From Prosthecobacter sp. (GTDB lineage Bacteria > Verrucomicrobiota > Verrucomicrobiia > Verrucomicrobiales > Verrucomicrobiaceae): a stretch of DNA of 64,000 nt. Both the position numbers and the translations under genes were made by a program. The DNA is taken from NCBI RefSeq assembly GCF_034366625.1, contig NZ_JAXMIH010000006.1:1116001-1180000 (forward strand), written 5' to 3'. Of the stretch, positions 1 through 64,000 are shown one piece after another; position 1 is the stretch's first letter, and every line of letters begins with the position of its first letter. The notes under the pieces were generated by a model, which saw nothing but the letters and a program-made list of their open reading frames with translations, did not search any database and was not told where the DNA came from.

Positions 1-443
1 TGCGCCTTTTTGCCCGTTTCGACCGTGACGACCGGCAATCCAGTCACACGACCATCCTTGATCGCCGACAATCCGACCATGCCCTCGCTGTAAGATGCGG
101 CGAGCAGCCAGCGGCCCGTTTTATCGGCGAAAACGTAGGCAGCATTGAATCCAGCATCCGCGAAGGTCGGATTCGAGAGCGCCCCGGTTTTCGCATCGAC
201 ATCAAGCGTGGCAAACTGCATCGCCGAGCGCACGGAGGCATACAGATGCCTGCGATCCGGGCTGATGGAGAGACTGCCCGGTGCTCCGGGAAGCGGCGCT
301 TCGCCCTCTCGCGTCAATTCGCCCGACGTTTCATTCAGCGACCAGATAGCGATGCGTTTTTCGCCGCTTTCGGAGATATAGACAATGGTCGGCCCGGCAA
401 GGACAGAGGTGGCAAGGCAGAGCAGCGTGAAGAGTACTTTCAT
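1..443 (-). CDS. Lactonase-family beta-propeller protein (partial, C-terminus outside window)
   Basis: The reading frame opens at the ATG complementary to 441-443 and runs off the left edge, so only about 147 residues are visible. It begins with a signal peptide (MKVLFTLLCLATSVLAG) and continues with propeller-like strands such as IVYISESGEKRIAIWSL and SISPDRRHLYASVRS. These resemble the blades of the 6-phosphogluconolactonase / 3-carboxymuconate cyclase family (PF10282). Exported members of that family are common in Planctomycetota and Verrucomicrobiota and their substrates are mostly unknown. The family call rests on visible blade motifs only; the catalytic region is not in the window. Confidence 0.7.
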   Translation of the reverse strand, partial: MKVLFTLLCLATSVLAGPTIVYISESGEKRIAIWSLNETSGELTREGEAPLPGAPGSLSISPDRRHLYASVRSAMQFATLDVDAKTGALSNPTFADAGFNAAYVFADKTGRWLLAASYSEGMVGLSAIKDGRVTGLPVVTVETGKKA

Positions 444-524
444 GACGGGATGGCTGGGCGATGGTTTCGAGGTTGAAACGAAAGCCCCGAGCCATTGTGT
501 CAAGGCAGGTGCGATACGTTGGTT

Positions 525-1535
525 TTATGGATTCGCCTCGATGCGTTTGGCTGCCGCTTTGGCCTTGCGCCTGGTCTCCGGACTCACTCGTTCATCAGGG
601 TCTTGAGCCAGTTTTTCGAGAATGGTCGGCGGCGTATTCTTGTTGGTCGCCACGTTTCGACGGACATGCCATTCGTTGTCCGCCGAAAGGACTTCGAGTG
701 TTTCGACGGGAGTGCCCAGGTTTCCGGCCACGCGTGCCCGGGTGTACTCATCTTTGCTCCCGGCCAGCTTTTGCAGCATCTCGGCGGGAGTGGCTGGATT
801 GCCGGCGAGTCCGTATTGAATCAAAGTGTCTTGATGACCGGCGGATTGGCGGAGGATGGATGCAGGTGTTTTGGGATTGGCGAGGACATCGCCGAGCACA
901 TAGTTGTCCGGACTTTTTGAAAGCATGACCAGCACGCTCTCGGAGACGTTTTTGTGCATGGCCACGAGCCGCATGACGGCCAGTCCTTTGCCGTTGCCTG
1001 GCATCACGGGCCAGAGCGAGCCCATTTTGCGATGCAGGGCCGGATCGGGCATCTGCGCGACTCGTTCGAGCAGGGCGGTGGTGGCATTCGGATTCAACGC
1101 CAGAGAGCCGAGGGCGAAGCGGTTCTCTTTAAACAGGGAGGTTTCGAGAAACTGTTCGAGGCCCGGCGCGTCCATCGTCACGATCCGGTTCACGGTTTGG
1201 GTGAGAAGAACGCCACGCACCACCTCGGCGGCACCCCAGACCGGCAGGACGATCGCGACCAGCGCCCGCAGCTTCGCCCAGACCGAGAGGGCAGCGGATT
1301 TTCCCCGCACCCAAGCGAGCAGATCCGGCAGGCAGCAGCCAAAAATGAAGAACCCGAGCCCGTAGGGCAGGATGGCGAAGGGGATGAAGAGAATGCCAAT
1401 GGCCGCTGTCGAGGACGTGGACCGGGAGATGGCGGCGAACATAACCACGGCCATGACCAGCATTCCTGCCGCGGCCCAGGCACAGCCAGTCTTAGGCCGG
1501 GATGATGAAGTTGGAGGCGCTGGAGGAGGGTTCAT
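525..1535 (-). CDS. Membrane protein with C-terminal LRV/HEAT-like repeats
   Basis: A protein of 336 residues. The first 120 residues hold a short Pro/Ser-rich leader and about three hydrophobic segments (residues 18-35, 43-70 and 85-110). The remainder is a solenoid of roughly 24-residue units with the pattern N-x-x-T-P-x-x-x-L-x-x-L-A, seen in NPATPAEMLQKLAG, NLGTPVETLEVLSA and NKNTPPTILEKLAQ. This matches leucine-rich repeat variant (LRV) units, which are helical protein-binding repeats. It ends in a basic tail (RRKAKAAAKRIEANP). It stands alone between the partial lactonase gene and the first sulfatase operon. Function unknown; a membrane-anchored scaffold is an inference. Confidence 0.75.
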   Translation of the reverse strand: MNPPPAPPTSSSRPKTGCAWAAAGMLVMAVVMFAAISRSTSSTAAIGILFIPFAILPYGLGFFIFGCCLPDLLAWVRGKSAALSVWAKLRALVAIVLPVWGAAEVVRGVLLTQTVNRIVTMDAPGLEQFLETSLFKENRFALGSLALNPNATTALLERVAQMPDPALHRKMGSLWPVMPGNGKGLAVMRLVAMHKNVSESVLVMLSKSPDNYVLGDVLANPKTPASILRQSAGHQDTLIQYGLAGNPATPAEMLQKLAGSKDEYTRARVAGNLGTPVETLEVLSADNEWHVRRNVATNKNTPPTILEKLAQDPDERVSPETRRKAKAAAKRIEANP

Positions 1536-1659
1536 GACGGTGGTGGGTTGGAGACCGATGCAACCGTCCGCCTGGGCTCGGTTTCGGCTCAGCGGTTGAT
1601 CATGGTTTGGTGAAAGGCGGAGGTGATGAGGTGGCTGCCACTTTCATGGTCTGAAAATG

Positions 1660-3183
1660 TCATTTCCCGAGGTCATTCGCGCGCACTGCCGCCAGTTTCG
1701 CGGCGACCTTCGTCTTCCATGCCTCCACGGTCGTGGCGTGCCCTGGCGATTGAGCGAGGTTGGTGAGCTGCTTTGGGTCGTTGTGCATGTCGAAGAGTTC
1801 CATGCCGCCTTTTGCATCTTCGCCGTATTGGATGAAGACCCAGCGGTCATCGCGGAGCATGAGACCTTTGCTGGTTCCCGCAACGCTGAAGATGGTGTCA
1901 TGCACTTTGGTCTTCGGATCGTCAAGAATGGCGCTGATGTCGCGCCCTTGCAGGCGCGCGGGAACTTCGAGGCCGCAGAGCTTTGCGGTGGTGGGATAGA
2001 GATCGAGCAGCTCCACGAGCGAATCACTCACCGCCGCCTTTTTGCCCGGCACGCTGATGATGAGCGGCACGCGCGCGGATTCGTCGTGCAGGCTGACTTT
2101 GGCCCAGAAGTCGTGCTCGCCGAGGTGATAGCCGTGGTCGCTGGTGAAGATGACGATGGTATTGCCCGCCTGGCCGGATTTTTCGAGCGCATCGAGCACC
2201 TTGCCGACTTGCGCGTCCATGAAGCTCACGGCGGCATAGTAGCCGGCGACGGCCTTCTTTTGCCGCGTGACGTCCATCTGCATGTTCACGCTGGTCTTGT
2301 AGTTGATGCCGGGCTTCGGGATGTCGTCCCAATCACCGGGCACCTTCTCCGGCAGCGTCATCTGCTCCCACGGATACAGGTCGAAATACTTCTTCGGCGC
2401 GACAAAAGGCACATGTGGCCGCACGAAGCCGACGGCGAGGAAAAACGGCTCCTTCGAGTGCTTCGCGATGAGCTCGACGGCCTTCGCGGATGTTTTGCCA
2501 TCGGAGTGCATGCTGTCATCGCCATCTGCGGCGATGATGACAAAGGTGTTGCCGCCCATGACGGGCTTTTTGCCATCTGGATTCTTTTCCAAAGTCTCGC
2601 CGATGCCTGGAGCCTGCCATTCTGGTCCCTGGCTGTTGAAGCGCTCGGTCCATGATGCCGGATCGTCCGCGCCGTCGCTGCCATCCTCAATGCCACCGGG
2701 CACGCCCATGTGGAAGATCTTGCTCACGCGGGCGGAGTAATAGCCTGCGTTCTTGAAATGCTGCGGCCACGTCGCGCGGTCACCAATCGCAGCACGCGGG
2801 CTGATGTAGCCCTGCACGCTCGTCGCATGAGGATAGTAGCCGGAGAGAAACGACGCCCGCGAAGGCCCGCAGTAGGTGCCCTGGCAATACGACCGCGTGA
2901 ACCGCATCCCCCGCGCCGCAAGGCGGTCGATGTTCGGCGTCTGGCATACCTTGTTGCCGTAGCAGCCGAGCGCGGTGGACGTGAGGTCGTCGGAGATGAT
3001 GAAGAGGATGTTCGGCTTTCCATCCTTCGCTAAAGCTTCGGAGGACGAGGCCGCCGATAATGACGAATGCGGAATGACAGCCGAGCAAAGCGAGACAGCC
3101 AGCATCGCGAAGCGCATGCTGCCCCGCAGGGGAGAGCGAAGCGAAGCAAATGACGAAAGTAAGATCAGCGCGAAGGATTTCAT
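1660..3183 (-). CDS. Sulfatase, iduronate-2-sulfatase-like
   Basis: A 507-residue family S1 sulfatase predicted to remove sulfate esters from polysaccharide in the periplasm. Metal-binding Asp pair at residues 65-66 (FIISDDL), formylglycine motif C105-GPSR, and a second-half Asp-His motif ([15 protein letters not shown]). The '[20 protein letters not shown]' style segment is typical of iduronate-2-sulfatase relatives. The start codon overlaps the stop of the sulfatase gene upstream by four bases (ATGA), so this is the last gene of a three-sulfatase operon. The N-terminus is unusually long, about 57 residues before the fold begins; an internal Met at residue 23 would also give a signal peptide. 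Substrate is inferred from family resemblance only. Confidence 0.9.
3021..3158. repeat. Mosaic of short repeats inside a sulfatase signal-peptide region
   Basis: The N-terminal coding part of the sulfatase is assembled from repeat-like pieces. There is a near-palindromic ccttcgctaaagcttcgg unit at about 3024-3041, then aatgacgaatgcggaatgac at 3059-3078 and aaatgacgaaag at 3148-3158. The last two belong to the ATGACGAA family found in six other signal-peptide regions of this window. Together they explain the overlong, two-segment leader of this protein. Confidence 0.6.
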
Positions 3184-4742
3184 GGTTGTTTGATCGGTTC
3201 CTTTTCGAAATCGGTGGGGGAGACCCAGCCGGCGTTCATCTTCTCGCCGCGCATGAACTTCTCATAAAATCCTGCGCCGTTGGTGGCGGGGTATTCGTCG
3301 AATATCTTGCCGTTGCCGGCCATGCGCGGGTCGTTTTGTGATTTCAGTTCGGATTCCATGCGCTCGTGCAATTGCTTCACAATTTCGGTGTGAACGGACT
3401 CGCCCGCGAGATTCCGCGCACAACCGGCATCAACGGTGAGATCGTAGAATTCCTCGGCGGGACGCAGGCCGAAATTGAGCTGCCAGAACTTGTCGCCGCG
3501 GTCTTTGCGGCCCATTTCGAGAATGAGCGACTTCGTGGGGCCGCCGTCGGTGTCGAGGTAGCCGGTCTCGGGATTTCCGGCAGGCCAGCGTGTTGGCTCG
3601 TAGTTTTTCAAAAACAGATGGGTGTCGGTGACGATGCCGCGAATCGGATAGCCCCAGTCGTGCGGGCGGCCCACGTCGGTGCGTTCTTTGCCGATGAGCG
3701 TGTGATCGCGCTCGGCGATGACACGGCCGCTTTGGTCGCTTTCGATGATAGGGCGCCAGCTCTTGCCGGTGATCGCCATCATGCCGCTGTCTTTCTCGGC
3801 GATGCCTGCGTAGTCGAGGATGGTGGCGGCGATGTCGGTGAAGTTGACGAAGTCATCCACGATGCGACCGGCTTTTTTCATGCCGCCGGGGAAGCGGATG
3901 GCGAGCGGCACATGATTGCTGTCCTCGTAGGCGTAGCCTTTGCAGCGTGGGAAGGGCATGCCGTGGTCGGCGGTGACGATGATGAGCGTGTTGTCGAGCT
4001 GGCCGCGCTTTTCGAGCTCGGCGATCATGCGGGCGAGGTGATTGTCCGTGTGCTCGACCTCGAAGGCATAATCGAGCATGTCGTGGCGCACGATCTCGTC
4101 ATCTGGCCAGTAGTCCGGCACCTTGGCGATTTCGGAGAGCTTTTTTCCGCCCTTCTTCACGCCGGATTTGAATTCGTAACCGCGATGCGGCTCGGTGCAG
4201 CCATACCAGAAGCACCACGGGCCATCCTTCGGCGCGGCGTCGAGGAAGCCGGTAAAATTGGCCGCGTAATCGTTGTTGCCCATGCCGGTGGCCGGTGGCT
4301 TGACCTTGTGCTGGTTGAAGGGCTTGCCGGTGATCTGTCGCGGCTTGCCGTTCGCGTCGTTGGCGATACCGGGGCCCCAGCCCTTGCCGGTGATGCCCAT
4401 GTGCCAGCCTTTCTCGGTGAGCACCTCCGGCCAGCTCTTCAGCTTCGCAGGGAAGAAAGCCATGTGATTGCCCGCCTCCTCATTCTGCCACGCATGACGG
4501 CCCGTGAGCACAATGGCGCGCGAGGGCGCGCACTTCGCCACCGGCGTGTAGGCGCGGGTGAAAAGCACGCCTTCCTTCGCGATGCGGTCGAACGCTGGCG
4601 TCTTCACCCACGGCGTGCCGTAAGCGCCGGCATGCGCACCCCAGTCGTCGGCGATGGCGAAGAGAATGTTGGGACGCGGCTCCGCCGCGAATGACGAAAC
4701 CAGAATGACGAATGACGAAAAGACGGCAGCGAGGTACTTCAT
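3180..4742 (-). CDS. Sulfatase, N-sulfoglucosamine sulfohydrolase-like
   Basis: A 520-residue exported sulfatase with signal peptide [20 protein letters not shown], Asp pair at residues 32-33 (IADDWG), formylglycine motif C71-APSR and the downstream [16 protein letters not shown] segment. The sequence HGMPFPR-x-K followed by E/DS-x-x-PL is characteristic of heparan N-sulfatase (SGSH) relatives, so sulfamate or ester removal from an amino-sugar is plausible. It is the middle gene of the operon: 9 bases after the first sulfatase and overlapping the next by four. The leader contains two copies of the ATGACGAA-type repeat. Confidence 0.9.
4690..4722. repeat. ATGACGAA repeat in sulfatase leader
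   Basis: Three closely spaced units (aatgacgaa at 4690, then aatgacgaatgacgaaa at about 4704) encode the signal-peptide segment [12 protein letters not shown] of the SGSH-like sulfatase on the minus strand. They match the units at 23663 and 28333. Confidence 0.65.
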
Positions 4743-4751
4743 GGGCTGGAA

Positions 4752-6527
4752 TTAACGGCGGGTGAGTTTGAGATGCTTCAAGTCGATGCCGGGCAGAGAA
4801 AGCGTCTCCAGCGTGAGTTTCGCGGGGCCGGGTTTCAAGTTTAGGATTCCAAGTTTCAAGTGCGCCCACTCGCGGTTGCGGTAGCGGGATTTTCCGGGTT
4901 CGTCGCGGTGGGGAAGGGGAAGTTCTGGGGCTTCGGCAGCGGGGATCGGGGCTTCGAGGGTTTGCATGCCGAGGCTGAGACGGAGCATGGTTTTCGCGGT
5001 GGCTCCGTAGGCGAGTTCGACGTCGTATTCGCCAGCGGTGACGACGTCGATCTCGAAGCGCACCTTAGCTTTCGTGCCGGTCCAGCCGGTGAGCCAGTCG
5101 TTGGCGAAGCCTGGGCCGCTGGCGAATTGCAGCGGCGCGTCATAAAAAGCCTGCGGGGCGTGGAGTTCGACGGGATTGTGCTCCGCGTGGCCGACAGGAA
5201 TGGCGAAACGCTTCAAGCCATCGCGGGAGATGTCGGCAAACCACGCGTCATACTTGGCGGCGAGTTCCTTGACGAGATCGGGGTGCTCTTTGGCGATGTC
5301 CTTCTCTTGGCCGGGATCGGTCTGCATGTCGTAGAGCTGCCAGGGCGTGGCGCTGGCGTCGTTCGCCTTCGCTTTGGAGCCACCGCCGGAGCCTTGGATC
5401 TCGCGCACGAGGCGGTGGCGCTGCGTGCGCACCGCGCCGGGGAACTTGTTTGTCTCGTTGATGGGATTGTGGGTGAAGAGCACGCGCTCGGGCCAGGTGG
5501 TGGCGTTTTCGTTCTCCAAAAGCGGGCGCAGACTCACGCCGTCGATTTTCGGGCCGCTCGGAGCTTTCACACCGCAGAGATCGAGCAGCGTGGGGAACAA
5601 GTCGATGTGCGAGGTGATGGGTTTCGCGACATGGGGTGTCCATTTCGCGGCAGGCCAGCGCATGAAAAGCGGAACGCGGGTGCCGCCTTCGTGCAGGCTC
5701 GTTTTGCCGCCACGCATGCCGGCGTTGTAGGTCTTCACACCGGCGGTGCCACCGTTGTCGGTGAGGAAGAGCACGATGGTGTTCTCGGTCAGCTTCAGCG
5801 TGTCGAGATGCGCGAGCAGGCGGCCCACGTTGTCGTCGATGTTTTCGCACATGCCGTAGAAGGCGGCGACGTTGTCCTCGAAGCCCTTGGCTTTGAATTT
5901 GTCGAAGTGCTTGTCAGGCACCTGATAGGGCGAGTGCGGCGCGTTGTAGGCCAGGTAGCAGAAGAACGGCTCCTTTTGCCTCGCGGTGATGAATTGCATC
6001 GCCTCGTCGGTCAGCATGTCGGTGATGTAGCCTTTCGTCGGCTCCGGCTGCGTGCCGCGCAGAAGTGTGGCGTCGAAGTAGTTGTTCCAGTGGCCGTTGT
6101 TGAAGCCGAAGACGTGCTCAAAGCCCTGTCCGCCCGGCGTGAAGGGAAACTGCTCGCCGTTGTGCCACTTGCCGATGCAGGCGGTGCGATAGCCGTTCGC
6201 TCCGAACGCCTCCGCCAGCGTGATTTCAGCGGGTTTCATCGCTTCTTTGTTATGCGTGACGCCATGCACGCCGGTGCGCAGCGGCCAGCGTCCGGTGAGC
6301 AGCGCCGCACGCGTCGGCGCGCAGAAGGAGTTCACATAAAAGCGCTCGAACTGGACACCGCTGCGGCCGAGCTGGTCGATGTGCGGTGTTTGCAGGTGCG
6401 GATTGCCGTGGATGGAGAAATCGCCGTAGCCCTGGTCATCGGTTATGATGAGCAGCACGTTCGGCTGCGCGGCGGATGACGATTGCAGGAGGATGAATGA
6501 CGAAACCAGGAAGAAAAAGAACCGCAT
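4752..6527 (-). CDS. Arylsulfatase with C-terminal beta-sandwich-like extension
   Basis: I start this gene at the ATG complementary to 6525-6527, which gives signal peptide MRFFFFLVSSFILLQSSSAA; the longer frame upstream adds a Gln/Arg-rich stretch without export features. The product has 591 residues. Asp pair at 30-31 (IITDDQGYGDF), formylglycine motif C69-APTR, GKWHNG at the third metal/active-site region and FLTDNGGT further on place it with arylsulfatase A-type enzymes. Residues from about 455 on (from PQAFYDAPLQFASGPG) form an extra domain resembling the carbohydrate-binding-like tails of bacterial sulfatases. First gene of the three-sulfatase operon. Confidence 0.9.
   Translation of the reverse strand: MRFFFFLVSSFILLQSSSAAQPNVLLIITDDQGYGDFSIHGNPHLQTPHIDQLGRSGVQFERFYVNSFCAPTRAALLTGRWPLRTGVHGVTHNKEAMKPAEITLAEAFGANGYRTACIGKWHNGEQFPFTPGGQGFEHVFGFNNGHWNNYFDATLLRGTQPEPTKGYITDMLTDEAMQFITARQKEPFFCYLAYNAPHSPYQVPDKHFDKFKAKGFEDNVAAFYGMCENIDDNVGRLLAHLDTLKLTENTIVLFLTDNGGTAGVKTYNAGMRGGKTSLHEGGTRVPLFMRWPAAKWTPHVAKPITSHIDLFPTLLDLCGVKAPSGPKIDGVSLRPLLENENATTWPERVLFTHNPINETNKFPGAVRTQRHRLVREIQGSGGGSKAKANDASATPWQLYDMQTDPGQEKDIAKEHPDLVKELAAKYDAWFADISRDGLKRFAIPVGHAEHNPVELHAPQAFYDAPLQFASGPGFANDWLTGWTGTKAKVRFEIDVVTAGEYDVELAYGATAKTMLRLSLGMQTLEAPIPAAEAPELPLPHRDEPGKSRYRNREWAHLKLGILNLKPGPAKLTLETLSLPGIDLKHLKLTRR
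6472..6509. repeat. Degenerate ATGACGAA repeat in arylsulfatase leader
   Basis: The units ggatgacga and gaatgacgaaacc lie in the part of the gene that encodes SSFILLQSSSAA. The pattern matches the other signal-peptide copies but is more diverged. Confidence 0.5.
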
Positions 6528-6586
6528 GGTTTCCGAACGACAGCCGGCAGATGCTTGTTGCCGCCGATTGCGAGGGACAGGCGCAC

Positions 6587-7234
6587 TCAACCATCCAGAT
6601 CCTGGAACGACTGGATGGTCCAGCCTCCGGGGCCAAGGACGAGGGTGTAGGAACGAACGGCTCCAGCATCCTTGGGGCCGACGACGACCGTGGCCTGACG
6701 GCCCGTGTTGGCTTTCTCGAGGCAGACCACGGTTTCGGGCTTGTTGTTGACGGTGACGCGGACCTCGATGCGTGTGGGTGTGTAGGTGGGCGATCCGACA
6801 CGGATTTTGCCGCCGGTGAGACGATGTGCCTCGTCGAGGAAGTGAATGTAGGCGACTTCAACGGGCGGCGTGCCTTTGTCATCGAATGCACCAACGGGAT
6901 CAGCGAGGATCGCAGGCTTGTCTGAAGCGGGAACGCTTGAAGGCGGTGTAGCAGCAGCTTCGGGAACAGGCGTTTTAAACTTCTCCCATAACATGGCACC
7001 GCCAATTCCGACGACCGCAGCGACGATGACGAAGACAACGAGCAGGATGACAGCGGAGGGGCTTTGTTTGGATGGGGCCGGAGCAACAGCGGAGACGGCG
7101 GGAGGTGGAGCCGACGGCTGCGTTGAGGGCGGTGTTGCAGTGCCAATGCGGTGGCCGCATTGATCACAGAAGGCATTGCCGGGCGTGAGCGCGGCACCGC
7201 ATTGAGTGCAGAAGGCTGGTTTGGAGTCGGGCAT
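6587..7234 (-). CDS. Double-zinc-ribbon membrane protein
   Basis: The start is placed at the ATG complementary to 7232-7234, directly before the zinc ribbon (MPDSKPAFCTQCG), giving 215 residues. Two CxxC knuckles (CTQCG and CDQCG) form a short zinc ribbon at residues 9-30. A Pro/Ala-rich linker follows, then one transmembrane helix (about residues 58-82, AVILLVVFVIVAAVVGIGGAML) and a roughly 110-residue extracytoplasmic domain of unknown fold. The gene starts two bases after the stop of the next zinc-ribbon gene upstream, so the pair is co-transcribed. The layout resembles bacterial zinc-ribbon sensor or anchor proteins; the function is unknown. Confidence 0.75.
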   Translation of the reverse strand: MPDSKPAFCTQCGAALTPGNAFCDQCGHRIGTATPPSTQPSAPPPAVSAVAPAPSKQSPSAVILLVVFVIVAAVVGIGGAMLWEKFKTPVPEAAATPPSSVPASDKPAILADPVGAFDDKGTPPVEVAYIHFLDEAHRLTGGKIRVGSPTYTPTRIEVRVTVNNKPETVVCLEKANTGRQATVVVGPKDAGAVRSYTLVLGPGGWTIQSFQDLDG

Positions 7235-7236
7235 GA

Positions 7237-8490
7237 TCAGGATGCAGGTGCGCCGCAGTGGCCGCAGAATTTGGACGTGGCCTTGGCGAGCGGTTTGCCG
7301 CACTGTTTGCACAGCGGCGGTGTGGATGCGGGCGGTGCTTTCTGCTGTGGTGGCGGCGTGGCGGCAGGGTGTGGCTCAGGTGATGCGGTGGCATGTGGTG
7401 GTGCGGCCTCGGGATGGGAGGGTGTGCCACAGGTCGGACAAACGTCTGCTTCCATGGCGAAACGAGCACCGCAGACGGTGCAGGTGCGTTTGGCGGCTGG
7501 TGCAGGAGCAGATGCAGCAGCGACAGGCATCTCTGCGGTGGCGGGACCGATGCGCAGCAGTTCTTCCAGCAGTTTGCGGGCGTCGTCGAGCGTGAGGGAT
7601 GCGAGCGCGCTTTCTTTGCCGCCCACGTCGAGCAGATGCAGGTCGTGTGGCGAGCGAACAAGCAGAACGGCTTCATGGGTCTCGATATCCGAGTCGTTTT
7701 GACCGGTGAAACGCAGGCCAATCTTCGTGAGATGATGCCTGAAGGCAGCGGCGAAGGCGAATCCGTTCGTGGTGAGCCGGTAATCATTGCCTTGCGGCGT
7801 GATGAGGTCATGCGCGACGAGATCGGCGAGCGCGGGCGCGAGTTCCTCGGCCCATGGCATGACTTCGACGGAGTGTGGGAGCCCTTTGTCGAAAAAGTAG
7901 AGCGGCCAGCGGAAGTCTTCGGTGCTGCCTTCATGCATCACGTCCGGCAGCACGGACGGGTCGAAGTGGATCGGCGATTCGAGATGGCCGAGGCAGGCGT
8001 GCAGATGCGCGGCCTGAAGCAGGTGCAGGATGCCGAGGAAGAGCAGGGAAGAGGCGGTGTTCAAACAGCAGCGGTAGGGCGTGCTGCGCAGCGGGATGTT
8101 TTCTTGAAGCACCTCCATGAGCACGTGGAGCAGTTCTTCTGATGTGAGCAGGCGCAAATGCCAGCGCGTGCCGGCGAAGAACATGAAAGTCCAGGCCGGA
8201 CCAGTGGCGGGATGCCATGCGAGGATGACACGGCGTACTTCGAGATCGCCGAGCGTGTAGTGCAGCGTGCCAGCACGGCCTGGATTGGCCACGGCGGAGA
8301 TCATGGCGTTGGTGATGTTTCGCCGATCAGAGGAGAGCTGTTCCAAAAACGCCTTCACTTCCGCCTCGACCTCGGGCGTGGGCAGGACGCGTGGAAGGCG
8401 CGAGAGACTGCCGTAGGCCTCGCCGATCAGCGATGAGGCCGCCACGAGTTCCGCGCCGGTGGCGACGAGATCTTTGCCTTCGTAGTTCAT
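7237..8490 (-). CDS. Uncharacterised protein with two C-terminal zinc ribbons
   Basis: A protein of 417 residues. The first 310 residues are mostly helical, without a signal peptide or an obvious transmembrane helix. Two C2C2 zinc-ribbon knuckle pairs follow: CTVCGARFAMEADVCPTCG at about 325-345 and CKQCGKPLAKATSKFCGHCG at the extreme C-terminus. They are separated by a Pro/Ala/His-rich linker. The upstream gene is the 1272-residue RDD protein (21-base gap) and the downstream gene is another zinc-ribbon protein (2-base gap), so the three probably form one transcript. I do not recognise the N-terminal domain. Confidence 0.7.
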   Translation of the reverse strand: MNYEGKDLVATGAELVAASSLIGEAYGSLSRLPRVLPTPEVEAEVKAFLEQLSSDRRNITNAMISAVANPGRAGTLHYTLGDLEVRRVILAWHPATGPAWTFMFFAGTRWHLRLLTSEELLHVLMEVLQENIPLRSTPYRCCLNTASSLLFLGILHLLQAAHLHACLGHLESPIHFDPSVLPDVMHEGSTEDFRWPLYFFDKGLPHSVEVMPWAEELAPALADLVAHDLITPQGNDYRLTTNGFAFAAAFRHHLTKIGLRFTGQNDSDIETHEAVLLVRSPHDLHLLDVGGKESALASLTLDDARKLLEELLRIGPATAEMPVAAASAPAPAAKRTCTVCGARFAMEADVCPTCGTPSHPEAAPPHATASPEPHPAATPPPQQKAPPASTPPLCKQCGKPLAKATSKFCGHCGAPAS

Positions 8491-8511
8491 GAGCGTGGTA
8501 AGGATGGAGAG

Positions 8512-11500
8512 TTAGTTTTGATCGAGCGCGCCCTTGGTGAGCGTCTGTCCGAGGATGCGCCCGGTGTTGGGTGGCAGGACGAGTTTCGGTGGCTTTGGCA
8601 GGCCGCTGGGCTTGAATTTTTGCAGGCTCTCCAGCGTGCTGGACATCTGCTGGACAACTTTTTCGGGCGTGTAGCCGATCTGGGCGAGTTTTTGCTCCAC
8701 CTGCGCCGGGGAGAAGCCGGGCTTGCCGCACTGCTCCATGATGCCGGCGGCCTCCGTGAGCTTCGGCGGCACATTGGCGACGGTTTTGCCCATGCTGGAG
8801 TTCAACGCGTCCACGCGGCCTTGAATCTGGTTTTTGAACTGCTTCGTCGTCTGGCGGAAGCCCTCCTCCATCTTGCCTTCGGCGGCGGAGGAGAGGTTGT
8901 TCGCGCGGTGCTGAAGTTCGGCAGCTTTTTCGAGGTTTCCGGCGGCAGCCTCCTTCTTGGCGAGTTCGCTGAGCTTCGTGGCGTCCTTCTGCATGTTCTG
9001 CGCCTCATTGCGCCATTCGTATTGCTTGTGCTCCATCGTTTTGCCCACGCCTTCGACATCGCTGAAATCGCGGCCCTTCACGTTGCTGTTGGTGGCGGTT
9101 TGCAGGTCTTTGTCACCGGTACCGTAAGCCTCCGCATCGAGACGGTCGGTGACGGACTGGTCCATCTTGTGGTTGTAGTCATTGATGGCTTTTGAATCGA
9201 CGACGGGCTTGCCGTTGCCGTCGAGCTTCACACTGCCGTCCGGGTGCGTTTCATATGGCAGCTTGCCTTCATGGCGGGCTTTGTAGAACTCCTCGTTGTA
9301 GATGCGCTTCGCATCCGTCTTCGGCACATCGACATGGCCGCTGAACGGCTTCCCCGTGCGCGGGTCGATGCCGTCCTGCGGCACGCGGTAGGTCACGTCC
9401 TGGTCAAAGCTGGCCTTCTTCGGATTGACGTTGTCCGGCACCTTGCCGGGCGTCTGGACGAAATCGTCGCCATGCGTTTTCGGCGCGCCCTTGGGTTTCT
9501 TCGCGAAGCCGCTCGGATCAGGCGTCGGCACATCACCCGGTTTGTTGGTGGGTTGCACCACCTTCACTTTATCAGGGGGGACTCCATATTCCTTGGCGAT
9601 GCGTTGCTTCGCGGCGTCGTGCGCCTGGTTGTACGATTTGCCGAGATCCTCGCTGAAACCTTTGCGCACATTGTCCGCCGCGTCGCCCGTGCGCCCATTG
9701 AGCGACTGCATCGCATGTTTGTCCTGCTGCACGGCATCCAGTGCCTTCCGGACATCGGCAGCGCTTTCGGGCGTGGGATTGCTGCGATGCTGGTTCATCG
9801 CCTCTTCGAGTTGATCGACTTTCTTGCCGCCCATCTCGCGGCCTTTCTCAAAGGCATCGGTGCGGTCCTTGACCGAGGCATCCGATGGGCCGGGCAGCTT
9901 GGTGCTGGGCAGATCGGGGTTCTTCGGCTTTGGCCCGCCCACGAAATCCTTCACGTCCTTTTGCAGGTATTTGCCCGCTTTCTCCAACTGATCCTTCGCG
10001 GCGCGATCAAAGTCGGTGCCCTTCAAGGTGGCGTCGTAGGCCGCGCCCGCAGTCTTGCCGGTCAATGCCAAGCCCTTCTCCATCACGCGGCCCACGCCTT
10101 CGTCAAAGATGACCTTGCCCGCGGCATTCGTGAAAGCCTCCATACCGCTCTTGCCCGCCATCACGTCGTCATGGACGCCATACATTTTCTCGGCGACCTC
10201 CATGCCATACTCCGACTGGCCGCCGGTGGCCGCGCCGAGCAGACCGCGCAGCGCCATCGCCTTGTAGGAGGTTTCGCCGTCGGAGTTCGTGCCGGTGAAG
10301 ACCTCGCGTGCGGTGCTCTGCGCACCATCTTTGACCCAGTTCGCGTCGCGGGCCTCCTGGCGTGATTTTTCGGCATCCATCTCCTTGCCGACGAGACTGC
10401 GGATTTTCTTGATCTGATCCGAAGGCGGTGGTTTGCCCGCGAGCAGATCCTTCGACATCTGATTGAGCTTCTCCAGCATCTTTTCCGACTGGCCGTCGGT
10501 GTAGCTGAGATTGCCCTGCGCCTGGAGGTTGCGAATGCCCTCGGCGGTCTTGTGAATGTCCTGCAGCGTCTGCGCCTCCTGCTTGTGCTGCTGCACCATC
10601 TGCTCCAGCACCGGATCGGGCCGCCAGATGTCGCGCTCGCGGGCGGTGTAGGAGATGGTGGCTCCCTTTTCGGCGAGATCCTTGTTCAGCCGGTCACGTT
10701 CCCGTGTCAGGCGGTCGATTTCGCGGTCGTGCTCGCTGGTGTCGCGACCTGCGGCTTTCAAACCATCGCGGATTGATTGCACGAAGCCGATTTGCTCGAC
10801 GGTGTTCTTGTAATCGTTCTGTGTCTGGCGGGTGTTTTCGGCGTTAACGATGCCCTGCCAGTATTTGTCGGCGTCCTCCTTGTTCGGAAAGAAGTGCTCC
10901 TTGCCGTCATCGTCCTTCACCATCCAGCCTTCGCCTGCCTTGCCCTCGCCGGGAGCGAGACCTGCGCCAACTGTCTCGCCAGCCGTCTGACCCAGGGCGT
11001 TGCCAACACCCGTGGCGGTGCCAACCACGGCGCTTTGACCGAGCAAATTCATGCCGCCTTCTGCTGCGAAGCGGGAGGGATCCGCACCCCATTCGGGAAG
11101 ACCCGAGTCATCCGCCACAAGATCCTCGCAGACCAGGAAAGCCAGCACACCCGCTGCGACACCGGCACCCGGCAGCGGAGGCGGCGTTTTGCCTTTCCTG
11201 GGGTTCCCACCGCGCAGCACACCGATGATGAAACCGAACATCGAGGCCACCGTTCCCCACAAGGCTGTGGCGACGGGGAAAAAGAACGTCGAGGCCGGCG
11301 CGGTCTTTGTCAGTGTGGGCACCATCAGCATCGTGGGAAACTTTGCCACATCATGATAGCCGCCGCTGAGGCCCACGGTGGAGAAGTGGATGATCAAACC
11401 GAGCGCCGCGCCTTGCAGGAAGGCCTGCGTCTTGGATTTGATCATGCGCATCGGGTAGAGCAGCAGCCTTTTTAGCGAGAACTTCCCCTGCGCGTCAAAG

Positions 11501-12330
11501 ATGCCGCTCGCGCTCTTCACGAACTGCAGCAGCAGACGCGGCGTTTTGAGAATGAGCTGCTTCACATGCAGCTCACCTGCCGTCCATGCGGGATGCGTCG
11601 CCACCGCGGCATCAAACCGCGCCACCGAGCAACCCGACAGCCGGTCGTGAAGACCGCGCATGCCCAGCAAAGAGAGCAGCACCGCCACCTGGATGCCCGC
11701 GCCTGCAAAAAAAACGAGGCGATTCAGCAGCCATGGTTCGCTGCGCATGGGCGACCCCATCTGAATCTGCCACAGCACCATGCAGAGAAACATCGCACCC
11801 GCGAAGACGCCGATCTTGATCATCCAGCGCTTCTTCAGCATCACGAAGCCCGGCTTGCCACCCTCGGCAGTCACGACGCGCACACCTGCGATGCGTTTGC
11901 CCGGCGAACGCCCGCCCGCAACCTCCGTGAACCAATACAGAGCGGCCACCAGCAGTGGCAGCCATGGAATGAGCGTCGCAGTCTGACCACCAAAGGGCAG
12001 CGGAAAGCGCCAGCTCGTCCACGCCGAGACCCAAATCATCTGTCCGATCAACCAGGCAACTCCGAAAATGATCGCCGCGTCGATCGCGCTGGCTTTCACA
12101 CGGTCTGCCAGCGCCGCAGGGGGCAACGGCGGTGGTGGAGTGCCGCCGCTTATCATGACATGCACCGGCCCTTGGCGTTGCGAGGCCGGTTTGGCCTCAT
12201 CCACCGCTTGAGGGAATGATTCCATCACCACCGGCTTGCCGCAGGCAGGACAAAACTTCGCCCCGGACGCGACAACGGAGGAGCAATGGTTGCATTTGAG
12301 CACGTCCGGTTCTTGTGCTGGCTTAGACAT
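8512..12330 (-). CDS. Giant zinc-ribbon / RDD membrane protein with long coiled-coil C-terminus
   Basis: The start at 12330 puts the zinc ribbon (LKCNHC...FCPAC) at residues 12-30; the open frame extends upstream without support. The product has 1272 residues. Residues 74-240 match an RDD domain: an Ala-Asp-Arg start in PAALADRVKASAIDAA, SPGKRIAGVRVV, and an HDRLSG end. Several further hydrophobic segments lie around residues 275-390. From about 400 to the end the chain is hydrophilic, with charged coiled-coil stretches (REIDRLTRERDRLNKDLAEK), Gly/Ala-rich segments and Pro/Lys-rich linkers. The C-terminal half resembles the middle of polymorphic-toxin or secreted scaffold proteins, but I see no known toxin domain. 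First gene of the zinc-ribbon operon. Confidence 0.75.
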   Translation of the reverse strand: MSKPAQEPDVLKCNHCSSVVASGAKFCPACGKPVVMESFPQAVDEAKPASQRQGPVHVMISGGTPPPPLPPAALADRVKASAIDAAIIFGVAWLIGQMIWVSAWTSWRFPLPFGGQTATLIPWLPLLVAALYWFTEVAGGRSPGKRIAGVRVVTAEGGKPGFVMLKKRWMIKIGVFAGAMFLCMVLWQIQMGSPMRSEPWLLNRLVFFAGAGIQVAVLLSLLGMRGLHDRLSGCSVARFDAAVATHPAWTAGELHVKQLILKTPRLLLQFVKSASGIFDAQGKFSLKRLLLYPMRMIKSKTQAFLQGAALGLIIHFSTVGLSGGYHDVAKFPTMLMVPTLTKTAPASTFFFPVATALWGTVASMFGFIIGVLRGGNPRKGKTPPPLPGAGVAAGVLAFLVCEDLVADDSGLPEWGADPSRFAAEGGMNLLGQSAVVGTATGVGNALGQTAGETVGAGLAPGEGKAGEGWMVKDDDGKEHFFPNKEDADKYWQGIVNAENTRQTQNDYKNTVEQIGFVQSIRDGLKAAGRDTSEHDREIDRLTRERDRLNKDLAEKGATISYTARERDIWRPDPVLEQMVQQHKQEAQTLQDIHKTAEGIRNLQAQGNLSYTDGQSEKMLEKLNQMSKDLLAGKPPPSDQIKKIRSLVGKEMDAEKSRQEARDANWVKDGAQSTAREVFTGTNSDGETSYKAMALRGLLGAATGGQSEYGMEVAEKMYGVHDDVMAGKSGMEAFTNAAGKVIFDEGVGRVMEKGLALTGKTAGAAYDATLKGTDFDRAAKDQLEKAGKYLQKDVKDFVGGPKPKNPDLPSTKLPGPSDASVKDRTDAFEKGREMGGKKVDQLEEAMNQHRSNPTPESAADVRKALDAVQQDKHAMQSLNGRTGDAADNVRKGFSEDLGKSYNQAHDAAKQRIAKEYGVPPDKVKVVQPTNKPGDVPTPDPSGFAKKPKGAPKTHGDDFVQTPGKVPDNVNPKKASFDQDVTYRVPQDGIDPRTGKPFSGHVDVPKTDAKRIYNEEFYKARHEGKLPYETHPDGSVKLDGNGKPVVDSKAINDYNHKMDQSVTDRLDAEAYGTGDKDLQTATNSNVKGRDFSDVEGVGKTMEHKQYEWRNEAQNMQKDATKLSELAKKEAAAGNLEKAAELQHRANNLSSAAEGKMEEGFRQTTKQFKNQIQGRVDALNSSMGKTVANVPPKLTEAAGIMEQCGKPGFSPAQVEQKLAQIGYTPEKVVQQMSSTLESLQKFKPSGLPKPPKLVLPPNTGRILGQTLTKGALDQN

Positions 12331-12403
12331 CGGAGGGAACCGTGTGGCCACTGCCTGTGGCTGACAATGTGAACCTCCGAGCCAGAATTGCGCACCTCTT
12401 CCT
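12331..12403. promoter_or_regulatory. Divergent intergenic region
   Basis: These 73 bases separate the start codons of two divergent genes, the minus-strand RDD protein and the plus-strand membrane protein. They must hold at least the promoter of the three-gene zinc-ribbon operon. I cannot assign -35/-10 boxes with confidence. Confidence 0.4.
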
Positions 12404-13381
12404 ATGAACACCGCCCTCCGTCCTCTGCCCATTTCCGTGTGGATCGCCAGCTTTGGCTCCATCGCGCTGCTCATCGCCCACGTGGCAGGGATCAGCACCA
12501 TGAACGCGCTGCTTCTGCCGCTGGCGCTGCCTTGCGTGTTATGGATTGCGGCTGTCTGGATCATCAGCGCGAAGCGTGGCGATACGTTTCTCTCCAGCCG
12601 GCTTCGTCTTGGCTTCGTGGGTGGTTTGTGGGGCACGGTGGGCTATGACGCCGTGCGCGTGCCATTGCACCTCATGGGTTTGAACCCCTTTCCGCCCATT
12701 CGCGCTTACGGCATGTGGGTCGCAGGCATGGACCACGCCACGCCGCTGACAGACCTCGTCGGTTTCACCTACCATATCTCGAACGGCATCACCTTTGGCT
12801 GGATCTATGCGCTGCTGATGACCGGCAGACATTGGGGCTGGGGCGTTCTGTTTGGCCTGGGGCTGGAGGTGATGGCTGTGGTCACGCCGTTTGGTGAGTT
12901 GTTTGGCCTGCGTGCGGTCTCGCAGACGGTGATCATCGCCTTCGTCGCGCATCTGTTTTACGGCTACCCGCTCGGACGTATCTGCCAGGATCGCCAGACA
13001 CGCGGTCTTGGCATCTCATTGGGCTGGTCTGGCACGGCTATTGTCGCGCTGGCCGTGTGGTTCGTGCTCGCGTGGCAGCCAGTGGCTGGTTATCCCGAGC
13101 TTTCCGGCCGTGTGATCCGTTTCGGTCCCGCCGCGATCTATCCTGGCGTGCGTGACATCCATCTGCCTGCTGGTGCCGAGGTCACGCTGCGGAATGAAAC
13201 CGAACGCGAGCTGAAGCTCCGCCTCCGCAGCACCAAGGACGGCCATCACAGCACCGGAGTCGAGATTGTGTTGCCACCGAAGGCTGAAAAAGTGCATGCC
13301 ATGTCCGGCAGCGGCCTGTTTCAGTTTGCCGTGCCCGGCGAACCTTGGCGCAGCTCGTGGGTGTTCGTATGGGAGCGTTAA
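12404..13381 (+). CDS. Polytopic membrane protein with C-terminal beta-rich domain
   Basis: A protein of 325 residues. About six or seven hydrophobic helices fill residues 10-235, with a conserved-looking cytoplasmic or lumenal loop GLNPFPPIRAYGMWVAGMDHA. The last 90 residues (from ELSGRVIRFGPAAIYPG) form a strand-rich domain with the rhythm of a cupredoxin-like sandwich (LPAGAEVTLRNETERELKLRL, LFQFAVPGEPWRSSWVF). It lacks a clear Cys and Met copper-ligand set. It is the only plus-strand gene in this part of the window, and its stop overlaps the stop of the convergent gene by four bases. Function unknown. Confidence 0.7.
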   Translation: MNTALRPLPISVWIASFGSIALLIAHVAGISTMNALLLPLALPCVLWIAAVWIISAKRGDTFLSSRLRLGFVGGLWGTVGYDAVRVPLHLMGLNPFPPIRAYGMWVAGMDHATPLTDLVGFTYHISNGITFGWIYALLMTGRHWGWGVLFGLGLEVMAVVTPFGELFGLRAVSQTVIIAFVAHLFYGYPLGRICQDRQTRGLGISLGWSGTAIVALAVWFVLAWQPVAGYPELSGRVIRFGPAAIYPGVRDIHLPAGAEVTLRNETERELKLRLRSTKDGHHSTGVEIVLPPKAEKVHAMSGSGLFQFAVPGEPWRSSWVFVWER

Positions 13382-14124
13382 ACTTGAATCGCAGGCGGCT
13401 TGTCGCGCTTCAGCTTCGTCAATTCAGCAACGGCGAGTTCCGCCTTCGGCATTTCAGCCGGCGGCACGGGGAGCAGCACCTGTTCCTCCTGAACACCGGT
13501 GCGCGTGATGAACGCATAACGCACGCGCAGCCAGTAACGGCCCTCCTCCGTCTCCAAATCCACGCCCTGGAGCCACGAGCCGACCATCGACCACGAATGC
13601 AGCTCGTCACCGAGCATCACGCATTTTTTGCCCACGCGAACGCGTGTTTCCGTCGTGCTGAGCCGGCGCAGCCGCGCCCCAGGTGTCAGCGTGGCCGCCA
13701 GGCCGGTGGCCACCATGACGAACAGCAGCATTGCCGCCACCCAGACGCCCGCCTCCGGGTCGTAGATGATGAAACCGCCGCCGATCGTGATGCAGAAGAA
13801 CCACACGATGCGCAGCAGCATCTTTTTCGCGGACTTCTCCTCCTCATACTGACGTTGGAGGATCTCGCGCCACAGGTCCGCCGGAATGCTCCACTCCGTG
13901 ATGAACTCGCCCGTGCCGCTCAGCAACGCCTCGGCCTGCTTGCCGCGGCTGCGGAACATCAGCGCCGTGATCACCGCTGTCATGCACACAAAGCCTGACA
14001 GCACGATCATGGCATAGCCGCCGTTCATCATGTCCCAGTCACCCAGCGAGGGGATGAAACAGGCGAGGAAGAAAACCAGCGCCACGATCCAGGCGCGGCG
14101 GGCGATTTTGAAGTCTCGGTTCAT
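13378..14124 (-). CDS. Membrane protein of unknown function
   Basis: A protein of 248 residues with two pairs of transmembrane helices (about residues 12-55 and 100-145) and a C-terminal cytoplasmic-looking domain of about 100 residues. The segment MLGDELHSWSMVGSWLQGVDLETEEGRYWLRVRYA suggests a small beta-rich domain like those that follow helix pairs in PH-like bacterial membrane proteins; that is only a resemblance. Its start codon overlaps the stop of the zinc-ribbon gene upstream by four bases (ATGA), so it is the third gene of a tight minus-strand operon. Confidence 0.7.
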   Translation of the reverse strand: MNRDFKIARRAWIVALVFFLACFIPSLGDWDMMNGGYAMIVLSGFVCMTAVITALMFRSRGKQAEALLSGTGEFITEWSIPADLWREILQRQYEEEKSAKKMLLRIVWFFCITIGGGFIIYDPEAGVWVAAMLLFVMVATGLAATLTPGARLRRLSTTETRVRVGKKCVMLGDELHSWSMVGSWLQGVDLETEEGRYWLRVRYAFITRTGVQEEQVLLPVPPAEMPKAELAVAELTKLKRDKPPAIQV

Positions 14125-15257
14125 GGTTTTGTGGGAATCAGTTTCACGTCATCGAAGTACACCGGGCCCTCCATCCAGATGGCCTCCACGCTCACACTCA
14201 CCACCTTCTTCGGCAGGTCGTAGAACGCGAACTCCAGCTCCCGCCATTGCCCGATGGGCCGCACCACGGCGTCGCGGATGATGGAATTGCCGAGGTCGTT
14301 GACCAGCCGCACGCGCAGGCGGATGCCCTCCGGCGTGCGGCCATCATCGAAACGAATCAGCTTTGAGCTCATCGGGTGCAGCATCCGCAGTGCGATGGTG
14401 GCCTCCTCAGTTCCGGCCGCGAGCTTCAGAGGAAGATCGAAACTCATCTCATCCGGTCCCGTGATGCAGGCCACATGATTTCCCTTCTGCGTCGGATCAG
14501 CCACGATGACGGCGTTGTCGCTGTTGGGACCACCTGGAGCCGCAGACTCGAAATCACCACCCATCACGCCGCTCGCGCTGCTTTTGGGAGTGGCGGGCAC
14601 TTTCGCCGTGGAGCTGCTGCCCAGGCCGCGATCTTTGAGAAAAACCTCCAAAGCCACATAATCACCCGAAACCGGCTCCATCCACTCGATGCGCCGGTCT
14701 GAGCGGGAAATGCGAAACAGGCCGATCATCGGACTCACATTCGGATCGTAGCCCGAATCCGCCGAATGCGTCTCACGCAGCGACACATCCGACCAGCCCT
14801 CCGCGTCATACGGCTCCGCATGCATCGTCATGCCGACGCCGCGAGGCAGGGATTTTCTCAGTTCGATGAGCCACGGTTGTTTTTGAAACCATAGAGTCAT
14901 CTCCGCCAGATCCTGTGCTGCGGCGACTGCCGGGTCCGCTGGCACGGATGGCTTGGTTGGAACTGCGGGCGCTGGGGTTGCAGATGATGGCGAAGCCGGC
15001 TTTGGGCCTGGCTTGAACCAGCCCATCAGCCGCTCGCGCTGGCTGTAACCTGCAAAACCCAGCGCTCCGGCCATGATGGCCGCGATGATCGGCAGCCACA
15101 GCATGCCTCCGCCCGCTTTCGCTGGAGGCACAGGCGTGCTCACTGCCGGTGGCAGTGGTGCTGTCACCGCGTTGCCGCATTGTTCGCAAAAACGCACGCC
15201 CTCGGCGAGCGTGGCACCGCATTTCGCGCAGCAGGTCTGGTTCGTCGGCGTGCTCAT
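14121..15257 (-). CDS. Zinc-ribbon membrane protein with extracytoplasmic lectin-like domain
   Basis: A protein of 378 residues. An N-terminal zinc ribbon (CAKCG...FCEQCG, residues 10-29) is followed by a Pro-rich linker, one transmembrane helix (about 50-72, MLWLPIIAAIMAGALGFAGY) and a large exported part. The last 160 residues (from GVMGGDFESAAPGG to YFDDVKLIPTKP) have the pattern of a carbohydrate-binding-like jelly roll: an N-terminal 'GDFE', a central 'RVRLVND' and a terminal 'YFDDVKL'. Overlaps of four bases on both sides couple it to the FG-GAP gene upstream and the membrane protein downstream. Ligand unknown. Confidence 0.75.
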   Translation of the reverse strand: MSTPTNQTCCAKCGATLAEGVRFCEQCGNAVTAPLPPAVSTPVPPAKAGGGMLWLPIIAAIMAGALGFAGYSQRERLMGWFKPGPKPASPSSATPAPAVPTKPSVPADPAVAAAQDLAEMTLWFQKQPWLIELRKSLPRGVGMTMHAEPYDAEGWSDVSLRETHSADSGYDPNVSPMIGLFRISRSDRRIEWMEPVSGDYVALEVFLKDRGLGSSSTAKVPATPKSSASGVMGGDFESAAPGGPNSDNAVIVADPTQKGNHVACITGPDEMSFDLPLKLAAGTEEATIALRMLHPMSSKLIRFDDGRTPEGIRLRVRLVNDLGNSIIRDAVVRPIGQWRELEFAFYDLPKKVVSVSVEAIWMEGPVYFDDVKLIPTKP

Positions 15258-16243
15258 GGGGTGATGATCTCCACCTGCAATCCGTCGTTCGAGACCTGCA
15301 CCTCCACGACCGGCGTGCCGTTGAGAATGGCCGCTTCCGCCTTCGCGCCGCCGATCACGCGCAGCGGCATCTGCGCCATGCCCTCACGGTTCTCCGCCGA
15401 GGGGAAAAACACATCCACATCGTCCTCGGTGTCGCGATGCGTGCCGCGATGCACGTTCGCCCGGTCCTGGCGCAGCACCTCCAGCACCTTCTTGAGCGGC
15501 GCTCCCGCCGAATTGACATGATCGCGCGCGCTCAGCCGAGCGCGGTAGGCATCCGGCCGCACGCCTGCTGATTCATCGCCACCGCCCAGCGCGGCTGGCG
15601 GTTCGATCCAGCGCACGAGATCATAGCCGTCGCCCTTCGCGGAGAGAACGCCAATCGCAGTCATCATATCGCCGCTTTCCGGCAGCGTTACCAGTTTCAC
15701 CACCCAGCCACCTTCCGCGCTCGCGCCGATCCATTTCTCCACCCAATACGCCGAGGTGGATGGCGACTCCGACCAGCGAAACACCGCGCCCTGCTGTCCT
15801 TTGCCCACCAAGGCCTTTGATTGTCGCGGCTCAAAGGCTGCGCCAGTCCACTTCAACATGCGGAAGAACGTGGGAGACACATCACTCTGCGGCGCAGGCA
15901 CCAGCAGCTCGATCTTCCCATCGCGATCCACATCGCCTGCGAGTTGCGGCAGACTGATGCCGAAGTCCCACTCGCCAAACGCCAGCGGATGATCGACATC
16001 GAGAACCTCCGGACTCTTCCACAGGATGGCTCCCTGCGCGTCCTTCACGAGAAGCTGGTAAAAAGTGCCGAGTTGGTCATCCGTCCCCAGCTTGCGCCGT
16101 GAGATCTGCTCCGCCACGCCGTCGCCATTCAAATCCGCCGCCAGCACCGTCGGCTCCGAGGGGATTTCCTCGCCACGGCAAAGGCAGGCAGCCACCAATG
16201 CCAGAACCATCCGCCGCAAAGTCAGTGTCTTCATGATGCTCAT
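15254..16243 (-). CDS. Exported FG-GAP/VCBS-like protein
   Basis: Two in-frame ATGs, at 16243 and 16234, both give an export signal (MKTLTLRRMVLALVAACLCRGEE from the second). The first is used here and 16234 is equally possible. The product has about 329 residues. It carries calcium-binding loop motifs of integrin-like FG-GAP repeats: AADLNGDGVAEQI near residue 40 and GDVDRDGKIELLVP near residue 105. An unassigned C-terminal region follows. It is the first gene of the three-gene operon that continues with the zinc-ribbon/jelly-roll protein. A surface or periplasmic beta-propeller is likely; the partner is unknown. Confidence 0.7.
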   Translation of the reverse strand: MSIMKTLTLRRMVLALVAACLCRGEEIPSEPTVLAADLNGDGVAEQISRRKLGTDDQLGTFYQLLVKDAQGAILWKSPEVLDVDHPLAFGEWDFGISLPQLAGDVDRDGKIELLVPAPQSDVSPTFFRMLKWTGAAFEPRQSKALVGKGQQGAVFRWSESPSTSAYWVEKWIGASAEGGWVVKLVTLPESGDMMTAIGVLSAKGDGYDLVRWIEPPAALGGGDESAGVRPDAYRARLSARDHVNSAGAPLKKVLEVLRQDRANVHRGTHRDTEDDVDVFFPSAENREGMAQMPLRVIGGAKAEAAILNGTPVVEVQVSNDGLQVEIITP

Positions 16244-16316
16244 GATAAGACTCAAGAGCCGCGAACTCCACACGGCTCTTGGGCACTCTGAGCCGTTTCT
16301 TGCGCCCGCCATTGGG

Positions 16317-16700
16317 TCAATCGTACATGACCGTCCGTTTTGATTTCAGCGAGTCTTTGCCGCACTTCGGGCAGTGTTTCAGATCCTCAATTTGCTCCAT
16401 GTTCACGAAAGGCGTCTTGCAGGCAGGGCAGTTGAAGATCTCCCTCATTCGTCCCGTGAGCGCATCCCAGAATCTCAAGGGCAGCGGACGTGGTTTGCCC
16501 TCGCGCTTCCATGTCACGGACACGGACTTGGCACATTTTTGGCAGTAACCCGAAGCCTCCTCAAACATTCGCCCGCCACCGATGCCGATGGTGGTCGTGA
16601 AACCACATTTTGCGTCCGTACAACGCACGTCATATTGCGTTCCCGCCAAGGCGGACCCCGTCATCAAAAGCACCAGCATCCAGAAGTGAGGCATTTTCAT
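16317..16700 (-). CDS. Exported Cys-rich zinc-ribbon protein
   Basis: A small protein of 127 residues with a signal peptide (MKMPHFWMLVLLMTGSALAG) followed by four Cys knuckles: CTDAKC, CQKC, CPAC and CPKC. These can form two zinc ribbons. Zinc ribbons are usually cytoplasmic, so an exported version is uncommon. A second start at 16694 is possible. It lies 73 bases upstream of the FG-GAP gene on the same strand and may be the first gene of that operon. Function unknown. Confidence 0.65.
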   Translation of the reverse strand: MKMPHFWMLVLLMTGSALAGTQYDVRCTDAKCGFTTTIGIGGGRMFEEASGYCQKCAKSVSVTWKREGKPRPLPLRFWDALTGRMREIFNCPACKTPFVNMEQIEDLKHCPKCGKDSLKSKRTVMYD

Positions 16701-16761
16701 GCTGGCAGCCTATGGCCCGTTTGCCCTCCGGCATTTTCAATCACTGCGCATTCCTTGCGGC

Positions 16762-18168
16762 TTATTCAGCAAACACTTTTGCCAAATCCACCCTGTCCCC
16801 CATCTCGGCAGAGAGCTTCACGAGGCGCTCGAAGAGGCTTTTCTTCATCGCGGCATGTTCGGGGTTCGCAGCGAGGTCGTTCATCTCCTGCGGGTTTTGG
16901 GCGAGGTGGTAGAGGCGGAGGACTTTGGCCTTTGGATAGGCGATCAATTTCCAACCGTCGTGCGTGATGGCGCGTTGGAGTTCCAGATAAGCACCATAGA
17001 CGGATTCGTAGTTCGATTGCTTCTGCCCGCCATTCAGCAGCGGGCGGAGGCTGTTGTAGAAGACGTGCTTCGGCTTCTCGGCTCCGGCGAGATCGAGCGC
17101 AGTGGCCATCACGTCTTGCAGGTAGATCGCGGCATCGTTCTTCGCGCCTTTCGCCACGCCGGGACCGGCGACGAGGAAGGGCACGCGCACGCTGTGGTCA
17201 TACATGTTCTGTTTGCCGAACAAACCGTGATGCCCGACGGCGAGACCATGGTCGGCGGTGAAGAAGATCCAGGTGTTGTCGGCCTGACCGTTCGCATCCA
17301 CCGCGTCGAGGATCTTGCCGATCTGAACGTCGAGGTGCGTGATGAGCGCGTAGTATTCCTGGCGGTGCGTCTTCACGGAAAGCTCCGTGCGCGGCATGGG
17401 CGCGAGGTTTTCATCACGCAGTTTGTGCGAGCAACCGATGTCGTCCTTGTGCGGGTATTCGGGCAGGAAATTTTGCGGCATCTGCATGCGGCTGAGCGGA
17501 TACATGTCGATGAACTCCTTCGGAGCCTGACGCGGATCATGCGGCGCATTGAACGCGGCGTAGATGAAGAAGGGCTTCTCCTGCTGCTTCGCATCGGCGA
17601 GGAAACCGAGCGTGTTGTCGCGCACGACCTCGCTCCAATGCGTGCCGCCTTCCCAGAAGCCGCCGATTGTCTCGTCGAACGGGCTCCAGGCATCGGTTTG
17701 ATCGGCGATGGGCCTGTTGTAGGCGGTGGGAACCGTCTTCGGCATGCCAGCGCGCACATCCTTCACCACATCGAAGCACTTCGCGGCATCGGTCTGGATG
17801 TGCCACTTGCCCGTCATGTAGGTCTTGTAACCGGCCTTTTGCATGAGCTACGGCCAGAGCACGCCGGACTGGCGTTCCTTGTCGGTCGTCTTGTAAACCG
17901 AGTCCGCGTCCCACACGCTGCGCCCGGTGTTCAGCATCGTGCGGCTGGCCACGCACACCGCGCCGCTCCAAGAGCCCATGTTGTAAGCGCGCGTGAACGT
18001 CGTGCCCCGCGCGGCGAGGCGGTCGAGGTTTGGCGTGTCGATGTCCGTGTGGCCGAAGGCGCGCACAGCCTCGTAGGTGTAGTCGTCGGCAAAGAGGAAG
18101 AGCACGTTGGGCTTCGCGGCGAAGAGCGAAGGGCAGAGGGCGAAGAGACAGGCAAGGACAAGCTTCAT
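16762..18168 (-). pseudogene. Sulfatase interrupted by an in-frame amber codon
   Basis: A single sulfatase reading frame from 18168 to 16762 is broken by TAG at 17850-17848. The first part (106 residues) has signal peptide MKLVLACLFALCPSLFA, Asp pair 28-29 and formylglycine motif C72-VASR. The second part continues in the same frame with LMQKAGYKTYMTGKWH and carries the ADHGLAVGHHGL motif and the C-terminal domain. Homologues normally read through this point, so CAG to TAG (Gln to stop) is the simplest explanation. A Met two codons after the stop could restart translation, but that product lacks the active-site Cys. A sequencing error cannot be excluded. Confidence 0.85.
18119..18145. repeat. 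GCGAAGAGCGAAGGGCAG repeat in sulfatase leader (copy 1)
   Basis: This 27-base stretch encodes LFALCPSLFA in the signal peptide. It is identical at 25 of 27 positions to the leader of the SASA esterase at 21607-21633 and similar to 27004-27030, although the mature proteins are unrelated or only distantly related. Confidence 0.65.
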
Positions 18169-18241
18169 GGAGCGTGTGGAAACGCATCGTGGCTGCGCAG
18201 CTTGCGGCGAAGATCGGCGGAATGCCTCAAGGTTGTTGGGC

Positions 18242-18413
18242 GGATGTGTTTGGCGCGAGAAGCTGGCACCACGGTATGACGCATGATCGCCAAACTATCC
18301 GGCTGCGGGGCGTTGGCGAATGCTCTACGAGGCTCGCATGCCTCCCAAGCTGGCCGGATAGTTCGGCGGAGGATGCTTTGGGCGCTGCGAAGCTCAATCC
18401 GCCGAACACATCC
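18242..18413. repeat. Long imperfect inverted repeat (foldback element)
   Basis: Two arms of about 62 bases (18242-18303 and 18353-18413) are inverted copies of each other around a 49-base loop. The outer ends match as ggatgtgtttggcg versus the complement of cgccgaacacatcc (one mismatch). The inner ends are exact: aactatccggc at 18293-18303 and gccggatagtt at 18353-18363. The middle of the arms is more diverged. It occupies most of the 260-base gap between two sulfatase genes. It has no ORF, so it looks like a small non-autonomous element or a large hairpin. Confidence 0.75.
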
Positions 18414-18428
18414 TGCCTACGACAGACT

Positions 18429-19922
18429 TCACTTCTGGTAGTCCGCGCCGGTGAGGCTTTTCAGCACGCTGTCCTGCCATTGACGGAGCTTGGACTGGAG
18501 TTCCTTGGCGAGTTCGGGCTTTTGTTCGAGAAGGTTTGTTTTCTCGGCGGGATCAGCTTTCAAATCGAAGAGCTCGATCTTTGGTGCGCCGTTTTTCTGC
18601 TCATGGATGACGAGCTTGTGGTCGCCCTCAATGATGGAGCGTGCGCCGAGATGATCGTCCTCGGTGATGACGGGATGGTGGAAGTTGGTGAAGTCCCGCG
18701 TGGCCTTGCCACCCATCTTTTTCACGAGCGGCGTCGTGCCCTGCTGAAGCTCGGGCGCGATGTAGGGCTTCGCGCCGGCCACTTTGGTGCCTGCGGCTTG
18801 ATACTCCCAAAAATGCAGTGCCGTGGGCCGCGCTGTCATGGTGCCATTGAGAACCGGCGCGAGGTCGATGCCGTCTATCGGGCGATCAGGCAGTGATTGT
18901 CCTGCAATGGCGGCCACGGTGGGCAGCAGATCACTGGTGCTGGCGCGGACGCTGGTGCTGCGCGGCTTTGGAATGCGCGCGGGCCACTCGATGAGGCCGG
19001 GCACGAGTGTGCCGCCTTCATACACCTCTGCCTTGGCTCCGCGATGCGGAAAACCCAGCGCGGCATCAGGCGAGGTGCCGTTGTCGCCGCAGTAGAAGAG
19101 CAGGGTGTTTTCGCGCAGGCCGTTTTGGGCGAGATGTTTTCTCAAGGTACCGATGGCGCGGTCCATGGCGGTGATTTCGGCGTAGCGCTCGCGCAGAACT
19201 TCGCCTTGTGGACGCTTGGTGGCAGCACCGGTTTCGTTCGAGGTGAGTTTGACCAGCTTCGTGTATTTCGCGGGCAGGTCGTCGTAAAGCGCGAGGTCTT
19301 CGGGCAAACCGCTGTAAGGCTCATGCGGCGAGCCGAACCAGATGACCTGGAAGAATGGCTTCCCGGCTTTCTGGGCGCGTTCGATGACTTGAATGGCCTC
19401 GCGGATGAGGATCTCGGAGCTTTCGCCTTTGAAAAGCTCCGGCGGCCCGCCATTGCGCGAGAGCGAGGGGTTCATCTCGAAGAAGTTGTCATGCGAGAGG
19501 CACTCATGAAATCCCATCGACAGCGGACTCACAGGCGACTCCTTCTTCACCGCGCCGACATGCCATTTGCCGAGATGGGCGCAGTGATAGCCTGCTTGGC
19601 TCAAAAGATGCGCGCTGGTGATCTCCTCCGGCCGGAAGGACCAGCCCGGCGTGAAGGTGCCCATGCGGTTCGGATGCCGTCCGGTGAGGAAACTCGCCCG
19701 CGTGGGCGAGCAGCTCGGATGTGCGGCGTAGAAGCGCTCGAATTTCAAGGCTGTGGCCGCCATCTCGTCCAGCACGGGCGTTTTGACATGCGGATGACCG
19801 TTGTAACCGGTTTCCTCCCAGCCGTGGTCATCGCCCATCATGAGGATGATGTTTGGCGTGGCGGCCTGGAGTGATGCGCACCAAGCAGTGAGGCAGAGGG
19901 ATAGAAGCAGTGATGTTTTCAT
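18429..19922 (-). CDS. Sulfatase (arylsulfatase family)
   Basis: A 497-residue exported sulfatase: signal peptide MKTSLLLSLCLTAWCASLQA, Asp pair 31-32 (MMGDDHGWE), formylglycine motif C71-SPTR, GKWHVGAV and FYCGDNGTSPDA. The 'GWEETGYNGHPHVKTPVLDEMA' type opening is seen in arylsulfatases near N-acetylgalactosamine-6-sulfatase in sequence space; the substrate is not determinable from sequence. It is followed 22 bases before its own start by no gene on the same strand other than the lectin-fold gene (19945), so the order is lectin-fold protein, sulfatase, then the broken sulfatase. Confidence 0.9.
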   Translation of the reverse strand: MKTSLLLSLCLTAWCASLQAATPNIILMMGDDHGWEETGYNGHPHVKTPVLDEMAATALKFERFYAAHPSCSPTRASFLTGRHPNRMGTFTPGWSFRPEEITSAHLLSQAGYHCAHLGKWHVGAVKKESPVSPLSMGFHECLSHDNFFEMNPSLSRNGGPPELFKGESSEILIREAIQVIERAQKAGKPFFQVIWFGSPHEPYSGLPEDLALYDDLPAKYTKLVKLTSNETGAATKRPQGEVLRERYAEITAMDRAIGTLRKHLAQNGLRENTLLFYCGDNGTSPDAALGFPHRGAKAEVYEGGTLVPGLIEWPARIPKPRSTSVRASTSDLLPTVAAIAGQSLPDRPIDGIDLAPVLNGTMTARPTALHFWEYQAAGTKVAGAKPYIAPELQQGTTPLVKKMGGKATRDFTNFHHPVITEDDHLGARSIIEGDHKLVIHEQKNGAPKIELFDLKADPAEKTNLLEQKPELAKELQSKLRQWQDSVLKSLTGADYQK

Positions 19923-19944
19923 GAGATGGGATGTGTGCGGGACT

Positions 19945-20697
19945 TCAACGAACCTTCCAGATCTTCACATCGTCGATCCAGACGGTGTTGTTCACGAGAA
20001 AACTGAACCAACGTTTCATCGGATGTGCGAAACCTTCCGAGCGATGCTTCGCGAGCAGCTTGCCGTCGATGCTCAGGCGCATTTCATCGCCTTCGGTGAC
20101 GAGGACGAGCTCATGCCATTCGGTGTCGGCTTTGTAGGGAACGTTGATGCTTTTGGTCTTCAGCAGCGCTTCGAGATCAGCGGGGACTTTCTCCTTCTTC
20201 GCCACCGCTTCGTCGCGGCGTTTGCGATTCTCCAGGTTCATGATGCCGGTTTTGTGATCGGTCAGTGTGATGCTGGCTTGCGAAAGGATGCCGTAGCAGA
20301 GGTGTCCGGCCCAGATGCCCTTTGTCTCACGGTCCACGAACCCAAGTTGAAGCGTCTCCGCCTTGTTGAGGCCTGGAAAACGGAATCGAATCACCGCGCC
20401 ACCATCGGCAAAACCCGCCTCATGATGAATGTGCGCCGCGTGTTTGGCCTCGACGGAGGCGCTGGCGATCTTGAGGATGCCTTCATCCAGGTCTGCCATC
20501 TTGATGTGCGGCACGCGATCCGCCGTGGCGCTGTTCCAGCCGTTGCCGATGGCCTTGGCGAGGTTGCCGTCTTCTTCACGCTCGAAGGCATCGTGGAAGA
20601 TGAGCGTGCCTTTTTCGCGGAGCCAGGTGGCGTCATCTTGCGCGGAGGCGACAAGGCTGATGGCGAGAAAGTGAGGGATGAGGAGAGAAAGAGTCAT
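19945..20697 (-). CDS. Exported concanavalin-A-like (DUF1080-like) protein
   Basis: A protein of 250 residues with a signal peptide (MTLSLLIPHFLAISLVASAQ) and an all-beta sequence resembling LamG/DUF1080 jelly rolls. Examples are TLIFHDAFEREEDGNLAKAIGNGW at the start, AVIRFRFPGL in the middle and WHELVLVTEGDEMRLSIDGKLLA plus VWIDDVKIWKV at the end. Such domains bind or cleave carbohydrates. It sits 22 bases before the sulfatase at 18429 on the same strand, suggesting co-expression and a role in handling the same glycan. Enzymatic activity cannot be inferred. Confidence 0.7.
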   Translation of the reverse strand: MTLSLLIPHFLAISLVASAQDDATWLREKGTLIFHDAFEREEDGNLAKAIGNGWNSATADRVPHIKMADLDEGILKIASASVEAKHAAHIHHEAGFADGGAVIRFRFPGLNKAETLQLGFVDRETKGIWAGHLCYGILSQASITLTDHKTGIMNLENRKRRDEAVAKKEKVPADLEALLKTKSINVPYKADTEWHELVLVTEGDEMRLSIDGKLLAKHRSEGFAHPMKRWFSFLVNNTVWIDDVKIWKVR

Positions 20698-20701
20698 GAT
20701 G

Positions 20702-20788
20702 GCCTACGGAATACGCGGAAGACACGGAAATCCAAGCCTCCCAGTGATCAGATGTTCCTTTCCGGGTGTTCTGTGTGTTCCGTAGGCA
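20702..20788. repeat. Imperfect inverted repeat between SASA esterase and lectin-fold genes
   Basis: The arms gcctacggaatacgcgg... (20702-20730) and ...gtgtgttccgtaggc (20760-20788) are inverted copies of about 29 bases with about five mismatches. The repeat fills the 92-base gap between two co-directional genes. The arms contain internal ggaa-aca iterations. It may act as a transcript hairpin or be a small mobile repeat. Confidence 0.65.
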
Positions 20789-20789
20789 C

Positions 20790-21659
20790 TCACTTTTGGG
20801 AAAGGAGTTCGAGGAGCTTCGCGGCAAAACGCTTCCCGATCTCGTTCTGCGCGGCGGTGTCGAAATGAACGGCATCGCCGATGTGCGTCTTCAAATCGCG
20901 GGCATCGACGCAGGCCGTGTGTGGCACTGACTTCGGCAGGGCGAGCTGGATCTCATTCATCGCCTTGAGATTCGTGAGCAGCGGCTCCGGCTTCATCTCG
21001 CCGATGGTGCAGGCGATGAAGGGCAGCTCCGGCAGCGCGAGATCGGCGCGGAGGGCTTCGATCATCGCACGCAGACGCTCCGTATGTTGAGGCAGCTCCT
21101 GCGGATTCGCGTTCGCCTCGCCTTGCAGCCAGATGACGCCGCGAATGCGGGCTTTCACCGGCACGGTGGTTTGCATGGCGAGTTTCGCCCGGCGCAGTCC
21201 CTCTTCGTAGAGCTTCGCGTCCTTCTGCCAGAGCTTGATTGACGATCCACCGACCGCGCAGGGAACGAGGCCGATGGCGAGCTTCGGGTTCGCCGCGGCA
21301 ATCGCCTCCGCAAAGGCCAGTCCGGGGCCGACACCGGCGTTGTCGTGTCCTTGGAAGGTCTTCGCATCGCCCGTGAGATGCAGCGGATGCCGCGCGAGAT
21401 ACCACTGGTCGTCTTTGAGATGCATCATGACGATGCGCGGATCACGCTTCGGTTCCTCCGGCATCACGCCGCGCCCTTTCATGTTCGACTGGCCCATGAG
21501 CAGGAACAGATCGAGTTGCGTCGCACCCTCCGGCAGCTTCGTGATATCCACCGCCTCCAACGGTGGCTTCGTCGGCGGTGGTGTGGCGGCTTTCTTGGCC
21601 TTCTGCGCAAAGAGCGAAGGGCAGAGGGCGAGGAGGAGAATGGCGATGGTGCGGTGCAT
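20790..21659 (-). CDS. SASA-family carbohydrate acetylesterase (sialate O-acetylesterase domain)
   Basis: A protein of 289 residues with a signal peptide followed by a Lys/Pro-rich linker (QKAKKAATPPPTKPP). It carries the SGNH-type hallmarks of the SASA/DUF303 family: the nucleophile Ser in LLMGQSNMKGRG (about residue 57), CAVGGSS, GVIWLQGEAN and a C-terminal DAVHFD with the likely catalytic His. These enzymes remove acetyl groups from sialic acid, xylan or other sugars in the periplasm. Being beside sulfatases, it probably de-acetylates the same polysaccharide; that is inference from context. Confidence 0.88.
   Translation of the reverse strand: MHRTIAILLLALCPSLFAQKAKKAATPPPTKPPLEAVDITKLPEGATQLDLFLLMGQSNMKGRGVMPEEPKRDPRIVMMHLKDDQWYLARHPLHLTGDAKTFQGHDNAGVGPGLAFAEAIAAANPKLAIGLVPCAVGGSSIKLWQKDAKLYEEGLRRAKLAMQTTVPVKARIRGVIWLQGEANANPQELPQHTERLRAMIEALRADLALPELPFIACTIGEMKPEPLLTNLKAMNEIQLALPKSVPHTACVDARDLKTHIGDAVHFDTAAQNEIGKRFAAKLLELLSQK
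21607..21633. repeat. GCGAAGAGCGAAGGGCAG repeat in esterase leader (copy 2)
   Basis: This stretch encodes the ALCPSLFA end of the esterase signal peptide. It differs at only two bases from the copy in the sulfatase leader at 18119-18145. Confidence 0.65.
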
Positions 21660-21754
21660 GATGCGTGAACGATGGCCGCACGTTGATTTTACACCGCAGA
21701 GATCGAGAGGACGCAGAGAAAGGCAGATGACTCAACCTCACGGCAGTTGGACCT

Positions 21755-22855
21755 TCAGTCATCATCCAGCGTGCATTCCTCGGACAGTTCTTCGAGGAAC
21801 TCAGGCTTCATGAAGCGAAGATAAGCGCCAACCTCCTTGATCTTCTGTTTGAGTTCGGAGAAGGCGATGAATCGGCAGGAATCTGACAGCGGCGGGTTCA
21901 AGTGGCTGAAAGTGGGCCTGTTGATCTCACTGAAGACTTTGTCCCTGCGGTCATCTGGTGCGACGAGATAAAGAGGAATATTCAAGTTGGGCTGCATCGC
22001 AGTTAGGTCGGACATCCGTAGCAAGCCGGAATAGATCGAAGTCGTGCTCTCTACTTCAAAAGCAGCTACGATGGAGTTGCCTTTGAGCCAGAGAACATCA
22101 ATCAACTCGATGGTGCGGTTCGTGGCATCGTCGAATTGGAGTGGAAGCGATTCCTTCATCTTCGGCATCTCGCCCAATGTCGCGCCGTTGCATGTTCTCC
22201 CGCGATCATTGCGGGCCACCCAAACATCGAAACCCATGTCCGCTCCAAGCCTGAGCAGGAGTGCCTGTATCTCGGTGTGTTCCGTCGGCGACTGCGCGCT
22301 TGCCGACTTTTGATGTAACGTAAGTTCATCATCATCTGGAATGGTCACTGCTTTCTTATCTTTGCCGAAGAAGGCCCTGGGCTTTCGAGCCAGCTTGCGG
22401 GGATCGGTCGGAAGTTTTCGGGGATTCTGCTGTGCGTGACGAAGAGCATCTGCCACCGCCTTGCCGTCACTGCTAGACCACTTCGCCGGAGAGCCACGAA
22501 ACGCTCCCGTCCATGCGTGCTGAGAACTTGCGTTGATAAAGCAGGAGAGACGATCCCGAAAGTCGTGGACTGATATGCCAAACTCAGGATCGAGCACGAG
22601 CAAAGGCTTCACTGGCAATCGGCACGGGAAAACTTGATCCTTCCAGATGGGCGTGTTGTCTTTGAACGGCTTGCCCGTGACCTGAAGGAGACCCACGAAC
22701 CGCGATACACCTGTCAGGTAGCAAAGGAAAATGTCGCCGTTCTTGATCTTTTGGAGAGTGTTCCATCGAGATTCCCTAAAGCCTGTGACATTGCTGCCTG
22801 CCTTCCGAAATTCGTCCCAGCTCACGCCTGTAAATAGATCGAGCCAGTAGTTCAT
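21755..22855 (-). CDS. EVE-domain protein with C-terminal nuclease-like domain
   Basis: A protein of 366 residues without a signal peptide. Residues 1-100 (NYWLDLFTGVSWDEFRKAG..., GDIFLCYLTGVSRFVGLLQV) fit an EVE/PUA-like domain, a fold that reads modified bases in DNA. Residues 190-310 contain a possible PD-(D/E)xK core: IELIDVLWLKGNSIVAAFEVE, with Asp, then Glu-Val-Glu. Together this suggests a modification-dependent restriction enzyme or a related defence protein. The gene is clearly richer in A/T than its neighbours and is unrelated to polysaccharide degradation, which points to recent acquisition. The nuclease assignment is less sure than the EVE assignment. Confidence 0.65.
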   Translation of the reverse strand: MNYWLDLFTGVSWDEFRKAGSNVTGFRESRWNTLQKIKNGDIFLCYLTGVSRFVGLLQVTGKPFKDNTPIWKDQVFPCRLPVKPLLVLDPEFGISVHDFRDRLSCFINASSQHAWTGAFRGSPAKWSSSDGKAVADALRHAQQNPRKLPTDPRKLARKPRAFFGKDKKAVTIPDDDELTLHQKSASAQSPTEHTEIQALLLRLGADMGFDVWVARNDRGRTCNGATLGEMPKMKESLPLQFDDATNRTIELIDVLWLKGNSIVAAFEVESTTSIYSGLLRMSDLTAMQPNLNIPLYLVAPDDRRDKVFSEINRPTFSHLNPPLSDSCRFIAFSELKQKIKEVGAYLRFMKPEFLEELSEECTLDDD

Positions 22856-22935
22856 GGGTTAGTTGAGAAACAGATTGGGTGGAAAGGAAGTTCCCGGAAA
22901 CTTTTACGTGCGGCTCGCGCTATTATCAATCTCGG

Positions 22936-23721
22936 TTACTTCTTCACCGGCCCCGTCCCTTGTGGACTGCTGGTGCGGGGTTTCTCGATCTTGGTGGCAG
23001 TGGAGAGTTTCGCGGCATCGAAGGGCACGAGCGGTGACTCTGGCAGCACTTTGAGGCGGAGGTCTTTGATTTCGACGCGGTTGGGGTTGCCGCGATGGAG
23101 CTGGATGGCGAGGCGGCCTTCAAGCGCGCGTTTCTTTTCGTCGTGGTCGATGAGTTCGGAGGTGGGCTGGCCGTTGATTTGATGGGTGAGGCGGTTGCCC
23201 TTGGCGATGATGATGTATTCGTTCCACTGGCTGACGTCTGCCTTCACAGGCGCGTGTTCGCTGAGCTGCCAGAGGGCGCCGTCGGGGTCGAGGAGGACGT
23301 TTTTTCCGTTGAGGCCGAAGATGCCGCGGCCCTTTTCCTCATACGTCATGCCGGTGTGCTCGATGGCGGGATGGATGTCGCACTGGTAGCCGGTGATGAC
23401 CCACGGGGCGACCTCCGGCAGCTCGCGGCTGCGGTATTGGATGCCGCTGTTGTTGTCGCCAATGACGCGGACGGTGGCGCGCAGCTCGAAGTCCTTCACT
23501 TTGCCGCCGCGCCAGATGAGGAAGCTGTTGTTTGCCATGGCCTCGGGCGCGGGATTGGTGCCGATGACGATGCCGTTCTCGACCTTCCAGAGCTTTGGGT
23601 CGCCATCCCAGCCGGTGAGGTCTTTGCCGTTGAAGAGAGGGGTGAAGCCGTCTTCGACGGCCAATGACGAATGCGGAATGACGAATGACGAAATGAGGAG
23701 AGCGGTGAGGAATGGGCGCAT
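22936..23721 (-). CDS. DUF1080 (3-keto-disaccharide hydrolase-like) protein
   Basis: A protein of 261 residues with signal peptide MRPFLTALLISSFVIPHSSLA. The DUF1080 signature is clear: GFTPLFNGKDLTGWDGDPKLWKVENGIV at the start, FLIWRGGKVKDFELRATVRV, then NSGIQYRSRE and GYQCDIHP. A related gene lies at 46093. DUF1080 proteins are lectin-like glycosidases; some hydrolyse 3-keto-glycosides. It ends with a short basic tail (TGPVKK). The leader is made of ATGACGAA repeats nearly identical to those in the sulfatase at 27066. Confidence 0.88.
   Translation of the reverse strand: MRPFLTALLISSFVIPHSSLAVEDGFTPLFNGKDLTGWDGDPKLWKVENGIVIGTNPAPEAMANNSFLIWRGGKVKDFELRATVRVIGDNNSGIQYRSRELPEVAPWVITGYQCDIHPAIEHTGMTYEEKGRGIFGLNGKNVLLDPDGALWQLSEHAPVKADVSQWNEYIIIAKGNRLTHQINGQPTSELIDHDEKKRALEGRLAIQLHRGNPNRVEIKDLRLKVLPESPLVPFDAAKLSTATKIEKPRTSSPQGTGPVKK
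23663..23695. repeat. ATGACGAA repeat in DUF1080 leader
   Basis: Units aatgacgaatgcggaatg and acgaatgacgaaatgagg encode SSFVIPHSSLA on the minus strand. The array is almost identical to 28333-28364, which encodes SSFVILHSSFSA in a sulfatase. Confidence 0.7.
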
Positions 23722-24212
23722 GGAGTGGTGGAGTCTTGGATTGATGGAGGCGGCTTTATTCCGCGAGTCATCACCATTTGTGATTTTGACGTTTCATTGA
23801 TGGCAGCAGAATGATGGCAGTAGAATTGGGTGAGGTTTCATTCTGCTGCCCCCATTTTACTGCCAATTCGGATTCACAAAACCTTGCGCCCAGAGGTGCG
23901 TGTAGCGATCGCCCAAACTCGGGTGTCTCGCGGAAGATTTCGAGCAGTTCCGTGCCTACTTGCGCACCGTCGAGTCGCGCTGCGAAATCGGCCGGGCTGC
24001 CGATCTGGCCACTTGCTGTGGCCCATTGCGTGATTCGAGCGTCGCGGCCTGACGCCGGTTGCGACGACCTTGCTCGACCGCTTCCTGCCAGGTGATGTGG
24101 CGTTGGTTCTTGTGGGCTGGCATGGGATGAGTGTAGGACTTCGTGGACATTTCGCAAATGGAAGGACGGCAGCGGAGCCATGGCGGCGATGGTAGGACGG
24201 TGGCAGCCTGAT
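23722..24212. repeat. Gene-free stretch with GGCAGCAGAATG repeats
   Basis: No convincing gene in 491 bases. At 23800-23826 there is a direct repeat of atggcagcagaatg / atggcagtagaat. The unit ggcagcagaatg (23802-23813) recurs inverted as cattctgctgcc at 23839-23850, followed by a diverged copy (cattttactgcc, 23853-23864). The rest (23870-24212) keeps short open frames, including a minus-strand frame with ITWQEAVEQGRRNRRQAA, but none has gene-like extent or a start signal. It looks like repeat debris, perhaps with a decayed small gene. Confidence 0.5.
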
Positions 24213-25118
24213 TCAAGGCTGTGCTGGATCCAGCGTCTCGCCGCTCGCGGGCATCGTCTTCGTTGGTTCGCCGGTGAGGAGGCCGTGTTTCACGAGGAAC
24301 TTGTCGGCGGCGATGAGGGTGACGGTTTGCCAGGGGTCTTTGTTGAAGAAGCTGTGCGCCTGACCGGGGGCGATCTGGAGATCGATGGTTTTCGTGCCGA
24401 GGGACTTCCATTTGGCGTGGGCGGTGTCCCAGCCTTTTTTCCAGGAGTCCTGATCGCCGAAGAAGGCGATGGCGGGCGGGAGATCGGCCTTCAGATGGCG
24501 CAGTATGTCGATTTCGGGGTCTTTGTCGTCATCGGTGGCGAAGGCGGGATTGAACCATAGGTAGGCGACGATGCTGGTGTCGATGTCCGTTGGGTCGGCG
24601 GGGTCGTTGAGGCCGGGATTCATCGTGGCAAGGGCGCTGATGTGTCCGCCGGCCGATCCGCCGCCGGTGATGATGCGCTGCGGGTCGATGCCGAGTTCGC
24701 CTGCGTGTTGTTTGAACCAACGGATGGCGCTTTTGGCGTCGGTGACGCACACACGCTTGCGTGTTTCGCCTGCGGGCAGTTTCGCGGCATCGGCCTTGTT
24801 GAGCATCTGATACTCCGACGTGGCGCAGACGAGTCCACGACTGGCAAAGTAAGCGCAGGCGATGCGGAATTGCCCCAACGAGCCGCCGCCCCATCCGCCG
24901 CCGTGGAAAAGGATCATGCCGGGCACCTTCGACTTCGCGGGATCGTGATTCGGCGGAAAGTAGATCTCCATCTGGCGCTCTTTGCCAGCAGAGGTCTTGT
25001 AGATGTAGGGTTTGCCGGCTGGAGCATCGGCACCAATGCCGCCTTTGGCTTTGGCGGGCTTTTCAGCGGCAAGCGATGCACCACAGAGGGCGATGAGGAG
25101 GATGGAGAAGAGTTTCAT
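24213..25118 (-). CDS. Exported alpha/beta hydrolase (esterase)
   Basis: The start at 25118 gives signal peptide MKLFSILLIALCGASLAAE; the frame upstream has no export signal. The product has 301 residues. Features of hormone-sensitive-lipase/BD-FAE type esterases are visible: oxyanion motif FHGGGWGGG, nucleophile in TGGGSAGGH and a late His in GQAHSFF. A Lys/Ala-rich linker (EKPAKAKGG) follows the signal. It is the last gene of the long minus-strand run, two bases after an unrelated small gene. It probably removes acyl groups from the polysaccharide that the sulfatases act on. Confidence 0.85.
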   Translation of the reverse strand: MKLFSILLIALCGASLAAEKPAKAKGGIGADAPAGKPYIYKTSAGKERQMEIYFPPNHDPAKSKVPGMILFHGGGWGGGSLGQFRIACAYFASRGLVCATSEYQMLNKADAAKLPAGETRKRVCVTDAKSAIRWFKQHAGELGIDPQRIITGGGSAGGHISALATMNPGLNDPADPTDIDTSIVAYLWFNPAFATDDDKDPEIDILRHLKADLPPAIAFFGDQDSWKKGWDTAHAKWKSLGTKTIDLQIAPGQAHSFFNKDPWQTVTLIAADKFLVKHGLLTGEPTKTMPASGETLDPAQP

Positions 25119-25120
25119 GG

Positions 25121-25567
25121 TTATTCTTTGGCTTGGTTGGATGGATATGTTGTTTCCCATGATTGAAGAGCCTTGCTCAGTTCGGACGATAACCTTGGAA
25201 GCATGGATTGAATTTCGATGACGGCGGACTCTCCCCAGGGAATTTCTTTGTCCAACCCTGATGCCAACTCGCAAGGCGAAATGCCATCACCTCCCCAACT
25301 AACATCAAGCGTGCTGAGCATTGGTTCCATGTCGAGATTCCGAACGCAAACCTCGATAGCCACGCAGTTTGGTTCTGGATAATCATTACCAGCACGAAAG
25401 CACTCGATATACGCATAGTGGCCCTGAAAAGCAGTCAAGCCTCCGATAGAACCATCGCGAACCTCGATAGTGAAGCTCGGATGAAGTTTGCGTAGTTCGT
25501 CAGCCAACGTGTTGAAGTACGGCAAACAAACTGACTGTAGTTCCGAAATGATTTGGTTCCTTGTCAT
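25121..25567 (-). CDS. Small protein of unknown function, atypical composition
   Basis: I place the start at the ATG complementary to 25565-25567 (MTRNQIISELQSV...), giving 148 residues; the frame upstream is the shadow of the sulfatase gene. It is a soluble acidic protein without a signal peptide. Its base composition is visibly richer in A/T than the flanking genes. It sits between a sulfatase gene (13-base gap) and the esterase gene (2-base gap) in the middle of an otherwise export-only operon. The alternation of strands and helices (FTIEVRDGSIGGLTAFQGHYAYIECFRAG) recalls small immunity-type proteins, but I cannot name a family. Confidence 0.6.
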   Translation of the reverse strand: MTRNQIISELQSVCLPYFNTLADELRKLHPSFTIEVRDGSIGGLTAFQGHYAYIECFRAGNDYPEPNCVAIEVCVRNLDMEPMLSTLDVSWGGDGISPCELASGLDKEIPWGESAVIEIQSMLPRLSSELSKALQSWETTYPSNQAKE

Positions 25568-25580
25568 TGGGCGGAGAGTT

Positions 25581-27053
25581 CTATTTCTTTGCTGCCGCGC
25601 CCTTGTTCGACTTGAAGATGACAATCGCGGCATCATTGGCCTGCTTCGCGCCGGGTGTGCTGCGGCCGTTGGCGATGCTGGCTTCGAGTTGCTGCGTGAG
25701 TTTGGCGACGATGTCGGGATGCTCGGCGCTGAGGTTTTTGGTTTCGGCGATGTCGGTGTTGAGATCGTAGAGTTGCACCGGGGGCAGGCCTTGTCTGTTC
25801 GCGTCGGCATCGCCGGGCTTTCCCCATCCGCCGGAGCCGGGACAGAGGCAGAGTTTCCAGCGGCCTTCACGCACGGCAAAGCGGCCATTGATGCTGTGGT
25901 GGACGACGCTTTGACGAAGCGATGTGCTTTCCGTGCCGAGCAGTGCAGGAAGCAGACTCACGCTGTCTTCGGCAGCGTTCTCTGGCAGCTTCAAGCCAAG
26001 GATTTCAGCGCAGGTGGCCATCAAATCGGTGTGGCAGATGAGCTTGGCGTTTTGCGAGCCTGCTTTTACCTTGCCCGGCCAGCGGACGAAGAACGGCACG
26101 CGATGTCCGCCGTCCCAGATGTCGGCCTTGTAGCCGCGAAGCCGCTCGCTGGCGAAGTGGCCCTGCTGTTCGAGTTTGCCGGTGCCAGCCTGGGGTGAGC
26201 AGCCGTTGTCGGCGGTGAAGAAAACGAACGTGTTGTTCGCGAGGCCAGCCTGATCGAGCGCGTTGAGCACATCGCCGACGATGGCATCGGTCATCATGAC
26301 GAAGTCGCCGTAGTCTCCGAGGCCGCTCTTTCCCTGCCACTCGGGGGTGGGCAGGATGGGCGTGTGCGGCGAGGTGAGCGGCAGGTAGAGAAAGAAGGGT
26401 TTTCCTTCCTTCGCATCCGCGGCGTGCTCCTGCACATAACTCACGGCACGCTTCCCGAGACGCGGCAGCATGGTGATTGGCTCGATGGTTTCGATGACAC
26501 GATCTCCCTCAATCAAGGCGGACATGGTGCGGGCATTTGAGCAGCCCCAGAACAGATCGAAGCCACGCGTCACCGGCCCGCCGATGATCTCCGCGCCGAC
26601 GGGCAGCCCGGCTCTGCCCATCCCTTTCTTTTTGTCGTTCTTGGTCGTCGCGCTCTTGGATTGAAACCCGAGATGCCACTTGCCGATGCAGGCCGTGGTG
26701 TAGCCCTGCGCCTTCAGCAAACCTGCCACCGTGAGCCGGTCGGCGGCGATGAGCGGCTCGTCATTGCCACCATCGAGCACACCCGCTTGCAAGCGTGTGC
26801 GCCACGCGTAGCGCCCCGTCAGCAAGCCGTAGCGTGTGGGTGTGCAAACGGACGATCCGCTGTGCGCATCCGTGAAGGTCATGCCCTGCGCCGCGAGCTT
26901 GTCGAGGTGCGGTGTGGCGATCTTCCCGCGCTGCGGATTCAGGCACTGCACATCGCCATAGCCGAGGTCATCGGCGAGGATGTAGAGGATGTTGGGCTTT
27001 TCGGCGAAGAGCGAAGCGCCAAGGGCGAAGAAGATGAGAATGAGGCGCTTCAT
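25581..27053 (-). CDS. Sulfatase (arylsulfatase family)
   Basis: A 490-residue exported sulfatase: signal peptide MKRLILIFFALGASLFA, Asp pair 28-29 (ILADDLGYGDVQ), formylglycine motif C70-TPTR, GKWHLGF and FTADNGCSPQAG. The DLGYGD and CTPTR-YGLLTGRYAWR pattern is the classic arylsulfatase A / N-acetylgalactosamine-6-sulfatase form. It ends in a short basic tail (NKGAAAKK). It is followed on the same strand by the small atypical gene and preceded after 12 bases by another sulfatase gene. Confidence 0.9.
   Translation of the reverse strand: MKRLILIFFALGASLFAEKPNILYILADDLGYGDVQCLNPQRGKIATPHLDKLAAQGMTFTDAHSGSSVCTPTRYGLLTGRYAWRTRLQAGVLDGGNDEPLIAADRLTVAGLLKAQGYTTACIGKWHLGFQSKSATTKNDKKKGMGRAGLPVGAEIIGGPVTRGFDLFWGCSNARTMSALIEGDRVIETIEPITMLPRLGKRAVSYVQEHAADAKEGKPFFLYLPLTSPHTPILPTPEWQGKSGLGDYGDFVMMTDAIVGDVLNALDQAGLANNTFVFFTADNGCSPQAGTGKLEQQGHFASERLRGYKADIWDGGHRVPFFVRWPGKVKAGSQNAKLICHTDLMATCAEILGLKLPENAAEDSVSLLPALLGTESTSLRQSVVHHSINGRFAVREGRWKLCLCPGSGGWGKPGDADANRQGLPPVQLYDLNTDIAETKNLSAEHPDIVAKLTQQLEASIANGRSTPGAKQANDAAIVIFKSNKGAAAKK
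27004..27030. repeat. GCGAAGAGCGAAG repeat in sulfatase leader (copy 3)
   Basis: This stretch encodes FALGASLFA in the signal peptide and is a diverged copy of the repeats at 18119-18145 and 21607-21633. Confidence 0.5.
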
Positions 27054-27065
27054 GGTGAGCGGGCA

Positions 27066-28385
27066 TCACTTGGCCTTGTTCTTCTTTTTGCCCTTCTTCG
27101 GAGTTTTGGGTGTCGCCGTCTCAAACTGGCGATCGAGTTCGGCGGGACGAGCTTCTGTGTATTGATTGAGGACGACCTGGAGTTTGGCTCTGGCGGGTTG
27201 ATCGCCAGTCAGCGGTGTTTTCTCCATGGGATCGGATTGAAGGTCATAAAGCTCGCCGGTGCGATAGAGCTTGTGGCGATGATCGAAGGCCAGCTCCTTC
27301 ACTTTGGGATCGTTTCCCTGGCGCGGCGAATACCACATGTAAATGGCCTCACGCGGCGTGCCCGTTTCACCACGGAGCTGGGGGAGAAAGCTGATGCCGT
27401 CGAGGCCCTCGGGCACCGAAGCTCCGGCGGCGGCGCAGAGAGTCGGGAGAAAGTCGGCGCAACTGACGAGGTCGCGGTTCACGCGGCCCTGCTTCATCAC
27501 GGCGGGCCAGCTTGCGATGAGAGGCACATGATGACCGCTGTGTGTGGTGCTGCCCTTGCCGCCGGGGAAGTCGGCGCCCTTGAAACGGGACGTCGCGCCC
27601 TTGCCGGTGCCGTTGTCGCCGGTGAAGAGGAGCAGCGTGTTGTCGCGGATGCCCAGCTCGCCGAGCTTTGCATCAAGACGACCGATCATCTTGTCCATGT
27701 AGGCCACCATCTCGGCGAAGTGCTTCACATCGCGCTGCTTGGCCTCGCTGCTGATCTTGGGATCCCAGTCTGCGCTGTCCGGAGTGGGCTGGTAGGGATC
27801 GTGCGTGAGGATCATCGGGTAGTAGAGGAAGAAGGGCTTCTCCTGGTGCCGCGTGACGAATTCGAGCGCGAAGTCATTGATGAGCGTGGGGCCGTAGCTG
27901 CCCTGCGGGTATTCTTTTTCCTCGCCGTTAAGTTCGAGGCCGGGATTCGCATAGCGCGGCGGGCGGCGTGTCTGCTGCCAGAGCAGCGACTCATCGAATC
28001 CGAAATGCTGCGGCGAGTCTTTCTCGCGCCCGAGCTGCCATTTGCCGCAGATGCCGGTGGCATAACCCGCTTTCTTCATGAGATGCCCAAAGGTCGTCTC
28101 TGTGCGCACGAGCGTGCCGAAGTTCAGGTAATTCCGCACGTTGTATTTGCCCGTCATGAGCTGCACACGTGTGGGTGTGCAAAGCGGCTGCGAGTGGCAG
28201 TGCTCGAAGCGCATGCCGTTCGCCGCGAGGCGGTCGAGATGCGGCGTCTGATACGATTCGCCGCCGTTCGCGGTGACGCATTCATAGCCGAAGTCATCGG
28301 CCATGATGAGGATGATGTTCGGCTGCGCCGAAAATGACGAATGTAGAATGACGAATGACGAAAGGAGGAGGGCGAGGAGCTTCAT
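27066..28385 (-). CDS. Sulfatase with Lys-rich C-terminal tail
   Basis: A 439-residue exported sulfatase: signal peptide MKLLALLLSSFVILHSSFSA, Asp pair 30-31 (MADDFGYE), formylglycine motif C69-TPTR, CGKWQLGRE in place of the more usual GKWHLG, and FTGDNGTGKGA. The His-to-Gln change in the GKWH segment is notable because that Lys/His pair lines the active site. The protein ends in a strongly basic tail (TPKTPKKGKKKNKAK). Gaps to neighbouring sulfatase genes are 12 and 24 bases. Confidence 0.88.
   Translation of the reverse strand: MKLLALLLSSFVILHSSFSAQPNIILIMADDFGYECVTANGGESYQTPHLDRLAANGMRFEHCHSQPLCTPTRVQLMTGKYNVRNYLNFGTLVRTETTFGHLMKKAGYATGICGKWQLGREKDSPQHFGFDESLLWQQTRRPPRYANPGLELNGEEKEYPQGSYGPTLINDFALEFVTRHQEKPFFLYYPMILTHDPYQPTPDSADWDPKISSEAKQRDVKHFAEMVAYMDKMIGRLDAKLGELGIRDNTLLLFTGDNGTGKGATSRFKGADFPGGKGSTTHSGHHVPLIASWPAVMKQGRVNRDLVSCADFLPTLCAAAGASVPEGLDGISFLPQLRGETGTPREAIYMWYSPRQGNDPKVKELAFDHRHKLYRTGELYDLQSDPMEKTPLTGDQPARAKLQVVLNQYTEARPAELDRQFETATPKTPKKGKKKNKAK
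28333..28364. repeat. ATGACGAA repeat in sulfatase leader
   Basis: The array aatgacgaatgtagaatg / acgaatgacgaaagg encodes SSFVILHSSFSA and nearly duplicates the array in the DUF1080 leader at 23663-23695. Confidence 0.7.
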
Positions 28386-28409
28386 GGTGTGCGGTGGGAT
28401 TGGGATTCG

Positions 28410-29867
28410 TCACTTCTTCTTCGCCTTGCCTTTGGCGGGCTTTTTGGAGCCGCGCTGATCACTTGGGAGCAAGGCACCGCCGCGTGCGTTCATCTCCGCG
28501 TCGCAGAGCGCGCGCATTTTCTTCAAAGTTTCGGCCTGCGCGGGATCGGTGGCGAGGTTCTTCAGTTCATCGCGGTCGGTTTGCAAATCATGCAGGAACT
28601 CGAAAACGGGCTGTTGGTCGAAGTAGCGCGCATAGACATAGCGCTGATCACGGATGCCTTCCCACGTCAGCGTCGGAGCGAGATCGACGTGCTCGCAGAA
28701 GAAGTGTGTGCGCCAGGGTTTGTCGCTGCCTTTGCCTTCGATCAACGTGGAGAGACTGCGCCCTTCATATGCATCGGGACGATTGACACCAGCCCAGTCG
28801 AGGAAGGTGGGAGCGAGGTCGGCATTCAGCACGAGGTCGTCGCACACTTTGCCACGCTTCTCTTGGGGCAGACGTGGATCGCAGACGATCATCGGAATGC
28901 GCAGCGCCTCCTCATAGTGCGACCATTTGCCCTGGAAGCCGCGATCTCCGAGGTAGTAGCCATTGTCGGCGGAATAGACGATGATCGTGTTGTCGGCGAG
29001 ACCAGCTTCTTTGAGCGCGGCAAGCACGCGCGAGATGGCTTTGTCGATGCCACTGATCATGCGGTAGTAGGCGCGCACGTTCGTCTCATACTTTTCCGGT
29101 GTGTCATAGCCCCAGAAGAAGCGCTCGCGGTTGATGCTGTCTTTGAGGAACTGCGGATGCGCGTCAAAGATGGCCGCATCGCCAAGGCGCGGCGGCGGAA
29201 TGCTGCGGTCCTCATACATGCCATCCACAGACGGCGGCCACGGATACAAACCAATGCCTGGACGATGATCGTTGTCTTCAGCATGAGCGGCGTTGAACCA
29301 CAGATTCAGGCAGAAGGGCTTGTCTTTTGGCTGTGACTTGATGAACTCAATGCCGCGATCACACACGATGTCGGTCTCATGGCGTTTCGAGCCATCCGGC
29401 ATGGTCTTGAAGTAGGGATTGCGGCCGATGGCCTCGTACTCGTCGTAGTGTTCCTCGGGCTTGAATCCCGGTGGCGCAATCATGTGCCACTTGCCAAAGT
29501 GCCCGGTGCGATAGCCCGCCTGTCGCAGCACCTCAGGGAACATCGTGGTCAAGGATTCCGGCAACACCTGCGGCACCGCATCGCGCTTCCCATGCGTGCG
29601 CGCCCACTGGCTGGTGAGCACGACAGCGCGGCTCACCCAGCAGACGGCGGTGGTGACATGCGCATTGCTGAAGCGCACACCATCGGCTGCGAGACGATCA
29701 ATCGTCGGCGTCTGCACGATGGGATGTCCTGCGCAGCTCAGCGTGTCGTGGCGCTGATCATCGGCGAAGAGAAAAAGGATGTTCGGACGCGGCTCTGCGG
29801 CGAATGATCCCGCGCCTGCGAGATGCAATGACGAAAGAAGGATAAGCAGGAGGCTAAGGAACTTCAT
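28410..29867 (-). CDS. Sulfatase with altered formylglycine motif (CWVSR)
   Basis: The start at 29867 gives signal peptide MKFLSLLLILLSSLHLAGAGSFAAE; the product has 485 residues. Asp pair at 36-37 (FADDQRHD), GKWHMIAP and SADNGYYLGDRGFQGKWSHYEE identify it as a sulfatase. The formylglycine motif is C76-WVSR: the central Pro or Ala of C-x-P/A-x-R is replaced by Val, and the usual following TGR is TSQ. Whether a maturase accepts this sequence is unclear. It ends in a basic tail (KKPAKGKAKKK). The 'FCEHVD' and 'RYVYARYFDQQPVFEFLHDLQTD' segments are normal for sulfatase C-terminal domains. Confidence 0.85.
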   Translation of the reverse strand: MKFLSLLLILLSSLHLAGAGSFAAEPRPNILFLFADDQRHDTLSCAGHPIVQTPTIDRLAADGVRFSNAHVTTAVCWVSRAVVLTSQWARTHGKRDAVPQVLPESLTTMFPEVLRQAGYRTGHFGKWHMIAPPGFKPEEHYDEYEAIGRNPYFKTMPDGSKRHETDIVCDRGIEFIKSQPKDKPFCLNLWFNAAHAEDNDHRPGIGLYPWPPSVDGMYEDRSIPPPRLGDAAIFDAHPQFLKDSINRERFFWGYDTPEKYETNVRAYYRMISGIDKAISRVLAALKEAGLADNTIIVYSADNGYYLGDRGFQGKWSHYEEALRIPMIVCDPRLPQEKRGKVCDDLVLNADLAPTFLDWAGVNRPDAYEGRSLSTLIEGKGSDKPWRTHFFCEHVDLAPTLTWEGIRDQRYVYARYFDQQPVFEFLHDLQTDRDELKNLATDPAQAETLKKMRALCDAEMNARGGALLPSDQRGSKKPAKGKAKKK

Positions 29868-29916
29868 GGAGTTGCTGCGAACGACTGCCGCTGCCTCCAT
29901 CTTCCACCCAAACCCG

Positions 29917-31410
29917 TTACTCCTTGGCCTTCTTCCCTTTCTTTGCCTTTGCGGCTTTGGCGGGCGGCGTGGGCAGATCATCACCGGGCTGATTTGAGTA
30001 GCGGTAGGGATCATCCAGCCGACGCATTTCGGCGAGGAGCAGCGCTTCCATCTCCTTGAGCTTGTCGGCGTGCTTCGGATCGGTGGCTAGGTTTGGCTTG
30101 CCATGCTCCGGGAGCAGTTCGTGCGGGTTTTCGGCGAGGTTGAAGAGCTGCGTTTCATTCACGCTACGATCCGGGGCCTCATAGCGGATGAGCTTCCAGT
30201 CGCCCTGCTTCACGCACCTCATGCCGGGCTTGCTGCCGCCGCTGTAAGCTCCGTAAAGCACGTCGCGGATATTTTTCGTTTTGCCTTCGAGCACGGGCTT
30301 GAAACTGAGGCCTTCGTTTGTCTCCGGCGGCGTGACACCGGCGAGATCGCAGAGCGTGGCGAGCACGTCGAGCAGGTAGATGTTGCCTTCCACGCGTGTT
30401 CCGGCGGCGATGCCGGGGCCTTTGACGATGAAGGGCACGCGCCAGGTGTGCTGGTAGAGGTTTTGTTTCCCCATGAGGCCATGGCGGCCGATCGAGATGC
30501 CATGGTCGGCGGTGTAGATGATGTAGGTGTTGTCGAGTTCGCCGGCTTCTTCGAGCTTCTTCAAGACGCGACCGATTTGAATGTCGATGTTCTCGCTGCA
30601 TGCATACTGGCGGCCGATTTCGTTGCGAATGCTGGCCTCATCACGGCGCTTCCACACGCCGCTGACGGCCACTTCGTCGCGCACGCCGGAGTCGGTGGTG
30701 TCAAAGGGGTGCTTGGCGAGATAGTTCGAGGGCAACGGTGGTTGCAGGCTGTGCAGCGAAGGCGGATTCGCTTCGTCGGTGTGATTCGTGGCACCGTACT
30801 TCGCCAGCAGCTCCGGTCTGCCATCGCGCGTGTCGTGGGGGTGCGAGAAACCGTAATAGATGAGGAAGGGCGTCGCATCCTTCGCGGCTTCGCGATCCTT
30901 CAGGTAATTCATGACTTGGTCGCCATGCCAGGTGCTTCCGCTTTCATCATCACCACCGCGTTTGGAGGCATCCTTGCGCACGGTGAAGAGCTTGTTCGCG
31001 GCCTCGTAGCTGTTTCCCATCTTGCAGGTGCGCATGGTGGCATAGCCGGCGTGATTGAAAACCGCCGGGATCGTCTGCTGCTCCAGCGCCGGTGGACTCG
31101 TCTTCGATCCCCAAGGCGCGGGCGGCAGGTGCCACACCGTGCGACCGCTCATGATCATATGGCGCGAAGGCATGCACACCGCGCCGCTGAAGGAGCCCAT
31201 GTGATAAGCTCCGTCGAAGATCATCCCCTGCGCCGCCAGCTTGTCCAAATTGGGCGTTTGGAGCGTCGATTGCGGATTGTACATCTTCAAATCAAAGGGC
31301 GACTGGTCATCCACGAGGATGAAGAGAAGGTTCGGCTTCGCCGAAAATGACGAATGAGGGATGACGAATGCCAAGAGGAGGATGAGAAACCAGATTGAGG
31401 AGTGTTTCAT
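29917..31410 (-). CDS. Sulfatase, related to the interrupted sulfatase at 16762-18168
   Basis: A 497-residue exported sulfatase: signal peptide MKHSSIWFLILLLAFVIPHSSFSA, Asp pair near 34-35 (LVDDQSPFD), formylglycine motif C79-MPSR inside YHMGSFSGAVCMPSR, and TADHGISIGRHGLMGKQNLY. The MGS-F/W-SGAVC context and the HGL-x-GKQNLY motif are shared with the broken sulfatase upstream, so the two are paralogues. The C-terminal tail is basic (AKAAKAKKGKKAKE). Its stop lies 49 bases before the next sulfatase and its start overlaps the beta-helix gene by four bases. Confidence 0.9.
   Translation of the reverse strand: MKHSSIWFLILLLAFVIPHSSFSAKPNLLFILVDDQSPFDLKMYNPQSTLQTPNLDKLAAQGMIFDGAYHMGSFSGAVCMPSRHMIMSGRTVWHLPPAPWGSKTSPPALEQQTIPAVFNHAGYATMRTCKMGNSYEAANKLFTVRKDASKRGGDDESGSTWHGDQVMNYLKDREAAKDATPFLIYYGFSHPHDTRDGRPELLAKYGATNHTDEANPPSLHSLQPPLPSNYLAKHPFDTTDSGVRDEVAVSGVWKRRDEASIRNEIGRQYACSENIDIQIGRVLKKLEEAGELDNTYIIYTADHGISIGRHGLMGKQNLYQHTWRVPFIVKGPGIAAGTRVEGNIYLLDVLATLCDLAGVTPPETNEGLSFKPVLEGKTKNIRDVLYGAYSGGSKPGMRCVKQGDWKLIRYEAPDRSVNETQLFNLAENPHELLPEHGKPNLATDPKHADKLKEMEALLLAEMRRLDDPYRYSNQPGDDLPTPPAKAAKAKKGKKAKE
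31346..31371. repeat. ATGACGAA repeat in sulfatase leader
   Basis: Units aaatgacgaatgaggg and atgacgaatgcc encode AFVIPHSSFSA of the sulfatase at 29917. Confidence 0.65.
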
Positions 31411-32669
31411 GGTGGAAGATCAGTGTTGGAAATGCCCTGTGCGCCTGCTGGGAAGAGGTTGTTGGAGAAATGCATGCCGCGTGGTGTGTTCGGGCCGCCA
31501 GCGATGATGACGGCGTATTTGTAGCGCGGTTTGCCGATGCTGTGGACGACGTTGCCGGTGATGATCACATCGGTGAGCGGCGGATCGTCCGGCTGCTGGC
31601 CGGTATCGAACTTGAAGGGCGAGCGTTCGTCGCCCCAGATCCAGTGCGCGTCACCATGGCCGAAGTCGGAGATGATGTTGTTCGCGATGATCGAGCCGCC
31701 GTCAAAGTTCTCCGCGTTCGCAGCGGCTCCAGGCATCAGGCCGATGGCCCAGAGGCTGTTTCGTGTGAACTGATTGCCCGTGATGAGCACGTTGCGGCTG
31801 CCGTGCATCGCTTTCATGCCCATGAAGGAGTTCACGATGATGTTGTTGCTCACAATGACGTGATCGGTGTGCAGGTCGATGCCCTGCGCGGCGTTTTCGA
31901 TGTGATTGCCGAGGATGCGTGTGAGGTCGCTCACCATGGGAGCGGTGACGATGATGCCGCTGCCCTGCTGCCATGCGTCGGTGTAGCTGAGGTCCCAAGT
32001 GGCTTGATTGACGATGCTGCCCTTCTCCGCGTTCTTCTTGATCCAGTCGCCCAGCTTGTGCTTCGCCTTGAGTTCGGGCGTTGGCTTCATGTTGTCTTCA
32101 GTCACACGATTGCCCTCGATCAATGTGCCGGTGCTGTAACTCACGCTGATGCCGGTGCCGTCCGTGCAGTTGAAGGCATAGCCGAGGTCTTTGTTCGCCG
32201 TGCGGTCGTCCACGCTCAAGCGCATGTAATTCCGCACCAGGCAACGGCTGATGCGGCAGTTCTGGCTTTCGCGCACGGCGATCGCACCGGCGGGGCTGCG
32301 ATTGTCTATGACCCGGACATTGTCGATGACGAGATCGCGGCATTTGATCGCCACGATGCCTTCCTGACGTGTCTCCATCTTCCCTTCAGGCCTCGTGAGC
32401 GTCAGATCACGAATCTCTGCCTCCTTCGCGTCCTCGACGACGATGACCGGCTGCTCCGCATTCTGCTGAATGATGCGACCCGGCCCAAAAAGCCCGCTGC
32501 GCTCACCACGCACACGAATCTTGTCAGTGATCACATAGTCGCCTGCGGGGACGAAGATCATCCGGTTTGGATTCGCATCCAAAGCGGCCTGGATGGACGG
32601 ATACGAGGTGACAGAAAGCTCGGCGGCAGACGCGTTGGCGAGCAGGAGGAGGGCAAGGAGATGGCGCAT
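31407..32669 (-). CDS. Right-handed beta-helix protein (pectate-lyase-like)
   Basis: The ATG at 32669 is chosen because it begins a signal peptide (MRHLLALLLLANASA) and lies two bases after the upstream stop; a GTG two codons earlier is also open. The product has 420 residues. It shows an N-terminal 'YPSIQAALDANPNRMIFVPAGDY' start as in pectate-lyase-like proteins, followed by many rungs with I-x-x-N-x-I spacing (ILGNHIENAAQGIDL, VIVSNNIIVNSFMG, VLITGNQFTRNS). This fold includes polysaccharide lyases and epimerases. It is the only candidate backbone-cleaving enzyme in the sulfatase run, but catalysis is not shown by sequence. Confidence 0.82.
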   Translation of the reverse strand: MRHLLALLLLANASAAELSVTSYPSIQAALDANPNRMIFVPAGDYVITDKIRVRGERSGLFGPGRIIQQNAEQPVIVVEDAKEAEIRDLTLTRPEGKMETRQEGIVAIKCRDLVIDNVRVIDNRSPAGAIAVRESQNCRISRCLVRNYMRLSVDDRTANKDLGYAFNCTDGTGISVSYSTGTLIEGNRVTEDNMKPTPELKAKHKLGDWIKKNAEKGSIVNQATWDLSYTDAWQQGSGIIVTAPMVSDLTRILGNHIENAAQGIDLHTDHVIVSNNIIVNSFMGMKAMHGSRNVLITGNQFTRNSLWAIGLMPGAAANAENFDGGSIIANNIISDFGHGDAHWIWGDERSPFKFDTGQQPDDPPLTDVIITGNVVHSIGKPRYKYAVIIAGGPNTPRGMHFSNNLFPAGAQGISNTDLPP

Positions 32670-32671
32670 GA

Positions 32672-34402
32672 TCACTTCTTCGGAGCTCCCTCTTTATACT
32701 TCGCCATCAGCTCCTGAAACTTCTTGTTCAGCTCCTGATACTCGGGGCTCTTGCGATCGTGTTTGGCACGCTCGGCAGAGATGGCGCGGATCTCCACACC
32801 CATCGCGCGGCGTTCCTCGGAGGCCTTTTGCGCACTGGTGTCCACTTTGACCTCCACGTCGTCCCAATCGTCCGTGCGGAAGACGGAGGCAGGCAGGCCA
32901 TCGCTGTTCACGAGATTCGCTCCTTCGGGATTCGAGGCCCAGGCGTAGCGCACAGCGGCGGGAGCCTTCACTTCGGCACTGCTGACGAGCACGCTGTCGG
33001 CGCCATCCACCTTCGCATCGGCCCACTTCCAGACTTTGTCGGCACCCGCGATCTCGAAACGCTTCAAAGCACCGCCATCGCGTGATTTCAGCCCCGTGCC
33101 GCTTTGACCAAAGGTCACGCGGATCGCTCCGTCCTTCATCTCGCTAGATTTGAAGAGCGGGCCGCTGTAGATCAGCTCCTTGCCGTAGTCTTTGGCTAAA
33201 GCCCAGCGTGCGAGGCGTTCGCCGGGGTCTTTTTTGTTCTTTGGATGGATGTCATTCGCTTCGCCGACATCATTGATGATCGCCATGCCGGTCTTCGGCG
33301 TGGTACCGAGCACAAGTCGCATGCGATCCTGACAAAGCGCCCAAGGATCAGGCGTGCCGGGCGCGGTTGAGGCCGCGCGATAGCTGGCGAGCTGCACATA
33401 ATAAAAGCTGAACTCATCCGCCCAGCGCTTGCGCCAGTCATTGATCATGAGCGGCAGCGTCTGGTCGTAAGGCACCGCTCCAGCCTTCGCGTTGCCTTCA
33501 CCCTGATACCAAATCGCGCCGCGCATCGTGTAGCCGGTGAAGGGGTGAATCATCGCGGCAAACAGCACGCCCGGCTTGCCCTCGGTGAGCAGCGGACGCT
33601 TTGGCACCTCGGGCTTCTTCGGCAGGCGTTTGCGTTCTTCGGCGGATTTGCCCTTCGCTGCGGCCATCGTGGCCTTCCACTGCTCCAGTTTCGTCGCGTA
33701 AGCTGCATCCGCCCTGGCTTGATCGTAACCGGCCTCGTCCTTCAACATCGCATCCACGAGCGCTTTCGTGCCCGGCAGCGTGTTCAGTGCCTCGCGACTG
33801 GTAAAAGTCTCCACCGGCTTGCCACCCCACGCGGATTTGATCACACCGACGGGAATGCCGAGCTCCAGATGCAGCTTCCGCGCGAAGAAAAACGCCACGG
33901 CGGAGAATCCAGGCACCGTTTCTGGTGTGGAGGCCTGCCACACGCCCTCGATGTCGTCCTGATTGTCTGCCGCCGTCACCAGCGGCGCATTGAACATGCG
34001 CAGCGCCGGATGTTTCGACTCCGCGATGAGCCCCGCGTATTCCGGCGAGCGGTTCATCGAGTAAAACATGTTCGACTGCCCCGACGCGAACCACACTTCG
34101 CCCACGAGCACGTCTTTGATTTCGAGCTTGTCCTTGCCGGCAGAGATCGTTAGCACCGCGCCCGCCGCATCCGCCGCGCCCGTTTCGATCTGCGCCCGCC
34201 ATTTGCCATCGGCACCTGCTTTAGCCGATGCCGATTTGCCTTTGAAGCTCACGCTAACCTCCGCCCCCGCATCCGCCTTGCCCCAAATGGCCGCGGCACG
34301 CTCGCGCTGAAGCACCATATGATCGCTGAAGAAGTGCGGTACCTTTAGCTCGGCGAGGAGCAGGCTGGGGGAGAGAAGGAGGAGGGATAGAGTGAGTTTC
34401 AT
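32672..34402 (-). CDS. Sialate O-acetylesterase (SIAE-like)
   Basis: A 576-residue exported protein. After the signal peptide (MKLTLSLLLLSPSLLLA) comes the SIAE opening (KVPHFFSDHMVLQRERAAAIWGKA) with a beta-sandwich domain to about residue 100. The SGNH hydrolase core follows: nucleophile in FASGQSNMFYS (about 110), SAWGGKPVETFTS, and GAIWYQGEGNA. Longer than the single-domain relative at 20790, it is the usual two-domain SIAE size. It removes acetyl groups from sugars in the periplasm and sits directly upstream of the beta-helix gene with a 2-base gap. Confidence 0.9.
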   Translation of the reverse strand: MKLTLSLLLLSPSLLLAELKVPHFFSDHMVLQRERAAAIWGKADAGAEVSVSFKGKSASAKAGADGKWRAQIETGAADAAGAVLTISAGKDKLEIKDVLVGEVWFASGQSNMFYSMNRSPEYAGLIAESKHPALRMFNAPLVTAADNQDDIEGVWQASTPETVPGFSAVAFFFARKLHLELGIPVGVIKSAWGGKPVETFTSREALNTLPGTKALVDAMLKDEAGYDQARADAAYATKLEQWKATMAAAKGKSAEERKRLPKKPEVPKRPLLTEGKPGVLFAAMIHPFTGYTMRGAIWYQGEGNAKAGAVPYDQTLPLMINDWRKRWADEFSFYYVQLASYRAASTAPGTPDPWALCQDRMRLVLGTTPKTGMAIINDVGEANDIHPKNKKDPGERLARWALAKDYGKELIYSGPLFKSSEMKDGAIRVTFGQSGTGLKSRDGGALKRFEIAGADKVWKWADAKVDGADSVLVSSAEVKAPAAVRYAWASNPEGANLVNSDGLPASVFRTDDWDDVEVKVDTSAQKASEERRAMGVEIRAISAERAKHDRKSPEYQELNKKFQELMAKYKEGAPKK

Positions 34403-34428
34403 GGCGATGGCGGAGTAGGTGAACGGAT

Positions 34429-35352
34429 TCAGGGGCGGTGTTGATCAAAAGTCTCCTGGTGATGGCGCATGATGTCGTCGCCTTTCACGTCGTAGCTGCC
34501 GGTGGCGGTGTGCGGCACATCGGAGATCGAGAGGAACTCATGCGCGATGCCCAGTTCCTTCAGGTAGGCCGAGAATTTCAAATTGAAGTCGTAGTTGAAG
34601 CACTTCGTGCCGTCCCAGACGAGGATGTTTAGCGTCGGGCGGTCTTTGCGTTCCGCGTAAGCCTTCGCGATGTCCCACGCGTTGTAGCCGAGCGGCAGGA
34701 AGCGGAGTTTCTCGCTCTCGTAGCCGTCGTTTTCCTGGATGTGCTTCTCCGGGCCGTAGCCTGAGCCGCCAGGTGCCACGGAGAGAAACAGCTCCGGGTG
34801 CTTGAACATGATGCGGGTGGTGCCGCGTCCGCCTTGCGAGTAACCCTCCAGCGCTCGCCCCTCGCGTGTGCCCCAGGTGCGATAGATGGCGTCGATGTGC
34901 GGCACGAGCTCCTTCACGAAGACGCTTTCGCCCATGCCCTGCTTCATCTCCGGCATGTCAAACCAGCTCACCGGTCCGCCATTCGGGAAAACATAGATCG
35001 TGGGCTTGATCGTGCCTTTTTGAATCGCCGCATCCACATAACTCGCGAGGCGAACTGCTTTGTTCTCCGCGCCCGGCCTCCCGCCATGCAGATGATACAC
35101 CACCGGATACTTTTCCTGACTCGTTTCATACCCCGGCGGCAGGTAGATGTAATAACCGACGTCGATGCCCATCGAGGTGCTTTTGAAGGTCGCGTGTTTC
35201 ACTGTCACAGGCAGAATCTTCTTCGCCGACTCCGCATTCATCGGCGAAACCCACGAGAAAGGCGGTTCCGCCGCAGCTTTGGTCTTCTTCGCGTTTTGAG
35301 CGAAGACAAGACTGGTGGAGGCAAGGAGGAGGCAAACAAGGGCGCGGAGCAT
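34429..35352 (-). CDS. Exported esterase (esterase D / feruloyl-esterase-like)
   Basis: A protein of 307 residues with signal peptide MLRALVCLLLASTSLVFAQ and a basic linker (NAKKTKAAAE). Typical of PF00756 esterases are YYIYLPPGYETSQEKYPVVYHLHGGRPG, the nucleophile elbow ALEGYSQGGRGT with Ser near residue 187, and a late HT/S (VPHTATGSYDV). Relatives cleave ferulic or acetyl esters from plant and algal polysaccharides. Its start is 26 bases from the SIAE gene, in the same operon. Confidence 0.85.
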   Translation of the reverse strand: MLRALVCLLLASTSLVFAQNAKKTKAAAEPPFSWVSPMNAESAKKILPVTVKHATFKSTSMGIDVGYYIYLPPGYETSQEKYPVVYHLHGGRPGAENKAVRLASYVDAAIQKGTIKPTIYVFPNGGPVSWFDMPEMKQGMGESVFVKELVPHIDAIYRTWGTREGRALEGYSQGGRGTTRIMFKHPELFLSVAPGGSGYGPEKHIQENDGYESEKLRFLPLGYNAWDIAKAYAERKDRPTLNILVWDGTKCFNYDFNLKFSAYLKELGIAHEFLSISDVPHTATGSYDVKGDDIMRHHQETFDQHRP

Positions 35353-35400
35353 CGCGTGGGAACGACAGCCAGGCTGGGGTTGTTGCCCGTCAAAAGCGCG

Positions 35401-36780
35401 TCATGCAAAAATCCCGTTCACCACTTCGCCATACACATCGGTGAGGCGGAAGTCTCTTCCGGCGTAGCGATAGGTGAGCTTCAAGTGATCGATGCCGAGG
35501 AGGTGCAGGATGGTCGCATGCAGGTCGTGCATGTGGACTTTGTCCTTCACAGCGTAGTAGCCGAAGTCGTCCGTTTCGCCATACGCGACGCCGGATTTCA
35601 CGCCGCCACCGGCGAGCCACATGGTGAAGCCCTGCGGGTTGTGATCGCGACCGTTCGCACCTTGCACGATGGGCGTGCGGCCGAACTCGCCGCCCCAGAC
35701 GACGAGGGTGTCTTCCAGCATGCCGCGTTGCTTCAAATCGGCGAGCAGACCGGCGATGGGACGATCCACGGCGGCGGCGTTCTTGGTGTGACCTTTGATG
35801 AGATCGGAGTGCTGGTCCCAGACGTTCGGTGTGCTGACTTGAATGAAGCGCACGCCGGATTCGGCGAAGCGACGCGCGAGCAGGCACTGGCGACCGTAGT
35901 TGTCCGTTACCGCATCGCCGATGCCGTAGAGCGCCTTGATGTGCGCAGGCTCGTTTTCGATGTCCATGACGCCGGGGGCCTCGCGCTGCATGCGGAAGGC
36001 GAGTTCCATGCTCTGGATCATGCCCTCGACCGGTGCGTGGCGTGTGCGCTCGAAGTGCTCGCGGTTCATCGCTTGGAGCAAATCGAGCTTGCGCATCTGA
36101 CCGGCGGAATCGCCAGTGGCGTCGAGAAAGCGGAAGGTGGCGTCTTTGCCCAACTTGCCTGCACGACCGACGGTGGTGCCTTGATGTGCGGCGGGCAGGA
36201 AAGCGCTGCCGTAATTACGCGGGCCACCATGCGTGGCGGGCGGACTGATGCTCACAAAGGCGGGCAGGTCGGCGTTCTCGCTGCCGAGACCGTAGCTGAT
36301 CCATGAGCCGATGGACGGACGCACAAAATTGTCCGCGCCCGTGTGGATCATGCACACCGCCTGGCCGTGCGACTGGCCTTTGCTCTGCATGGAACGGATG
36401 ACACACAAGTCATCGAGTCGCTTCGACACTTCGGGGAACAAATCGCTACCCCACAGGCCCGCTTCGCCATGCTGCGAAAACTTCCACGGCGAGCCGAGCA
36501 GCTTCGCCTGGCTCGTGGACGATGGATCGAGGTTCTTCGCCGGTGCAAAGGGCAGCTTCTTGCCGTCCATCTGCTGGAGCTTCGGTTTGTAATCAAACGT
36601 GTCCACCTGCGACGGTCCACCGTGCATGAAGAGGAAGATGACGCGCTTCGCCCGCGGCGTGTGATGCAGTCCACGCGGCAAACTGGCCGCTGTGGCGATG
36701 CCATTGAGCGCGAGCGCCCCGAATCCGCAGGCAGCGGTCTGCAAGGCATGACGGCGGGTGATAAGTGGAGACGTGTTCAT
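35401..36780 (-). CDS. DUF1501 protein with twin-arginine-like leader
   Basis: The start at 36780 gives a Tat-like leader ([20 protein letters not shown]) and 459 residues. It shows DUF1501 features: [42 protein letters not shown], and [14 protein letters not shown] followed by [20 protein letters not shown]1501 belongs to the alkaline-phosphatase/sulfatase-like superfamily and always seems to pair with DUF1549/DUF1553 proteins in Planctomycetota and Verrucomicrobiota; here it follows one after 4 bases. The biochemical role of the pair is not established. A second DUF1501 gene is at 56069. Confidence 0.88.
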
Positions 36781-36784
36781 GGCA

Positions 36785-39580
36785 TCATTCGAGAAACAAA
36801 AACTCCGTGGAGGCGAGCAGCACATGGGCGAGATCGGCGAGGGCTTTTTCGCGATCATCGTTGGCGGTGTTGATGAAATCATTCGCACGCTTGGCCGCCG
36901 TGGCGCTCGGCGCACGTCCGAGAATGGCCTCATGTAGCCATGTCACTGGGTCAGCCTGGGCGTAGGCTTGTTGGGCGAGTGTGGCACCCTGTTTTTGCAG
37001 GAAGGGGCTGTTGAGCAGATACAGCGCTTGCGTGGGCACGGTGGTGAGCGGGCGGTCGCCGGAAACCATCTCGGGATTGGCGACGTCGAAGATTTCCAGC
37101 TCGGGGGCGAGGTTGTTGCGCGCGACGGGGAGGTAGATGCTGCGGCGCAGTTCTTTGTCGAACTTCATCGGCTTGTCGAGATCCTCGCCGTAAGTGAGCG
37201 CGGTGGCGGCGGCTTGTTCGAGTTTGAGTTCGCCGGTGAGGAAGAGCAGGCTGTCGCGAATTTCCTCGGCGGTGAGGCGACGATATGACCGCCTGCCGAA
37301 CAAACGATTTTCGGGATCGGCGATGGTGCGCGGTGATTTGGCCTCAGCGGCGAGCTGATAGGTGCGGCTGAGCACCATCTCGCGGATCAATGATTTGAAG
37401 GAGCCGCCGCTGGCGCGGAACTTCGCGGCGAGGTGATCGAGCAGCGCGGGATGCGTGGGCTTCTCGCCCTGCACGCCGAAGTTATCGACGGTGCCGACGA
37501 TGCCACGCCCGAAAAGCTGCGCCCAGAGGCGGTTCACGATCACGCGGTCGAGCAGCGCATTCTCCGTGCTCGTCATCCAGGCGGCGAGTTGCAGGCGACC
37601 GCTCGATCCGGCGGGGATCTTCGGCGCTTTGCCGCTGTGCAGCACGGTGGGGAAGCTGCGTGGCACTTTGGGGCCGAGTTGATTCACCTCGCCACGCACG
37701 CGCAGATGGATGTCGCCTGCGTCACGCGCATCGCGCGGGGCCATGGCCAGCTCGGCGTCTTTGAGCGCGTTCACCTGCTTGTCGAGCTCTTTGGTAAGCG
37801 CGGCGTTGTCCATCAGGAGGAGCGGATCGCCCGTGCTGCTGCCGTTCGCCATCGCCAGTGCGGTGGACTCGCGCTCGATGTCTTTTTCGGAGATGAACTG
37901 CACGGCATCGACGATCACATAATCCTTCGTGCCTTGCGTGCCGACGATGACATTCACGCGCCCGCCTTTCTCGAAATGAAACCGGCCGATGGGCTCGAAC
38001 AGGCCGCCGATGCTGGGCTTCTTCGTCTGGTCAAAGATGATCTCATGCACGCCGTCGAAGGCTTCGACGGTGATGGGCACGCGCTTGTCGCAGTTGCCCT
38101 TCGCCGGATAGGCGATTCGCACCTCGTAGATGCCGGTCTCGGGCAAGGCACCGCGAAACACGGCCTTCTTCGCGCCTCGGTCCTGCTTGTCGTTGTGAAT
38201 GTAGAAGTCGCCGAAGCGCTTCGCAGACAGGCTCGACTGCTTCCAGTCGCCGACGAGTTCCGCGCTGGCCTCATCATAAATCACGCCCGCGAGCGGCAGT
38301 TTCGTCAGTGCTTTTTTGCCCGCGACGGTTTCCATGAAATCGCGCTCCACTTTGAGCCGCATCGCGAGTTCGAGCCGCGCCACTTTCTGCTTCAGCTCGC
38401 CAAACGCTGGTTCCGGCTGCGGCAGTGCCTGCTCCACCCAGCTTGCCACATTCACGCAGCCGTTCCGCGTGCCCATGACGACCTCCGTGGAGCGGAAGAA
38501 GCCCGCGAGCGCGTAGTAGTCCTGCTGGCTGAAGGGATCGAACTTGTGATCGTGGCAGCGCGCACAACCAACGGTGAGGCCGAGAAACGCGCGGCCAATC
38601 GTGTCGATCTGCTCGTCCACCGTGTCGAGGTGCAGCTTCTCCTTGTCGCGCTCCGTGAGCATCTTCGGCCCCAGCGCGAGGAAACTCGACGCGATCATCT
38701 GACTGCGCCGCTGCGCGGGAGTCTTTGCGGCCATAAGGTCACCCGCGATCTGCTCACGAATGAACTCGTAGAACGATTTGTCGTGGTTGAAGGCATCAAT
38801 GACGTAGTTTCTGTAACGCCACGCCTGATAAAAGGTGTAGTTGCGGTCACCGCCGTTCGAGTCCGAATAACGCGCGAGATCCAGCCAGTAGCGGCCCCAT
38901 TTTTCTCCGAACTGCGGGCTGCTGAGGAGCTTCTCGACATAGTCGGACAAGTCAGACGTGTCAGACTCGTCCGACGGCGGCAAGCCGGTGAGATCATAGC
39001 TGAGCCTGCGCATGAGCGTGACGCGGTCCGCATCGGCGGCAGGCGTGAGCTTCTTTGCCTCCAACTCTGCGAGGATGAACACATCCAGCTCTTTGCGCGG
39101 CCAGTCTTGCTGCTTCACGGCAGGCAGCGCGTTCTTTTGCAGCGGACGAAACGCCCAGCCTTGGCGTGCCGCCGCGAAATCAATCGTCTTCTTCGTGCTC
39201 GCCGCGGCCATCGACTCCACGCGCGGATCAGGCGCCCCCATCGTGATCCATTGCTCCAGCACGCGAATGTCTTCCGGCGGCAGCTTCGACTTCGGCGGCA
39301 TTTGCAGATCTTCGTCCTCGTAGCGCACGCTGTGCATGAGCAGGCTCTTCGCGGGCTTTCCGGGCACCAGCGCCGGCCCCGCATCGCCACCCTTCACCCA
39401 ACCTTCCTTCCGATCCAGCAGCAGCCCGCCTTTCACCTTTCCCTGCTGCGAGTGGCACTCATAACAATGCTTCACCAGTAAAGGCCGCACGCTGCTCTCA
39501 AAAAACGCCACGCCATCCGCCGCCGATGAATCAGCAGCCGCGAGGGCAAGGAGGAGCGAGATGGAAGAAAAGCGACGCAC
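36785..39580 (-). CDS. PSCyt1-DUF1549-DUF1553 planctomycete-type cytochrome protein
   Basis: No ATG fits the start. The GTG at 39580 gives signal peptide [20 protein letters not shown]; a TTG at 39595 is also open. The product has about 931 residues. Near the N-terminus is a single heme motif CYECH with [21 protein letters not shown] downstream, typical of the PSCyt1 domain. DUF1549 follows ([12 protein letters not shown]...[28 protein letters not shown]), then a carbohydrate-binding-like insert around residues 430-590 and DUF1553 ([33 protein letters not shown]). It is exported and probably acts together with the DUF1501 protein. Confidence 0.88.
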
Positions 39581-39661
39581 GGCTACACAAGACAAGAAAA
39601 GAGGACTCTTGGACAGGAAAAGATCGGGCTGGGTGCGCGGGTCTTTCGGTTGGCTGTTTCC

Positions 39662-41467
39662 TCACTTCACCGGCACTGGCTTCGTCTGAATGAGTTGCAA
39701 TGAGTCCTTGATGCTTTTGCCGACGAGGCCGGCGAAGATGACCTTGCCGCCGGGAACTTCAGCCGGAATGTCGAAGGTGACTTCGATCTCGCCGGTGCCG
39801 CTGGCTTTCACTTCCTTGCGTTCGATGCGCTCGTTGCCGCCGCCTTTGAGCGTGACTTGAATCGGTTTTTCACCGAGATCGGCCGGGAAGGTGTGCTTGA
39901 GTTTCACGGTGGCTTTTTGGCCGGGCGTGACACTGGCAGGTGCTTCGAGGGCGATCAATGCACCGGGCTTGGCGGCATCGGAGGACTTCTTGGCAGCTCG
40001 ATTGGCGGTGACGCGCTCCTTTTTGCTCATCTGCTTGCCTTCGAGCTGCTTCATGTATTGCTCGCGAAAGGCGGCGTCATCGCGTTTGCGGAAGACTTCG
40101 AGGAGCGGGTCGTTCGTTTTGACCATCCAGTCTTCGAGCGCTTTTTCGAGCGTGGCCACCTGCGCAGCATCTTCGGGTTTGGCGATGAGATTGCTGAGCG
40201 CGTCGTGGTCGTAGCGCACCTCGTAGGCTTCCTCGGGCACGCGATGATCGAAAAGGTCGATGCGCGCGGCGATGGCCTCGTTTGTTTTTGCCAGCACGCG
40301 CATCTGGCGGGCAGTGGCGGTGCCATTGGTGGCTCCGGTCATGACGCGGGTGCCGTTCGACCACGGGCTGAAGACGTAGAGCCAGTCTTTCGTCTGCACG
40401 GCGCGCATTGGTGTGCGCTGACCGCCAGCGTTCTCGTTGTGCTCTTTGAAGACCATCACGCGCTCGGGTTGTGACTCGCCTTTGAGCAATGCGGCGAAGG
40501 AGGTGCCGTCGAAACCACCCGGCTGCGCGATTTGCAGCATGTCGAGAATCGTCGGCAGCAGATCGACGGTGGAGATCATGTGCGCGTCATCGACGGCACC
40601 TGCTTTTGTGACCCCTGGCCAGCGGATCATAAGCGGCGTGCGGCTGCTGTGATGATAGAGCTGCGTTTTGGCAAACGGCAGCGGCATGCCGTGATCGGAG
40701 AGGAAAATAATGATGGTGTTCTCATCCTGGCCGGCGGCCTTGAGGGCATCCAAGATCGCGCCCACGCCATCATCGGCGCGGCGCACACTGGAGTAATAAA
40801 GGGCGAGTTCTTTGCGGATGATTGGATCGTCATGCAGGAAGCCGGGCACGGGAACCTCCTCGGACGTGAAGACTTTCGAGGGCATATTCGGATCAGGAGC
40901 GCTCTCGCCTCGATTGCCTTCGCCATAGAAGGGCTTGTGTGGATCAGCCACATTCAAGAGCAGGCAAAACGGCTTTCCGGCCTGCTTCGCGGCTTCGATG
41001 CCTTGGGTGGCAGCCTTCCCCCACGAGGCGGCATTCTTCACATCGTCCTTTTTGCCTTCGCTGAGTATGATGTCCCAGGGGAAAGGCGAGTAGGGCGTGG
41101 AGTGCTCCACCTTGTGCCGGATGCCGGTGAAATAGCCCGCTGCCTTCACCAGATCACCCAGCACCGGGTAGTCCTTGTCGTTTTTGCCCATCGCCCGAAA
41201 GCCCTCGATGCGGTTGTTGTGCGGGTATTTGCCGCTCCACATGACATTGCGTGATGGCATGCAGTTCCCTACAACGACATGCGCATGATTGAACCGCAGG
41301 CTCTGCATCGCGAGCTTGTCCATGTTCGGCGTGGTGTCCTTCAGCGTGCAGCCGAAGACGCCGACCGAGTCGCAGCTCATGTCATCAGTGGTGATGATGA
41401 GCAGGTTGGGCTGTGCCAAAGCAGCGTGCCAAGGACAGAGAGCAAAGAGGAGATAAATGAAACGCAT
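39662..41467 (-). CDS. Sulfatase with C-terminal Ig-like domain
   Basis: A 601-residue exported sulfatase: signal peptide MRFIYLLFALCPWHAALA, Asp pair 28-29 (TTDDMSCDSVG), formylglycine motif C69-MPSR and LSDHGMPLPFAKTQLYHHSSRTPLMIRWPG. The HGMPLPFAK-x-x-LY pattern places it with heparan N-sulfatase-like enzymes. Residues from about 505 form an added beta-sandwich of Ig or fibronectin type (LEAPASVTPGQKATVKLKHTFP...GGKVIFAGLVGKS), which may bind substrate. It is 8 bases after the sulfatase gene at 41475 on the same strand. Confidence 0.9.
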   Translation of the reverse strand: MRFIYLLFALCPWHAALAQPNLLIITTDDMSCDSVGVFGCTLKDTTPNMDKLAMQSLRFNHAHVVVGNCMPSRNVMWSGKYPHNNRIEGFRAMGKNDKDYPVLGDLVKAAGYFTGIRHKVEHSTPYSPFPWDIILSEGKKDDVKNAASWGKAATQGIEAAKQAGKPFCLLLNVADPHKPFYGEGNRGESAPDPNMPSKVFTSEEVPVPGFLHDDPIIRKELALYYSSVRRADDGVGAILDALKAAGQDENTIIIFLSDHGMPLPFAKTQLYHHSSRTPLMIRWPGVTKAGAVDDAHMISTVDLLPTILDMLQIAQPGGFDGTSFAALLKGESQPERVMVFKEHNENAGGQRTPMRAVQTKDWLYVFSPWSNGTRVMTGATNGTATARQMRVLAKTNEAIAARIDLFDHRVPEEAYEVRYDHDALSNLIAKPEDAAQVATLEKALEDWMVKTNDPLLEVFRKRDDAAFREQYMKQLEGKQMSKKERVTANRAAKKSSDAAKPGALIALEAPASVTPGQKATVKLKHTFPADLGEKPIQVTLKGGGNERIERKEVKASGTGEIEVTFDIPAEVPGGKVIFAGLVGKSIKDSLQLIQTKPVPVK

Positions 41468-41474
41468 GGCGGAA

Positions 41475-42899
41475 TTACTGGGTGTTCTTCTTTCCTTTGC
41501 CTTTCTTGGTCGACGATGTGCCAGGAGCTTCTGGGGCGACGGGACGAGTGGAGGCTGGATCGGTCAGCAGGTGCGGCTCGCTGAAGAGGGTTTGCTTGTC
41601 ACCCTGCTCGCGCATCCAGGCTTCGAGTTGTTCGCGCAGTTTTTTCACGCGGGTGGACTGCGCAGGATCAGCGGCGAGGTTGTTCTGCTCGGCGGGATCG
41701 GCGCGGAGATCGTAAAGTTCGACAGCAGGGCGTTCATGGTAGCGCTTCACAATGGCGGTGGCCTCAGGGTCGGTTTGCGCCTTGTTGAACCACGAGGTCC
41801 AGTACGGAAGACCGCTTCTGATATTTGGTGATTTGTCGATGTGCGTGGTGTGCGCGAACTCGGGATGGAGATTGAGGATGAGCTTCCAGTCGGCGGTGCG
41901 GATCGCGCGGATGGGATAAACGTTCATGCTGCCGTCGCCGCTGTGCGTGGTGAAGATGAATTCGCGATGCGTGGACTTTTCGCCGCGTAAAACGGGAAGG
42001 AAGGAGCGCCCGTCGATCCCTTCCGGAACCTTACCGCCAGCGGCGTCGATGAGCGTGGGCAGTAGGTCGATCCACTGGATCATCGCGTCGGTGCGTGCGC
42101 CTGATTTGATGACGCCGGGCCACGCAGCGAGGAACGGGACGCGCGCGCCGGTGTCGTAGAGATTCCATTTGCCGAAAGGCCACTGCCCGCCGTGGTCGCT
42201 GGTGTAGAGGAACAGCGTGTTCGCGGGGACGAGGTATTTCTTTGCCAGATCCATCACCTCGCCGAGCTGCGTGTCGGCGGTGGTCACATCGGTGTAGTAG
42301 CGGGCGCGAGACTCACGTGTCTCTGGTGTGTCCACGAACTTCGGCGGCAGCGTCACCTTCGCGGGGTCGTAGCCTTCGAGCTTGTCCCATGGCACATGCG
42401 GCTCATGCGTGCCGACGAAGAGACAGAGCGGTTTGGAGGCATCGCGTTCCTTGAGAAACCTCTCCACAAAAGCTGCGTCGTGTTGCTCATCAAACACATC
42501 GAAACCGTGTCGTTGCGCGTCTTTGCCGCCGTGCGCCACTTTACCGAACGCAGCGGTCTGGTAGCCGAGTTTGCGTAGTACATCGGGCAGCGAAGCCACG
42601 TCATCGCGTTTGAAGGTGTGATTGTTCTCCGCACCATTGCGCGCCGGCATCAGACCGGTCAGCATGGCCGCGCGGCTCGGCGCACACGATGGCGAGGCGA
42701 TGAAGGCATGCGTGAAGGTCATGCCCGCGTCCGCCAGCCGCTGCATGTTCGGCGTACGGACCTCCTTTGAACCATAGGGCGTGGAGTCGAGCTGCCCGTG
42801 GTCGTCGGCGAGGAAGATGACGAGGCTCGGCTGCGCTGAGTATGATGCAGGCGAAAGGCAGAACGCCGAAAGGATGACCGCGAGGATGAAAGGCTTCAC
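41475..42899 (-). CDS. Sulfatase with GTG start and basic tail
   Basis: A 474-residue exported sulfatase starting with GTG. Signal peptide MKPFILAVILSAFCLSPASYSA, Asp pair 32-33 (LADDHGQLDS), formylglycine motif C72-APSR, and YTSDHGGQWPFGKWNLYDTGARVPFLAAWPG. The SDHGGQWPF-x-KWNLY pattern is typical of the SGSH/heparan-sulfatase-like group. The tail is basic (SSTKKGKGKKNTQ). The signal peptide is a diverged form of the repeat-derived leaders seen nearby. Confidence 0.9.
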   Translation of the reverse strand: MKPFILAVILSAFCLSPASYSAQPSLVIFLADDHGQLDSTPYGSKEVRTPNMQRLADAGMTFTHAFIASPSCAPSRAAMLTGLMPARNGAENNHTFKRDDVASLPDVLRKLGYQTAAFGKVAHGGKDAQRHGFDVFDEQHDAAFVERFLKERDASKPLCLFVGTHEPHVPWDKLEGYDPAKVTLPPKFVDTPETRESRARYYTDVTTADTQLGEVMDLAKKYLVPANTLFLYTSDHGGQWPFGKWNLYDTGARVPFLAAWPGVIKSGARTDAMIQWIDLLPTLIDAAGGKVPEGIDGRSFLPVLRGEKSTHREFIFTTHSGDGSMNVYPIRAIRTADWKLILNLHPEFAHTTHIDKSPNIRSGLPYWTSWFNKAQTDPEATAIVKRYHERPAVELYDLRADPAEQNNLAADPAQSTRVKKLREQLEAWMREQGDKQTLFSEPHLLTDPASTRPVAPEAPGTSSTKKGKGKKNTQ

Positions 42900-42924
42900 G
42901 GCGCATGGAAACGCAGCAAGTGCG

Positions 42925-44529
42925 TCAGGCTATCGGCTTTAACTGCGTATGCCGCTCCTGCCTGCGGGCCGTGCGGACGGCGGCGGGCTTCAAAAGCGCG
43001 GGGGTAGTGGTCATGCCGCGAAGATTCAGTGCCTCGCGGCTCGGCGTGCGGTGCCAGTCGGCTTCCAGCGCGGCGGCGGCAAGTTCGCGATCCACGCCGC
43101 TTTCTGTGATGAGAAAATCAAAAAGGTTCTGCGCGATGACGTGCAGAGCGATCTGATGCGTGCGGCGCAGCGTGGCATGGAGCCAGTCGCTGAAGCGTAG
43201 GAATTGGACGAAGGGCGAGGCTCCGTCGCGCCAGAGAAGCATCAGCGTGTTGGTGAAATTACCGCTGTTGGCGACGATGTCCCAGTAGCGGGCGAACCGC
43301 CTCATACGTTGCATGTCGGCAAACGAGATGTCGCGTGTGGACAGGATTTCATAGGGCGGATGCGGCGCGTAGATCATGCGGTATTCGTCATCATGCCGGA
43401 CGATGGGCGTGCCGCGCAGACGTTTGAGGATGCCGACCTGGATTTCCTGCGGGTTCAGCCGCACGAGGCGGTCAAAGCCGCGTCCGAAACTTTCGATGCC
43501 CTCGCCGGGCAGACCGACGATGAGGTCGGCGTGAATATGCACGCCGGTTTCTTCGCGGAGAAACCGGAAGTTGTCCTCCAGGCGGTCGAGGTTCTGGCGG
43601 CGGCTGATGTTTTTCGATGTGGCATCATCAAACGTTTGGATGCCAACCTCGAACTGCACCGCGCCCGGCGGGAAGCGGCGAATGAGAGCACGGAGTTGCT
43701 CGGGCAAACGATCCGGCACCATCTCGAAGTGCAGGAACAGGCCGTCACGCCAGCGGTCGAGGAAGAACTGCAAGATGCCCATGCTCGTGGGCAGATGCAG
43801 ATTGAAGGTGCGATCGACAAATTTGAACTGCGTGGTCTCACGATCAAGCAGCCGCTGCATGGCGGCCAGGAAGGCATCGGTCGCAAAGGCACGCACGGGG
43901 ATGTCGAGCGACGACAGGCAGAACTCGCACGTGAACGGGCATCCGCGCGACGCCTCGACGTAGATGACGCGATGTTTGAGGTCTTCGTCGGTGTAGAGCT
44001 CATACGGCGACGCGAGCTGGTTCAGCGCGGGCAATTCGGCAGCGATGATCTTGGGGACGTTCGCTTTAGCCGCAGAGGGGCAAAGAGGCAAAGGTGCTGA
44101 GTCAGATGCTGCCTCTTTGCTCCTCTGCCCCTCTGCGGTAAACCCGAGCAACTCACGGCATACTTGAGCGAATTTCATATCCGCCTCGCCAGTGATCACA
44201 TGGTCCGCTAGCGCGACGATCTCCTGCCCCTCCGTCTCATACGAAACCTCCGGCCCGCCGAGGATGATGATCAGTTCCGGTCGGAGGCGCTTGAGCAAGG
44301 CAACCACTTCGGTCGTTTGCTCGACATTCCAGATATAGACACCAAAACCGACGATGCGCGGCTTGTGCGCGAGGATGGCTTCGACGATCTCCAGCGGTGG
44401 CTGGTTGATGATGAATTCCGCCATGCACGCACGCTCGCGCAGCTCGCCGAGATTCGCCATGAGGCAGCGGAGCCCGAACGAGGCGTGGATGTATTTCGCA
44501 TTAAGCGTGGCGAGGACGATGTCCGGCAT
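42925..44529 (-). CDS. B12-binding radical SAM protein (DUF4080 type)
   Basis: A 534-residue cytoplasmic protein. Residues 1-135 form a B12-binding Rossmann domain ([47 protein letters not shown]). The radical SAM core follows with the iron-sulfur motif GCPFTCEFC at about residue 200 and later IQTFDDAT and [17 protein letters not shown]. The C-terminal 180 residues match the DUF4080 extension. The reaction is unknown for this group. Between the two domains the gene contains an inverted repeat in frame (44070-44138), encoding a linker (about residues 131-155) with no conserved look. The gene interrupts the sulfatase run but is co-directional, with gaps of 25 and 33 bases. Confidence 0.88.
44070..44138. 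repeat. Inverted repeat inside the radical SAM gene
   Basis: The arms ccgcagaggggcaaagagg (from 44070) and the complement of tcctctgcccctctgcgg (ending 44138) form a 28-base imperfect inverted repeat around a 13-base loop; the outer 13 bases match exactly. The unit remains in frame and encodes a low-complexity linker of the radical SAM protein. Confidence 0.75.
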
Positions 44530-44562
44530 GAGTGGGCACAGTGGCCGATTCCCCAGCCCCTG

Positions 44563-46029
44563 CTACTTCTTCTTCCCCTGCCCTTTGCCCTTCTTCACAG
44601 CGCCCCCGCTGCCGCCTTCCATCAAATCCGGCAACGGCAGGTAGTCAAAATCGAGGATCATCTTTTCGGCCAGAGCGGCGCGGAGTTCGCGCTCAGTAGC
44701 GGCGAGTTCGGGTTTGCCGCTGAGGTTGTTCAGCTCGGAGGGGTCGGCTTCGAGGTCATACAACTCATAAACCGGACGTGGGGTCGTGAAATAGGTCGTG
44801 CGCAGGCCGGGCGAGAGCTTCCCGGCGGCATTCGCCTCCTGCATTTCCTTCCATGCGACTCCACCGGCGGAATCGACGGGTGAATACGGAATCCAGGGCG
44901 TGCAGTTGTAGATGAACTTGAAGCGGTCACTGCGCACCGCACGCGCGAGATCGTATCCGGCGTTCGTCATGTCCGCCGCGACCGGTGCAGAGCCATGCGG
45001 GCCGCGTTCGACGAAGAGATGTTTCCGCGGCGTGTGCGCCTCACCTTTGAGCAGCGGCAGAAAGCTCACGCCGCTCATTTTGGAACCTGCTTCGAGTCCT
45101 GCGGCCGCGAGCAGCGTGGGCGCTAGGTCTTCGGCGCTGATCAGCGCACGCGAATCGCCACCCGGCTTCACCACGCCGGGCCAGCGCACGAGAAAGGGCA
45201 CGTTCGAGCCTGGATCATAGAGCGAGCCTTTGCCGTGCGGCATGGCCATGCCGTTGTCGCCGCAGAAGACGATGAGCGTGCTGTCCATGAGGCCGCGTTT
45301 TTTGAGCACATCGAGCACACCCGCGACGGTGCGGTCCACGCGATTCACCTCGGCGCAGTAGTCGGCGAGCTGCTCGCGCACGCCGGGCAGATCCGGCCAA
45401 TGCGCGGGCACTTTCAGCGAGGCAGTATCGGGGCGAAACTCGGCAGGGGCATTCCACGCATGATGCGGGTCGCTGAAGTTCGCCCACATGAAGAAGGGCT
45501 TGTCGGCAGGCTTCTTGTCGAGAAAGGCGGCGACTTGTGCGGCTACTTCGTTGTCAGCGCAGGTGTTCAGTGAGTCCACGCGGTCGATGAAGGTCTTCAA
45601 CTGATGCTCCTGGAAGACTTTCGCCGCTCCTTGGCCGATTTTCGTCGCTCCATCGAGATGGTAGCTGCGACCGCACACGCCGGTGAAGTAACCGCCCTTT
45701 TCACGAAGCAGTTCCGGCAGCGTGATCTCATCTCGCGGCAGCGGTGCGGAGAATCGCGTCATGCGTGCGGCCACGGGCGAGCGACCTGTCATGAGCGTGG
45801 CACGCGAGGGCACGCACTGCGGTGCCCCGGTGAAGAAGCGGTGGAACTTCATCCCTTCGGCAGCGAGTTGGTCGAGCGTTGGCGTTTTGACGTTCGAGCT
45901 GCCGTAGGTGCTGAGGAAGGGGTAGCTGTGGTCGTCGCTGAGGAGGAAGAGGATGTTCGGGCGCTGCTCCGCCGCGAAGGCCGAAACTAGCATGACGACT
46001 GACGAAAGGAGGATGAGAAAAGCCTTCAT
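44563..46029 (-). CDS. Sulfatase with basic C-terminal tail
   Basis: A 488-residue exported sulfatase: signal peptide MKAFLILLSSVVMLVSAFAA, Asp pair 32-33 (LSDDHSYPFLS), formylglycine motif C72-VPSR, and FCGDNGMAMPHGKGSLYDPGSNVPFLVRWPG. The HG-less DNGMAMPHGKGSLY motif with CGRSYHLDG resembles the heparan-N-sulfatase-like group. The tail is basic (GGAVKKGKGQGKKK). It is the first gene of the long minus-strand run; its start faces the plus-strand DUF1080 gene across a 63-base gap. Confidence 0.9.
   Translation of the reverse strand: MKAFLILLSSVVMLVSAFAAEQRPNILFLLSDDHSYPFLSTYGSSNVKTPTLDQLAAEGMKFHRFFTGAPQCVPSRATLMTGRSPVAARMTRFSAPLPRDEITLPELLREKGGYFTGVCGRSYHLDGATKIGQGAAKVFQEHQLKTFIDRVDSLNTCADNEVAAQVAAFLDKKPADKPFFMWANFSDPHHAWNAPAEFRPDTASLKVPAHWPDLPGVREQLADYCAEVNRVDRTVAGVLDVLKKRGLMDSTLIVFCGDNGMAMPHGKGSLYDPGSNVPFLVRWPGVVKPGGDSRALISAEDLAPTLLAAAGLEAGSKMSGVSFLPLLKGEAHTPRKHLFVERGPHGSAPVAADMTNAGYDLARAVRSDRFKFIYNCTPWIPYSPVDSAGGVAWKEMQEANAAGKLSPGLRTTYFTTPRPVYELYDLEADPSELNNLSGKPELAATERELRAALAEKMILDFDYLPLPDLMEGGSGGAVKKGKGQGKKK
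45991..46009. repeat. Degenerate ATGACGAA repeat in sulfatase leader
   Basis: The units catgacgactgacgaaagg encode SSVVMLVSAF. They are a diverged copy of the leader repeat. Confidence 0.45.
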
Positions 46030-46092
46030 GGAGGCCTATAACGCGGAGACTTGTGTCATCTTCCGATTGGAAACGGCGACGGACAGTTCAAG

Positions 46093-46890
46093 ATGAGCCG
46101 CATGTTCCAACCCCCTCGCTTTGTTGTCGTCGCACTGGTTTGCCTGCTGGCATCGTCTGCCTCAGGAGATGAGCCAAAATGGATTTCGCTGTTCAATGGC
46201 AAGAATCTGACCGGCTGGACGATCAAGATCGCGAAACGGCCACTGGGCGAGAACTTCGCGAACACGTTCCGTGTCGAGGATGGCATCCTGAAGGTCAGCT
46301 ATGACGACTACTCGAAGTTTGATGAGCAGTTCGGCCACCTCTTCACCAACCTCGCCTACTCGCACTACATCCTGCGGCTGGAGTATCGCTTCACCGGCAC
46401 AATGATGGCCGACGCACCGCATTATGTGAACCTCAACAGCGGCGTGATGCTCCATGCGCAGCCACCGCAGAGCATGCGCTTTGATCAAGGTTTTCCCGCG
46501 AGCCTGGAGATGCAGTTCCTGGCGGGTGAAGGCAAGGGGCCGCGCTCCACCGCCAATCTCTGCACACCCGGCACGCATGTGGAGATGGGTGGACAGTTGA
46601 TCACGAAGCACATCGTCAAATCCAGCGCGCCGACCTTTCCGGCGGAGGAATGGGTGCGTGTCGAAGTCGAGGTGCGAGGCAATGACGAGATCATTCATCG
46701 CATCAACGGCGTGGAAGTACTGCGCTACCAGCGCCCACAGCTCGATCCCACGAACAACAACGCCCCGGCGACGGATCAGATCGAGGCGGGCGGTAATCTG
46801 ATGCTCAGCTACGGCCACATCGCACTTCAAGCCGAAGGACAGCCGGTGTGGTTCAGAAAGATCGAACTGATGTCGCTGGAGAAGAAGTGA
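46093..46890 (+). CDS. DUF1080 protein
   Basis: The start is the ATG at 46093 (a second Met follows three codons later at 46102); the open frame upstream begins with TTG and encodes no export signal. The product has 265 residues with a signal peptide ending near ASSASGDE. The DUF1080 opening is clear: KWISLFNGKNLTGWTIKIAKRPLGENFANTFRVEDGILKVSYDDY. Later segments SHYILRLEYRFTG and SGVMLHAQPPQSM fit the same fold. Function is probably glycoside hydrolysis or binding. Its stop directly abuts the stop of the convergent amine oxidase gene. Confidence 0.88.
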   Translation: MSRMFQPPRFVVVALVCLLASSASGDEPKWISLFNGKNLTGWTIKIAKRPLGENFANTFRVEDGILKVSYDDYSKFDEQFGHLFTNLAYSHYILRLEYRFTGTMMADAPHYVNLNSGVMLHAQPPQSMRFDQGFPASLEMQFLAGEGKGPRSTANLCTPGTHVEMGGQLITKHIVKSSAPTFPAEEWVRVEVEVRGNDEIIHRINGVEVLRYQRPQLDPTNNNAPATDQIEAGGNLMLSYGHIALQAEGQPVWFRKIELMSLEKK

Positions 46891-48372
46891 TCATGCCGCA
46901 TCAATCGCATTTGTGACGCGGCGTGCGGAGCGCGTGGCGGCGTCCTGGCCCCAGGGGAGATTGTCGAAAGCGGCACCGGCGAAGTGGACGCGACCGACGG
47001 GCTGGATGAGATGCGGCCAGATTTGCGCAAGCTTGCCAAGCGCGAACGGCGTGCGCTCGCAACCGAGGGCATATGGCTCCTCTTTCCACCACTGATGCAC
47101 AATGGCCTGCTCGATGGTGTCCTTGTTTTGGCCGGGATAAAACTTCCGAAATGCGGCGAGCGCATCTTCCGGCGACAACGCGGGCGGGCCGCTGCCCATG
47201 AGCACGCAGCTTTCGCCCGGCACCTCGTGCGCGCATTCATAGACGAGGCTCATGGTAGAGCTGGCGCCTTCGAAATTAATGCTCGGCACGTTGTCGCCCT
47301 CCCAGAAGCGCGTTTTGGCCTGCAGCACGATGCGCGACTGCATGCCCATCGGCGTGTGTTCGAGCGCGAACTTTTTCTGCACCGGCCATGCGGGCGAAAC
47401 CTTGATGCCAGCCTGCACGAGCGGCGACACGCACAGCACGGCGTAATCGGCCTTCAACGTCTGCTCTTTTTTATCCGGGCCTTCGGTGAAGGTGACGCTC
47501 ACACCATTTGCATCGTGCTCCAACATAGTGACGGGACAGTTTCTGCGAATTCGGTCGCCAAGATGCTTCGCAAACGTGTCCGGCAGCAGTTGGTTGCCGC
47601 CCTTGAGACGAAACACCTCGCGCTTGAACACGGGCAGTCCGCGCAGCTTCACGATGGACTCCTGCCAGATGCGATACAGCGCAGAGACATCGCTTTCGGT
47701 CGCGGGCTTGTCCTTGCTGCTGAGCCGCGAACCGCCGCAGTAACTGCGCGCGGTTTCGGAAGCACCTTGCTCTGCAAGCCAGTCGCCTAGAACAATGTGA
47801 TCGAGTTCGTCCAAGCCGATGCCGAAGGGCTGATACTCGTCTTTGAACTTCTCCGCCATCGGGCCAAAGAACAGCCGCGAAATTTCCTTCCAGCCATGTT
47901 CCTGCATGAAGGCGACCTCGCGCTCGTTGAAGCCGAACTCGCGCTGCGTCTTCGCATCCGCCAGCTCCTCCTCGGTGCGCCACTTGCCACGCACATTGGC
48001 AAACATCTTCCGCCGCCGCGCATACGCGAGCACCGGGAGATCAAACTTCCGAACCCACTCGCGATATGTGTCGTAACCCGGATTGGTGAACTGCTCCGCG
48101 CCGACATCGGCATACAAACCGTCTGGCAGCGGATCATAGATCGTCTTCACATGCCCGCCGGTGCGCTTCGACGCTTCCAGCACCGTGACCTCATGCCCCC
48201 GCTCCATCAGATCAAACGCACAACTCAATCCACCGATGCCGCCGCCGATGACGACGACGCGCTTCTTCTTCACAGGTTCTGCGGACGGGAGATTTGCAGC
48301 ACCGGCCAGGAGAGCGGCGGTGGAAGTCTTGAACAGCTTACGCCGCGTGATGGCTGTGTGGCTGGCTGGCAT
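46891..48372 (-). CDS. Flavin-dependent amine oxidase / protoporphyrinogen-oxidase-like protein
   Basis: The start at 48372 gives a twin-arginine-like leader (TRRKLFKTSTAALLAGAANL) and 493 residues. The FAD-binding site is explicit: VVVIGGGIGGLSCAFDLMERGHEVTVLEASKRTGGHVKT. The family's C-terminal FAD motif appears as GRVHFAGAAFDNLPWGQDAATRSARR. The substrate pocket gives no clear clue; relatives oxidise amines or desaturate carotenoids. It lies downstream of the CehA/McbA gene (28-base gap) on the same strand. Confidence 0.87.
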   Translation of the reverse strand: MPASHTAITRRKLFKTSTAALLAGAANLPSAEPVKKKRVVVIGGGIGGLSCAFDLMERGHEVTVLEASKRTGGHVKTIYDPLPDGLYADVGAEQFTNPGYDTYREWVRKFDLPVLAYARRRKMFANVRGKWRTEEELADAKTQREFGFNEREVAFMQEHGWKEISRLFFGPMAEKFKDEYQPFGIGLDELDHIVLGDWLAEQGASETARSYCGGSRLSSKDKPATESDVSALYRIWQESIVKLRGLPVFKREVFRLKGGNQLLPDTFAKHLGDRIRRNCPVTMLEHDANGVSVTFTEGPDKKEQTLKADYAVLCVSPLVQAGIKVSPAWPVQKKFALEHTPMGMQSRIVLQAKTRFWEGDNVPSINFEGASSTMSLVYECAHEVPGESCVLMGSGPPALSPEDALAAFRKFYPGQNKDTIEQAIVHQWWKEEPYALGCERTPFALGKLAQIWPHLIQPVGRVHFAGAAFDNLPWGQDAATRSARRVTNAIDAA

Positions 48373-48400
48373 GATGGTCGATCCTCGTGGTAGATGATTG

Positions 48401-50842
48401 TCAGCTTCCTGCCAGAGCCTCTGCTGCGATGCGCCGGTAGATTTCCTTCGCCGCTTCAAAGGTGCGCTTCGCTTCATCGCGCTCGGCGGGGGCGATGTTT
48501 TTCTCCCGCACGCGCCAGAGCTGGTCGATGCATGCGGCGCACCACTTGGCACTCTGCCGCGATGCGCGGATGGGTTTGTCAGCGATGATGACGTTGACGG
48601 GATTGGTGTGCAGTTGCGGGAAATGCCGTAGCGCGACCCAACTGCTGCGCGTGATCTCGACGGTGAACGCCACATCATGCAGTTGATCGTCGGCAGGCAC
48701 TTCGCGCGTGGCGGCGACGATGCCGTTGACGACCAGTTCGACTTTGCGCTTGCCGCTGGCGAAGGGATTCGCGCCAGTTGTGTCGTGGTAATGCACGGTG
48801 TCGCCGACGAGACGCTGACCCCCGACGGGCACCGCGCCGCCGTAGGCGATTTCGAGCGGCGTTTCGGAGCTGAAGGCGACCTTGGCGCTCACTTTCACGC
48901 GGCCCGGTTGTGCGAGCCTCACTTCGTCGCCAGCGGCCTTACCTTCGACGGTGAAGCCCGGTGCGTGCGCGTAACCATCGCTCACATAGCTGCGTCCGTG
49001 TGCGAGTCCTTCGCACCATTTTTCAAATTCGAGTTTCTCGACGCGGCCGAGTTGCACATAGGTGCGCCCCTGGCCGACGCGGGTGCCGCTCATGCAGGGG
49101 TAGTCTGTCTCGCCGGCGCATTTCAGCGGGAAACCACAGTTCATCATGTGATACCAGGCGTTCCACTCCAGCAGCCGCGCGGTGTCCATCGCGCTGATGA
49201 AATCGCAGACACCATGCGCGGTGGTGACAAAGATTTCGTGTCCGCCTGCATCGGGGATCGCGACGTTTGGCAGCAGATCAATCACACGCTCATGGCTGTT
49301 GGTCAGTTCCGGCTCGTTCAGCCCTCCGTCGCGATCCGCGTCGATTTTTTCAAACGGCTCCGGCAGTACTGTGCTCGCCGTTTCATCGGGCGTGAGCCGC
49401 GCGTCTTTGTTGGCATCGCACAACTCGATCATCCGTTTCGCCGCCACCGACGAAATCACCTGCATGCCACTGCCGGAGTGCGGATAGCCGGTGAAGCCAC
49501 CTTGGGCCTTCGTCCAACGCAGCGCTGGCGTAGTCCATGTCGGCCAGCCTTTGACACCGTCCGCGCCTGGATACACGAGTTCGCGCAGGTTCAGCAGGCA
49601 CACATGCCCGAGCGCAGCGGAGCCGAAGCCGCTCACCTCCATGTCATAGCGCAGCAGAGTGTGTGGCTCGCTGAGCGGATGCGCGGAACCGCCGAAAAAT
49701 GGACGCTGATGCTCAAAGCCATAGCCCCAGGTGAGCACACAGCCGACGTTCAATCCTTCACCTTTCACCTGCGCGAACATGTGCTCCGGCTGCATCCCGA
49801 TGGACGGCGACGTGTAGTGCGCACAGCCCGCCGCGTGGATATGATGATCGCCGCTGTAGTAGCCGTGATCCGCCGCGTTCATCCAGCGGTCCAGCTTCAC
49901 GGCGAGCTGTGTCTCCTTCGCTGCCGGAATCGTCACTTGGCTTTTCACGGTGCGGTATTCCGGTCCGCGTGATGCCTCCATCATGAACTCTCCCGGCGGC
50001 AGCAGCACTGTATCGCCATTCGCGCGGTAGATATGTTTTTGGAAAAAGAAATCTGGAGCAAGGCGACGTGCCTGCGGTGGAAAGACATGGCCGTGAGCAT
50101 CAGTGAAGGTCAGTCGTGCCGTGGTGGGCTGCCCGTCGAAGTCCTTCACATCGAGCTTCGCCGCCACGGCAGCTTTCACGTCGAGCAGCACCGGCACCTC
50201 CGCGCGAAAACCGAGATCCTGCGTGCCTTGGCCGATGTCGAATGCGAGCACCGCCTCGCGCTTGCCAGACTCGCTCGAATACACAAGCGCGATGGCATAC
50301 TCGACTTCAGGCCCGCTGAGATTCGCCGTCATCGGTGGCGCGTAGAACATGCTGATCTCGAGAAAGCGGTCTTCACCCTTCGTGTTCTCGTTCTCCCTCA
50401 GATGCGTCTGCCGCTCGCGCTCCATCGTGCCTTTCGCGACGCCCGCATACGGCGGCCCGGCCTGCGTGCTGGTGATGCGCAGCCGCGCCGCGCTCACGCC
50501 ATGATTGATCACCTTAATGAGCACCGGCGTGTAGCCCGCCTGCTGCACTACTGACTTTGCCGGGCCGCGCACCGCACTCACTCGCAGCTCAGGATTGATG
50601 CTCACGACACAAAGTACCTGCGCATCCAGCGCCGTCTGTACACCGGTCGCATCACGACCCGTGACCGCTGTTTGCAATTTCGCACGCGCATCGCCCGCGA
50701 GCGGCGCACCGAGGAAATCGAGCGCCTGCACGATTCGCTGCGCATTCGCCGCGAGTGGTTGCCCTTCGACTTCGATCACGGGCAACGGCTCGGCAGCAGC
50801 CGCGGCGGAGAGCATCGCGAAAAGGGCGCAGATTTTGTTCAT
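48401..50842 (-). CDS. CehA/McbA-family metallohydrolase with EF-hand insert
   Basis: An 813-residue exported protein (signal MNKICALFAMLSAAAAAE). The N-terminal 330 residues are beta-rich; the hydrolase core begins at about residue 340 with the metal motif YYSGDHHIHAAGC, as in PHP-type CehA/McbA enzymes. Inside the core are two EF-hand-like loops (CDANKDARLTPDE and IDADRDGGLNEPE), followed by an IFVTTAHG segment. The C-terminus ends with a helical segment. Relatives hydrolyse carbamate and ester bonds; the physiological substrate here is unknown. The following gene downstream is the amine oxidase. Confidence 0.85.
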   Translation of the reverse strand: MNKICALFAMLSAAAAAEPLPVIEVEGQPLAANAQRIVQALDFLGAPLAGDARAKLQTAVTGRDATGVQTALDAQVLCVVSINPELRVSAVRGPAKSVVQQAGYTPVLIKVINHGVSAARLRITSTQAGPPYAGVAKGTMERERQTHLRENENTKGEDRFLEISMFYAPPMTANLSGPEVEYAIALVYSSESGKREAVLAFDIGQGTQDLGFRAEVPVLLDVKAAVAAKLDVKDFDGQPTTARLTFTDAHGHVFPPQARRLAPDFFFQKHIYRANGDTVLLPPGEFMMEASRGPEYRTVKSQVTIPAAKETQLAVKLDRWMNAADHGYYSGDHHIHAAGCAHYTSPSIGMQPEHMFAQVKGEGLNVGCVLTWGYGFEHQRPFFGGSAHPLSEPHTLLRYDMEVSGFGSAALGHVCLLNLRELVYPGADGVKGWPTWTTPALRWTKAQGGFTGYPHSGSGMQVISSVAAKRMIELCDANKDARLTPDETASTVLPEPFEKIDADRDGGLNEPELTNSHERVIDLLPNVAIPDAGGHEIFVTTAHGVCDFISAMDTARLLEWNAWYHMMNCGFPLKCAGETDYPCMSGTRVGQGRTYVQLGRVEKLEFEKWCEGLAHGRSYVSDGYAHAPGFTVEGKAAGDEVRLAQPGRVKVSAKVAFSSETPLEIAYGGAVPVGGQRLVGDTVHYHDTTGANPFASGKRKVELVVNGIVAATREVPADDQLHDVAFTVEITRSSWVALRHFPQLHTNPVNVIIADKPIRASRQSAKWCAACIDQLWRVREKNIAPAERDEAKRTFEAAKEIYRRIAAEALAGS

Positions 50843-50876
50843 GAGCTCAATACGCCACGAACGGACGCATCTTGGA

Positions 50877-52118
50877 TCACGGACTGAACTGTACCGGCGT
50901 GCTCACCATCGCATCGCGTTCGTCGGTGACGGTGATGAACCAGGTGTTTGCGTCGGCGGGCGGCTTGAGGGCGGTGATGGTGTTGCCGTTGATCTGAGCT
51001 GGAATGGACTTCCATTCGCGCTTCGAGCGCAGGCCGGTGTCGGAGGTGTAGTTGAGTTCGGCTTTCTTCAAGGTGGTCGCTGATTCGCAGGTGACCTCGA
51101 ATTGATCGCCTTTGATCACGGGAGTTCCGGGGTTCGGCAACGGTTTGCCACCACGGCACTTGGAATCGATGAACAGGCCGATTTCCTGTGGCGCCCAGCC
51201 GGGCGGATGGCCGTGGGGCATTTTGATTTGGATGCGGATGTACTTTTCGCCAGGCACGACGTTGTAGGACTTCATGTAGCTGTCGAGCACGTAGTGGACG
51301 TCGTTGGTGCCATTCACGAAGAAGATCGGCACGCGGCAGCGTGGGAGAAGACTGCCGGGATCGTATTCCTTCACCCATAGCGCCTTGCGGTCGCCGAGTT
51401 TGTCGATGCTTGGCTTCTGCACGGATTCGCCTTCGTGGAGGAAGCCGCAGCCGTAAACCGGCACGGCGGCTTTGAAGCGATCATCGAGCGAGGCGACGAG
51501 ACAGGTCGTGTAGCCACCCCAACTGATGCCGGTGACGGCGGTGTGCTCTGCATCGACCTCGGGAAAGCTGCGCAGCAGCGTGTGGGCACGCATCACACTC
51601 GCTGCGGCATGGAAGGGCCAGTCGTCACTCGTGTCGCCACCGATGCTGTCGAATTTTTCGGGAGCACCGTGAGGCGGGCCGCCGTTGGGCAAACGCGTGC
51701 GGGTGCCGCGATGCCCGTTGCCGACTGCCATGCCGGTTTTGGCGTCGAACTCCACCTCAGGCGGGCGCGAGCCGTTCAAATCCATGGCGATGGCTGCGTA
51801 GCCGCGCTTCGCCCAGAGCTGCACCCATTCCGCGAAAGCCGTGCCACCGCCGCCATGAATGAGCACGACGCCGGGAAACTTCGTACCCGCTTTGGCTTCA
51901 CCCAGCGTGATCGGCGAAGCGTAAAAGGCGAAGACCTCGGTTTCGCGGCCCTGATACTTCTCACCGGCATAGGTCAGCGAATGAATCGGCTGATCCTGTC
52001 GCACCCACTTCATCGCGGGCACGTTGTTCTTGAGCGCGTCGATATTCCAAGGGCCGACTTGTTCGGCGTGGAGTGATGTGGTGAGCAGAAAGACGGCGAC
52101 AATGGATGTTAAGCGCAT
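50877..52118 (-). CDS. Exported alpha/beta hydrolase (acetyl-xylan-esterase-like)
   Basis: A protein of 413 residues with signal peptide MRLTSIVAVFLLTTSLHA. The alpha/beta hydrolase core contains FPGVVLIHGGGGTAFAEWVQLWAKRGYAAIAMDLNG, the nucleophile elbow VTGISWGGYTTCLVAS with Ser near 196, and a late Asp/His region (VNGTNDVHYVLDS and HGHPPGW). The last 90 residues form an extra beta domain (FEVTCESATTLKKAELNY). It resembles bacterial acetyl-xylan and dienelactone-type esterases. It is 34 bases upstream of the CehA/McbA gene on the same strand. Confidence 0.82.
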   Translation of the reverse strand: MRLTSIVAVFLLTTSLHAEQVGPWNIDALKNNVPAMKWVRQDQPIHSLTYAGEKYQGRETEVFAFYASPITLGEAKAGTKFPGVVLIHGGGGTAFAEWVQLWAKRGYAAIAMDLNGSRPPEVEFDAKTGMAVGNGHRGTRTRLPNGGPPHGAPEKFDSIGGDTSDDWPFHAAASVMRAHTLLRSFPEVDAEHTAVTGISWGGYTTCLVASLDDRFKAAVPVYGCGFLHEGESVQKPSIDKLGDRKALWVKEYDPGSLLPRCRVPIFFVNGTNDVHYVLDSYMKSYNVVPGEKYIRIQIKMPHGHPPGWAPQEIGLFIDSKCRGGKPLPNPGTPVIKGDQFEVTCESATTLKKAELNYTSDTGLRSKREWKSIPAQINGNTITALKPPADANTWFITVTDERDAMVSTPVQFSP

Positions 52119-52198
52119 GACGGACGAAGAAACGCCGCCATGGGCTGAATTCAGCGCCTTTTTTCAACCGCGTGACAGAGCAAGGCCCTCGCCAAAAC

Positions 52199-52245
52199 AA
52201 AACCGCCGCCGCAAGTGACTCTAGGCACTCACGACGGCGGCTTTT
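52199..52245. terminator. Bidirectional rho-independent terminator
   Basis: A GC-rich stem (left arm ccgccgccgc at 52203, right arm cgacggcggc at 52232) with flanking AAAA and TTTT tracts lies just past the stop of the YHS-globin gene (52271). On the minus strand it ends in CGGCGGCGGTTTT. It separates that gene from the hydrolase gene at 50877-52118. Confidence 0.75.
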
Positions 52246-52270
52246 ACGGCGAATGAGAGATGGACGGCTC

Positions 52271-52867
52271 TCAGTTGGCCTTCTTTGGTCTGCCGAGCAC
52301 GTCGTCCTTGGTCGTGAGGGCGACGGCGACAACTTGATCAATGAGTTCCTGGCTGATCTTGAGGTCCTTCAGTGTGTTGACGAGATTTTCCGCGATAGCA
52401 TTGAAGTGAACTTCGGTGAGGCCCATGCCTGCGTGGGCCTTGCGCATGTCTTTGCCAGTCCAAGGCAGTGGCCCACCAAACGCGGCGGAGAGAAACTCCT
52501 TCTGTTTCCGGCGCTGCTTGTCCATGCTCACGTCGTCGAAGAAGTGCTTCACGCGGTCATCGGCCAGCACTTTGACGTAGAAGGCTTCCACGGCGGCATC
52601 AATGGCACCTTTGCCGCCGAGCTTCTGATACAGGCTGTCTTCGCGGGCCTTCACCCACTTCGTTTTGCAGGCTTCTTTGGCGAAGGACCATTTTCTTCCT
52701 TCATACTCGGCGGTGATGGCGGGATCGACGGGCTTGCCAGTGACGGGGCAAACGGTGTTCGTGGCGGTTTCGGTAGCGACTGCGGCGGGATCGGCGGCAA
52801 GGGCGGCGTTCACGAGCAGCGTCATCACAGCGGTGATCGTGGCGAGGGAGGAGAGGATGAGTTTCAT
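52271..52867 (-). CDS. Exported YHS-domain / truncated hemoglobin fusion
   Basis: The start at 52867 gives signal peptide MKLILSSLATITAVMTLLVNAALA and 198 residues. Residues 38-68 form a YHS-like metal-binding unit (CPVTGKPVDP...YEGRKWSFAKEACKTKW). From residue 77 on it matches a group I truncated hemoglobin: SLYQKLGGKGAIDAAVEAFYVKV, VKHFFDDVSMDKQRRKQKEFLSAAFGG and MRKAHAGMGLTEVHF, where the His of KAH is the likely proximal heme ligand. Truncated hemoglobins bind O2 and NO. Export and the YHS fusion are unusual. It diverges from the NirK operon, and its promoter carries an NsrR-like palindrome. Confidence 0.85.
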   Translation of the reverse strand: MKLILSSLATITAVMTLLVNAALAADPAAVATETATNTVCPVTGKPVDPAITAEYEGRKWSFAKEACKTKWVKAREDSLYQKLGGKGAIDAAVEAFYVKVLADDRVKHFFDDVSMDKQRRKQKEFLSAAFGGPLPWTGKDMRKAHAGMGLTEVHFNAIAENLVNTLKDLKISQELIDQVVAVALTTKDDVLGRPKKAN

Positions 52868-52889
52868 GGTTGGATTGGAATGAGGCCGA

Positions 52890-52917
52890 TATATAAGATG
52901 CATGGGTGGTGCATCAA
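52890..52917 (-). promoter_or_regulatory. Promoter of YHS-globin gene overlapped by an NsrR-like operator
   Basis: On the minus strand, -35 TTGATG (52917-52912) and -10 TATATA (52895-52890) are 16 bases apart. A 23-base imperfect palindrome at 52895-52917 (AAGATGCAT-GGGTG-GTGCATCAA) covers the -35 box and spacer. This is where a repressor would block RNA polymerase. The half-site ATGCAT matches the NsrR consensus. Confidence 0.6.
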
Positions 52918-52988
52918 TGCGCCGATGCTGTGCTTGGCTGCGCCGATATTGCCGCAGGGAGTGGGGCAATGGACGCTTACAGGAGGCC

Positions 52989-53016
52989 AACATATGCATG
53001 GGTGGTTATGCGTTAA
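52989..53016 (+). promoter_or_regulatory. Second NsrR-like palindrome, for the plus-strand operon
   Basis: The sequence aacatatgcatgggtgg followed by ttatgcgttaa contains ATGCAT and ATGCGT half-sites. The 13-base core atgcatgggtggt is repeated exactly at 52898-52910 and 52994-53006. It lies about 85 bases upstream of the first operon gene. A further half-site (aaagttgcatcaag) follows at about 53015. Confidence 0.5.
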
Positions 53017-53100
53017 AGTTGCATCAAGAATACCACTTCAAGTCTTTTGGAGCTGCATTCATGACCAACCTGAACACAAAATCCATCTGGAGGCGCAGTC

Positions 53101-54471
53101 ATGTCATCAACGGTTTCATCTTCAACGGAAACCCCGATTTGTTATCACTTGGCAGCAGATCGACGGCTGCTTGGCGGTGAGTGTGGGGTGGTTGGTTGCA
53201 CGCATCGGGTGTCAGATCCCGCCGCCTTAAGCCCGGACATGCCGCCTTGCCTGATGGGACAGCAGCACCACACGGTGATCAGCATGGGAAAGGTGAAGAG
53301 GCTGGCGATCATGGTGACACCGCAGGGCGGCGGTGATTTCAAAGACGAGGCCTGGGAGGCGGTGTCCACGATTCGCGCGATCCTGCGGCAGCAGGACGAG
53401 CCGATGGCCGTGACGATGCAGACCGTGTTTGTGCGCGACCGTGAGGATGTGGCGACTGCCGAGCTGCTGTTCGAGGCGTGCTACGGCGAGAAGATGCCGC
53501 TGACGCTGTTCGTGGTGCAGCCGCCGTGTGACGGACGCGGGCTGGCAATTGAGGCCTGGGCGGTGAGCACGAGCACGGCAAAGGTGGAGTATCACAACGA
53601 GCATCTCGTCACGGTGAGCTACGATGACATGCGCTGGATTTACGCGTCGGGCGGCTCTCTGCATCGGGAGGGGCGCACCGCCTACGACCAGTCGCTGGAG
53701 GCTTTTGAAAGCATGAAGCGGGCGTTGGCGGAGGGCGGAGCCTCTTTTGAGGACGTGGTGCGCGTGTGGCTTTACCAAGGCTGCATTACCGAGGAGGTGG
53801 ATGGCGTGGAACGCTACCGGGAACTGAACCGTGCGCGGACGGACTTCTTCGCGAACATTGCCTTCGATCACCGGCCCATCCCGGTGGGGCACAATGGACA
53901 CGCGATTTACCCGGCGAGCACGGGCATCGGCACACGCTGTCACGGCCTGATCACGGCCTGCATGGCTTTGCAAACCGAGCGAAAAGACGTGGCGTTGCTG
54001 CCCCTGGAGAATCCGCTGCAAACCTCAGCTTTTGAATATCCCAAAGAGTATTCCGCGAAGAGTCCGAAGTTTGCGCGGGCGATGGCAGTGCGCATGGGCG
54101 ACCATGTGACGACATGGATCTCCGGCACGGCGAGCATCGTGAACGCAGAAACGGTTCACATCGGTGACATCGAGAAGCAGACCGAGCAAACCCTGACAAA
54201 CATCGAACGGTTGATCGACGCGCAGAATTTCGCGCGGCTCGGCTGGGCGGACGCCGGTGCGACCTTGGACGATCTGGCGAAGATCCACGTCTATGTGAAG
54301 CACGCGGAGGACTATGAGAAGTGCCGCGCTGTGTGCGAGCGACGGCTCGGGCGCATCCCCGCGATCTACGCGCAGGCGGATGTGTGCAGGCCTGATTTGC
54401 TCGTCGAAATCGAGGGCGTGGCGTTTTCGCATCTCCGCAAACCAGCCCACTTTCCTGGAGGTGATTTATGA
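53101..54471 (+). CDS. RidA/chorismatase-like protein
   Basis: The ATG at 53101 has a good ribosome-binding site (GGAGG at 53089-53093, 7-base spacing), which decides the start. The product has 456 residues without a signal peptide. It looks like two YjgF/RidA-type modules: YDQSLEAFESMKRALAEGGASFEDVVRVWLYQGCI in the middle and TLDDLAKIHVYVKHAEDYEKCRAVCERRLGRIPAIYAQADVCRPDLLVEIEGVA at the end. The latter is the classic RidA ending. The size and tandem layout are like chorismatases (FkbO/Hyg5 family), although the active-site residues cannot be confirmed here. First gene of the NirK operon; its stop overlaps the next start (ATGA). Confidence 0.75.
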   Translation: MSSTVSSSTETPICYHLAADRRLLGGECGVVGCTHRVSDPAALSPDMPPCLMGQQHHTVISMGKVKRLAIMVTPQGGGDFKDEAWEAVSTIRAILRQQDEPMAVTMQTVFVRDREDVATAELLFEACYGEKMPLTLFVVQPPCDGRGLAIEAWAVSTSTAKVEYHNEHLVTVSYDDMRWIYASGGSLHREGRTAYDQSLEAFESMKRALAEGGASFEDVVRVWLYQGCITEEVDGVERYRELNRARTDFFANIAFDHRPIPVGHNGHAIYPASTGIGTRCHGLITACMALQTERKDVALLPLENPLQTSAFEYPKEYSAKSPKFARAMAVRMGDHVTTWISGTASIVNAETVHIGDIEKQTEQTLTNIERLIDAQNFARLGWADAGATLDDLAKIHVYVKHAEDYEKCRAVCERRLGRIPAIYAQADVCRPDLLVEIEGVAFSHLRKPAHFPGGDL

Positions 54472-56048
54472 GCCTCTGCCGTCTGATCATCTTGCTGATG
54501 CCGCTGGCAGTTTCGCCTGCGGCGCATCCCGTGTTTGAAGCTGGCCCGGTTCAAGTGCGTGCCGGAGCCAAATTGAAATCAAGCGAGCGCGTGGACGAGC
54601 TGGTCTTTAGTCGCCAGGACGAACTGGGCATCAAACGCGCCCATCTCTGCTCGGACGCGGTGTTTGTGCGCCGCGCCTTTCTGGCCGTGATCGGCACGCT
54701 GCCGACGGAGGCGGAAGCGCGGGGCTTTGTGGCGGCCAAGGAACCGGACAAACGTGCGAAACTCATCGAGATCCTCATCCAACGGCCTGAGTTCACGGAT
54801 TTCTGGGCGATGAAGTGGGGTGATGTGCTGCGCGTGAAGGCGGAGTTTCCCATCAAGCTGTGGCCGAATGCGGTGCAGGCCTACCACCGCTGGATTCACA
54901 CGAGCGTGCGTGAAAACAAGCCTCTGCACATCTTCACGCGGCAACTATTGCTCGCGAACGGCAGCAACTTCCGCGAGGGCGAGGTGAATTTTTACCGCGC
55001 CATGCAGGATCGCAGCCCGCAGGGCGTCGCAGCGACGGTGGCGCTGAGCTTCATGGGTGAGCGTGCCGACAAATGGCCGAAAAAGAAGCTGGACGCGATG
55101 GCAGGCTTCTTTTCACAAGTGGCCTACAAATCGACGGCAGAATGGAAGGAGGAGATCGTCTATTTCGACCCTACGGCAGACAAGGACGGCATCACGAAGC
55201 ACGCCATATTCCCGGACGGCACGCCCGCCGGAATCAAGGCGGGCCTGGATGATCCACGGGTGGTTTTTTGCGAGTGGCTGCTGCGACCGGAGAACCCTTG
55301 GTTCTGCCGGAGTATGGCGAACCGCATCTGGTCGTGGCTGATGGGACGGGGCATCGTGCATGAGCCGGATGACTTCCGTGCGGACAATCCGCCATCGAAT
55401 CCGGCACTGCTGTTTTTTTTGGAAAAGGAGTTCGCTGCCTCGAAGTGCGACATGCGGCATCTCTTCCGCGTCATCCTCAATTCGCAGACCTTCCAGCTTT
55501 CCTCGATTCCGGCGCAGGATACGCCGGAAGCTGCGGCGCAGTTTGCGCATTACCCCATGCGGAGGCTGGAGGCGGAGGTGCTCGTGGATGCGCTGAATCA
55601 GATCACCGCGACGAAGGAAACCTACAGCAGCCCGATCCCCGAGCCGTTTACGTTCATACCGGAGAACGTACGCGGCATCGCTCTCGCGGACGGCAGCATC
55701 ACGAGCACGTTTTTGGAGCTGTTTGGCCGCCCGCCTCGCGACACCGGCTTTGAGTCAGAGCGCAATCTGAGCACGAGCCCCGCACAGCGGCTGCATCTGC
55801 TGAACTCCAGCCATGTGCTCGGTAAAATCAAAGCCTGCCCGCTGGTGGCGGATGCGGATGCCGGGGACCACGATCTGAACAAACTGGCCGACAAAATCTA
55901 TCTCACGCTACTCTCACGCACGCCCACGGCGGATGAGATCACCGCGTTGAAGGCGCACATGACCTCCAGCTACTCCAGCGGTCGTGAACTGGCCGCTGAC
56001 ATCGTCTGGGCGCTGATCAATCAGCCCGAATTCTATTTCAATCACTGA
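54468..56048 (+). CDS. DUF1549/DUF1553 protein without heme domain
   Basis: A 526-residue exported protein (MSLCRLIILLMPLAVSPAAH). DUF1549 lies at about residues 40-230 (FVRRAFLAVIGTLPTEAEARGFVAA...FWAMKWGDVLRVKAEFP) and DUF1553 at 285-520 (FCRSMANRIWSWLMGRGIVHEPDDFRADNPPSNPALLFFLEKEF... and ALINQPEFYFNH). Unlike the protein at 36785 it has no N-terminal CxxCH domain. A GGAGG ribosome-binding site sits at 54457-54461. The ATGA overlap with the previous gene shows translational coupling. The partner DUF1501 gene follows after 20 bases. Molecular function unknown. Confidence 0.88.
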   Translation: MSLCRLIILLMPLAVSPAAHPVFEAGPVQVRAGAKLKSSERVDELVFSRQDELGIKRAHLCSDAVFVRRAFLAVIGTLPTEAEARGFVAAKEPDKRAKLIEILIQRPEFTDFWAMKWGDVLRVKAEFPIKLWPNAVQAYHRWIHTSVRENKPLHIFTRQLLLANGSNFREGEVNFYRAMQDRSPQGVAATVALSFMGERADKWPKKKLDAMAGFFSQVAYKSTAEWKEEIVYFDPTADKDGITKHAIFPDGTPAGIKAGLDDPRVVFCEWLLRPENPWFCRSMANRIWSWLMGRGIVHEPDDFRADNPPSNPALLFFLEKEFAASKCDMRHLFRVILNSQTFQLSSIPAQDTPEAAAQFAHYPMRRLEAEVLVDALNQITATKETYSSPIPEPFTFIPENVRGIALADGSITSTFLELFGRPPRDTGFESERNLSTSPAQRLHLLNSSHVLGKIKACPLVADADAGDHDLNKLADKIYLTLLSRTPTADEITALKAHMTSSYSSGRELAADIVWALINQPEFYFNH

Positions 56049-56068
56049 ACCTCAACCCAACTCATCCC

Positions 56069-57460
56069 ATGAACTCCTTCCTGCCACCCAATGACATGGC
56101 ACGCGATGTCGTGCGGCTTGCCCAAAACATGGGCGGTATTCCCTTTTCCCGACGCGAGGCACTGCGGCGCTGCGTCTATGGCTCCGCCGGATTGCTGCTG
56201 CTGGAACCCATCAGCATTAGCGCCGCTCCGCGTGCTGCCGCCATCGCCACGGAGGGAAAGGCGAAGTCGGTGATTCAAATCTGGCTATGGGGCGGCCCAT
56301 GCCACATCGACACCTTTGATCCGAAACCTGAAGCGGGACGCGACTACACGGGTGCGCTGGATCAAACGCTCGAAACAAACGTCAGCGGCATGCGCATCGG
56401 CCAGTTGCTGCCGCAGCTCGCGAAGAACGCGGACAAATACTCGCTCATCCGCAGCATGACGCATGGAAACAACGGCCACGAAACTGCCTCCTACCTCGTG
56501 CAGACTGGCCGCGCCTCCGAGCGCGATGTGTTTCCTGGTCTGGGTGCCGTGGTGAGCTACTTCAAAGGCTATGACGCTGGTTATAAAGGACTGATCCCGC
56601 CCTATGTCGTGCTCACCCAGCCGCAGGGTCGCTTCTCCGAGGCTGGCTTTCTTGGCCCGCGCTACAAGCCTTTCGCCACCGGTGGCGATCCAGCGCGTCA
56701 GCCCTTTGCTGTCGAAGGAATCGTCACGCCAGGCATCACGGAGGAGCATCAAAAGGAGCGGCGCAAACTCCTTGGCAGCCTCAACACGCTCGGTGGTGCG
56801 CTGCCGGGGAATGCGACACTGAAAACGGTCGTGGATTCCGAACAGCAGGCGTACGAACTCATTTTGGGCGACGCCGGCAAGCTCTTTGATCTCAGTCAGG
56901 AGAAGGATGAAATGCGTGACCGCTATGGTCGCAGCACCTTCGGGCAGAGTTGCCTCATGGCACGGCGTCTCGTCGAAAAAGGCGTTCCCTTCATCACCAT
57001 CAACTACCAAGGCTGGGACACGCACAAGCAGCACTTCCAGATCATGAACCGCAAGCTGCCGGAGCTCGATCAGGGGCTCGCCGCGCTGCTGGCGGACCTT
57101 TCCGAGCACGGCCTGCTCGAAAGCACCATCGTCTGGTGTACGGGCGAGTTCGGCCGCACGCCGAAAGTGGCCAACGAGTCGCCGTGGAACGGTGGCAGGC
57201 ATCATTTTGGCAAAGTTTTCTCCAGCCTGCTCGCGGGCGGCGGATTCAAAGGTGGCCAGGTGCTCGGCAAGTCGAACGCCACGGGCGAGGAGGTCGCGGA
57301 TCGCCCTGTGTATCCGGCGGATGTCATCGGCAGCATCTACGGCCAGCTCGGCATTCCGGCGGATGCACCGCTGCCACATCCACAAGGCACGCCGACCTTT
57401 GTCGTGCCCGGCAAGGACGAGAAAGTGCCCATGGGCGGCCTGTTGAAGGAACTCATTTAA
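56069..57460 (+). CDS. DUF1501 protein (NirK operon)
   Basis: A 463-residue protein with a Tat-like leader (FSRREALRRCVYGSAGLLLLEP near residue 27) and DUF1501 motifs: VIQIWLWGGPCHIDTFDPKPEAG, RSMTHGNNGHETASYLVQTGRA, and TIVWCTGEFGRTPKVA with GRHHFGKVFSSLLAGGGFKGG. It pairs with the DUF1549/DUF1553 protein upstream. It is diverged from the other DUF1501 protein (35401), so it is not a recent duplicate. Confidence 0.88.
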   Translation: MNSFLPPNDMARDVVRLAQNMGGIPFSRREALRRCVYGSAGLLLLEPISISAAPRAAAIATEGKAKSVIQIWLWGGPCHIDTFDPKPEAGRDYTGALDQTLETNVSGMRIGQLLPQLAKNADKYSLIRSMTHGNNGHETASYLVQTGRASERDVFPGLGAVVSYFKGYDAGYKGLIPPYVVLTQPQGRFSEAGFLGPRYKPFATGGDPARQPFAVEGIVTPGITEEHQKERRKLLGSLNTLGGALPGNATLKTVVDSEQQAYELILGDAGKLFDLSQEKDEMRDRYGRSTFGQSCLMARRLVEKGVPFITINYQGWDTHKQHFQIMNRKLPELDQGLAALLADLSEHGLLESTIVWCTGEFGRTPKVANESPWNGGRHHFGKVFSSLLAGGGFKGGQVLGKSNATGEEVADRPVYPADVIGSIYGQLGIPADAPLPHPQGTPTFVVPGKDEKVPMGGLLKELI

Positions 57461-57476
57461 CCACTGCCACACCACC

Positions 57477-59459
57477 ATGAAACTCCGTGCCTCCTTGTTT
57501 TGTCTGTGCGGTCTCGCGGTGACGGTTCCGAGCCTGGCGCAGCCAGCGCCGCGCATTGGTTTTGTGTATCCAGCGGGCGGGCAGATCAGCACGACATTTG
57601 AGGTCATCGTCGGCGGACAGTATCTTGATGAAGAATCACAGGTCATTGTCTCCGGCGAGGGCATCACTGCCAAAGTGCTCGAACACGACAAAATACCACC
57701 CGCTCAAGTCGTGGATGATTACCGGGACCGCCTGCGTGAGGTGCAGGGCAAACTGCGCGAGCTGAAACGCGGCGACAAATTGCCCGCCGACCAGGTTTTG
57801 CCCACCATTCGTCGTCTGCTGCGCGAAGCCGACCTCACGGAGAAAAACCTGCGTCTCATGGCCGAGTATGACCGCCGTCGCAACGATCCCAAGCAGCAGC
57901 TCAACAACCAGATCGGTGAAAGCGTGCGTGTGAAAATCACTGTGGCCGAGGCAGCCACGCCCGGCATCCGTCATCTGCGCGTGCAGACACCTTCTGGTCT
58001 CAGCAATCCGATGCGCTTCGTCGTCGGCCAGCTTCCCGAGGTCCGTGAAGCAGAGCCGCCGCGCGAGTTTGATCTGGAGCACTATCGCGGCGGCATGGAT
58101 GCGGTGAAGCAGCAGCAGAAACTCGTCACCCCGCCCGTCAATCTGCCCGTCACACTCAATGGCCGCATCATGCCGGGAGAGGTGGATGAATTCACCTTCA
58201 AGGCGAGCAAAGGCCAGCAGGTCGTGCTCGCCATGCATGCTCGCAGTTTGATTCCCTATCTCGCGGATGCGGTGCCCGGCTGGTTTCAGTCCATCGTCTC
58301 GCTGCATAACGAAGAAGGCTATGAGGTGGCCTACTCCGACGGTTACCGCTTCGATCCAGACCCCGTGCTGTTCTACAAAATCCCGGCGGATGGTCTCTAC
58401 CGCATCCGCGTGCATGATTCGATCTACCGTGGGCGCGATGACTTCGTGTACCGCATCACCGTGGGTGAGCTGCCCTTCCTCACCGGCATTTCACCACTCG
58501 GCGCGACCGCAGGCGAAAACATCGAGATCACCTTCCAGGGCGGCAATCTCGGCACCGAGTTCAAGCAGAAGTATGAAGCGCCGCAGCAAGCCGGCATCAT
58601 CCTGCTGCATTCAACCGTCGGCGGCCTGCGCTCGAACTCGATTCCTTTTCACATCGACACCGTGCCGCAGGAGCGTGAACGCGAGCCCAATGCGAGCCTC
58701 GGTTCCGCGCAGGAGCTGAAACCGCCGGTCATCGTGAATGGACGCATTGAGGTGCCTGGCGACGCCGATTTCTACCGCGTCAAAGGCCGTGGAAATCACG
58801 AGATGATCTTCGAGATCTTTGCGCGTCGTCTGGGTTCGCCTGTGGATGCCAGTCTGACGGTCTTTGACAACGACGGCAACCAGATCGCCTTCAACGACGA
58901 TCATGAAGACCTCGCTTCCGGCCTCACCACGCACCATGCCGACTCACGCATCAGTGTGAAGCTCCCGGCGGATGGTCAGGCCTTCGTGCGCGTGACCGAC
59001 ACGCAGGGGCAGAGCGGCATCACCAACGCCTACCAGCTCAAAGTGCATGTCGCGGAGCCGTCATTCTCGCTGCGTGTCACGCCCTCCTCTCTCAATGCGA
59101 GACCGGGTGGCAGCGCGAAGCTCACCGTGCATGCGCTGCGCAGCGGCGGATTCACCGGCCCCATTACTTTGAAACTCAAAAACGCGCCTGCGGGATTCGA
59201 GGTCAAAAATGCTGTCGTGCCTGCCGACAAGGACTTGGCCGACATTGCCATCGCTGTCCCTTCCACTGGTGAAACCGAAAAGCCTGTCACCCTCATGCTG
59301 GAAGGCACCGCCGAGGACGGCGCCAGGACGATCACCGCCGACGCCGTGCCCGCCGAGGACATGATGCAGGCCTTTATCTACCGCCACTTGGTGCCAGTGG
59401 ACTCATTGCTTGTCGATGTGCGCACGCCACCGCCACCGCCGGTCAAACCCACGCCTTAA
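57477..59459 (+). CDS. Exported protein with PPC-type beta domains
   Basis: A 660-residue exported protein (signal MKLRASLFCLCGLAVTVPSLAQ). It has an N-terminal IPT-like strand set (GFVYPAGGQISTTFEVIVGGQYL), a helical insert (RDRLREVQGKLRELKRGDKLPADQ) and two pre-peptidase C-terminal (PPC) like domains: NGRIMPGEVDEFTFKASKGQQVVLAMHARSL and NGRIEVPGDADFYRVKGRGNHEMIFEIFARRL. An Ig-like C-terminal region follows. It ends in a Pro-rich tail (RTPPPPPVKPTP). It is probably a structural or binding partner of the DUF1501/DUF1549 proteins, 16 bases downstream of DUF1501. Confidence 0.82.
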   Translation: MKLRASLFCLCGLAVTVPSLAQPAPRIGFVYPAGGQISTTFEVIVGGQYLDEESQVIVSGEGITAKVLEHDKIPPAQVVDDYRDRLREVQGKLRELKRGDKLPADQVLPTIRRLLREADLTEKNLRLMAEYDRRRNDPKQQLNNQIGESVRVKITVAEAATPGIRHLRVQTPSGLSNPMRFVVGQLPEVREAEPPREFDLEHYRGGMDAVKQQQKLVTPPVNLPVTLNGRIMPGEVDEFTFKASKGQQVVLAMHARSLIPYLADAVPGWFQSIVSLHNEEGYEVAYSDGYRFDPDPVLFYKIPADGLYRIRVHDSIYRGRDDFVYRITVGELPFLTGISPLGATAGENIEITFQGGNLGTEFKQKYEAPQQAGIILLHSTVGGLRSNSIPFHIDTVPQEREREPNASLGSAQELKPPVIVNGRIEVPGDADFYRVKGRGNHEMIFEIFARRLGSPVDASLTVFDNDGNQIAFNDDHEDLASGLTTHHADSRISVKLPADGQAFVRVTDTQGQSGITNAYQLKVHVAEPSFSLRVTPSSLNARPGGSAKLTVHALRSGGFTGPITLKLKNAPAGFEVKNAVVPADKDLADIAIAVPSTGETEKPVTLMLEGTAEDGARTITADAVPAEDMMQAFIYRHLVPVDSLLVDVRTPPPPPVKPTP

Positions 59460-59467
59460 AACTCCCC

Positions 59468-60448
59468 ATGTCCAACCCCACCTGCACCGACTGGCTCTCC
59501 CACCGCTCTGAAATCCGCGTGCTCGACTGCACCATCCGCGACGGAGGATTGATGAACAATCATCAGTTCGAGGACCGCGTCGTGAAGGACGTTTATGAAG
59601 CCTGCGTCGCCGCAGGCATTGATTACATGGAGATCGGCTACCGGGCCTCGCGGAAGAACATCAAGCTCGGCGAGCACGGCTGCTGGAAATACTGCCAGGA
59701 GGAGGACATCCGTCGCATCGTCGGAGACAACGCCACCGCGCTAAAACTCTCCATCATGGCCGACGCGGGCAAATGCGACTACCGCGAGGACATTCCATCC
59801 AAGAAGGACAGCGTCATCGATCTCGTCCGCGTCGCTTGTTACGTCCATCAGGTGCCGATGGCGCTCGACATGCTCAAAGACGCCCGTGACAAAGGTTACG
59901 AAACCACCGTGAACCTCATGGCCGTCACCACCGTGGGCGACTGCGAGCTCGACGCCGCGCTCGAACTGCTCGCCACCTCCGAGGCGCAGGCCATTTACGT
60001 CGTGGACAGCTTTGGAGCGCTCTATCCGCAGCAAACACGCCGGCTCGTGCAGAAATATCTCCAGCACGCCAAAGCAGGCGGCATGGAGGTCGGCATCCAC
60101 GCCCACAACAACCTCCAGCTTGCCTACGCCAACACCATCGAGGCCATCGCCCTCGGCGCGAACTACCTTGACGCCACCATGGCCGGACTCGGGCGTGGCG
60201 CGGGCAACTGCCCCATGGAGCTGCTCCTCGGCCTGCTGCGCAATCCGCGCTACAAACTGCGCCCCGTGCTTGAATGCGTCGATCAGACCATCGAGCCGTT
60301 GCGCAAAGATCTCGGCTGGGGCTTCGACCTGCCCTACATGCTCACCGGCCTGTTCAACCAGCACCCCCGCGCCGCCATCAAATTCAACGCCGTCCCTGAA
60401 CGCGGGAATATTGGCGGCTTCTACGAAGCCATCTGCGACGCGCATTGA
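59468..60448 (+). CDS. DRE-TIM metallolyase (HMG-CoA-lyase/4-hydroxy-2-oxovalerate-aldolase-like)
   Basis: A 326-residue cytoplasmic protein. The DRE-TIM motif appears as RVLDCTIRDGGLMNNHQF (Asp metal ligand, Arg), and the second ligand pair as GIHAHNNLQLAYAN (H-x-H). Residues 190-275 contain the glycine-rich GLGRGAGNCPMELLL loop. These features fit an aldolase or lyase of the HOA/HMGL group. Carboxylate substrates are typical, but the exact substrate is unknown. It lies 8 bases after the PPC gene; its role beside NirK is not obvious. Confidence 0.85.
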   Translation: MSNPTCTDWLSHRSEIRVLDCTIRDGGLMNNHQFEDRVVKDVYEACVAAGIDYMEIGYRASRKNIKLGEHGCWKYCQEEDIRRIVGDNATALKLSIMADAGKCDYREDIPSKKDSVIDLVRVACYVHQVPMALDMLKDARDKGYETTVNLMAVTTVGDCELDAALELLATSEAQAIYVVDSFGALYPQQTRRLVQKYLQHAKAGGMEVGIHAHNNLQLAYANTIEAIALGANYLDATMAGLGRGAGNCPMELLLGLLRNPRYKLRPVLECVDQTIEPLRKDLGWGFDLPYMLTGLFNQHPRAAIKFNAVPERGNIGGFYEAICDAH

Positions 60449-60522
60449 GCCAGCAGCACCACCACACCCATCCCAATCCTTGCGCACTCGTCGCCAGCAT
60501 GGGCGGAGCATCCGCGAACCTA

Positions 60523-60545
60523 AAGTTGCATAGTCGATGCATGTT
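60523..60545 (+). promoter_or_regulatory. NsrR-like palindrome at the start of the globin gene
   Basis: A 23-base imperfect palindrome (AAGTTGCAT-AGTCG-ATGCATGTT) matches the operator in front of the YHS-globin gene in half-site and spacing. It overlaps the ATG at 60541, or lies just inside the gene if the ATG at 60499 is used. Confidence 0.45.
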
Positions 60546-61026
60546 TACAGCCAATCCAGACCCCAACCCCGACCTGTTAGGCCGCGCGGAGATCGAAACG
60601 CTGGTGAACACGTTCTACAAACGCGTCCGCAGTGACGAAGTGCTCGGCTTCATCTTCGACAAGGTCGCGCAGACGAACTGGGAGACCCATTTGCCGAAGA
60701 TGTATGCATTTTGGGAGACGGTGATGTTTCGCAGCGGTGGATTCACCGGCAATCCCATCGCTGCTCATGCAAAACTGGTGCCACTCACCAACATGGGCCG
60801 CCCGCAGTTCGACCGCTGGCTCATGCTCTTCCGCAGCACCGTGGATGATCTCTTCAGCGGCGAGCATGCCGAGCACATCAAGAACTGCGCCGAAGACATG
60901 GCGAACGTGATCCACGCCCGCATCAACCATGTGCCGGATGCCCGCTTCGATCCTGCCAACCTCACTCCCGAGCAGCGCGAGCGCTACGACCGCTACAAAT
61001 CCAAACCACAACCAGCCACACCATGA
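60541..61026 (+). CDS. Truncated hemoglobin, group III-like
   Basis: I start at the ATG at 60541 ([10 protein letters not shown]), giving 161 residues; an in-frame ATG at 60499 would add 14 residues. The sequence [59 protein letters not shown] fits group III truncated hemoglobins, with heme-pocket Phe/Tyr and His. The C-terminal helix ([15 protein letters not shown]) is Pro-rich. Such globins bind O2 or NO in the cytoplasm; next to NirK an NO-detoxifying role is likely. Its stop overlaps the start of nirK by four bases (ATGA). Confidence 0.85.
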
Positions 61027-62588
61027 AACCAACACTGCGCCTCATCCTGACGGCTCTCGCCATTGCCTTGCTCACGCAATGCGGTGACCGCGAACTCAGC
61101 CCGAACGAAAAAATGTCCCAGGAGACCTTCATCAAAGCGATGGACTCCTACAAAACGCCTGCGGCGACACCCGCCGCTCCAGTCGGGGGCGCTCTGACGA
61201 ATCTCACCGAGCAGCCGGACAAGCCTGTCTCCGGCGCGGAAGACGCGGTGCTCACTGATGCGCCGAATGTGCCGCCGCCCATCACGCGCGATCATCCCAC
61301 GAAAGTCACCATCAAGCTCGAAGTCGTCGAGCTGGTGAAACGTCTGGCGGATGGCGTGGACTACACGTTCTGGACCTTCGGCGGCAGTGTTCCTGGGAAG
61401 TTCATCCGCATTCGCCAGAACGATGAGGTCGAGTTCCATCTGATGAACCGTCCTGACAGCAAGATGCCGCACAACATCGACCTCCACTCCGTCACCGGTC
61501 CGGGCGGTGGTGCGGCGGCGTCCTTCACGGCGCCGGGCCATGTGTCCGTGTTCTCGTTCAAGGCGCTGAATCCGGGCATCTACGTTTATCACTGCGCCAC
61601 CGCGCCGGTGGGCATGCACATCGCCAACGGCATGTACGGCCTCATCCTCATCGAGCCCATCGGTGGGCTGCCCAAAGTGGACAAAGAGTTCTACGTCATG
61701 CAGTCCGAGTTCTACACGAAGGGGCGCAACGGTGAGGCCGGTCTGCAACCCTTCAACATGGACAAGGCGCTGGATGAGCGGCCGGACTACGTGGTGTTCA
61801 ACGGTTCTGTCGGCGCGCTGGCGGGCGACAACGCGGTGCATGCCAAGGTGGGCGAGCGTGTCAGGCTCTTTGTCGGCAACGGCGGCCCCAACTTGGTCTC
61901 TTCCTTTCACGTCATCGGTGAAATCTTCGACAACGTGTATCTCGAAGGTGGTGTGAAGCCCGCGCAGAATCATGTGCAGACCACCTTGGTTCCCGCCGGC
62001 GGCTCCGCCATGGTTGATTTCGGCCTGGAGGTGCCCGGCACCTACATCCTCGTCGATCACTCCATCTTCCGGGCCTTCAACAAAGGTGCCATTGGCATGC
62101 TCAAGGTCACGGGCCCTGAAAACAAGATCGCCTATTCCGGCAAGCAGGATGACCGCATTTACCAGTTCGAAGGCGGCGCTGCCCAGAACATCGTCCAGGC
62201 CTCCAAGCTGCAGACTCCGGCGGCGAACAAGCAGGAGCGCATCGACCGCGGCAAGCATATCTACACCTCCATCTGCATCGCCTGCCATCAGGCCGAAGGG
62301 CAGGGCATCCCGAAGGCCTTCCCGCCGGTGGCAAAGTCGGACTACCTCAACGCGGACCCCAAGCGTGCCATCGCGACGGTGCTGCATGGTCTTCAGGGCA
62401 AGGTCACGGTGAATGGCGAAACGTATGAAAGCATCATGCCACAGCTCGGCCTCAATGACGAGCAGGTCGCCAACGCGCTGACCTATGTTTATAACAACTG
62501 GGGCAACAACGGCACCGAGATTCATCCCGACATGGTCAAACAAGTCCGCGCCACCGTGCCGCCGGCTCCGGCAGCCAGCGGTGAATGA
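61023..62588 (+). CDS. nirK: Copper nitrite reductase with C-terminal cytochrome c (NirK)
   Basis: A 521-residue probable lipoprotein (Cys20 in LLTQCGD) with a Pro/Ala-rich linker to residue 90. Copper ligands are complete. Type 1: His150, Cys191, His199, Met204 ([24 protein letters not shown]). Type 2: His155, His190, His346 (ILVDHSIF). The catalytic Asp153 and His296 (SSFHVIGE) are also present. A cytochrome c domain follows from about residue 400, with the heme motif C418-IACH and the axial Met in IMPQLG. It reduces nitrite to NO in the periplasm, and the fused heme supplies electrons. Coupled by ATGA overlap to the globin gene upstream; the NirV-SCO gene follows after 7 bases. Confidence 0.95.
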
Positions 62589-62595
62589 TCCTATC

Positions 62596-63882
62596 ATGCG
62601 CTTGATCCTCACAACCATCCTGCTGGCAGCCGCCGCGCTGCCGGCCGCCGATCTCCCGCCGCCACCGGGCATGGTTTCCATTCCTGGTGGCAGCTACAAG
62701 CCGCTGTACGCCAAAAAGACGAAGCCGCGCAACGTGGAGTCGTTCTTCATCGACGTGGCACAGGTCACCAATGCGCAATTCCTCGACTTCGTGACGAAAC
62801 ACCCCGAGTGGCGGCGCTCGCAGGTCAAAGCCAAGCTCTCTGACAAAAACTACCTCTCCCACTGGGCCGGCGATCTCGATCTCGGCGATGACAAACTCCG
62901 TGATGCGCCTGTAGTCCACGTTTCGTGGTTCGCCGCGAAGGCCTACTGCGAATCGAAGGGCAAACGCATGCCCACGCAGGACGAATGGGAGTTCGTCGCA
63001 CGCGCGGACGCCACACGTCTCGATGCCAGCAGCGACCAGGCCTTCCTGCGTCAGTTGCTTGAGTGGTACTCCAAGCCAGCCTCCAGCGCGTTGGAGAACG
63101 TCCACAGCGCGTCAAAAAACATCCATGGCCTGCGTGGTCTTCACGGCCTCGTGTGGGAATGGGTGCATGACTTCAACTCCACCATGGTCGTCGGCGACTC
63201 ACGCGGCGATGGTTCGCTCGAACGCAAGCTCTTCTGTGGCGCAGGCTCGCTCCTCGCCGCCGATGTGAGCAACTACGCCGCCTTCATGCGCTATGCCTTC
63301 CGCTCCAGCCTCAAGGGCGACTACTGCGTCGGCAGCCTCGGCTTTCGCGGGGCGAAGTCGGTGAAGGAAGCACCTCCAGCGCCCGCCACGCCTCAATTCA
63401 CCACCATCTACGACCTGCCCGGCGAATGGCGCACGCAGGACGACCAACCGCTCAAGCTCGATCAACTGCGCGGCAAGCCCCGCATCATCACCATGGGCTT
63501 CACCGCCTGCAAATTCGCCTGTCCACGCATCATCGACGACATGAAACGCATCGAGCGGGAACTAGGAACCGATGCGGACAAAGTGGGCCTCGTCTTCTTC
63601 TCCTTCGACACCGCCACCGACAAGCCCGCGAAGATGAAAGCCACCCAGATCGAGCATCAGCTCGATCCCAGCCGCTGGACCTTCGCCATCTCCACTGATG
63701 AAACCATCCGCCAGCTCGCCGTGGCGCTGAACTTCAAATTTCAGTCCATCGAAGGCCTCTACGCCCACTCCAATCTCATTGCCGTCCTCGATGCCGAGGG
63801 AAACATCGTCCACCGCGAGGAAGCGCTCGGTGCTGACATCGAGCCAACGGTGAAGGCCGTGCGCAAACTGCTCCAACCATGA
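62596..63882 (+). CDS. NirV-like SUMF1 domain fused to an SCO copper chaperone
   Basis: The start at 62596 gives signal peptide MRLILTTILLAAAALPAAD and 428 residues; the longer frame upstream is inside nirK. Residues 25-255 are a SUMF1/FGE-sulfatase domain (PPGMVSIPGGSYKPLY, GKRMPTQDEWEFVARAD, HGLVWEWVHDF, CVGSLGFRGAK), as in NirV proteins encoded next to nirK. The catalytic FGE Cys pair is not seen. Residues 280-428 form an SCO1/SenC domain with the copper motif C305-KFAC309-P and the His of YAHSN. SCO domains deliver copper. The fusion suggests assembly of the NirK copper centres. Its stop overlaps the next start (ATGA). Confidence 0.9.
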   Translation: MRLILTTILLAAAALPAADLPPPPGMVSIPGGSYKPLYAKKTKPRNVESFFIDVAQVTNAQFLDFVTKHPEWRRSQVKAKLSDKNYLSHWAGDLDLGDDKLRDAPVVHVSWFAAKAYCESKGKRMPTQDEWEFVARADATRLDASSDQAFLRQLLEWYSKPASSALENVHSASKNIHGLRGLHGLVWEWVHDFNSTMVVGDSRGDGSLERKLFCGAGSLLAADVSNYAAFMRYAFRSSLKGDYCVGSLGFRGAKSVKEAPPAPATPQFTTIYDLPGEWRTQDDQPLKLDQLRGKPRIITMGFTACKFACPRIIDDMKRIERELGTDADKVGLVFFSFDTATDKPAKMKATQIEHQLDPSRWTFAISTDETIRQLAVALNFKFQSIEGLYAHSNLIAVLDAEGNIVHREEALGADIEPTVKAVRKLLQP

Positions 63883-64000
63883 CCATGCGCTCATTTCATC
63901 TTCTGGCCGCCACGGCGGCGCTCGCCACGTCCGCGCATGCTCAAACAGCCCCGCATCCGCTCTCCTACGCCGATGGTCGCGTCGTGTTTGGCATCGAAGA
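63879..64000 (+). CDS. Exported protein, partial (C-terminus outside window)
   Basis: It starts at the ATG overlapping the NirV-SCO stop by four bases; an in-frame ATG at 63885 is an alternative. About 40 residues are visible: a signal peptide (MRSFHLLAATAALATSAHAQ) and the beginning of a mature protein (TAPHPLSYADGRVVFGIE). The operon continues past the window edge. Too short to name a family. Confidence 0.6.
   Translation, partial: MTMRSFHLLAATAALATSAHAQTAPHPLSYADGRVVFGIE

Follow-up and report, generated by a model that had tools for sequence, protein, structure and literature searches.

A chorismatase-like gene and its neighbours form a separate accessory cassette (g1-g5) inside a nitrate-to-NO locus of Prosthecobacter sp. 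(contig NZ_JAXMIH010000006.1, positions 1,116,001 to 1,180,000; this whole stretch of 64,000 nucleotides is referred to as the window, and all coordinates are its own). The core of the cassette, g1-g4, is a conserved unit that is present or absent at one identical site, and the cassette is, with high confidence, linked to denitrification. The portions of the literature available to our search contained no description of this gene combination.

The original prediction described a tight plus-strand run from 53101 to beyond 64000, and its coordinates and strand were confirmed. There are three 4-base ATGA overlaps (54468-54471, 61023-61026, and 63879-63882) and short gaps of 20 (56049-56068), 16 (57461-57476), 8 (59460-59467), and 7 bases (62589-62595); the one exception, a gap of 92 bases (60449-60540), precedes the globin gene g6. 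The cassette genes, all on the plus strand, encode a chorismatase-like protein of the FkbO/Hyg5 type whose N-terminus is extended (g1, 53101-54471; PF21168 and PF01042), a DUF1549/DUF1553 (PSCyt2/PSD1) protein without CxxCH (g2, 54468-56048; PF07583 and PF07587), a DUF1501 protein (g3, 56069-57460; PF07394), a PPC-domain protein with a signal-like N-terminus (g4, 57477-59459; PF04151 at 28.9 bits, just above the cut-off of 25.9), and an HMGL-like (DRE-TIM) aldolase-like protein (g5, 59468-60448; PF00682). The same strand continues with a truncated haemoglobin (g6, 60541-61026; PF01152), a copper nitrite reductase with a C-terminal cytochrome c (g7, 61023-62588), an FGE-type domain fused to SCO1 (g8, 62596-63882; PF03781 and PF02630; scanned as 62485-63882, with the start placed at an MRLIL signal-like peptide), and the beginning of an alginate-export-type barrel (g9, 63879-64000, running on to L009:5180). 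Pfam and NCBIfam matches agree with the families named earlier (NirK, truncated globin, DUF1549/1553, DUF1501, PPC, and aldolase). An exported globin diverges from the cassette on the minus strand (52271-52867; PF01152, 66.4 bits; start placed at an MKLIL signal-like peptide) and adjoins g1 also in loci L024, L025, L033, L187, and L188. It had been called a YHS-globin; the globin part of the name stands, but Pfam gave PF01152 only, and YHS is kept as a label.

Beyond the window the run extends for 11.6 kb to Nap-type nitrate reductase genes, NnrS, and a radical-SAM gene, with gaps between called genes of up to 588 bases. This part encodes the alginate-export-type barrel, a NapA-like protein, two multihaem cytochromes, a ferredoxin, NrfD, NnrS, a DUF2314 protein, and the radical SAM protein. 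(The label NapA-like is used because both NapA family cut-offs were missed: TIGR01706, 861.9 against 930.55, and PRK13532, 897.2 against 904.) The g7 product scores as a copper nitrite reductase (TIGR02376, 360.9 bits against a cut-off of 296.3), and its residues 74-517 match 3ziy at 637 bits, with the cytochrome c at the C-terminus. We take 3ziy to be the three-domain copper nitrite reductase of Ralstonia pickettii, of which type g7 is an ordinary member without notable difference.

The gene order of the cassette core is conserved. In the 31 g1 loci counted (L161 and L096, whose contigs equal those of L105 and L166 in length, were left out as duplicates), the order g1-g2-g3-g4 is complete in 24, has one gene split in 2, and is cut by the sequence end in 5, with no contradictory case; the aldolase-like g5 often comes next. 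A neighbourhood conserved in related genomes, proposed earlier as a check, is therefore what was found. Three genomes (G052, G022, and G043) carry the globin-nirK locus without the cassette. In G052, which matches the window flanks at 97% and 80%, homology stops on the left at 52933 and begins on the right at 60521, so that the interval 52934-60520 has no counterpart; the empty sites of G022 and G043 are less similar to the window. An 11-bp direct repeat, TAAAGTTGCAT, is present at 53014-53024 and 60521-60531. By conserved synteny and co-occurrence, a gene grouping beyond chance is confirmed. A search of plasmids with g1 matched 17 records, none covering 80% of g1 and all below 60% identity. 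The g5 gene was rejected as a cassette marker: only 12 of 80 relatives (80 kept of 486) had close cassette genes, and 68 did not. All named loci with the cassette in this g5 set come from MAG records.

The original view of a single operon is not supported by this comparison, as the cassette is missing from the homologous site in the three genomes and the globin-nirK unit has its own box. This operator-like box, lying in the 92-base gap, makes it probable that the run is divided into two transcription units. A sigma-70 scan gave 1 promoter where 2.6 were expected and a terminator scan gave 12 where 9.8 were expected, none of either in the 92-base gap.

Cassette loci adjoin nirK, norCBQD, nap, or nosZ in several arrangements, and a core denitrification or NO gene lies within 15 kb, inside the stretch covered, in 16 of the 31 g1 loci. 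Across 386 genomes of the order (G086, with a g1 match of 47%, was kept), and uncorrected for kinship, norB is present in 16/32 genomes with g1 and 6/354 without, and nosZ in 6/32 and 6/354. Among 68 genomes of the family (three weak g1 matches, at 37%, were left out), and likewise uncorrected for kinship, the corresponding figures are 11/16 and 5/52 for nirK and 11/16 and 0/52 for norB. (A weak NirK match of L169 was left out; the similar L167 protein consists of DUF7133 and cytochrome c.) These counts uphold the suggested link to nitrite/NO metabolism. They also uphold the expected co-occurrence with nirK, yet norCBQD, nosZ, and in some loci nap share it, so that nirK alone does not describe the association. 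In 8 of the 32 genomes with g1, nirK, norB, and nosZ are all missing; nap adjoins g5 in two of these, G026 and G031, and in 6 of the 32 no nirK, norB, nosZ, or adjacent nap was found. NnrS is present in 6 of 6 f3 genomes with g1 and without nirK/norB/nosZ, against 7 of 19 chosen genomes without g1 (one below the cut-off), an excess that is suggestive only. No cNOR subunit was found in G000; of its three COX1-family matches one is a cbb3 CcoN-CcoO fusion, and either of the two others might conceivably be a qNOR.

The residues of g1 indicate that it is probably a true chorismatase. Among solved structures, its closest relatives are Hyg5 and FkbO; residues 160-441 align with Hyg5 72-339, and g1 has about 90 additional N-terminal residues. 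The catalytic Glu (Hyg5 Glu-334) corresponds to g1 Glu436, and the CH-II set Gly/Gly/Cys (Hyg5 Gly-173, Gly-240, and Cys-327) to Gly275, Gly342, and Cys429, each conserved in 39 of 39 aligned rows. The roles of the Glu and of the Gly/Gly/Cys set in 3-hydroxybenzoate formers (164/231/318 in Nat-hyg5) are taken from the accessible part of PMC7170507. The Hyg5 Gly and Cys numbers were transferred from Nat-hyg5 via an offset of 9. Since g1 misses the TIGR04444 cut-off (174.1 bits against 325), it is named chorismatase-like and is not placed in that subfamily. A PF01042 domain spans residues 338-441, and within it Tyr423 occupies the position of an Arg in the solved Rid protein 2dyy, an Arg that we take to be catalytic in RidA. 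With regard to the earlier description of g1 as RidA/chorismatase-like, the chorismatases are the nearer relatives and RidA the more distant one. Like FkbO, Hyg5, and XanB2, g1 has the catalytic Glu and the CH-II set; unlike them, it is encoded alongside exported proteins of PVC type and genes of denitrification, and it has a longer N-terminus.

In the window and in part of its relatives, NsrR-like boxes precede both g1 and the globins. The window holds three boxes of the 11-1-11 operator type: box 1 (52895-52917), with TGCATN6TGCAT geometry and a counterpart in cassette-free loci; box 2 (53016-53038), directly upstream of g1, with p 0.010 for the E. coli matrix; and box 3 (60523-60545), upstream of and overlapping the start of globin gene g6. 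In 730 kb of selected loci, the exact TGCATN6TGCAT pattern gave 9 rows, which reduce to 7 distinct boxes from 4 genomes, each at most 400 nt upstream of g1 or a globin. When the window was shuffled 100 times, 6 of the shuffled versions reached the exact pattern; the longer box pattern was composed after the boxes had been seen. When a matrix was derived from eleven E. coli NsrR sites in the literature and applied at a threshold of p<=0.02, upstream matches were obtained for g1 in 9/27 cases (L171 looks poor, and L037 has the L038 sequence), trHb in 5/14, and divergent globins in 4/8, and for g2 in 1/32, g3 in 4/34, g4 in 0/34, g5 in 0/11, norC in 0/8, nirK in 1/16, and nnrS in 0/7; the 4/8 matches for norQ lie inside coding sequence. 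An Rrf2 gene is present in L024 and relatives. An FNR-type box, TTGATNNNNATCAA, was considered and rejected (21 window matches against 17.4 expected, and none in the two promoter regions). According to the part of PMC5320621 consulted, the E. coli NsrR operator is a 23-base 11-1-11 inverted repeat, and the globin gene hmp is among the targets. The present loci resemble that regulon in the inverted repeat and in a globin among the predicted targets, and differ from it in that the predicted targets include a chorismatase cassette and that no matching regulator was identified in the window and L009. Judged from such motifs, NsrR-type control of the cassette and globins seems reasonably likely.

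The partner proteins are less readily assigned. The DUF1549 domain of g2 is clear (85.8 bits against a Pfam gathering cut-off of 29.8). CxxCH is found in none of 40 cassette rows (several partial, with second copies included and two genomes entered twice) and in 4 of 4 aligned rows from other, non-cassette proteins. Because its rows lack CxxCH, a role of g2 in carrying c-type haem is improbable, and the periplasmic process with nitrite as acceptor that had been offered as one reading gains no support here. The g2 fold gave no Foldseek match at E<=0.001, a best VIA Z of 4.6, and no hit in a profile search of solved sequences. For g3, whose N-terminus we take to be a twin-arginine-like motif, a low-confidence model (pLDDT only 52) points to an alkaline-phosphatase/sulfatase-type fold, with ENPP6 and PafA leading the matched structures (top five Z 13.2-12.3, rmsd 3.8-4.9, 217-248 aligned). 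The g5 product misses the cut-off of TIGR03217, 4-hydroxy-2-oxovalerate aldolase (129.4 bits against 286), and has Leu at the position of what is presumably the DmpG-type His. The Pfam domains of g2 and g3 are those of PSCyt2-PSD1/DUF1501 gene pairs generally, but the cassette differs in its g2 without CxxCH and in its fixed chorismatase and PPC partners. Another such pair lies at 35401-39595 of the window. PSCyt2 genes usually adjoin a family of unknown genes, as stated in the part of PMC5615132 seen; that this family is DUF1501 is our guess.

For these observations we propose, at about even odds, an NO-inducible accessory cassette that makes a chorismate-derived phenolic and has exported partners. 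On the evidence above, NO would relieve an Rrf2/NsrR-type repressor, upon which g1-g5, the divergent globin, and the globin-nirK unit would be expressed together as separate transcripts, and in the cytoplasm g1 would split chorismate into 3-hydroxybenzoate and pyruvate. More conjecturally, g2, g3, and g4 might be exported, g3 might modify or carry the aromatic product or a derivative, g2 and g4 might be binding or scaffold parts, and g5 might attach or remove a pyruvate-derived unit. The product could then protect or supply periplasmic denitrification enzymes as a metal ligand, redox mediator, or scavenger; that a phenolic serves denitrification is a tentative idea, to which we give somewhat less than an even chance. 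A fuller version is doubtful. There, a new NO-inducible pathway would load an aromatic made by g1 (with g5) in the cytoplasm onto Tat-exported g3. In the periplasm or at the surface, g3 would join g2 and g4 in a complex that serves Nir, Nor, and Nos by mediating redox reactions, binding metal, or scavenging NO/nitrite. Where second copies come with a CmlS-like flavin enzyme, they would make a version that is modified further.

The most serious competitor, itself unlikely, is that a generic PSCyt2/DUF1501-type cassette hitch-hikes: it would happen to share variable regions with denitrification genes, but no function. Such genes are common (82 DUF1553 matches in the source genome, some being halves of one gene), the cassette comes and goes between genomes, no core denitrification gene is close by in 15 of the 31 loci, and no significant box precedes g1 in 18 of 27 cases. 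However, nirK, norCBQD, nap, and nosZ repeatedly accompany the unit in differing arrangements, operator-like boxes are common to cassette and globins in part of the loci, and the chorismatase residues of g1 are intact throughout. Those invariant residues, together with the kinship to Hyg5 and FkbO and the Tyr in place of the 2dyy Arg, also make it very improbable that g1 is a RidA-like hydrolase guarding enzymes in nitrosative stress, the detoxifier of the original prediction, even with a PF01042 domain and NsrR-like boxes in its favour. We give equally little credence to the idea that g1 supplies quinones, or hydroxybenzoate in general, for anaerobic respiration and that g2-g4 have nothing to do with this, since strict g1-g2-g3-g4 linkage is needless for mere precursor supply and no quinone-synthesis protein scored above cut-off among the scanned neighbours.

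PSCyt/PSD proteins have undergone wide expansion among PVC bacteria, with 41 copies of each domain in one other species (R.). The set described here is a specialised one that lacks CxxCH, and it can be connected with chorismate cleavage as a predicted reaction, NO as a predicted signal, and denitrification as a process; these ties make the role of such proteins testable. The cassette suggests that NO and N2O turnover in Verrucomicrobia has a component not yet recognised, and hints that denitrification in a group of these bacteria has a helper system not described so far.

The original prediction joined nirK and a truncated hemoglobin gene to five further genes in one plus-strand run, and that run, starting at 53101, has the gene content proposed. 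It begins with the cassette, in the order g1 (chorismatase-like), g2 (DUF1549/DUF1553, PSCyt2/PSD1), g3 (DUF1501), g4 (PPC-domain) and g5 (HMGL-like aldolase), continues with genes for a truncated hemoglobin (trHb) and an ordinary three-domain nitrite reductase (NirK, g7), and goes on past the window end. The stretch covering this extension, L009 (window coordinates minus 60000), encodes a barrel of alginate-export type, a NapA-like protein, two multihaem cytochromes (the first matching NapB), a 4Fe-4S ferredoxin, NrfD, NnrS, a DUF2314 protein and a TIGR04053 radical-SAM protein; the run ends at L009:15652. Adjoining nirK, an FGE-type domain is fused to SCO1 in one protein (62596-63882), a fusion also present in relatives; its FGE domain presumably resembles NirV proteins, which occur beside nirK.

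Among the cassette proteins, g3 has an alkaline-phosphatase/sulfatase fold in a low-confidence model and an N-terminus that we take to be twin-arginine-like; no CxxCH motif was found in g2 across the aligned cassette rows; and g5 is like DmpG-type aldolases, yet falls below their cut-offs. The g1 protein aligns with Hyg5 and FkbO. Its residues Glu436, Gly275, Gly342 and Cys429, which correspond to Glu-334, Gly-173, Gly-240 and Cys-327 of Hyg5, are invariant in 39/39 aligned rows (two genomes being entered twice). According to PMC7170507, Glu-334 is the catalytic residue of Hyg5 and the Gly/Gly/Cys set typifies the 3-hydroxybenzoate-forming chorismatase class; FkbO, unlike g1 and Hyg5, has Ala in the last two positions of this set. 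Judged from its sequence, g1 probably cleaves chorismate.

Present in 32/386 genomes of the order, g1 has strong matches in 16/68 family genomes. Besides the genome of the window, G000, another 10 of the genus carry g5 at 82-88% identity, making 11 of the 68. In the phylum sample, G000 aside, g1 occurs in 5/387 genomes (41-51% identity), and g2 was not found near these five genes within the stretches covered. For 31 g1 loci with g1 identity of at least 59%, g2-g3-g4 is complete downstream of g1 in 24; one cassette gene is split in two loci (L173, L175), and in five the covered sequence runs out before the set is complete. As far as the stretches reach, core denitrification/NO genes lie within 15 kb in 16 of the 31 (14 from the synteny count, with L162 and L166 added for their nos genes), accessory genes only in five, and neither in 10. 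Layouts vary: globin, g1-g5, GYD, Rrf2, norCBQD, norE, trHb and nirK in genomes G013 and G027; G049 has g1-g4, trHb, g5, Rrf2 and norCBQD; in the G024 group nap separates g4 from g5; and, in G025, there is a contig with only g4 and g5 of the cassette. Genes for a GYD-domain protein and an Rrf2 regulator are found repeatedly in cassette loci (e.g. L024:10085-10977). Second cassette copies carry a tryptophan-halogenase-family flavin enzyme (L027:15393-16631, L179:6725-7960, L190 near 15024), which is CmlS/QhpG-like but below the cut-offs of those families. In distant Verrucomicrobiota, an FHA domain is fused with a chorismatase-like protein (L184:9148-10851, L186:4133-5815), the adjoining gene in L186 being, we presume from its sequence, ThiS-like. 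Close to a distant chorismatase homologue, L181:3598-6219 encodes a protein matching the hydrazine-synthase-alpha middle domain (PF18582).

Denitrification genes are enriched in genomes with g1, by Fisher tests uncorrected for phylogeny: norB in 16/32 vs 6/354 (4e-15) and nosZ in 6/32 vs 6/354 (1e-4) across the order, and nirK in 11/16 vs 5/52 (8e-6) in the family and 8/15 vs 1/24 (8e-4) in family f3, where the 24 comparison genomes were hand-picked, five of them for carrying norB or nosZ. Counting against the link, 8/32 genomes with g1 lack nirK, norB and nosZ; in two of these eight nap adjoins g5.

Three intergenic NsrR-like boxes, AAGATGCATGGGTGGTGCATCAA (52895), AAGTTGCATCAAGAATACCACTT (53016) and AAGTTGCATAGTCGATGCATGTT (60523), are laid out like the 11-1-11 NsrR repeat described for E. 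coli CFT073 in PMC5320621. A matrix of eleven E. coli sites from that paper, some only predicted there, gave matches (p<=0.02) upstream of 9/27 g1, 5/14 trHb and 4/8 divergent globin genes, with related or doubled rows (window and L009; L037 and L038) and one poor-looking g1 match (L171). Upstream of g2, g4 and g5 it passed in 1/32, 0/34 and 0/11 regions; it also passed at 4/34 g3 and at 4/8 norQ, the latter inside coding sequence, and mostly failed upstream of norC (0/8) and nirK (1/16). This supports, short of proof, NsrR-like control of g1 and the globins, and suggests that the cassette is under NO control. Because the trHb box extends into the trHb start codon, the gene may in fact start elsewhere, or its transcript may lack a leader.

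In genome G052 a matching divergent globin/trHb region lacks the cassette (97% match to 52800-52933, 80% to 60521-60600); sites in G022 and G043 resemble it at lower similarity, and nirK without g1 also occurs in G062 and G001. Since g1 adjoins the divergent globin in further genomes as well, the cassette-free site may reflect either insertion in G000 or loss elsewhere. An 11-bp direct repeat, TAAAGTTGCAT, lies at 53014-53024 and 60521-60531, close to both cassette ends and at the operator boxes.

The G000 genome (6.65 Mb, 30 contigs) contains no match to a verrucomicrobial subunit of the NO reductase cNOR or to NosZ, so, unless a qNOR is present, nitrate reduction in this organism may end at NO, with globins and NnrS handling it. 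The cassette, with its gene order, its motifs and its occurrence in some genomes and not others, is established, and the sequences point to NO control and chorismate cleavage. NO would switch on an accessory cassette in which a single cytoplasmic step, by g1, would form an aromatic product, and g2, g3 and g4 would be an exported trio; a role of that product in denitrification is conjecture. The literature searched, as far as its available text goes, holds no description of the cassette combined with denitrification. Its components belong to known families; what is new is the gene set itself, its link to denitrification and a PSCyt2 protein without CxxCH.
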